Below, piece by piece: positions 1 through 64,000 of a stretch of 64,000 nucleotides of DNA. Origin of the DNA: Opeltia flavorubescens (lineage: Eukaryota; Ascomycota; Lecanoromycetes; Teloschistales; Teloschistaceae); the NCBI GenBank assembly GCA_000442125.1, contig KE546967.1, positions 1,674,001 to 1,738,000 on the forward strand, read 5' to 3'. The position numbers and the translations under genes were made by a program. Within the stretch, counting starts at the first letter, position 1, and each line of letters begins with the position of its first letter. The notes beneath the pieces were generated by a model. That model worked only from the letters and a program-made list of their open reading frames with translations. It did not search any database and was not told the DNA's origin.

Positions 1-23509: not shown

Positions 23510-24742
23510 ATGCCCATCAATAAACCGACGACTGCTTTTCTGGGTATCCCTACCACAGCCTCCAGCTGGAGTGCTTGTGTTAGCCGGCGACGGCTTTCTT
23601 CCGAAGCGGCAATCGGCGAGGGTACAAGAACACCGCTCCCTAAAGCGGCTCTGCAACAGAAACCCAAATCGCCTTTCTACTTCGACACTGGCTACGCTCT
23701 CTTCGCCAAGAGACCTTCACGGCCTTTTCCACCTCCTTTCTTATCACTACCTTCAGGATCCTTTTCAGATCCATTGAGTACGCATAATCGTAGCCGGGAC
23801 CGCCGGTCATATGTCAATGGGGAGATGATACGAGGAATAACAAACGGAGACGACGCTGTCCTAGTTGGAGAGAACTTCATAGGAGCAAATGACGGGGTAG
23901 GCGCCTGGGCTCACAAGCCTAGGGGTCACGCTGCGTAAAATCATCGGGACCGTCGTCCGTACTGCAAGCTGACCTGACCAGGCTCTGGTCGAGATTGATC
24001 CTTCATTTCTGGGCTCTCGAAGCAGAAAGGGACGCGTCTGTCACTTCAGTCGCTTCTTCCACTATGGAACCGGATCCAATCAGATATTTGCAAACGGCAT
24101 TCGAGCAGACTGTCGAAGCAATGTCTGCCCCAAACGAATGGAAGGGAACCACAACCGCTTGTGGCGCCCAATTACACCACGTTTCCGGGTCAGAAGCTTC
24201 AGAACCCATGCTTTACGTTACAAATCTAGGCGATTCTCAGATTATGGTCTTGCGTCCTGAAACTCAGGAGATTGTGTACAAGACCACCGAGCAATGGCAT
24301 TGGTTCGACTGTCCTCGCCAACTTGGCACCAATAGCCCTGATACTCCAAAAGAAAATGCGGTCATGGACAGAATCAAGATCAAAGAGGACGACGTCGTAT
24401 TGGCAATGTCCGACGGGGTCGTAGACAATCTCTGGGAGCACGAAGTTTTGCAAAATGTTCACGATAGCATTGAAAGCTGGGCACCCAGCAAAACAGATGG
24501 CGAGGATGCATCGGGCGTCATGCTTCACGTGGCGAGGGAGCTGGTAAAAGCTGCGAGGAATGTAGCCGAGGATCCTTACGCGGAGAGCCCTTTCATGGAA
24601 CGCGCTGTAGAGGAAGGGCTAGCAATGGAAGGCGGTAAAAACCCAGATTCCCTAGAATACATGGCATATCACTGAACGCATTACAGGCAAACTCGATGAT
24701 ATCAGTGTTGTGGCAGCGGCATGTCGAAGGCGGAAAGGATGA
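23510..24742 (+). CDS. PTC7: PTC7-type mitochondrial protein phosphatase 2C
   Basis: Predicted 377 aa from exons 23510-23934, 23982-24634 and 24687-24742. PP2C metal-dependent Ser/Thr phosphatase; the yeast homologue acts in mitochondria on the CoQ-synthesis protein Coq7. The N-terminus is rich in Arg/Ser/Ala and lacks acids (WSACVSRRRLSSEAA), consistent with a mitochondrial presequence. Metal-site motifs are GANDGVGAW, TNLGDSQIMV, LAMSDGVVDNLWEHE and the C-terminal GKLDDISVVAA, which appears only after splicing the last intron (24635-24686). Without that splice the frame ends 14 residues later and loses the last metal-binding Asp. Intron 1 (47 nt) joins PRGHA to ALWSRLILHFWALE. The start may lie further upstream. 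Confidence 0.88.
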
Positions 24743-25651
24743 AGCGCCAGAACATAATTATCGCTGTCCTGATCACCATAGTCCATTCACCCAAGGCTGG
24801 CCATCGAAAGTGTTTTGAAGACTGATGATGGCCGTCGTCTCGACATCGCCAGATCGTCTGATTGACGACGCTGAAAGCGGTTCAAGTCCTATGGCTGGTA
24901 ACGTCGTGGCCATAACGGCCGCCATGATCGCGCTTCTTATATGATTCATGATCTGTTCCATCACAGGTCTAACACCAACCATCTTCTCTCAGTGCGGCAA
25001 CTTCAGAACGGAATTCAATGACCATAAGCGACATCGTCCTCCGTGATTGTAGTCCGTCATTGCTGACACCGATACCTCGAACGCATCGATAACCTCATAG
25101 CTATGGCAGAATTCAGCCTCCAATGGTGTGCTTGAAAGGATCTGCACATATAAAGCTCAGCAAAGTTGGTGCCGATGACTTGGACAGATCATAGATATCT
25201 CTAGGTCTAGTGGATTACATGTGCAAACGGATTTAGGAAACATTTACTTTTTAATGGAAGATCAATAGTATACAAAGCAACTTGCATCAGCAACGTTTGA
25301 GTTCAATAGAAAAATCGAGCTCGCAATGTTCGAGAGAGGCACAGGCCTTGCTAGATCTGGGCCCTTCGAGAGCAACATGTCGTGGTATCGACCTACTCAA
25401 TCAGACGATTTGCTTCTGTTGCTAGGGGAGCTTAATGATTGACCTCAGACTCCAACGGTAAGTAAGACTGCCATCTGAACAGGCGACGCGTATTGATACA
25501 AATCAGTACGAAAGGGGTTTACATTTGCATCGGTAACGGGATAGAAAGCTTATTTTCGATTGTTGATACTCTATGAAACAGATGAATGCATTATACTCGG
25601 AACAACTTCAAATAGTAAATTACAAAAATCACCTATTTGAACATCGAACAT
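24743..25651. other. Intergenic between convergent genes
   Basis: About 900 bp holding 3' ends. Small open frames only; no gene, RNA or repeat recognised. Confidence 0.4.
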
Positions 25652-26819
25652 TCAATCCCGAGTAATCTCTTGCGGATTGGAAGTCGTGGTCTCGTCTTCC
25701 GGCAATGGAGGAGCGGGCACGTGAGTAGCCCAGTAAAGCCGTGAATCGCAATAGTAATCCCACCACAGGGCGTTATAGGCCTCGTTCACGGGTTTCCAGG
25801 CGATCTTCATGATGTCGTTCAAGTTGGTGAGCCAGAGGCAGAGATCCAAGTGAAGAGATAAAGCCCAAAGCGGGATCTTTAGTAGCCAGAAGACTCTGGT
25901 GATGAGACCATGAGGACTGTTTGGCAGTCCGCAGATGCTTCCATTATGCTCCACGGCGAGACCCGCCCTCCGGATGGAGGACACATCCAGTACACGCCCT
26001 TTGATTAAAGAGAGCCCTATTTGATGTCAACAAGAGCGGCCTCGATATGCAAAGCTGGCCCTACCTACTACCGATCTCGCTGACATAGAACTGCTTTGAG
26101 TCTCGGCTCCACAAAAGGCCATCAATGTATGGTTCTGCTCCCACGGAAAAGTATGCAATGGTTCCTGTTCTCACGAACACATCCTTATAAGGTCGAGGAC
26201 ACAGGGAGCATTGACATCGATCGCAGCCAGTAATATCCTTATGCTCTCTCGTGGTATCGATTCCGCAGTGCGTACAGATCCAGCGCCGACTCATAAACCA
26301 TTGTCTGCGTCGATAGTGATACCTCGGCCCCCAAGAAATGTTGAACGGATGTCGGGTGCAGAATCTCTGCGCTGGGTCACGTTGTACAGGCCTCGTGTCC
26401 AGGATGGAGGAAAGCATAATCGCGCGGAAGTTTATTGGGCCCACGAACTGATCAATCGGACGCTTTCGTTTGCAAAGAGTACAAAGAAGGGTTGCTGGCC
26501 ATTTGTCACGTTGAAGTTGCCCAAGCCAGTCGGTTTCAAGGCGGCACATGATGGTCCATTTTTCGCATCGAGAGAAGGAGGTTGAGTCAGGACCTTCCAG
26601 CTGCCTGAACCGTCGGCTAGTGTTTTTGAGAAATATGGCGGTGATGGCATCTGAACGCTCCATGATCGAATACAGAATCTCATTCGGAAGGAGCTCCAGC
26701 GGTGATGGTCGAGGCGGTATTACTGGAGCTATTGCTCTCATTAAAGGGGACAGCGGACAATGATAGAGGAATCCCCAAGGGAAAATATGTGAGAATGTCA
26801 GGATTTTGGAGCCGAACAT
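25652..26819 (-). CDS. F-box protein with cysteine-rich segment
   Basis: Predicted 370 aa from exons 26819-26072 and 26016-25652. F-box near residues 35-75 (PLELLPNEILYSIMERSD...FLKNTSRRFRQL), the usual Skp1-binding module of SCF ubiquitin ligases in fungi. A cysteine-rich stretch follows (LLCTLCKRKRPIDQF, then WICTHCGIDTT and CDRCQCSLCPRP), possibly metal binding and seen in fungal F-box proteins of this type. The 55-nt intron (26017-26071, GTAGTA to ATAG) joins YVSEIG to LSLIKGR and opens a C-terminal part with hydrophobic helices (LITRVFWLLKIPLWALSL). The ATG at 26819 has A at -3; ATGs at 26921 and 26741 are alternatives. Substrate unknown. Confidence 0.75.
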
Positions 26820-27741
26820 CTTTGATGCACAGATTGTAGGAAAGAATTCTTTGTTTGATAAATCTGGACGCAAGGTTCTGTTTGTTGTTGATAGTGAGTC
26901 ATGTTTGTATAGGTCCAGCATATATGAACGAAGCAAAGATGTGTCAGAATCTTGATTAGATTTGATAATCTTGTTTCAAGTTCTTTGCAGATTGCCATGA
27001 GGACTCCGAGTGTAGCAAAGATGATTAACGTGTTTTCGCTACAAAGCAACCGCCATAGGCGTAGAAAGAGAACCACCATGCATGGCCATCTCGTTACCAG
27101 TTACATATTTTCAACCATTTCAAGGTGCCCGATTGTGTTTTCGTGGAATCGGTGTGTCGATTTGGTCTGCCGTTGATGTACAGGCAACAAGCATTCGATC
27201 TTTGGGTGTCCTCTCATGGCTGCTAGGTGCTATATTGATATGTCTATGGCTAACAAAACATGTAGGTGAATTGAGGGAGAAATTTTGCTGGCTATAGTTT
27301 AATAGCTGGTGGAGGAGATAAGACGAAAACTATCAATAGCGCTCAGCTACATTGTTACTCGTCGGAACTATTTCGAGAGCTGGTTGATGAAAGGATGGTG
27401 TTTATCTGGGGTTGCCAAGGCTTCTTTTCATTTGGAGCAACCCTGTACAACATAACCTCGTATGTAAGGGCAGGAGCCTTCTATTGGCCGTACGCATAGG
27501 CGAATTGCAGTAAGACAAGGCAGCTCATAATATGTAGAAGGTAGGTCGTCATGCAACTGACATCTAGGCTGCATATTACGCATACCTGTGATCTAAGCCT
27601 CTATCTTGAGGTCACTGCCTCACTTCACGATGGATAGCTACAGCAGCGGTATTTTCTCAATGATAAATTCCTAAGAAGTAGTGTGCTATTCCTTTCACTA
27701 GTGAGTTGCAGCAAAAAGCTTTCTCTTATCTTTTGCCCATA
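26820..27741. other. Divergent intergenic region, F-box / CorA-like
   Basis: About 920 bp with short open frames on both strands and no recognised gene. Holds both promoters. Confidence 0.4.
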
Positions 27742-29436
27742 ATGTCGACATCCTTTTCTACATATCGCGACGCAATTTCTCGTTCTTCTTTGACACATTG
27801 GCCGGAGCTATCTTGGCTTTCTCGATTCCTTCAAACGCCCAAGCCTGCTAGCGGCGACGAAACTTCTGCCAAAATCTTTGACCTTGTTGACGACCGTCTT
27901 CTTGAATCCAACGACGTCGATACAGCGGCCTCATTGTCGCAGGCTCTTGAGTCTCAAGTACCTGATTCACGCTTGCGCTTGGTGTTGGTTGGCCATGGCG
28001 ATAGCTGGGATGTGGATCGCGACATGTTGGACGTTGTCTGTAACAAATACGACGTAGATCCTCGGTTTTTGGCAAAGCATCTGGATTATCCCACCATTCG
28101 TTGCGAGAAACATTGCCCCTCGCATCTTCGCCATGCGGTGCAGAGCGCCGATGACGACTTCCTCCTGAATGGCTATTCTTGGGATCTTGGCGGAGAGATT
28201 ATGTCTCATTTGTCTTTGCAGCTGGGATCTTGCTTCTTTTTTGCCTACGCTTCAGAATGTTTGTCTCTTATGGTCCTTCAAGAAGATCTTAGAGTCACTC
28301 GTGGGTGACCCTATTCCAAGAACTGATCATCATTTGATATGTGAGCAGTGCTCCTCTTCGTCCGCGCACCCCAAAGCGAGCTCGTAGCTACTTCACGAGT
28401 CTTCTTTCACTATCCGTATGTCGGTAATACCGCCTTATCTTTTCTCAATACCCAACCGCCAAAGTCTCTTTATGAGCTCCTCATACGATCCTTGCCTGAA
28501 CTTGCTCTGCCAAAAAAGAAGCAGCAAGGTTATGCTATAGCTAAAGTGGTAGCAACGTATTTCAATAATCTAGCAGAATGCTGCAAAGCGGATTACCGCC
28601 GGAATATAGCGCCTAGAGCACTCAAGAGCATTGATATTCTTCGAACAGAACCAGACACTCTACTTGACGTAACCCGTCAATTCGTAACTTTACGGCAAGA
28701 AGTTGAAGCCTTTAACGATAAATTTCATGCATATACATGCAACATGGGTCGTGGCAAAGAAACCTGCAGTCTACTATCCCAATTGACAGAGGAATCACAA
28801 CGCCTTTTATCTTTTTGGCACAATCAAGACAGGTCTTCCGAGTCCGAGGATCTTAGGCGATTGATACAAGCACAAGTCGATGAAACGAAACAAGCGAAGA
28901 AGACCTCGGCCGAACTCGGACGCTTGAGCCAGCTAGCATACATATTCCTTCCCCTGCAATTGACGACCTCCGCAATGGGAATGAATCTGAAAGATTTCGG
29001 AACCGGAACCATTGAGATGAGGACATTTCTACTCATGTTTGGGGCAATCGCTGCTTTGTCTCTTGTGCCATTGTTATACCCACTCATATCTAAGCTCATA
29101 AATGACAGAATACCGCAGATGATCGCTATGATGAAATACTCGCGTCGAGCGGGTTTCCTCTTTGGATTATTTTGTCTGTTCCATCGCCGCGAGACTAACG
29201 ACAGTCTCTTGCAATGTGGTATCAAGTGGGACTTGGATTCTTTTGAAGGTCGTCAGGGCAAAAGGCCGGGGGACAATTTTTATGTGACTGATCAGCGTGA
29301 TAAGCTATCTACTTCTTTGAAGAAGCAATGGCTTGTTGGCTTCCCTCGCTTCTGGCAGAAGGTATGCGATGAAATATTCAACATCATTGATGCGCCGAGA
29401 TGGGGTGGTAAGGATACAGGTCTCCATACCGCATGA
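27742..29436 (+). CDS. CorA-like magnesium transporter family protein
   Basis: Predicted 548 aa from exons 27742-28300 and 28349-29436. The long cytosolic N-terminal half resembles fungal CorA-like proteins. Near residues 380-440 come two membrane segments: LAYIFLPLQLTTSAMGMNL, with the GMN motif that ends the first CorA helix, and TFLLMFGAIAALSLVPLLYP. The 48-nt intron 28301-28348 (GTGGGT to GCAG) splits a Leu codon (ACT C/TG CTC). A coiled-coil-like helical segment precedes the membrane part, as in the CorA stalk. The C-terminal tail after the second helix is unusually long (about 110 residues). In fungi many such proteins are of unproven transport activity, so Mg2+ transport is inference. 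Confidence 0.82.
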
Positions 29437-30392
29437 GAGCGATTCTGGAGGGTTGATGACGAAAGTCATTTGCGACAGAGGGTGAGGTACTGTTGCAGTG
29501 CTGTCATTCAATAACACATTGTAGACTCGTCGAGAACGGCTACTATACCTTCAATCAGCGCATCCCTTACAGCATATATATTTGCCTAGATGTTAGTCAA
29601 ATCATCGATGTCTGGTCCCTCCGAAACTGCTGAGAATCTTTCATTTTTTCATCTTCTCTTCCATTGGACCAGTCAAGGTGAATCCGACCCCATAGGACAA
29701 GATTACTGTCGTCCAGCCTCGTCTAAATTATATTGATCGACTTGATGACCGGTCTGAATACTCTATTACCACACTTGAGAAGTTGATCATTGGTGTGGTA
29801 TGTCTGCAAATGAGAGATGACTCGTTGTGTGACCCCTGGCGATTCCAAACTTGTAAAGTGAAGCTTACACGCTTGCCACAATGACTTCCCACTCCGTAGT
29901 TGCTCCCGTACTCCCAAGATATGGCACTCCTTTCAGAATTGGATATTTACTGAACCACACCCCCCAAACCGACGATCACAAAATGCAGACATTGGTCATT
30001 AGTAAAAGGCTTTAGTGTTCCATGAGATGCTAGTTCGAAAAAGGGGGACTCCAAGTTCCATAGAAATGGGAGTCCTGAGTTGAAGTTCCTGGAAGGTGGT
30101 GCAACTGCTGTTTCTCATCGCATAGAATGCTGCTTTCATGATAGAATGTGAAGTCGGAGAGACCAGAAGAGTAGTATTGAGCTTTGCCCTCTCCAGACGA
30201 GCTACAATCATCTAGAGTCTTGTCGATATCTCGGAAGGCAGAGGTCTCCTTCATTCCTTCGAGGTAACGTGACACAAGCACGTGACCTTCAATCCGTCAG
30301 CATCCCGACGATGAATGAAAAAGGGATGAATTTACACATCTCGAAGGGACAAGATCATTATGACCGGGCAGTCTTAACAGGATATGTAATGG
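29437..30392. other. Intergenic upstream of tRNA-Lys
   Basis: About 950 bp, no supported gene. Short open frames only. Confidence 0.4.
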
Positions 30393-30401
30393 TATAAAAA
30401 A
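30393..30401 (+). promoter_or_regulatory. TATA element upstream of tRNA-Lys (plus strand)
   Basis: TATAAAAAA lies 19-27 bp before the first tRNA base, a position where fungal Pol III genes often carry a TATA box for TFIIIB. It argues that the downstream tRNA gene is transcribed. Confidence 0.6.
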
Positions 30402-30457
30402 TTCTTGCTCCCAAGAAAAGCCCGGCTAGCTCAATTGGTTAGAGCATTCGACTCTTA

Positions 30458-30463
30458 CCAGTC
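30458..30463 (+). other. 6-nt insertion at the canonical tRNA intron site (37/38)
   Basis: CCAGTC lies between A37 and A38 of the anticodon loop; taking it out restores a seven-base loop closed by a perfect five-pair stem. If real it is an exceptionally short substrate for the tRNA splicing endonuclease. Confidence 0.7.
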
Positions 30464-30478
30464 ATCGAAAGGTTCTGG

Positions 30479-30530
30479 GTATGTTGACACTCACAAAACT
30501 CACAGCAGATCTCAGCTAACGATTCAACAG
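30479..30530 (+). other. Spliceosome-type intron inside tRNA-Lys, between positions 52 and 53
   Basis: 52 nt with donor GTATGT, branch motif GCTAAC with its A 11 nt from the end, and acceptor CAACAG. These match the mRNA introns of the neighbouring genes in motif and length. The flanks join as CTGG/G to remake the T stem. No run of four T occurs inside, so Pol III would not stop early. No self-splicing or bulge-helix-bulge structure is evident. Confidence 0.85.
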
Positions 30531-30559
30531 GTTCGAGTCCCAGGTCGGGCTAGGATTGG

Positions 30560-30565
30560 TTTTTT
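30560..30565 (+). terminator. Pol III terminator of tRNA-Lys (plus strand)
   Basis: Run of six T, nine bases after the discriminator base. Confidence 0.8.
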
Positions 30566-31895
30566 GGCTTTGGTTTTGGCTTTGACTTTTGTTGAATGAG
30601 ATTTTGCTACAGATATGTTGTAGGTAGGAGTCGATACATCGACTTATGGAGAACAAGGGGCATGGTCACAATTGGATTAAGCTTAAAGCAAACGCGTCTA
30701 GACGCCAAACTTACTTTGACGTCTTCTCATCTAGACTGTTAGTTATTAGTATCACTTGCTCCTGATCCTCGGCTAATGTATTGTTGTTGTCCTTGCCGTC
30801 GTCCATCTATATTGGTGCTACTTACGCTGTCCTTCGACGACTCGAGCCCGCCTTCATATATCCCAGCTGGCAGGTCAGCACTCGACCTACGGAATGGATT
30901 GGTATGGATAGAGATGCTCGAATCGCAGGTTGCTCATGCCAACGCCAGACCAACATTTCGATAATCTGGGGCCTTAGGATCGAGCCTTGCAAGGAAATGC
31001 TATGTCATTCTCTACGTTTTTGGAGCAAAGAAATATCATGGCCACGGATGAAACAATGAAACGCAAACAACCTGGTCTCTTCTTCCAGTGGACTTACAGC
31101 ATTACTACCAACCGCACTGGCGTGACTGATTTCAACGGCGGCCCCATTTGCCGACTCTTTGAACGATGTCCGTATCGATTGTGTCTATGTCAACGTTGCT
31201 GCTCGGAAAGATGTTCTTCGGCCAAATGGCTCTGGAGCGTCTCGCTGGAAAGCATACAAGAATGACTGAGTAGCATAGCTTGCTCCAGAGTGGCTGTGCT
31301 GGTTCGAACAGTCCGTGACCGTCACATCCCCGAAAGCAGAATCCTTTTCGCGGGTCCTGATGTCCTCTAACAACTTGATATCTTGAAAGGTATCAGACTC
31401 GTCAAGCCTTCCCTCCAACGCTCTATGACTCGCGAGATATTTCGGGTTTTCTCTGGCATGGGTTGTCCTAATGGAATTTTCTGCTTCGAATGCTTTGATT
31501 CACGTGTCTGTCTTTTTGGTTTTTATGTTTCCAGGTTCCGTATTCACACATGTATCGCTCTTGCGAACTCCTTGGTCTTGCTTTGTATCTTTCGTGTCCA
31601 TGCTTTACAGTTTGTTCTGTTCTCATTGGAGATATTTATCCGTGTAACAAACAAAATATCAGTAATTCGTACAGATCTTGTCTTTGATAACAATTTTCGA
31701 ATATCGTGCTGCAAAATACCTGAAGACCAGAAAGGTAGTCGTGGTTGAAGTATGCCACAATTTCCACGTACATGCTTGGCCAGTACCCCTTTTACTCAGG
31801 GGTTGTACTTTCCATCACGAACCTTCATCCGAGGATCAATGAGATATTCCCCCACACTTATCATCATTCCAGATTGACCCAAGAACTTCAATAGC
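30566..31895. other. Intergenic between the two tRNA-Lys genes
   Basis: About 1.3 kb between convergent tRNA genes. I see no gene, further tRNA, or clear transposon. Short open frames only. Confidence 0.4.
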
Positions 31896-31901
31896 AAAAA
31901 A
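31896..31901 (-). terminator. Pol III terminator of tRNA-Lys (minus strand)
   Basis: Six T on the minus strand, starting two bases after the discriminator base. Confidence 0.8.
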
Positions 31902-31938
31902 GAGCCGAAGGCGGGGCTCGAACCCGCGACCTTGAGGT

Positions 31939-31946
31939 TTCTATAA
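31939..31946 (-). other. 8-nt insertion at the canonical tRNA intron site (37/38)
   Basis: TTATAGAA between A37 and A38 of the anticodon loop of the minus-strand tRNA-Lys. Removing it restores a seven-base loop with anticodon CTT. Confidence 0.65.
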
Positions 31947-31957
31947 TAAGAGCCACA

Positions 31958-32009
31958 CTGGAGAAGTTGTCAGAGTTTTGAATTTTCTATTTGGAAGGGG
32001 ATGAAGTAC
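31958..32009 (-). other. Spliceosome-type intron between D stem and anticodon stem of tRNA-Lys (26/27)
   Basis: 52 nt with donor GTACTT (weaker), branch motif TCTGAC with its A about 13 nt from the end, acceptor CTCCAG preceded by a pyrimidine-rich stretch. Removal places base 26 next to the anticodon stem. No run of four T inside. Confidence 0.78.
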
Positions 32010-32018
32010 CGCTCTACC

Positions 32019-32069
32019 CTGGAATAGTGTCAGTATTTGCGTGCTTGAGCACTGGAAACCAATACTCAC
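32019..32069 (-). other. Spliceosome-type intron in the D loop of tRNA-Lys (17/18)
   Basis: 51 nt with donor GTGAGT, branch motif ACTGAC with its A about 12 nt from the end, acceptor TTCCAG. Removal joins AATC to GGTA and gives the standard D loop between GCTC and GAGC. No run of four T inside. A small hairpin (GTGC-TCAA-GCAC) lies in its middle. Confidence 0.85.
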
Positions 32070-32114
32070 GATTGAGCTACCCCGGCTTAATTGAGATCGA
32101 ATTCGAAAAAGCAA

Positions 32115-32122
32115 TATATAAA
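32115..32122 (-). promoter_or_regulatory. TATA element upstream of tRNA-Lys (minus strand)
   Basis: TTTATATA on the minus strand (TATATAAA on plus), 29-36 bp before the first tRNA base, comparable to the element before the plus-strand tRNA-Lys. Confidence 0.55.
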
Positions 32123-32560
32123 CGCAAAAAAAGTTTTCTTTTTCAATATTCTTCTACTATACCGAATTCGGCCTACAGTATCGTAAAGCACAAATACTTT
32201 CTTATAGCAATCGATGTATATGTATTCGCGCTCTTTCTACCCGAAATGCCTCATACAGAATCGATAATGCAATAAATGATGATAATATTAACAGCAATCA
32301 TTTTCATACTGTATCAATGCTCAAAGAAATCCTTGATATACCAGTCCCATTGACATCCTCTACCAAAAATATAATAAACATCTACCTAATCTCCCCAGAC
32401 CATCAAAACTTCCCCAATTTTCGCCTAGCAGCATGCGAGTCGATGTGACGGGCAGGGATATCAACGCCCTGGGCAATCAGGCTCGCATGGTGCGGATACG
32501 TCCATCGATTGTAACATGACGACAGCCAACCCTTCCACGACAACCCTTTACCACGAGTTT
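32123..32560. other. Intergenic
   Basis: About 440 bp of AT-rich sequence; no feature recognised. Confidence 0.4.
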
Positions 32561-33112
32561 CTATTTCGTACGCCAACTCCTCGTCTCTTTTCCTCTTTTT
32601 GGATATCCTTTCCCTTTCTTCGAACTCCTTTTCCCGTTTCTGCTCTTCAAGCCCTTCGACAACATGACTCCGGTTGTTGGTGACAGCGTCCGGACCCTCA
32701 CGCCGACATGCATGGGCCCTCCTTCTCTGGCATTACGAAGCGTTCGATCCCGCTTTTTCTTGAGACCTCTGTTCAGATAGTGCAATGGATCACTCCGATT
32801 GGCTCCTTTGTCCCAGTCAATCGCAGGCAAATCGATACTGCGGAAGCTTTTGTAGAGGGTGTCTTGGTAAGTGCCGAAGATGGAACACATGATAGACTCC
32901 AGGAGTAGCAGAATGTGCCTTTCTTGGTATTCGGTGAACTTTGCGAGACAAATGTAGTGTGCCACAATATCGGGCTCGGCCATTAGCTCGTACAGGTACT
33001 TTGGTGGAGAGCTTGATCGATACGACGCTTTCATGTGGTTATTGAAGATGCGATTTCGAAGACCATTACCACCGCCCACACTGGTGTATATACACGAGAC
33101 ACTCTTCCTCAT
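32561..33112 (-). CDS. Hypothetical protein, GIY-YIG-like N-terminal part, probably partial
   Basis: Open frame of 183 codons from ATG 33112. The start (SCIYTSVGGGNGLRNRIFNN, then HMKASYRSSSPPKYLYELM) recalls fungal GIY-YIG-like proteins, with an Arg/His helix after the sheet region, then LAKFTEYQERHILLLLESIM. The middle segment (ANRSDPL, a basic helix with RRGG-like AREGG) resembles a segment near the start of the neighbouring frame at 33482-34294 (LNHSDPL, EQARRGGEY). The long C-terminal core of that neighbour is missing here, the tail being a short Lys/Arg-rich end. I infer a truncated paralogue; no intron or upstream exon could be supported. Function unknown. Confidence 0.45.
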   Translation of the reverse strand: MRKSVSCIYTSVGGGNGLRNRIFNNHMKASYRSSSPPKYLYELMAEPDIVAHYICLAKFTEYQERHILLLLESIMCSIFGTYQDTLYKSFRSIDLPAIDWDKGANRSDPLHYLNRGLKKKRDRTLRNAREGGPMHVGVRVRTLSPTTGVMLSKGLKSRNGKRSSKKGKGYPKRGKETRSWRTK

Positions 33113-33481
33113 CGACACAGCTGAGGGCTACTTGGACGCGGATCTCGCTACGGGATGGTGGGTTTTGGTTGAGAGAGAGACGGTGAAGCGGCGACGTTCA
33201 GGGCAAGGATGACGATGATTCCGGCAAGGCCACGACAACAGTGATGAGCTTTACATATGTATGGTCTTGAGGACAATCGTGATGGTGTTAGCTGCTATCA
33301 TAGCGATTTGAATAGCAGTCAAAGTCAATGTCTCCGCACAGAATATCAATCCCATCAATGATTGTCAACTGGATACAGCATATGTGGCAGCCAGATAGCA
33401 AAATAAGATCCTCGCCTACTCTCGCCAGATATTTCCTTGCAAATCTTGATTCCCATTTGATGAACCACGCGCGATCCTTGC
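33113..33481. other. Spacer between two related partial frames
   Basis: About 370 bp with no open frame of note. Could be the promoter of the downstream frame or decayed coding sequence. Confidence 0.35.
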
Positions 33482-34294
33482 CTATTCCTCTAGGGTCTTG
33501 TAGACGCCTTCTTCTAGTACTCCCCATCCCTCCATGCGCCCTTCTCCTGCATCTTCATCTTTCTCATTCTCCTTGTTGCTGTGGCTGAGCCAGTCCGCGA
33601 CACTTGGTTGCCGTAACTTCGGAGCCGGAGTTGTTGCCAACCTAAGTTTCTTCTTTGGTACCACCGGCTTGGACTCACCAAGAAATGATGGGCTGTTTGG
33701 TACGGGGGTCTTCCGCTTTTTGTTTAGGCCAAGAAACCTAAACTGATCTTCCCTCCACGTACCCGTGGAGGGATCTGTTATTTCTCCCTGCAGCCAAGGC
33801 ACGAGGGCATTCGCCTCGTGTGCTCCTCTCTCTGTGTCTTTAGAAATCCAGTGCTGGACTTCAATGCCCATAACCAGCTTGGAAATCCTGATCCCAAGCT
33901 TGCGCCCTTCACTGTCTGCTTTGGATTTGTTTGAATGCTGATGGGGATGGGTATGGTGCGAAATGTCGTACATAACGTGAATACGGTCTCCTTTGGAGAG
34001 ACCCCACCCCGTTTTAATGTCTGATCTGATACGGAAGGGCAGGCCTAACACGTAAAAACACAGGTTCATTCCTTTCTTCTTGGCCAAGTACAACTCATAC
34101 TCTCCTCCTCTCCTTGCCTGTTCCAGTCTTCTGTCGCGCCTTCTGTTGCACATATCTTTGCCAATAATCGCCATATCCCCCGTCGACAAAGGGTCGCTAT
34201 GATTGAGTGCCGCGGTCAAGGGTAATTGGGGTAATTGATTGTCCCGTATAGCATGATAGGCGGGGGCATTCAAGCTCCCCATGATCACCGTCAT
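33482..34294 (-). CDS. Hypothetical protein related to the neighbouring GIY-YIG-like frame, N-terminal part missing
   Basis: About 270 aa from ATG 34294 (next ATG 34282); the frame stays open to 34438 without ATG. The segment IMGSLNAPAYH...LNHSDPL aligns loosely with IMCSIFGTYQD...ANRSDPL of the frame at 32561-33112, including spacing. The core MNLCFYVLGLPFRIRSD, GWGLSKGDRIHVMYDISHHT and RKLGIRISKLVMGIEVQHW looks like an ordered domain I cannot name. The C-terminus is Lys/Pro-rich disorder. There is no GIY-YIG-like N-terminal part in this frame; possible 5' exons around 34450-34650 (a GTGAGT...GCGCAG intron is visible there) run into a stop. Order on the strand means the two frames cannot be one gene. 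Confidence 0.5.
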   Translation of the reverse strand: MTVIMGSLNAPAYHAIRDNQLPQLPLTAALNHSDPLSTGDMAIIGKDMCNRRRDRRLEQARRGGEYELYLAKKKGMNLCFYVLGLPFRIRSDIKTGWGLSKGDRIHVMYDISHHTHPHQHSNKSKADSEGRKLGIRISKLVMGIEVQHWISKDTERGAHEANALVPWLQGEITDPSTGTWREDQFRFLGLNKKRKTPVPNSPSFLGESKPVVPKKKLRLATTPAPKLRQPSVADWLSHSNKENEKDEDAGEGRMEGWGVLEEGVYKTLEE

Positions 34295-35243
34295 ACGGCT
34301 TCGGCGATGAATGCAAGAGGAGCCTTGACCTCTTTTCCTAAATTCATAAGGCACACAGGATGAGGAATATTTTCGGTGCTGTTCAGTAGCGCATACAACC
34401 GGTAGCCGGGTGGACTTTTTTTGGGAATGGGGGGCCAAGTGCTGCTAGACGAGCGTTCCCGATGATATCAGTTCTATTCGATATCTCGAGTGCAATGTAT
34501 AGCTCTGGCTGTGAACAATCAGTTGTCTGCGCAATATACAACAAAAGCAAAATGTAGTGACGAATGACGATAACTCACCTGGGCAAACAAAGCATGTTTT
34601 CTCTGTCCGGTAAGGGCGGGACTCGAAGCTGAGATGTTGTGTAAAGATCAAAGAGGTTGAAGCAACTTTATAACGAAAATGGATCTGAGGCGGACGTGTG
34701 ATAGAGCTTGGACTTGCAGGGCAAGGGAAGGGAATCTCTTTCGGGAACTGAAAAAAAGGGACGCAGCATCACGTTGGGTATGATAGATGATTGAGAAAGA
34801 TATCGTAAACTTTGCTGGGGTTAATAGGGGAAACAAGAGATATTGGGAGAGTTGCAGGGTTATATATAAGATCTCTTCAAAAGACAAAGACGAGAATGGT
34901 GAATTGCTAGAGATAGACGTCGGAGAGAGGAGTCAAGTGAATAGAAAGAAGTCGAATGAAAATTCAGGAGGACTGTAGACGCTCTAGATTTGAGCGGGCA
35001 ACTCGAAAGTTTGAAATCTTTCATTTGTTTTTTCATCTCCACAAAGTTGTATATATCTCATTCCTCTGTCCTTTCGTACATGAGTAATGTCGAAATCCAA
35101 ACGCTCAATGTGCTCATTGTCTGAACGTTACGCAACGTATGTCCTGGATCAATATATCCAATTGCAAAGGATACCGCCTCTATATAGTGAATGTAGTGCT
35201 GACGCCTCGCTTCATTGCTGTTCTTTTGCGGCAGCTCGTGCTT
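34295..35243. other. Intergenic, with a possible untranslated intron
   Basis: No coding gene supported. On the minus strand a GTGAGT donor and GCGCAG acceptor near 34580-34515 look like a short intron, perhaps in the leader of the frame ending at 33482. Confidence 0.35.
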
Positions 35244-37325
35244 TCACGTCTTCACTCTTTTCAGATTACCCGACTCCTGCTGAGTAGAATCGCCTTCCGG
35301 ACTCTTCCTCTTCCTCTCCCCATCCTCATCTCTTAAGAAACTCGGTCCATTGCCAACAACGGGTGTCTGAAAGGTCAGCGGACTGGGAAGCATATTACTG
35401 CTATCGCCCGAGCGGCCGAAGCCCCAATCGGGGTAGAAGGAGGATGGTGAAGGAAGCAAAGCGTCAGATACGAAGCGTGATGGAAGTGCTGACATGGGAG
35501 TATCGATATTGTTGTTGGTGTTGTTGCTGCTATATGAGCCGCCGTTGGGGTTGTGGGAAGGTGGATGAGGTCTAGCGAAGGGGTTCGGTGGGCCTTGAGC
35601 GCCCGCGCTGAGAATGGCACTGGCGCTAGGGGATGGCGGGGGAAGTACAACGCCAGAGGAATGACTTGCATCAGTACTTGCTTTAGCTGGGGTTTCAGCC
35701 GCCGTTCCGCCCGATTCTCGTGGAGAAGATTCAGCGGTCGCGGAACCACCGTCGGACTGCTCGCTGGGTATCTGCACTTTCAGTCTCGGTCTTTTCCCAC
35801 CTGCTTGGATGCTGTTTGATCTTGACGGCTGAATGTCTGATGGCAATGAATTTCGTTGAGGCATGGTATTGGCATGTTTTGGTGGAGATGTGATGCCATC
35901 GATGGGTCGGTTGCGGGGTTGAATGGCGCCAACATCCACTGACTGCGATCGATTTTCTTTCTCGAGCTTTACTTCCCGACTCTCGCTGCTCTTGCCAAGA
36001 CCCCAATGCTGAGCAAGCAGCGAGCGACTATCATCTATTGGTGTGAATATGCTTCGGGATTTGGATGGACCAGGCTTCGCTAAACGGTTCGGATCATTTT
36101 CGGCCTGTTGTTCTTGTTTAGGCTGTGGGGGAGATGCCATCGGTTGTGGATGTTGCTGTGATTGTGGATGCTGTTGCTGCTGCTGAGGCTGCTGAGCTTG
36201 TTGGGATCGCTCATTTTGAGGAAAAGTTGGAGGCATGGACTGTCTTCTCGGTTCATGCATGTAGGCCTGTGGCATCTGTGCTTGTGGCGGTTGCGAATGC
36301 TGCGCATAGTATTGCTGCTGCTGACTAGGCACGCCATGGGGATGGTGGTAGACAGAAGGATTGGAAACGTAAGCGTAGCCATTTGGACCCTGGGGACCTT
36401 GGCTGACTTGATGATGTTGAGGTTGAGTCGAAGGAAAGTCGTGAGGACGATTGGGAAAAGTCGAAGGATGTATCATGTTCCGTGATTGAGGGCGTGATAG
36501 GATTTGGGGTTGAGGGGTGTGGGTTCTCTGTTGGTAGGGTCCTCCATTCTGCATCGGGGGTGACGCGGATTGAGCTGGTTGTCTCATATAGGGTGGTTGG
36601 CTTTGTAGGTGAGGTGGGAGTCCATGGTCTCGAGGCATCGACTCTTGTTGGATTTGATCTTCTGGTGGCGGAGTTCCCATGTCATCGTCATCATCGTCAT
36701 CCAAGTTGCCTCTGCCGGCGAAGTCGGCAGGCCCTTTATGCTCATGTGCACCTCCATACTGAGAAACCATCAGCTCATATCCACGATACGTAGTTGCACG
36801 CAATACGACGATAAAGTGACCGGTAGAACATGCACTGAATTGTATGTCATGCAATCGCAAAAAGGTGCAGCACAAAAGCATTGGGTCTTCCGAAGACCTC
36901 ATGTCTTGCTCGAAACAACCAAGTTTTCTCAGGTACGAATGGAATGATAGGAAACATACATATTGAAATCTTCCGATTGTCTCATTGATATCCCCCGATG
37001 AATACTCATAGAGCTTCTTGTTGTGACCGAAGATAATGACGGCGACATCAACCGAACAGAGGACCGAGAGTTCGTGAGCTTTTTTGAACAAGCCACCTTT
37101 GCGTTTGAGAAAGGTTCTAGATAGCCAAAGATCAGCCTGGGGCCTCGTGTAAATTATCGAAGACAGGATCTCTCCGCGCAGTGATCAAAGGGTTAAAAGC
37201 GTCGTCGCATATGAGAACAAGTCTTTCGCACAGGTCGAGCACCGATGTCCAGAAGAGTATTGTACTTACACGGACCGGTTCCTGTCGTCCTTGATCGCCT
37301 TGATCTCGATCTTTCGTCTCCCCAT
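35244..37325 (-). CDS. RLM1: MADS-box transcription factor, Rlm1/MEF2 type
   Basis: Predicted 575 aa from exons 37325-37270, 37116-36960 and 36758-35244. The MADS domain is complete after splicing: [60 protein letters not shown]. It continues with the MEF2-like YGGAHEHKGPADF. Rlm1-type factors bind CTA(T/A)4TAG and drive cell-wall integrity genes downstream of the Slt2/Mpk1 MAP kinase. The rest is Pro/Gln/Ser-rich activation sequence with Gln runs, an Asp run from a GTCATC repeat near 36681-36700, many Ser/Thr-Pro sites for MAP kinase, and a basic end (KRKSPEGD, LKRVKT). Introns of 153 and 201 nt have GTAAGT/GTATGT donors. The MADS domain is split at V-T, a conserved place in ascomycetes. Confidence 0.93.
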
Positions 37326-38535
37326 CTTGACTATGTTGCTGGGGATGGTGAATGTTGATGGTTTGGCTGAACAGGATTGAAGAAGTGGGCGCGGCGGATG
37401 TTTCAGCAGTGGGACGGCAGCCTTTCTAGAAAGCGGGTAATTTGGGTGAGGGGCGTTTGGCGATTGGGATGGCAGCAGTCACAATGCTGTAAGGCAGCTC
37501 TGTGGATGAGCGATTAGAGCGACATCATCGTGGATTTGACCTCGACCATATACCGCGACCTGCGTTCATGGGTTTGTGCAGTATTCTCATTTAGAGTCCC
37601 GGCCAGATCGCTAATTAGTAGCAACCGCTGGGGAAATGGACTAAAAATAGCACTCGGAGGATCCTTTGGCGTGTTTGATGTAAGCCACTAAATGCACCCA
37701 AATGGAGCATTTAGCCGTCTTTGATCCTGAACTTAGCCTTTCTAAGACGTGCATGATGCGATCAGATACCGGCAGAGCCTCGACTACCTGATCGGCGACA
37801 TTGCCGTGTTCGAAACTAAGCCAAGCTTCTCTTTCTGGGATTTCTGAAAGACGCCTCCATCGAGGGGTGTCTTTATGCGACTCCAGGCAGGAAGGCTGGC
37901 TTGGAGCATTTTCCGGTGGTGTCCTTGACTCTTATGGCATCCGAATGTTTTCATGGCTTCTAGAATAGAAGACTGAAATATCAATTAAAAGTTATCTGTT
38001 CTTACAAACGATCAATCCAATCAAGGATAAATACTTCCAATGCTTCACTATCTGTGGCCTGAGAAGTATTGGCGATGTTGTCTCATGACTGCGCTATTGA
38101 AACAAACGTCGGATATTCGACGAACGGAATCTTAGGAGGTGGGTATCCTGCCTCAGAGCAAAACTTCGTTTCTATTCACAGATGACATATACTGGTAAAT
38201 CCACATTCCAGTATGACCTGGAGGTCGCTGTTTCCTTGTAGCTCTCATCAGACGCAAGTCATATTCATACATGTGTCAAGTTGCATGGGAACATAATTTT
38301 AATTCTGTTTTCAATAGGAATGATCGGTGCCAAATTTCAACTCCTTAATAGAGAAGAATCGTATGGGCTTCAGGTACAGATGAAAACTCCTTGTAAGAAC
38401 CGTGGCTTGTTGGACAAGTTTCGAGTCAAGTTCTCAATACTGCAAGGCCCTTAGGAGCACAATCTAAAAGACCACGTGGAACTTTCAATCACATCAGCGG
38501 ACTTCGCATGTTGAGACTGAACGGATTTGGCACAA
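37326..38535. other. Intergenic upstream of RLM1
   Basis: About 1.2 kb, likely promoter and leader of RLM1 and 3' end of the next gene. No gene supported. Confidence 0.4.
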
Positions 38536-39001
38536 CTAGCTTTTCAACGGATCATGACCCCAATTCTTCAATGATTTGTAGCTTTTGCTGTCGGTGTTCT
38601 GCTTCGCTTTCTCCTCCTGTGCCAAATGTCGTTTGCAATACGAAACCACTTTCCTCATGTGTTGAAGATCGTCTTCGTCATACTGATCTGGGTCCTTGTT
38701 GGGGTTCTTGTTTAAGATATTGATAATTTTGCGGCCACTGTACGGTTGTGACTTTAGCAGCTTCTCTACGTACAATGACCGTATCGCTGCTTTACAAACG
38801 AATCAAAATGATGTAGAATATTGTAACACACCTCTCGTGACCGACAGTTTCACCCGATCCATCATCCTTAGCCCAACCTGAGCCTTCGGATTGTTCTTCC
38901 TTCAGCCACTCCTCAAGTTCACTGGATGTCATATTTACGAGCTCATTGAACTCCCTATTCTCGATTAGCACGCCATTTCGATGAGTCAAGACATCACTCA
39001 T
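38536..39001 (-). CDS. DUF3140-like small protein
   Basis: Predicted 123 aa from exons 39001-38832 and 38737-38536. Start region EFNELVNMTSSELEEWLKEE, then SVGHE-like ETVGHESGRKIINIL after the splice, and DLQHMRKVVSYCKRHLAQE at the end: the layout of DUF3140, a small helical family found in fungi and bacteria, with a proposed but unproven DNA-binding role. The 94-nt intron 38738-38831 splits a Ser codon in HE/SGRK and restores the family motif. No signal peptide or membrane segment. Divergent from the MSB1-like gene. Confidence 0.8.
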
Positions 39002-40213
39002 ACTGGATGACAGTATCGTTATCTTTTACCATTATGCTGACCGTACCTGAAAAATATGGAGTTCCGGTCCTATGGAGCTTCGAATTTACAACAATAAACC
39101 CGCGTCAACTTAGGCAAAAGGGTTAACAAAGAGGAATTATCCCAAAGAACGCCAAAGACGTCGATGACATCATTATTTGCATATAGTTTTGTGCAAGTCC
39201 TAATTGCGCCAACTGCAAGTAATTCGATACATCGGATAGAGCAACTCAGAGGATGTGATAGAATATAGCTGTATCTCGAATCTTACTACAGCTTGAATCC
39301 GATGAAGAAATTCACTGGTGTCAGCTGTCAAAACGCGAGTCGGAGAAAGCTATTATCTAGGCCACGATTACTTTTAGGAAAGTGATGGCATCCGATCTCA
39401 GATTCGAAGTGCCACAAGAGCTGGTTATACCTCCAATGAGAAGCCAATATGTAGGTAGAGTATGGATTTATATTTCCCATGGTGCTGGCCCATGTTTTCT
39501 TGGAATTTATGCTCTCGATTATGCTTCAACACTAGCCCCGTTCTATTCTCGTCTCGGAAAATTAGCGCGGGAGGACGTCTGTCAAAGCGTGGAGGACGGA
39601 ATCCTTCAGACGTAGCATATGAGGGTACAAGATACCATTGTGGCAAAGCAAAAGTGAACAGGCTTTTAGAAGTTGAAGATCCATAAATTAAGTCGCGTAG
39701 CCATCGAGTCATATGGACGGTTATGGTTCCATTGCTGTTGCGCTGGCTGTGAGGTGTTCACGCACTAAGGGATGTGGCTGTTGATTGGATACGCGAGCAG
39801 GCTCAATTTCGAGCATGATGCAGATAAAGATTCAGGGGAAATTTCGGTCCACCAGGAACACCTCCAACGATGCCACTGATTTTCTCATCCCGTCTTTCAT
39901 ATTGCTCCTTCCGATGACAGTGCATGCTATGCGGGTATAAGCCCTTTCTTCCCCGCATCAGTCGTGTTACCAGTGTCACCAATTGTCATATCCAACAAAT
40001 CGATTCATCACTTCTTGGCCCACCTTCTGCAGCTTCCCTCACTATTGACTCCCTTTTCTTCACACCTCCTGGAAGATTCGGTATTGATTGTCGCCTTCTC
40101 CACCTCCCTCCACCCTCTACGTCGCTGCAGATGCCAAAGCACATGCGCCTTGTTGCTTGGATGCCTTGATCCACAACTCGATTGATCGACCATTCCCTTC
40201 ACCTTGCCCGAAC
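39002..40213. promoter_or_regulatory. Divergent promoter region, DUF3140-like / MSB1-like
   Basis: About 1.2 kb; short open frames only. Pyrimidine-rich tracts (40000-40200) just before the MSB1-like start are typical of fungal promoters and leaders. Confidence 0.4.
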
Positions 40214-43200
40214 ATGCCCTTCTTTTCACGTTTCCGCAGTAAGGATGTTGCAGGCGCAACTTCAAAAAATAAGTCGCAATCCCATTTGAATGGTAATGCT
40301 CCGCCTCCACCCCCGAAGCCACGATGGGCAGATGCTTGGCTTCGCAAAGACGTTGAGCCCGAGGAGATCCAAGAGCTGCTCAGAGGATGCACAATTGAGC
40401 TCAAGGCAAAGGGTACGTCAATTCTGCCAAAATTCTCAGATTGCCACAATGGCTGACATAGGAGCACCAGCTCTTGACATGCCTTTTCTTCTCCTACCAT
40501 TCCGTCCTGCATCAGATCCCAGCGCAGCACGCACCTTCATTCGTAACTTCTTCAATGAAGAGCGTCATCCACTCCAAGGCGAGAGGCTTGAGCAGGAGCT
40601 TATGTTGACTGAACCAATGGTGGGTGACCTATAAGGCTACAAAATCATGACGCTGATCCAAGCAGGTCTTGTCTGGCGTCATGAAATGGTGCTGGAGCAG
40701 ACTAGCTGGTGGTGTTGTGACATGGGAGGCGTATGAATTATTCCGCATTGGGGAGCAAGGTAGTACCGACTCTGACTCTTCGAGCTTCACCTCTCACAAT
40801 GTCAATAGATTCGGACTTCGCCCGCGATGCCTTTGCCACCTTCATACCTATTAGCGTCGAGTCGGAAGCTCGAAGAAGAATTGTATTCGACTTCTTTGAT
40901 TTGATGGCAGCAATTGCAGCCCATGGAAAATCCAATGGCATGGGAGGGAGACAGCTATCCAGGCTTGCTGGCTGGTGGGCATTCGAGCAGCTTGACCATG
41001 GCAATGGATTTGACGGGGGTTACAAGTCGTGGGCTCGGTCAGTCTACTGCTATTCGTGTTCTTTCAGTGTCTGACTGTTCAAACAGTGCTGCGGATGCAA
41101 CTTGCCACTTATTCTTCGCCTATCTACGTTCGCTTTCGCCTGATTCGGTCCGTGGCATCAACGGGATAGCGGGGCTTCCAAGATCGTTGCAAACATTAGC
41201 CGAAGCAACTGAATACCCACCAGAGCAGACATCGGTGCATGAAATCTCCAAGGTGGTTATGATTGTTGACCGTGTTTCGCCTACTCCTTTCGCTCTCCTC
41301 CGCCGCGCAAAGCATTTCGAATATCGTGATGACGACACGGCCTTACAAGAATTTTCTGACTACGAAGATCCCGTGCAAGCTCTTACTGAAGAATGCCGAA
41401 GAGTGCTCAAGTGTATTTCATCCACGAATCAATCAGCAGCTGCCACATCGAAAGCGTCTACAAGTTTACGCGACCCGGACGCCGAATGGTCAAGATTTGA
41501 AGACCTCGGGTTCGGGAGTTTTGCGAATGAATCTGAGGATGACCTCAAAACTTCAGCTCTGAGTAGAAATCGGGGAGCCCAGCAAGGTCCGACATCTGCA
41601 CCTCGATCAAAGAATAACGATATGGGCAGACCTACTACGCCTTCCTGGGCTGACTTCCTATCATCTGGCTTCGTCGATGATCCTTCAGGCAACGGTCCAG
41701 CACCGCTTCTGTTACCACCTGACAAGATTTTACCGCCTATAGGGTCAAACCGAACAACCAGCTCGGGATCAAAGGAGGCAGACGCCGAGAGAAATCTCGA
41801 ACCGGGTGAGCTTGCTAGTATCAACAAAATCTACTTCGACGATGTTTTCTGGTGGGTCTGGATCAGCAGTCTTGCCGGAGAGGAACCGCCGGATCGCAAG
41901 GCCGTATTTGGTCGCTGCGCCTTGCTGGAGACGGATATCAGAGGCGGGAAATGGCTTGTCTTGGAAGAGATGGTCAAGGGAGCAGCTCCAGAACCTGAAA
42001 TGGGATACATTGCGGAAAAGAAAAGCCGCAACCCTTTTAGTAAGAGAAGCCGTTTGGCACGGACGAAGACCACAAAGAAGCTCCCAGCGCCACCGAAACC
42101 TGAACCGTTCTCCAGAAGCATGCAACAATCACCATTGAGTAAAAGTAGCATTAGCAATGACCAGCACGCCCGAATTCAAGCTGCTGCCGCTGCTTTGCAA
42201 AGGAAGCAGAAGGACAACACTATCAGCCCTCGAAGAGCACGGGCAGAAGATGGCACACCAGGCAAGACGACCAGTATCTTCACCTTACAACCTGTCATCA
42301 TGAGCGAAGCAGGTCCAGCAATGAAATGGGCCAACACCTATGATAAGAATGCTAGTCGAGCCAAATACCTTGGCGAAAACTTTGCTCGGACAGATTCAGC
42401 GAGCGATTTGACCTCTGCAATGAAAGGGACCAACGGATCCATTACACCCATACCAAAACGGGAGCAACTCTCAACATCTGAATCCTATGGGTTCCCTAGT
42501 CAAGTTGAACGTGATAAAGAGCGGGATCTTCCCGCATTGCCTCCACAGTCTCCAATCCCGGCAGCACCACAGGCTCCTCCACCGCCCGTCCCCATGATGC
42601 CCGCTGACGAGCTATCGAAACAAACAGCTACGGATGCGGCTCATATTCCTTTACCTGCCACTACTCCAGGCGAAAGCCGAATGGTCGAGAGAAAACCACT
42701 GCCATCGGCACAATCAGCAGCACACATCCCTTTACCTGCTAGCACACCTATGGAGACGGAAAAGCCACTACCGCCTGCTGGGGACTTGACTTCGGATGAG
42801 CCTACAGCTGACGAGGTCGAGCTATCTCCCGAGAATAAGAAAAAAGGTAAGAAGCTGATGAAGAAGGAGACGGGAGGTCTCCGCAGTCTCTTCGGGAGGA
42901 AGAAGTCGGGTCCGCCAAGTCCTGCACCGGCACAACCTGCCGATAGTGTTGCGGTTGCGGCTGCTCGAGCTGCATTGACCGGAAATTCGCCCAAGGCAAA
43001 CTATGTAGCCCCAGACGCCCCATCAACACTTTCACGTCGCTTCTCCAGGATCGGAAGGAAGCCGTCGCCGGTAGTGGCCCCTAAAGCAACGCCATCAGTA
43101 CCTAACATCCACGATGAAAACGTACCTCCATCTCCACCTATATACCAACCTCAGCCTCGTATGGCAGACCGGTACGATCCCAAGCATCGCGTGGCTGACA

Positions 43201-43713
43201 TGTACAATCCTCAAAGCCAAAGCGGTTCTCGGACAAGCATCAGCCAAGCATCATCGGTGCAACAACAGGAAGCTGACCAAGAGTTCAACCGGTTCGATCA
43301 AGGCCCTGTTGATCAACCAGCTTTTGTACCCGACGATTCTCCACAATCGTCAAGCAGACCGGCCACGCGCACCGCATCCCCTACAGAGCAACAGGCATCA
43401 TCGAGGGTGTCCTCTGATTCGGAGGAAGATCAGCCACCATCACCGGCACAGGATCGATGGGCGCAGATCCGTAAGAACGCTGCAGAAAGGGTCGCTGCTA
43501 GACAGAGCGAGGATCAACCTTCCAGCATGGGCGCGTCGCGAACCGACGATGGAGACGGAGAAACTAGTGGTGAAGAGAGTAAGTCTGACAAGTGACACGT
43601 CTGAGAATGACTTAGTGCTAATGATGGCAGCTATTGAATCTCGAGTTGCTCGCATCAAGGCTCGAGTAGCAGAGCTTACTGGCAACATGCAGCAATCGGG
43701 TGGACGTCCCTGA
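40214..43713 (+). CDS. MSB1-like morphogenesis protein (RhoGAP-like N-terminal domain)
   Basis: Predicted 1084 aa from six exons: 40214-40412, 40462-40619, 40666-40759, 40809-41037, 41087-43578 and 43631-43713. The N-terminal 400 residues match the MSB1/Mug8 domain: HPQ-like PRWADAWLRKDVEPEEIQEL, LDMPFLLLPFRPASD, VMKWCWSRLAGGVVTWEAYE, FATFIPISVESEARRRIVFD, RQLSRLAGWWAFEQLD, then ATCHLFFAYLRSLSPDS. Yeast Msb1 supports Cdc42/Rho1 signalling and bud growth; related proteins act at septa and tips. The rest is Ser/Pro-rich disorder with PPPP stretches (PQAPPPPVPMMP), possibly SH3 ligands, ending in a short coiled coil (IESRVARIKARVAEL) that is reached only by splicing 43579-43630. The five introns are 46-52 nt. 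Confidence 0.88.
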
Positions 43714-44494
43714 ACACGACTTGGATTCCCAACATTGACACTCCCTCCACATGTTGCAAATGCTTAATTTTCTGTCTTTCCAATCTGTCACTGATACCCC
43801 TTGCTGTTTATTTACTTTGCTTTATATTCATATTAATACACCTTTTCACTCAAATAAGAGCCCTTTAATACTCATTTGGCGATTGATACCCAGAAATCTC
43901 AGGCTTGGCCAGCAAGGGCGCAAGTGAGCGAGGCGTTTGGTGGTTCAATTCAGCTCGATATCTGTGAAATACAGAGTGGTGTATGTAATACTAGCAGCGA
44001 GTTCTGCCAATAGCTTTATTCCAGTAGCCAGTAATTTTGAGTAATGGCCTCTTGTTTCTGTCCTCTACATCTACGTTTGAATCATACATCTTCGTATGGT
44101 CTGTATTAAGTTGGATTCAGCGCGAAAGGATTCATGCGTAACATACGAGTACGAGTAGCCGAGGTCAAAGATTTAAGATGTAGTGCTAACCTAGCTAAGA
44201 AAATTCATGCGCGACACCAGCGGATCGTCGGCGATAGCCCGCCCTTGGCGAAGCTTATTTCCATGCAGGTTGTAATGTCCGCTTCGGCATTTCCTCAATG
44301 TCATAATCCGCCTCGTCCGCTTCGGATTCGCCCCTCTCTTAATCCTCTCTAGCTCTTATGTCCTTAGTGACTCGTCATTCATTCTTTTTAGTATGCATAT
44401 ATCAATGGGTTTCCCCAATCTATCAACGGGGCTCGCCGTGTCCAGTCCACCACGCTGAAAACACAGCACATTCCACAATCCGGTACCGACCACC
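43714..44494. other. Intergenic between MSB1-like and MFS genes
   Basis: About 780 bp between tandem genes; no feature recognised beyond short open frames. Confidence 0.4.
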
Positions 44495-46578
44495 ATGGCA
44501 AACGTAGAGGAAGTTCCTTCACAAGCTTATCGCGCTGAAGCCGTTGCTGAAGCTGGTATGGGCGCTCATGGTTCACCAACAGCTGCATCTGGGCAACGTA
44601 CAGATGTTGAAAAGGCTGAAACCGATGAATCAACCTCTCCGCCTAGTTCTACCAACGGAATGGAGAAGAAGCCTGACGCAGTGGATGAAGAGCCACAAAG
44701 AAGTAAAGGCAAGACGGCATTAATCATGTCCGCTCTCTGCGTATGATGACTCCAGGATGGTGTCCTTACCAATCATGCTTACTTGCAAATCAGATCGCTG
44801 TCTTTCTCGCTGCTCTCGATACAGTATGTTTGCCAGGACACATTTTTCACGGAATTATTTCACTTACGCCTAAGTAGACAATCATCACCACAGCAATACC
44901 AACAATAGCGACTCGCTTTCATGCCTCAGAAGCGGACTATACATGGATTGGGTCGTCCTACTTGCTCGCCGCTGCCGCTTCAACACCTACGTGGGGAAAG
45001 TTTAGCGATATCTTCGGCCGAAAATCCATATTACTTGTCGCCAATGTCGTGTTCCTAGTGGCCTCGCTGATATCAGCGTTGAGTGTCAATGTCAAGATGT
45101 TGCTCGCTGGAAGAGCTATTCAAGGCATTGGGGGAGGAGGTTTGATTGTCTTGTCAAATATTTGCATCAGTGATCTCTTTAGCATGAGGTATGCCATACC
45201 CCTTGTTCGGGATATGGTAAAAATGTGTATCTAATGTGATCGTTGTTGCAGGGAGCGAGGGAAATATTTCGGCATGATCGGCGGAGTCTGGGGTCTTGCA
45301 AGCGCTCTAGGGCCGATTCTCGGCGGTATATTCACAGAAAAGGTCTCATGGCGGTGGTGCTTCTATATTAACTGTATGTCCACTTCACCTTTCTCGCAAT
45401 TCTTCGCTGACGAGTCGCTAGTACCTTTCGATGGCCTCGCTTTCGTCATTATTTTGCTCTTCCTCGACATTGAAACACCCAAAACCCCCCTTATTGCTGG
45501 TCTTAAAGCCATCGACTGGCTCGGGTCTATCACCATTGTTGGTGGTACCATCATGTTCCTCCTCGGTCTCGAATATGGTGGTGTATCATACCCCTGGACC
45601 AGCGCCACGGTCATCTGCCTGATCGTTTTTGGCCTCCTGACGATCGGCCTTTTCTTCCTCAATGAATGGAAGCTTGCCACATACCCTGTCATGCCCCTTC
45701 GCATTTTCAAATACCGTTCCAACATCGCGGCTCTCGGCGTCTGCTTCTGTCACGGGACTGTCTTCATATCCGGAGCTTTCTTCCTCCCACTCTATTTCCA
45801 AGCTGTGCTTGGCGCCTCACCGATCCTTTCGGGCGTTTACACATTTCCCTTCGTCCTCTCCCTCTCTTTTGTCTCCGCTGCCGTTGGCGTCATTATTAAG
45901 AAAACAGGCAAATATCTTCCACCAATCTATTTCGGTCTTTTCTTTATGACGCTCGGCTTCGGTCTTTACATCGATCTCAAAGACTACCCTTCCTGGTCCC
46001 GCATCATCATCTACCAAATCATCGCCGGCATTGGCGTCGGCCCGAACTTCCAGTCCCCGCTCATTGCCCTCCAGACTATGGTCAAACCAGCTGATATCGC
46101 AAGCGCGACGGCGACCTTTGGCTTTACGCGTAACATCGCAACCGCCATCTCCGTCGTCATTGGTGGCGTTATCTTCCAAAATGGCATGTCCAAGCGCGAA
46201 CACATCCTTGCCGCTGCTCTCCCTCCCGATGTCGCGCGTCTCCTCGGTGGAGGCTCGGCGGGCGCCGCCACTGATATCGTCAAAAACCTTCCGCCCGCGC
46301 AAAAGCGAATTGCAAATCAAGTTTACACGGAGTCCCTCAGGACGATGTGGATCTATTACGTGGTTATTGCGGCGCTGGGATTGGGCATTAGTTTGTTGAT
46401 CGGGAATCAGAAACTTAGCAAGGTGCATGAGATGCAGAAGCAAGGACTAGCGGGACAAGAAGAGGAGAGGTTGAAAGAAGCAGAGGAGAAGAGGGTTAGG
46501 AGGGAGAGCAAGAGGGTTGAGAGGTTGAGTCATGATCGGGGAAGGGGGAGGTCGATGGAGGTGAAGGAGGAGGCGTAG
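44495..46578 (+). CDS. Major facilitator superfamily drug:H+ antiporter (DHA2-like)
   Basis: Predicted 621 aa from exons 44495-44740, 44794-44823, 44878-45188, 45252-45373 and 45422-46578. After an acidic cytosolic N-terminus of about 75 residues come [20 protein letters not shown] (DHA2 motif D1 LDxTI), [30 protein letters not shown] (motif A), [17 protein letters not shown] (motif B/C region), [12 protein letters not shown] and [15 protein letters not shown]. Many more membrane helices follow, suggesting 12-14 in all. The tail is charged ([19 protein letters not shown]). Likely exports toxic compounds or secondary metabolites at the plasma membrane; substrate cannot be told. The second exon is only 30 nt and four introns are 48-63 nt. 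No biosynthetic cluster surrounds it. Confidence 0.92.
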
Positions 46579-47135
46579 GAGGGAAGGGCAGAAAGGTGTA
46601 CATATTGCTATTGGGTTTCGTCATTGCACTGCGACGCGTGGGGCTGCATACATTATAAGGGGATGGAAAGGCTGATTGGCATTTTCGGAGAGGGTATATG
46701 GACGCATTGTTACGGATTAATGATACGGAGTAGGTGGAGTGTCGCTCTCCACTGCAATGCATGTATATAACTGATATCCATGGCTTTTCTCTTGCACTGG
46801 ATGTAGGGGGAAATAACACGTAGACACAAACGATGACAGCTCTTTTGGTATAGTCATAACACCGGAAACGAAATTGGGGTCACGATCTCGTAGAAATCGA
46901 TGTAGGGATGGATGTCATGACAAAATCACCGATTATTACATGTCCAGGGTATCATCTATATACGAAATTTCAACGCCATAATTATTGATCATCATTCGCC
47001 GCAAGCTTGCTGTACGTCCAGATAAATCATAAAATCAACTTGCTCTCAAAGATACATGAGTCAAAAGATGCAGAAGCGTTATCATCGCTGTCGTAAAACC
47101 TCTACATCATGTATTAGCTTCCTTATCACAGCCCC
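46579..47135. other. Intergenic between convergent MFS and PEF genes
   Basis: About 560 bp of 3' sequence; nothing further seen. Confidence 0.4.
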
Positions 47136-48293
47136 TTAAGTTTTCTCCCCCAACTCAACAAAACCAAGAGGCTTACCGGTCAAAAACTCCTCAAAGCCCA
47201 AGGTAATATACCCATCGCGATCCTCGTCATACTTCTTAAACACATCCGTCATCCGCTTCAGCACAATGCAGCTCTGGACAAAAAGGTCGAAACTCATCCT
47301 GTCGTTTCCATTCTTCTCGTAGGTGCGATATAGCAGGCCAACGAAAGTGGAGGAGAGCCTGTATCCGAACGCGACGAGTGCGTTTGAGTATTCGGAGAAG
47401 GAGATGTAGCCGGAGCGGTCTTCGTCGAAGCGGTCGAAGAGGGAACGCCAGGCGGCGAGGAAGCCCCATAGGCCGCTATTGGAAGGAGGCGGTATTAGTT
47501 TTTGAGTGGTGGTTTTGGAGGACTGTGTGATTATGGGGGTAAGGGAGGGATTTGTCTTACCAGAATTCATCAAAACCGATTGTACCGCTCTTGTCCGCAT
47601 CGAACATCCTGATCATCATTTTCACCGTGTGCGGGTCGAAGGAGGTGTAATCCCCATTTACGAGCGCGGCACGGAGTTCTTTCTCAGTAAGCTGCCCGGT
47701 GCCGGTTTTGTCGACGGCTTTGAATAGCGGGAATAGTGAGGCGTCTTGACTGTTACTACTTAGTGGCGGAGCGGGGGTTTGTGGAGGTCTGGATACGGGT
47801 GGAGTGCGCCGTTGGTGTTGCTGGGGTGGGGGCCCGAAGCCGTAGTTTTGTGGAGGTGGAGAACCGGCGTAATGGTATGCGTTTGGGGGGATATTGGATG
47901 GGCCGTTTGGAGCAGGTGGACGGGAGGAGTATTGGGAGTTTAGGTTTTGGACGGGTTGAGGCATGGGTGGGGGTGGTTGTGGTTTGTTTTGGTATTGGTA
48001 TTGGGCGGGGTGGTTGTATGGTTGCGGGTTGGAGAAAGATTGGGGCCGGTTTTGAGGTTGAGGAGGGGCATTTTGTCCGTGTTGATGCTGAGAGGATAGG
48101 ATCTGTGCTGCCTATATACGTTGATAGTCGGTAAGCTGAGGAAAAGGGAAGAGCAATCACTTGGGATTTGAGGTACCTGTTCAGGCTCCGCATGGCTGGT
48201 ATGTTCGTGTGAGCAGATTGCTTTCAAAGGACGACGATGTAGGAATACCTACGGTGGAAGTGCATCTGGGTTGTAGCCGCTGTTATATGCCAT
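47136..48293 (-). CDS. Penta-EF-hand calcium-binding protein (ALG-2 / Pef1 type)
   Basis: Predicted 316 aa from exons 48293-48253, 48195-48177, 48111-47561 and 47475-47136. Start MAYNSGYNPDALPPHAEPEQ, then a Gln/Pro/Tyr-rich N-terminal region (about 130 residues) as in yeast Pef1 and human peflin. Five EF-hands follow: DKTGTGQLTEKEL, DADKSGTIGFDEF, DEDRSGYISFSEY, YEKNGNDRMSFDLF (weak) and DEDRDGYITLGFEEF. Hands 1-3 keep the Asp ligands, hand 4 looks non-binding and hand 5 serves dimerisation in the family. Exon 2 is a 19-nt microexon; without it the N-terminal frame is lost. Ca2+-dependent adaptor role at membranes or in polarised growth is inferred from homologues. Convergent with the MFS gene. 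Confidence 0.9.
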
Positions 48294-49743
48294 CTCTAAA
48301 TTTCTCTATAAGTCTTCAAGCTATGCCATCGAAATCGAGGTGTCTTGTATGCGATGTCGATGAAGTTCTGCTACGTAGGATCGCGCTTGATCCTCCAAGC
48401 GCGTGACGCTAGAGAGCTAAAGCTTCCTTTTTTGGTGGAACCTTCTCAATCCTCCTAATATCTAAAGCATGAAGAAGGAACGTCATGAAGCATTATAAGC
48501 CAGGATCCTAAAGCTCTCTCTCATGCGTCAATGCCACTGCAGAATTTTCAGGCAGTCAGCTCCTGCTAGCTCACTGAATTAAGGACAGTCTGCCTATGCT
48601 CAAGAGTCATGCAATGATTTCTGCTACAAGAGTCACAAACCGCTCGCTACCTAGTCCTTTTTTCAATGGCAGCGTGTCACAATGTTTTATTCGCAGGGGG
48701 AGAATTGATCTCGAATGACAGGCCCAACTTGCTTCGACTTACCTGGAAGCAAACGATGGTCACTCTGACTGGTAAGCAACGATCTATTCCCATTGTTACC
48801 ACTTTTCTCTTCGTGATGAAACCAAAGATGCCCATCATAGCTTTAGGAAGAGCCGGAAAAGGAATAGTAGCATCGTCAAATGCTGCTGTCGATGCTTAAG
48901 ACAGGGTCTCTGACATATCCATAACATCCGCACAATCTCTCATCTACGATGCGACCTGACCAGTGCTAATCGGAATACAGGAAAAGATCTAGGTTCCACA
49001 TTTCTCGCGTGCTCGTTGGATCTGNGACTCAGATCCGGTCTGGTCAGATAGCCAGCCAATATATCATGTTACAAGATAGTCAAGGACTAGTGCTTGACTG
49101 ATTTCAATATGACCAAGTATGCAAACTGCCCTTCTTTGACTCCGCCGACCCTTTTGACCACTCAATCATCGACAGTGTGTTCCTAGACCTTGCGTACTTT
49201 GGGTGGTACCTAGAGTAAGAGGTAAAGTAGCATTGGTGGAAGATCACTTTGACGTGGGCGAAGGGTCTCTAAGAGCAGGATCTGCAGGTAATTTGTATTA
49301 AACTCGTATGATTTCTGGAATACCTCAAAAGTCTGAACGTGGAGGCTAGGAATAATAAACTACGATGAAACGCCTTATAAAGCCTGCAAGATTCTATAGA
49401 CTCGATCCTGAAATGTATACGTAGATAACATACAAAACTTCAAGCTATGTGACATGGGACTTCATCTTGAACATTTTGAACATTATTCAATTGTGACCGC
49501 GTCGAAAACTGGTTGGGACGGAAATCCGAGCCGAGAGCGCCAAGGCGTGATCATGGGGCTGCCACCCTCGCTACCGCCGTGCTTCTGAGCTTGGATGGAC
49601 GTCATCTCTTGAAATATACAATCTCTATGAAGCAGGCCGTTCGGTCGTTCCCCGAGTCGCCTGTCGATGGCCATTTCTGCTTCTATGGTGACTGCTATCA
49701 CTGATGATGAATATACGGCGGTCTCGAATGAAAGAAAACCGTC
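48294..49743. other. Divergent intergenic region with one ambiguous base
   Basis: About 1.45 kb with short open frames only and an unresolved base at 49025. No transposon signature seen. Confidence 0.35.
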
Positions 49744-50824
49744 ATGGCTGCTGCAAAATCTATTCTCCGACGTGCCTTGCTCTATGGTGGGAATTTTCGA
49801 GTGCGATGACTGGATCCGTCTTATTGAAACCTCGTCGTAGTTCCTGGGTCGTCACAGAAGATGCTTGATAAGAGTCGCGGACTCAGTGTCGATTGTGTAG
49901 CTTACGACCTCGAAGATTCCGTGACTCACAGCAAAAAGCCTGAAGCGAGGAGCATGATCCGTCAGCTTCTTCAGAACCCTCGGTCAACAGATATCAGGGA
50001 AAATGCCGTTCGTATCAACGCTGTACAGACTGGCTTGGCGTTGGATGATTTGACAGAAGTGGTTCGCCTTCCCTTCAGAAGAGGCACCATTTGCCCGTTG
50101 GAAAAACGGTTAACCAATGTAGCTCAAAGCACCTAACGTCGACACCATTATCGTTCCCAAGGTTAATTCACCCTCCGATTTACAATACGTGTCTGAGGTT
50201 ATTCGCCATGCTCTCCCTGAAAGGAAAACAAGAGGACCCCAAGAAAGTCGGGTCTCTCCTATAAGACTTCTGGCGCTTATTGAATCTGCTAAAGCCGTTA
50301 CTGATCTGTCGAGTATCTGCAAAGCTTCGCCATATCTATCAGGCTTGATCTTCGCTGCGGAGGATTTCGCCTTGGATCTTTCACTGACTCGGACGCCCTC
50401 ATTGATGGAATTCCTGTATGCGAGATCAGCAATTGTAACAGCTTGTCGAGCAAATGAACTTCCGTCAACCATCGATCTTGTTTGTACGTCGTATATGGGC
50501 GCAGAAGGCCAGCAGAGCTTACGAGAAGAGTGCCTTGGAGGAAAAGGATTGGGTTTCAATGGCAAACAGTGTATACATCCCAACCAAATTGAACTTGTCC
50601 AAGAAGCTTTTGCGCCTAGCAAACAAGAACTCGATTGGGCCGTTCGAATAACTACTGCAGACAGGAAAGCGAATCAGCAGGGAAGAGGGGCCTGGACACT
50701 GGATGGTCAAATGATCGATGCTCCTGTTGTGGGAAAGGCCAAGAGAATTGTCGACAAGGCCGAAGCTTGCAACATGGACCTCTTGTCGGTGCAACGCAAG
50801 TGGCAAGCTCAAGAACCTGAATGA
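49744..50824 (+). CDS. CitE/CLYBL-like protein (HpcH/HpaI aldolase-citrate lyase beta family)
   Basis: Predicted 321 aa from exons 49744-49786, 49841-50061 and 50123-50824. Family motifs: RRALLYVPGSSQKMLDKS (VPG-s loop), CVAYDLEDSV (metal/CoA-site Glu-Asp), ENAVRINAV (the conserved Arg-x-Asn), TIIVPKVNSP, LLALIESAKAV (catalytic-site Glu), LIFAAEDFALDL (Glu-Asp), GKQCIHPNQIELV. The short first exon (MAAAKSILRR) is basic and lacks acids, suggesting a mitochondrial presequence as in human CLYBL, a citramalyl-CoA lyase; the exact acyl-CoA substrate cannot be told. Donor of intron 2 is weak (GTTCGC at 50062), with a shorter alternative at 50059; the chosen one gives the family-like TEVLKAPNVDTI. 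Convergent with the amidohydrolase. Confidence 0.88.
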
Positions 50825-51421
50825 GTGTATGGGTGGAGTGATGTGCTTGGACTTTAAATAACGTAACTCCACCAAATTCTGCATGAACCACTCTACACGG
50901 TAACAGAAGGCTCGAGTGGCACCACAACTTGTTCAAAACTTTTCAGATGCTGAAAGAATGGGCCATGAACTAATAAGAATGGCATTGGATGAGTCTTGAT
51001 TTTGTGGTGAGAAAATATAAAACTCTAAGTTTTGATATATGTTTCATTGTTTGGTGGTGTTTTATTAACAGCCCTCCATCTGGTCAAACATATGGATTAA
51101 AAACGAGCCCATGTGGCCTTCCCCATCTTATTGGGCGAACCGCGGCTCGAGTCCCTCGGGCGCCAGGAAATTGGTACCAACTTGGTGAACAATGTAGCAG
51201 CTGCGGAATATGGCGCCGGTTAGATTGTTCCCAAGGAGCGGACGCGGGGGTGGGGAAAACATTTTTGCTTTTTTGCTCTTCTTGTAAATTTACAAAGTTT
51301 ACAGCGCCTCAACATACATCAGATGGACGCTGATACCGCTTATTGATAACTATCCGTCCTTCACAGTTTCACAAATGACCATCAACTACTCAAAACAGAT
51401 ATAGTTATGGCTTTCATTGAA
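50825..51421. other. Intergenic between convergent genes
   Basis: About 600 bp; no feature recognised. Confidence 0.4.
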
Positions 51422-52921
51422 TCATCCGCGATGCACAAGATGACCTTTATAGAAAGTCTTTCTTTTCTTGGATGGATCGTAAACGAGCTCTTGTAACGAA
51501 CTTCGTCCTCGCCCTCCACTATGCTCCTCGGACAGGAACATCACGAAATCAGCGACTCGCTCACCTCTCATTTCCACGGTATCTCCCTCTTCGCATCCAA
51601 TAGCCTTCTTGGCTCTCACCGACACGCACTCATACAAGATTTCCGCGTCTCGCTTGGTACCTGCTTGATATACACCGACACCCATGGTCGCAATACTTAG
51701 GGGATCGCAGCTCCCTTGCGGCGTGAACGCGTTGCCGACATTATTAACGCCAATGGCTCCCTCAATGTCATACTGCTGGATCATTTGCGGAATTTGCAGT
51801 GTTCCTCGAACCCGCTCGCCACCCCCATGGCCCTGCGCCGGTTTACCCATCATGAAGAGATCAGAAGTTGGAAGGCCCACAAATGAGATGGGAAGGTCGT
51901 CTATCCTGGCACGGAGATCGAACCATTGGTCTCGAGTAAAGAGGGTCAACCGGGTGCAATGACCTAAAACAATCTTCTTGTTCTTATTCTCGGACATCCA
52001 CTGCCTCTCACGTAAGGCATCGATTACATAGTACACCATCGGCTCTTTTTGTTCGTCCAGATTATAATCAAGATGCAGATCCAAATGTTTGCTATATCTC
52101 ATAGCAATCTCAATCACCCAATCGATGTTCTTCCGGATGAGATCTTCCTCGGCTTCCACATACGGGGTACTCCCTATAACATCCACTTCCTTCCTTTGCA
52201 AAGCCTCCTCCATTAGGCTTCGCCCCTGGTCGGCAGTCTCCCCCGAGAACAACGGATCCTGCGCGAAGGCGCAAATCTGGATCTCACACGCTTCTCGGTA
52301 TTGTTCCTTCAATTTCAACCCAGCATCCAAGCATTTGAACCTCACGGTCGTATCTACCTCGACGAATGCACGCATACACGTCACACCTGCAGCGATGCTT
52401 TCTTCGGTGAGCCATCGACCCCGGCGCTCAAGATCGTCGTCTGCAAAACGCGCCTTGGCTTGGGATGTTAGGACCAATGCTTCGGCGAAGTCTCCTTTCT
52501 CAACGACGAGATCGGCGTACTTTGGGTCAGAGAGTAGGAAGCATTTATCGAGATGGATATGAGGGTGACAGAGTGAGGGAGTCAGGAAGGAACCATGACC
52601 ATCGATTATGGAGAGATCTGTATCATTGAGAACGTTCTGGAGATCGTGCGCTTTGATCGAAGCGATCGCATCACCCTCGATGGAGACATCCCATCTCGAA
52701 CCGAGTGTTCGCCTTGGGAGAATGACACCTTTGATTTCTTTAACATGTTGGCGAAATGTTCGAGCATGTGCCTGTGGTGTACTGGGCTTGTCATATCCCG
52801 TATCCATTGGCAGATCTGGGGTAGAAGGATCACCAAATTGAACCTTTGAAATTTCCTCTTGGAGATCAATTCCATGAGTCTTGAGGAATTCGGCGGCCAT
52901 GGTAGACCACGAATTTCTCAT
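51422..52921 (-). CDS. Cytosine-deaminase-like metal-dependent amidohydrolase
   Basis: Single-exon frame of 499 aa. Amidohydrolase superfamily, nearest in layout to bacterial CodA-type cytosine deaminase. Metal motifs: SLCHPHIHLDKCFL (His-x-His), HLDLHLDYNLDE (third His), VLGHCTRLTLF (fourth His). After strand 8, where CodA has GHDDV with the metal-binding Asp, this protein reads GAIGVNNVGNAFTPQGS, so an Asn stands where the Asp is expected, if the alignment is right. The C-terminal beta-sandwich returns (EEGDTVEMRGERVADFVMFL). ATG 52921 and ATG 52900 are both possible starts. Function could be a pyrimidine or guanidine-type deaminase; the Asp change may mean altered chemistry. No introns. 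Confidence 0.82.
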   Translation of the reverse strand: MRNSWSTMAAEFLKTHGIDLQEEISKVQFGDPSTPDLPMDTGYDKPSTPQAHARTFRQHVKEIKGVILPRRTLGSRWDVSIEGDAIASIKAHDLQNVLNDTDLSIIDGHGSFLTPSLCHPHIHLDKCFLLSDPKYADLVVEKGDFAEALVLTSQAKARFADDDLERRGRWLTEESIAAGVTCMRAFVEVDTTVRFKCLDAGLKLKEQYREACEIQICAFAQDPLFSGETADQGRSLMEEALQRKEVDVIGSTPYVEAEEDLIRKNIDWVIEIAMRYSKHLDLHLDYNLDEQKEPMVYYVIDALRERQWMSENKNKKIVLGHCTRLTLFTRDQWFDLRARIDDLPISFVGLPTSDLFMMGKPAQGHGGGERVRGTLQIPQMIQQYDIEGAIGVNNVGNAFTPQGSCDPLSIATMGVGVYQAGTKRDAEILYECVSVRAKKAIGCEEGDTVEMRGERVADFVMFLSEEHSGGRGRSSLQELVYDPSKKRKTFYKGHLVHRG

Positions 52922-55656
52922 ATGCTATTTATGGAAAACGTATCAAAGATTTATGTATCAGAACTTTATAATTATCTAGCTCCTAGCAATGGAACCGTAC
53001 TCTAATGAATCCTGCTTGAACAAAGCTAGCACCAGAAGTGTCTGTTCATCGTCGAGAGTGCTACCATCTTTGCTTTCGGAACGCTCTCTGTCATTCAGAG
53101 TCCGTAGCGTTCCCTTAACATGTCCGTTTCTGGTCATGGCAATATGTGCAATCTAAGAGTTACTATCGATACCACGACTTTCATGACGTCCATCCCTCGG
53201 CTGTAATTGCCCTTCCTACTAAGTCATTGGCTTTACGCGCTAAGCCTAGTAGATTAGGGCTTGTGCAACGCCAGTTATCAATAAGATGATCCATGAGCTT
53301 CCTCAACTTCTATCTCGTTGCACCAGCATCGATTCGAACAACATGCAAATCAACTCACAATTGAATTGACGTGATGATCTAATTTGCTATCAAATACATT
53401 CAGGAATGGTCCACATTACGCGTAAGAGGACTGCAAATTATGTCCTGGAAACAAAGACCCAAACTTGGAGACCATCGAACCGCACTACCACCAGACCAGG
53501 AAGCATGAACTATGACCCTTATTGGTGTGCTGCGACGATATTCCTGGGCGCCGTATAGTGTATTCCGGATTCATGTTATCAACAGAGGGAACTAGCAAAT
53601 GGTCGTCCTGAAAAAACCATTGGCGTCGTCCGTTAATGGTGGGAGGTATTGTAAGGAATTTTCTATCCTTGATAGCCATGTCAATATCCATACTGTTCTC
53701 CCCATTCGTTAATCTGAAAGCGTACCTTGTTGTCCACCTCCTTGACCCGAAGGATTCCCCGGCTTGGGTTCTCCGTTCACTTTTTGTTTATCTTTCTCTT
53801 GCTTCGCTTTTTTGTTTTGTTCAGCAAGGTTCACGAAGAGCCTTTGGATCCTGTCGTCATCCTTTATGTATCGTTCGAGCATTGGAGGATGTTTTGCTCC
53901 GTTACGTTCGGTATCCTGCTGTGCTCGCAGATCATTGGTTGTGCTACTCTAACCGTCAGTCTGGAGAATCGTCGTAATTCATACTGATCAAGACTGACGG
54001 CATTATTGATGATCGTCTGAGGTACTCGTGGCACGGAAGGCCAATCACAAGAGAAGAAGCCCAAGCGTCTTGGTAGATTTTCTGTTTGGACCGTCGAGAT
54101 TTCCTTCAATCGCTACTGCTAGACAGGTCGAACACAACCCAATTCTGAGAGTATAAGTATGTACCAAGGCAGCAATCCGGTCCATTTTCGTCCTATATCT
54201 GACACTTGGGCCTTTGCATTTCACCCCATACCCCACAAAAATATGGGGGAAATGTCAGATGACTTCAGGGGGGCAGGTATAGGCAGGAGGTCTGAGCTGA
54301 AACTTGTTTGCTGCAACATACTCCGATTTCTATCGGCACCAGCGATGGATGAACCATGAGTCGACATTCAAATATCATGTGGAACCTTGTTATCGATTGC
54401 ATGCAACATACTCTCCGATAAAGTCAGTCGGGAAAATTGACCGTGGGCGAACGAATACAAATTGACTGATCGCCAACGAGTCCTGTCGACCAGTGGAGGA
54501 GGCCTGCATTGGATAGNTTTGTCTCAATTGGGAGTCAAAGCGCCCATCAAAGATGGTACAAGCGCAACTTCTCGTTGCTCTCAAAAGATCTGATAAGGTA
54601 GAAATTGGTGGTGATGCAGATCGACTCAACTCTGAGGCAAGGCGAAGAGCGTCTGTCCGTGTGTTGACCATTTGACAGATGCAGGAGAGGAAGAGGCTTT
54701 CCTAAGGGCCATTTCGATATGCGCTACGGCCGTTGCAACACTGAGATGTCTCCATCCGGTGAGCATTCACTTTCTCCAGCTCGCGGCCCCTTCTAAACCT
54801 TGATGACCGTGCATGATTTCTGGAAGCCCGACATGTTCCGAAGGGAATCGCTGTCTCTTCAGAATATCGGTGACCCTGAAGACTGTCTGCACGGCCATAT
54901 CATGGATCTGGGGTAAATTGTTTTAGGCGATCCAAAGAATTACAATCCGAAAGGCTGGCGCCACTCCAATTGCTGACTACCTAATGCGCATTTCAAAACT
55001 GTATTTTGCCTTGTTTGCTTTGCCTAGTGCGAGACCGCTCAGGACTCAAATGCAGGTCTCCGAAGACGAACACCTATTCACTGATCCAGAGTACTTCATG
55101 TATATTTATCGTGCTAGTTTACGAACACGATACCAAATGCAACCTAAACCTTACAACATGCAGAAAGAATCTGGGGTACTTATTCTTGGCGCTATTAGGC
55201 CTTGTGTCATCAACGATCGAGATAAGACGCATTGGAGGAATGGAGAGCCACTAGGGACAGCGTAGCTGGGCATCCTGGTCCAAGTCAGGTCCAACAATAT
55301 ACAGCATAGGAAATCAGTGAAGGATGCCTTCTGCCCTATCAAGTGATCCCATTCAATGATGAACCTTATCAGTTTGCATCGCTGTCTTGGTATCAGGCGT
55401 CCTTCTGTTGCGATTTACGGCCGACACCTTGTCTATGTCTTTCAGGAGCTTGTTTCCAAAACGTCTGACCATATTTGCATTTCTCTAGTCACCCCAGAGC
55501 GATACTAGCGTGGACATACGCCAGCCAACTTACTCCAATGGAACAATTGATATATTCGCGGTATCGAGGAAAGCGCCACCTGGGCGAGTATTTCTTTCCA
55601 TCTGGACTGGCAACCACCCAGCTTGCTTTAACTCGTCACTTGCGCTTTCCGTCTCA
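52922..55656. other. Long divergent intergenic region with one ambiguous base
   Basis: About 2.7 kb with no gene I can support. Several open frames of 60-113 codons on both strands (for example 53636-53977 plus, 54984-55265 plus) have no family resemblance and no splice partners that extend them. An unresolved base lies at 54517. Could hold an old, unrecognisable insertion or a long promoter. Confidence 0.35.
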
Positions 55657-55719
55657 GTGAGTACTTTTCGGTTCCTGATGTTCTTGTTCTGGTGGTGGAT
55701 AATGCTGACGCATCTACAG
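55657..55719 (+). other. Predicted 5'-UTR intron of F-box/TPR-like gene
   Basis: 63 nt with GTGAGT donor, GCTGAC branch motif and CTACAG acceptor, just before the ATG at 55759. The upstream exon carries a short frame (from 55535) that ends after the join, so it would act as an upstream ORF. Confidence 0.6.
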
Positions 55720-55758
55720 AAGAGCATCAGTTATCTACAAGTATATGCTTATTCAATC

Positions 55759-57279
55759 ATGGCCCATCGTATTGATACGGGTTCGCTTGTGCCTTCAGCC
55801 CTCGAGAAGCTGCCCACAGAGCTTCAGCAAAACATTTACAACCATCTCTTGAAGATCGACTGTGTTTGCCAGCAGCCAAAGCGCTATGGTGGTCGCCCGT
55901 ACAGACTTCATACGGAGATATTGTTGGTCAACAGACAAACACACCAAATAGCACACGACGTTCTTTACAAAGACAATCGTTTTATCCTTGTCACTTCTGA
56001 CTGGGCTGCGATACAATGGGCAATGCCACGTTACAAAGTAGCTGCCATGCGCATCAGACGCCGCTTTATGAGAAGCTTCGAACAACATGTCATGCGCGTA
56101 CATGTTGCGCGGGCCTTGAAGGACCTCCCGGAGCAAGTCATCGACCAGCACAATACTTCCCGCTTGAGAACGTACCTCATGACTCAAAATGAGCTTCCGT
56201 ACCTTCTCCATGTGCTCCATGTGATAGATCTATTTTACGGGAGCATGGTATGCCCTTTCAGTATCACGATTCGGATCAATAGGTCAGTCACTTGTACTTC
56301 GGACCTGGAGTTCCAGCGAAAGCTTCTCGAGCCCTTTCACCTGCTGACCAGTCCGGGCATGAACGTCAATATACTCGGTTGCGATAATTCGGCATACGTG
56401 CAAGGTCTTATCGAAGGCATGATGCATCCAATCCGTTGGGCACGTATGGTCCTATGGCAATTGTACAGCACCACGGAATCTCTCTTTCAATCTGCTGAAG
56501 ATGCTTTACAGCAAGGATATCCCAGTGCCGCAATCGACTTCTATAACGAGTCCGAGAGAGTGCTGCGTCGCGCACACGAGCACAATCGTTACCTCGACTG
56601 CGGGCCCCATGATTGCGGCTGGAGCTATCTTTTGGTCGTCTGTGTCTGCGCCGTTAATCTCGGCTTAGCGGGTCTGCGAGATCCAAATGCCAGAGCCAGA
56701 GCTGAGTCCGCAAGATCAGTCCTGAAGGAGACCACATTCGTCCTCGATGGGCATTCTCTTCTTACTTCTCTAATGGGTAAAGACAAAATCTACCACTGCA
56801 AAGGCATCGCGCACGCTGTCCTGGGGCAACACGAAGACGCACGCCAGTACTTCCTCAAGTCAATGATATGTAGTCCTCACGTGCATCAACAGCGCAAAGA
56901 CCATCTCCGCATCATGGAGAATCTAATTGCAGCACACGCAGAAGACAAGGACCCTTTGGCATGGGCATACTTCACAGATGATTTACCGCTGTTCAAAGCC
57001 CCAGATCCCATATATTACGCTTCGGAAACCATTTCAAATGAGCGTTACGTGCTTGAGAGGCTGGACTACAAGGGCGACTTACTCCCCCAGATCGCAGCAA
57101 GCAGTCCCGCCGACCTTATGAGTACAGAAAGGCTGCTTGATCATCTCAATGGGAGGAGAAGATGTGTTCCACCAGGTCATGTAATGTGCGTTTGGTTAAG
57201 TGCAGGAGAAGGAGGAGCGATTGGCGTTTACATTCGGACTGAAAGGCTTTCTGGTCCCGTTTTGCCTGGCCTTATCTAA
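55759..57279 (+). CDS. F-box-like protein with TPR-like C-terminal region
   Basis: 506 aa in one coding exon from ATG 55759. Residues 14-50 (LEKLPTELQQNIYNHLLKID...LVNRQTHQIAHDVLYKDN) are the F-box-like start common in fungal proteins of unknown target. The middle (LYSTTESLFQSAEDALQQGY, PSAAIDFYNESERVLRRA, then KIYHCKGIAHAVLGQHEDAR) shows helical pairs like TPR repeats. Such proteins may be substrate adaptors of SCF ubiquitin ligases, but no substrate can be inferred. The frame is open upstream to 55510 without a better ATG, and the predicted leader intron lies there. Confidence 0.75.
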   Translation: MAHRIDTGSLVPSALEKLPTELQQNIYNHLLKIDCVCQQPKRYGGRPYRLHTEILLVNRQTHQIAHDVLYKDNRFILVTSDWAAIQWAMPRYKVAAMRIRRRFMRSFEQHVMRVHVARALKDLPEQVIDQHNTSRLRTYLMTQNELPYLLHVLHVIDLFYGSMVCPFSITIRINRSVTCTSDLEFQRKLLEPFHLLTSPGMNVNILGCDNSAYVQGLIEGMMHPIRWARMVLWQLYSTTESLFQSAEDALQQGYPSAAIDFYNESERVLRRAHEHNRYLDCGPHDCGWSYLLVVCVCAVNLGLAGLRDPNARARAESARSVLKETTFVLDGHSLLTSLMGKDKIYHCKGIAHAVLGQHEDARQYFLKSMICSPHVHQQRKDHLRIMENLIAAHAEDKDPLAWAYFTDDLPLFKAPDPIYYASETISNERYVLERLDYKGDLLPQIAASSPADLMSTERLLDHLNGRRRCVPPGHVMCVWLSAGEGGAIGVYIRTERLSGPVLPGLI

Positions 57280-58421
57280 CTAGATGTCGACCTGTTGCAT
57301 TCGATACATCGAGTACACCTTCCATGTTTCGGCTCTTCCATATGTTCGATTGCTAGTTGTTCATCCTGGTCTCATTCCCACATGTCCATTCACATGATTA
57401 CCGTTTTCGACCTTCCGTATGCTCCTTCACAACAGCAATCCAAGCATTCAGCCCCTCTATCCTCCTGATCCCTTGATCTTCTATCCCCACCCTCCCTCCC
57501 TATCCATTTCTTCCCTTCCTTTACCTTACGGTCTCTTCTCCATCCCTATGCTATTTTCCACCCTCTGCCATCTTCCCTTCTCCTTCGCTCGCATCATGAT
57601 CTCACCTGCTACAAGTTCATCTACCAACCAAAGCACCATTAATCATATAATCAATGTTAGCATTTCCATCCCGTGGAAATTAACATCTTCTTTTGGAGGA
57701 GTAGTAATACCGCATACCTTCCAACTAGTTTTTGCGTTCTATGTACCGGGATGGGTATGAAGACATGAAGGCTTTTCGTGGGCGCGAACTTTGATCTAGG
57801 CGGTTTTGGAGGTGTGGAGAAGAGAGCGTTGGGAAGGGGGAAGAGGTGAGTTTCAAGATGTTCATAGGGGATTATTTTTGGATAATGGTGATGATATTGG
57901 TCATAATTAGTGCTATGGTGGTAATGGTTGTGTGTGTGTGTTGTTTCGGGTGTGATGAAAATGGGGAGGGAATGTGGATGGATGAGGACCATGTATTGGA
58001 GTAAAGCAAAGGGGGTTAATATCGGTTTTGGCACACATACCATTCATCGGGGACGAGGGACTGTAGAATAAATTGAAGACGACGGATCTAACAGAGTGCT
58101 TATACCTTAACAATAGCGGATTCAAAAGCCGATACAGCGGTATACATTCACGGCGAGTAATACGAGCTCAACAACTTTGATATTGATTATTGAGCACACG
58201 ATATAGATAGCGAATGAGAACTTTTCTCCTTTACGCAACCTCCTCCCTTCCTGCATGAGAGACATTATTGTATGTATGTACATCTTTGACCCCAAAAATT
58301 CGAAATCGGCTCTACGAAGAGCAATGATAATAGCGCCAACATTACGATATGCTTTCCCCCTGATCTCGATGCAAGCCATGCACCTCCCCACGCTATTCAT
58401 GCATTTGAAAGCACCTCCCAT
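57280..58421. other. Intergenic between convergent genes
   Basis: About 1.1 kb with a pyrimidine-rich stretch (57420-57600) and a GT-rich stretch (57850-57970). No gene supported. Confidence 0.4.
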
Positions 58422-61400
58422 TCATTGACGGCCACCCTGGGAATTTCCAAAATATGGTCCATTATACTGCTGCTGTTGTTGCTGGCCTTGATTATAGTCC
58501 ATCTGCATTTGTTGCTGTCCCTGTCCCTGACCATACTGCATCTGCGGTTGTTGCACATTCGCCTGCGGATACTGCTGCATCATCCGTTGCTGATACGGCG
58601 CACCCTGCTGTGGGGTACCCCAATACATTCGCTGAGCCTGTGATACCCACTGCTGGGGTTGAGGGCGCTGCTGAGGATACTGTTGCCCATATTGAGGCTG
58701 CTGCTGTCCCCATCCGTATTGTTGTTGGCCCTGGCCCGGCGTTGGCGGGAATTGCGGAGTTTGAGGAAATGCTCCGGGCATGTGATACTGGGGTGTTTGT
58801 GGAAACGCGCCTGGCATCGGCATCTGCGGGCTAGGTTGCGGGAATGACTGCTGTCTTTGTTGCTGTTGCGCTTGATTATGCTGGTGGCGCTGAGCAATGG
58901 CATGTTGCACCATGTGGCTACTGACTCCTTCTCGAATCTCTCGCTTTTCCTTTTCACGAGCTTCTATAGCGCCAACAAGACCGCCTCCTGGGGGACCTTG
59001 TCCTGGACGCGGTGAGTTGGCGGCCATATTAATAAGAGGTGATCCGGTCACGCGAGCTACATGCTCTTGCTCTCGAGCAGACAGATGGGCAGAAACATCC
59101 GCAGGCGAATTCATCATTACAGAAGCACCACGCGAGGCAGGACGGGGTGGTAGGTCTTTTGCAAAAGAGGGTTGTCTGCTGTGCTGTTGGATTGGGATTT
59201 CTCCTGAAGGATGCCTTGAGCCAGAAGGAGACGGCCCTCCCGGTTGTTTTCGTCCATGTGCGTATATTGGAGTTACACGACTTGTCGTTGCTCGTTGTTG
59301 GACGAATTGTTCTGGCGTAATGGATTGACGTGAGCCTGGACTTCCTCCAACAGCCGCGGGTTGCCAAGCAACCGTTCTGGAATTATCGGCCTCCGATCCA
59401 GTAGAGGGTGTTCTATAATGCCCTTCCGGTGTATGTAGATTACGACTCGGGGACCGCTCATAAGGACCATTGGCAAGTTTAGCGGTGGGGACACTTCCTC
59501 GACGTGTCTGATCCCCCGGACTGCCTTGGCGAGGACTTGGTTGTGGGCTGGGCGTGAATCGATCAGATGGACTAGGGTGGTCGTGAATTTGTGGGGTCAT
59601 CGTACCACTGGTTCCTGGACGACTTGACTTTCTTGGGTCATATGCAAGAGTCGGGCCGAAGTCTACACTTGGTATTGCAGCGCTGATTTCAGTTTTTGGT
59701 AGCCCAGGTTGATAGCGTGCGTCACCGACGATCACCTCTTTATTCTCCGGTTCGACTGTACCGACGGTTTTGAGGACACCAACACGTGGGCGGTCCATCG
59801 ATGGTTTGGATCTCCTTGTCTCCGTGGATCTATGGGTGCTTGCATAATCTGGAGAAGCGGTGGAATCATCATCGTAGATACTCTCATCTACGCTTGGTTG
59901 GTGGCTTTGATTGCTCTCCATCGTATAGGATCGAACCTGAGCTAGAGCATCTTCATCCACGACGCGTTGTCGGAGGCTTTCAAGACTCGACCTCCCTGAT
60001 GGTGAAGGAGGCTGGACCGGGAGCGGTGGCGGAGGGTCGCGTGCAGGGGATCGCGAAGGTACTGGCTTTCTCGTAATGCTGTGGCTTGTACTTGATCGTT
60101 TGATATCAGGTCTAGGATCGTTGTTCTCACCTGAACGCTGTTGATATGCTTCAGGAATACCGCCATGCACGGAATGTCGGGATTGTGGAGGAACACCTTG
60201 GTCTACGCTGCGTCCTTGCAGGCCAAGATCAGGCTGTGATGATGATTGACCTGCGAAGCCGTTAGGTGTCTGAACACCGGGATAGTTGTTGACAGGGGAT
60301 GCGAAACGTCGTAATTTGTCTGGATCGGAGTATGTACGACCACCATCTGCTAGTACCACGCCTTGAACGTTGGCACGATGGTCAGCATTCGTGCGATTGC
60401 TGGTGGCGTTGTCAATTACCCCACGGTGCCCTTGGTCCTCCGAGGCCCTTCCATTCACTCGTTGACCTTCAGCGTTCCATGCTGCAGCAGCCCCCGCCGC
60501 GGCTAGACTTCCATTTGGCGAGAGCTGACCGGCATCTGCCAGCTGGGCAAGGGTTGTGACAGACATGCGACTTGTAGCTCGGCGCATCTCAGGCGAGAGA
60601 GCCGGCCGCTTTTGCGGTTTCGCTCCAGGCTCATGAATAAAGGCTGGCGGTGCAGCCACCGGTTTCGGTGGCGAGGATGGACGGAGCCCTTGGTCAATGG
60701 GTAGGGAGCCCACACTAGTCGGTGTTTGCGTCCTGCCCTCGCTCTCAGATGAATTTCTCTCGTGAAAGCCATTTTGCTCTGCAACATATCGCTGCAATTG
60801 TGGATTCCGAGCTTGCGCCGCAACTGGTACACCGTGGGTCGGAGGCATTGGCGGGACTGACTCTCCAAAACCATTCTGCCGAGGCTGTTCGAAGGAGACT
60901 TGAGATCGCGAACCATTGTATTGCCCATCTTGTGTGTAAGGTCTCGAATGCTCTTCTGACAATCTGGAAGGAGTGTAACCTTGACCGTCCTGGGCGTAAC
61001 GTTGAGAACGCTGCTTGCGTGGTGGTGTAGAGAAAGCCGTTGCTTCCGAGACGGATCTTTGATGGCTTTTCGTGCGCGGTGGCCCAAATGGTCTTGATCC
61101 TGGCGGCGCAGAATCTGTATGGTGTGGAGGAGGCATGGGAGGTACATCGCCGTGCATGGATTGCGCGGACTTGACGGATGCGCTATCATCGAAACGGATA
61201 GTTCCAGAGCGTGAAGGCAAACTATTTCTGTGTCCTCGATAGCTACTTGCCCGACTCTTTGGTCGACCACCAGTTGCTTGATACATTGTCTGACGTGATG
61301 CTGTCAATTCCTTCAACCGTGATCTCCATTCTTTCTCCGACCAAGACTGGCTGCCAGGTACGTTGATCAATTGTGCAACGTCGAGTATGTCAAGATAACC

Positions 61401-62853
61401 ATATCGCCTGGTTTGTGGCAAGGCAAACATCAAACTACGAACATCCGAGACGTCTGCGATGAGCCGATTAGGGCGACCATAGAGTCCGTAAATATCGTAC
61501 AGGGGAACCAGCCATCGCAACATCATCTCAAACCCAGTCACAGCAGCATGGGCCTCAGGCATGACGAAGACGAATCCTTCCGTCGTTGTCTCGGGGCTAG
61601 AGTGGATGGTAATCATTCCTTCAACCTTGACAAGAGTGGACTGGTCAATCAAAGGTTTGGACTGTGGGTAGATAGCGTAGGCCGAAAAGGCATCGTTGAT
61701 TGTCGCAATTGGTCGAGTGTTTTTCTTGATTTTCCTGGTATCGTAGAATTTGATATTGCCTTTGAGGATCGGAGTGACACGATCATAGGCGGACTTCTTC
61801 TTGAGCGCTTTCTGTTGTTGTTGAACCTCCTTTTCGTCAGGAGGAGATATGACACACCAGCATCGTCTCCATGGCGTTCCTGCTCCGAAACGAACACGAG
61901 CCCAGTCTTCGTGCTTGAATCGTATCCTCTCCATGATGACTTTGATGTTGTTCAAGAGCTTCCCTTTTCCCGCGATGAGTGAGCCAGTATATGCCTCTTG
62001 TAGTGTAGTATTTTCAAACATTGCCAGTCGAATTCCGGCGGTCCATTGCGTCAAGGAGTGAAACGAATTGAAATGAAAGAGATATCGGTTTTTGCCGGCA
62101 GTAGAGACACTGAGCACATTTTGGAGTGGTTGAGCGCCCTGTGCACGAGTCGGTAAAGTCTCGATCTATCAAAACAGTTAGCTTTGAAGTCCAACGGTTC
62201 GAATGTATTGATGAAATACCATCTTGATCGACGCATCTGCAAGATTGATGAATCTCGGAGCAACTTCACCATCGTGACCAGCGGCGTCAAGCTCAGCAGC
62301 ATCCCACAAAGATAAAATTGTGCCCACGAGTTGAGCAAAGCACTCGGTCCAGCTTCTGTCTGCATTCGGCCGACCATCTATAGCTTCCGTCAGTATTGTC
62401 CTGTCTCTTGCGTTATCCTTGTAGCTGAGAACTCACGCGAATCAAGATCGTTCAGCTTCAGAAAGTAACCTTCCTGGTATAGCTTGTTGGAGTGACTGTT
62501 CAGGAAGGAGAAAATTGGTTGTAATTCTGGGATGACATCCTGGCCGATTTCCATCAATGGGGGCTGGTAGGTCTGAACCATGGACATGGGCCTAGAAGAC
62601 GAAGCAGTTGCGGCCCTGGTCCGCTGTCGTGGAGTTGGCGAGTCTGTTGCCGGCTGGGCCCAATGTGAGGGTGAGGAGGACGAGTTCACTTCTTGAGGCT
62701 GCGGTGAAGGGTTGACGGGGGATTGCGACTGAGGTGATTGGGACTTCGGCGTCGAAAAGACCGACATCAGAGACATTACTATGCGAGGACGGTTAGCATG
62801 CTTCTGGTATGCAAACTCCTGCAACACGTGCACATACCTCGGGAACGACCCAT
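58422..62853 (-). CDS. CAF120: CAF120-type PH-domain protein (CCR4-NOT associated)
   Basis: Predicted 1419 aa from exons 62853-62838, 62778-62437, 62377-62220 and 62165-58422. Family marks of Caf120/Skg3: FSFLNSHSNKLYQEGYFLKL, SHGRPNADRSWTECFAQLVG, TILSLWDAAELDAAG, RFINLADASIKMIETLPT, then NRYLFHFNSFHSLTQWTAGI and a second PH-like block (WRRCWCVISPP, GNIKFYDTRKIKKNTRP, GFVFVMPEAH). Caf120 binds the CCR4-NOT deadenylase and Skg3 is linked to cell-wall growth in yeast. The rest (residues 500-1419) is Pro/Gln/Ser disorder ending in a Gln/Tyr/Pro-rich, prion-like tail. Exon 1 holds five codons plus one base (MGRSR), and introns are 54-59 nt. Good consensus across all three joins. Confidence 0.92.
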
Positions 62854-64000
62854 GGTGACGGGTTCTGTAGAGACTGGATAGGAGAAGAGCAGAGAGGGTA
62901 TAGAGTAGATGAAGAGGCGGAACTGTCGGATCGGATTATTTCGAAGTTATATGTGATGATGTATCCTGCTCAAATGCTGTTGCTGAACACATCGCCAAGG
63001 GCCTGCCGCATATGTTCTCAACGTGAAAGAATGAATGTAATGTCAAAGAGGTGAGATTGTCGTGTGGTATAGACTTCTTAGGTTGCCATACAGATAAATA
63101 CGGTGTACAGGTGATGACCGGGATAATGATAATCTTGGAAAATGTTCTGAGCTAACCGGACTCGTAAGCTGCGTGTGAGGTCATTTATCCACCTTCTCGA
63201 AGTGTTGATCTTTTCCGGCTAAACCCGCTTGTCTAATTCTGAATTTGGTTAAAGCGTTACAAATTCCCTTTTTAACACATTAATCACTGGCAATGAACAA
63301 ATCCAGTGCGGGCCATGATTTCTTCCAGTCTCGTCAAAGACCAGAGCCTCATCAAGGATTCGCAATATTTAGATCTCTGTCCAATCATTTGCGCTGCCGG
63401 AGAACATGCCCCTGCAGTAGTAGGCTGCTGACGACGACTATTCTTGGCGATTTCGCGACAATCCCTGTCTTCGATCTACAAAATTGCATCTTTTGCCTGA
63501 TAGGTAAGTGACAAATGGATCTTGTAAGCATGGGCTTTCAAATATCGTCATGATATATATGCTTTCTAGTATCTCTCTTAGCTTTGCGACATGTCGTGTC
63601 ATTGGGTCCTCGCTTGACTCGCAGCGGCCATATTTGCATCAAGTTTACGAAGAATATCAATTTATTTCATGTGTCTTTGAATGGATGAGAAATTGGTAGA
63701 TGTTTTTTTTGGCAAAACCAAGTAAAATATATACATAAATTTCTTTTGCGACCGCCTTCAAATTTGTGCGAAGAATCTCGAATCTAGAGCATCTAGACAA
63801 GAACAACACGTTTCCCGCGTAAACAAAAACTCCTTTTTTAATCCCTATAGCCACCGGGTATCACCACGGATGTGAAAAGAATAGCAAAGTGACGCCCGGC
63901 AGATCCAGTCCAGCCTATTCTATGTAACACATATGAATACAGATCTTGAAATTCATAGTCGAGCCTTGATATCGTGTGCAACCATGCCATGTCGATGGGA
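62854..64000. other. Region upstream of CAF120 to window end
   Basis: About 1.1 kb; promoter of CAF120 expected. Short open frames only, and an eight-T run near 63705. No further gene supported. Confidence 0.4.

Follow-up and report, generated by a model that had tools for sequence, protein, structure and literature searches.

The locus described here raises the question of whether nuclear tRNA genes can be interrupted by introns of the type that the spliceosome removes, and of how such introns are to be told apart from ectopic tRNA introns, gene decay and chance. The window, that is, the whole stretch of 64,000 nucleotides that was analysed (C3:1674001-1738000), belongs to an assembly of 34.4 Mb in 23 contigs and is, judged from its protein neighbours, DNA of a lichen-forming fungus of the Teloschistaceae. 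An aminotransferase reading frame at 4154-5956 shares 88% identity with a protein of Gyalolechia sp., and the best named protein matches of two further genes in the window lie in Gyalolechia, Pyrenodesmia and other genera of the same family, which we take to be the Teloschistaceae. The gene that raised the question, here termed Lys2, lies on the minus strand and is composed as follows.

32111..32118, minus strand: TATA-like element, 32 nt upstream of the gene
31903..32086, minus strand: Lys2, tRNA-Lys(CTT) in three exons, mature length 73 nt including the discriminator base (read from the sequence, with the cloverleaf score and with ARAGORN on the spliced form)
32070..32086, minus strand: exon 1, with the 5' strand of the acceptor stem, the 5' strand of the D stem and AATC of the D loop
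32019..32069, minus strand: insert 1, in the D loop, 51 nt, with GTGAGT, CTGAC (A at 32030) and TTCCAG
32010..32018, minus strand: exon 2, 9 nt, with GGTA of the D loop, the 3' strand of the D stem and base 26
31958..32009, minus strand: insert 2, between bases 26 and 27, 52 nt, with GTACTT, CTGAC (A at 31970) and CTCCAG
31903..31957, minus strand: exon 3, with anticodon CTT, the T arm and the 3' strand of the acceptor stem
31939..31946, minus strand: ordinary tRNA intron at 37/38, 8 nt, within exon 3
31896..31901, minus strand: T6 run, a terminator of the RNA polymerase III (Pol III) type

On re-reading of the sequence, the positions given in a preliminary description of this DNA were borne out, as were its motifs and the lengths of 51, 52 and 8 nt for the inserts. 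Insert 1 divides the D loop as AATC/GGTA, and 11 nt follow the A of its CTGAC; 12 nt follow the corresponding A in insert 2. Unspliced Lys2 yielded no tRNA from ARAGORN and no match to the Rfam tRNA model. Excision raised its cloverleaf score, for which only paired stems and invariant tRNA bases count, from 25 to 34 (33-37 in ten ordinary genes), and ARAGORN then called a tRNA with a score of 105.0. When all deletions of 30-100 nt were tried, with the other insert already removed in each case, GT-AG deletions accounted for two of the 32 tied best deletions in the D loop, one of them the reported insert, and for one of the two best deletions at 26/27. ARAGORN left the anticodon of this spliced form unfixed, in keeping with one U-U mismatch (29-41) that remains in the anticodon stem. 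Because of that mismatch and of the GTACTT donor of insert 2, which is weak, Lys2 is among the weaker examples of interrupted tRNA genes.

A second, convergent tRNA-Lys gene, termed Lys1, lies 1.4 kb from Lys2 and carries a single insert of the same general form.

30393..30400, plus strand: TATAAAAA, 27 nt upstream of Lys1
30420..30551, plus strand: Lys1, tRNA-Lys(CTT), convergent with Lys2 (Rfam, cloverleaf scan and ARAGORN)
30458..30463, plus strand: tRNA intron at 37/38, 6 nt
30479..30530, plus strand: insert in the T stem (CTGG/GTTCG), 52 nt, with GTATGT, CTAAC (A at 30519) and CAACAG
30560..30565, plus strand: T6 run downstream of Lys1

The junctions of the Lys1 insert read CTGG/GTATGT...GCTAACGATTCAACAG/GTTCGAGTCCCAG. 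The Rfam tRNA model matched the unspliced gene across the insert, with 38.1 bits, and ARAGORN, which made no call on the unspliced form, called Lys-CTT with a score of 115.0 after excision. One of the four best deletions in the scan of this gene was of the GT-AG form, and, for Lys1 and Lys2 together, excision took the cloverleaf scores from 24-25 to 34-37.

The distribution of such inserts was established by a survey of the genome, in which searches with the Rfam tRNA family (34 matches at E<=0.001 and 44 at E<=10) and for B-box patterns, a T run being required in some of them, were followed, among the matches listed, by reading of much of the DNA, including 42 of the 44 Rfam tRNA matches (all but C20:1181 and C1:2791187). 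Sixteen inserts were found in 15 tRNA genes, as against 33 genes without such an insert, so that interrupted genes make up roughly one third of those found, and one of them carries two inserts beside its 37/38 intron; all of these counts, for interrupted and uninterrupted genes alike, are lower bounds. Thirteen interrupted genes were found beyond Lys1 and Lys2, at the following sites.

D loop: Arg-TCT, Arg-CCT, Val-AAC, Pro-TGG, Pro-AGG, Asp-GTC, Leu-AAG and the second Trp-CCA gene (Trp2)
Between bases 25 and 26: Phe-GAA
Variable loop: Ile-AAT and Trp-CCA
Acceptor stem, after base 3 (3/4): Thr-TGT
Acceptor stem, after base 4 (4/5): His-GTG

Over the 15 genes, the inserts thus occupy the acceptor stem, the D loop, the 25/26 and 26/27 junctions, the variable loop and the T stem, and measure 45-58 nt with a mean of 52. 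An intron at 37/38 is also present in 13 of the 15, being absent from both Trp genes, and ARAGORN placed an anticodon-arm intron in 25 of the 33 genes without a spliceosome-type insert, a share that we judge high. The count of 33 omits four tandem Ser-like copies (L009) and one call that on inspection by eye is not a tRNA (L057), and the anticodon is doubtful in four of the genes counted (L019, L048, L049 and L084). A table in a lichen-genome paper gives 47-65 tRNAs for seven genomes, and, as far as that table extends, the small tRNA set of the present genome is in line with it (PMC11353741). An insert inside the T loop itself could have escaped the survey, since the latter requires either uninterrupted T-loop motifs or the Rfam model.

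Several further observations emerged from the same survey. One weak Rfam match (L143) proved to be the second Trp gene and another (L154) is perhaps a Gly-CCC gene; three more (L144-L146) showed no T-loop motif on reading, and six B-box-like places (L147-L152) contained no readable tRNA. Four tandem Ser-like copies about 400 nt apart (L009, C1:405193-406550), with odd anticodons and, according to ARAGORN, an anticodon-arm insert of 92-97 nt each, are perhaps pseudogenes. A tRNA-like gene at C2:1269032-1269212 (L019) carries a 110-nt anticodon-loop insert and an apparent anticodon ATT, which is not usual in eukaryotes; its deletion scan placed no GT-AG deletion among the best. Near contig ends lie AT-rich tRNA-like repeats of 81 nt (L054, L055, L056, L153, C20:1181 and C1:2791187), which match the Rfam tRNA model with 30-39 bits; the six copies that were read are similar to the Ile-TAT gene of L039 and seem degenerate. 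A short tRNA-like gene at C5:1933711 on the minus strand (L064) has a B box and a terminator and seemingly no anticodon arm. Finally, the members of a repeat family (L057, L058, L082 and places on C1, C14 and C19) share a B box and a 3' end of sequence TGAGCTTTT; Rfam recognised none of the three loci that were scanned, and the family possibly consists of Pol III-transcribed snoRNA-like genes.

The case for introns rests in the first place on what excision does to the host tRNA. Deletions of the GT-AG form lay within the best-deletion set for 13 of the 16 inserts, as compared with a chance expectation of 0.81 summed over 15 inserts (the sixteenth was scanned separately); chance was rejected on the combined strength of the scan and of the branch-site and donor statistics given below. 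For Ile the best set holds a GC-AG tie, and for Asp and Pro-AGG the GT-AG deletion falls at most 0.6 points short of the best. Among the controls, no GT-AG deletion was found in the best sets of the three ordinary genes that could be scanned, the other seven of the ten control genes being too short. The spliced forms were judged by ARAGORN, the cloverleaf score and RNAalifold, the covariance model having been applied to genomic DNA only. From 14 of the 15 spliced sequences (all but Leu, which has a long variable arm), RNAalifold derived a cloverleaf of 21 pairs, 19 of which display compensatory changes. Finders working on unspliced DNA miss or misname such genes: five of the 15 reach the Rfam gathering score, and ARAGORN assigned the expected anticodon to three of 14. 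After excision, that number rose to 11 of 14 (the exceptions being Lys2, Pro-TGG and Leu), and all 14 obtained a higher score or a new call, the gain for Leu being only from 103.9 to 104.5.

The same genes might instead be regarded as decayed pseudogenes that have acquired random inserts, with working copies elsewhere. The survey is incomplete, since no Tyr or Ala-AGC tRNA gene was found in it, and the stem mismatch of Lys2 likewise accords with decay; against this, the stems of the spliced sequences are maintained by compensatory changes, promoters and terminators are retained, and random inserts would not show GT-AG ends with a spaced branch site. Moreover, a DNA search with spliced Lys1, Lys2, Phe and His (the four genes so searched) recovered their own exons only, with no intact, uninterrupted copy, and we regard decay as extremely improbable. 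All Phe, His, Asp and Trp genes found carry an insert; Lys-CTT is represented, among the genes read, by its two interrupted copies only, no other Lys-CTT gene being called in the DNA examined, in which 42 of the 44 Rfam tRNA matches are included. The two unambiguous Pro genes likewise carry an insert, but the body of L084 is also Pro-like, with a doubtful anticodon; for Ile-AAT a second copy without an insert is present. A comparison of the interrupted Phe gene with viral contigs gave no matches.

The ends and internal signals of the inserts further indicate the machinery that would remove them. Fifteen of the 16 have GT-AG ends and one, in Ile, has GC-AG. Fourteen contain a YTRAY motif whose A lies 10-14 nt from the 3' end (background 4.6%), 14 likewise have G at +5 (background 23%), and 12 show both features (background 1.2%); the background values come from the 5,935 segments of the window that run from GT to AG over 45-58 nt. 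Neither the YTRAY position nor G at +5 had played any part in the deletion scan. The YTRAY motif is absent at that spacing from the Val-AAC and Leu-AAG inserts, and G at +5 from insert 2 of Lys2 and from Pro-TGG; the Asp insert ends in AAG. The donor was chosen by eye among equal GT-AG options in the Lys2 D loop, Asp, Pro-AGG and Trp2 (without these four, G at +5 is found in 10 of 12), as was the Leu acceptor among equal alternatives. Binomial tails for these signals assume independent inserts and serve as a guide only. A strict donor-branch-acceptor pattern, sought over 230 kb of the genome, occurred 24 times, as against 14, 15, 16, 27 and 35 times for five altered patterns, and shows no enrichment; because the pattern is no commoner than its altered forms, the motif alone proves nothing without restoration of a tRNA, and it is in that restoration, rather than in the motifs alone, that the strength of the spliceosomal case lies.

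For comparison, introns of protein-coding genes were placed by means of homologous proteins in two genes of the window, a small sample in which four introns are clear and a fifth less so. They include GTGAGT..CTAAC..TAG (79 nt), GTATTG..CTGAC..CAG (55 nt), GTAAAA..CTGAC..CAG (47 nt) and GTAAGT..CTGAC..CAG, the last next to a short exon and placed by eye. The tRNA inserts would on this evidence share both signals and size with the mRNA introns of the genome, within the limits of a small sample in which one intron measures 79 nt. A codon-usage intron finder applied to the window returned nothing, and then a noisy list with only a few real-looking introns.

These signals bear directly on a second reading, according to which the inserts are ectopic introns cut by the tRNA endonuclease at bulge-helix-bulge (BHB) motifs and their splice-like ends are coincidental. 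Introns of the BHB type need no GT, AG, CTRAY or G at +5, and these features occur together in the inserts; the acceptor-stem sites after base 3 or base 4 leave little exon from which a BHB could be built; and a strict 4-bp BHB helix was found at the junctions of none of 15 inserts, a form relaxed by one base being found at three (Trp2 was not among the 15). The endonuclease reading draws some support from the 37/38 intron present in most genes of this genome, and from published work which, in its accessible text, describes, for some eukaryotes, tRNA introns at non-canonical sites in the D, anticodon and T regions (PMC4090602, PMC3978253) and many nucleomorph ectopic introns without a defined BHB (PMC3978253). 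Taken together, the evidence renders it very unlikely, and BHB introns were rejected for want of the strict motif. Self-splicing introns of groups I and II, whose conserved ribozyme takes up about 200 nt or more, were rejected as well: the inserts are only 45-58 nt long, and an Rfam search of the window and of the 13 interrupted loci outside it returned no intron family. Mobile copies of a single element were rejected in turn, since blastn among the 16 inserts gave no match longer than 12 nt at E<=1, which accords with the remark in the preliminary description that its inserts have no sequence in common beyond splice motifs.

Because the signature recurs at many tRNA positions with nearly fixed spacing in most inserts, because its removal restores a tRNA, and because neither a strict BHB nor a shared sequence accompanies it, the inserts are, with high probability, U2-type spliceosomal introns, hosted by nuclear tRNA genes in a lichen fungus of the Teloschistaceae. 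The original assignment of the D-loop and 26/27 inserts of Lys2 to the spliceosomal type is likewise supported, the same signature being repeated in 13 further genes.

The flanks of the genes suggest how they would be transcribed. Between -45 and -22, 13 of 14 interrupted genes and nine of ten ordinary ones have a TATA-like element that matches at five or more of six positions (22% in random sequence), and TTTT follows all 14 interrupted and all ten ordinary genes, Trp2 having been omitted from the interrupted set. In His, whose acceptor-stem insert leaves a first exon of only 4 nt, the element TATATATG is placed at -34 relative to that exon, a position that lends the short exon independent support; the fit is poorer for Thr, in which the best TATA-like site lies at -52 and not near -30. 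A variant compatible with the spliceosomal explanation assigns the interrupted genes to RNA polymerase II, with the usual coupled splicing. Spliceosomes normally act on transcripts of that polymerase, TATA-like elements are present, and the Arg-CCT insert contains T5, a possible Pol III terminator. The TATA-like elements and T runs match those of ordinary tRNA genes, however, the B boxes are retained, and U6, itself a Pol III RNA, carries introns in fungi according to a 2017 paper (PMC5832005); transcription by polymerase II therefore appears unlikely.

For tRNA genes with U2-type introns, the following sequence of events, in which both the order of splicing and the polymerase are as we infer them, would account for the observations. 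Transcription, presumably by Pol III, would proceed from an ordinary tRNA promoter, with its TATA-like element, A and B boxes and T-run terminator. U1 would pair with the GTRNGT-like donor of the pre-tRNA, the branch adenosine of CTRAY would attack that donor, and the exons would be joined at the AG in the fashion of a pre-mRNA, which in silico brings back the cloverleaf. Separately, the splicing endonuclease and ligase of the tRNA pathway would take out the 37/38 intron, and end trimming would proceed as usual; this pathway is well established. Since both kinds of intron coexist in one gene, two unrelated splicing machines would be needed to produce a single tRNA. With no sequence in common and with at least eight different junctions among them, the inserts were probably gained independently, perhaps through reverse splicing into tRNA; reverse splicing has been proposed as the source of rDNA and U6 introns.

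The consequences, should this be correct, extend beyond a single locus. Short and highly structured Pol III transcripts, probably without a cap, would be routine substrates of the spliceosome, and translation would, as far as several amino acids are concerned, hinge on its action on tRNA precursors. It is probable, if less so than the identity of the introns themselves, that the spliceosome serves here as an essential tRNA-maturation enzyme, with both splicing systems needed for translation, given that no uninterrupted gene was found for Phe, His, Asp or Trp. Introns of tRNA genes and spliceosomal introns are usually regarded as separate, with separate enzymes, and in this genome both appear to occur in the same transcripts many times over. 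The Teloschistaceae group would also provide a natural test bed for intron gain: with every base of the mature tRNA known, comparison among relatives can show when and where each insertion took place.

Among the literature matches listed, from which subscription papers and preprints are largely absent, there was no earlier report of spliceosomal introns in nuclear tRNA genes, and in the accessible text of a tRNA-intron review the word stem 'spliceosom' does not occur (PMC4090602). Ectopic tRNA introns that have been described are of the BHB type (PMC3978253, accessible part). The canonical 37/38 introns and the ectopic BHB introns of archaea, Cyanidioschyzon and nucleomorphs resemble the present inserts in that they interrupt tRNA genes, in some cases at non-canonical sites and several to a gene (PMC4090602, PMC3978253, accessible parts). 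They differ in being cut by a protein endonuclease at a BHB or at a measured distance, whereas the present inserts show no strict BHB and instead carry donor, branch and acceptor signals. Introners likewise comprise many short spliceosomal introns gained within one genome; their copies share sequence, however, and the present 16 inserts do not. Within the same broad fungal group, spliceosomal introns in the nuclear rDNA of ascomycetes, lichen fungi included, were reportedly described by Bhattacharya et al. in 2000; these too are short, spliceosomal and located in structural RNA genes, and differ in that rRNA is a Pol I transcript and the present hosts are tRNAs. The one U6 gene read in the present genome (C7:393310-393411, L065:311-412) is a full-length Rfam match of 87 bits with no insert, and lies upstream of a B box and a T run, an arrangement that resembles the yeast U6 layout. 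According to a 2017 paper, frequent interruption by an intron was known, among small structured RNAs, for U3 and U6 alone (PMC5832005). Those introns of fungal U6 snRNA and U3 snoRNA genes offer a close likeness, in that small structured non-coding RNA genes, one of them (U6) a source of a Pol III product, carry introns that the mRNA machinery removes; in the present case, the hosts appear to be tRNAs, and the introns lie in many genes and at many positions.
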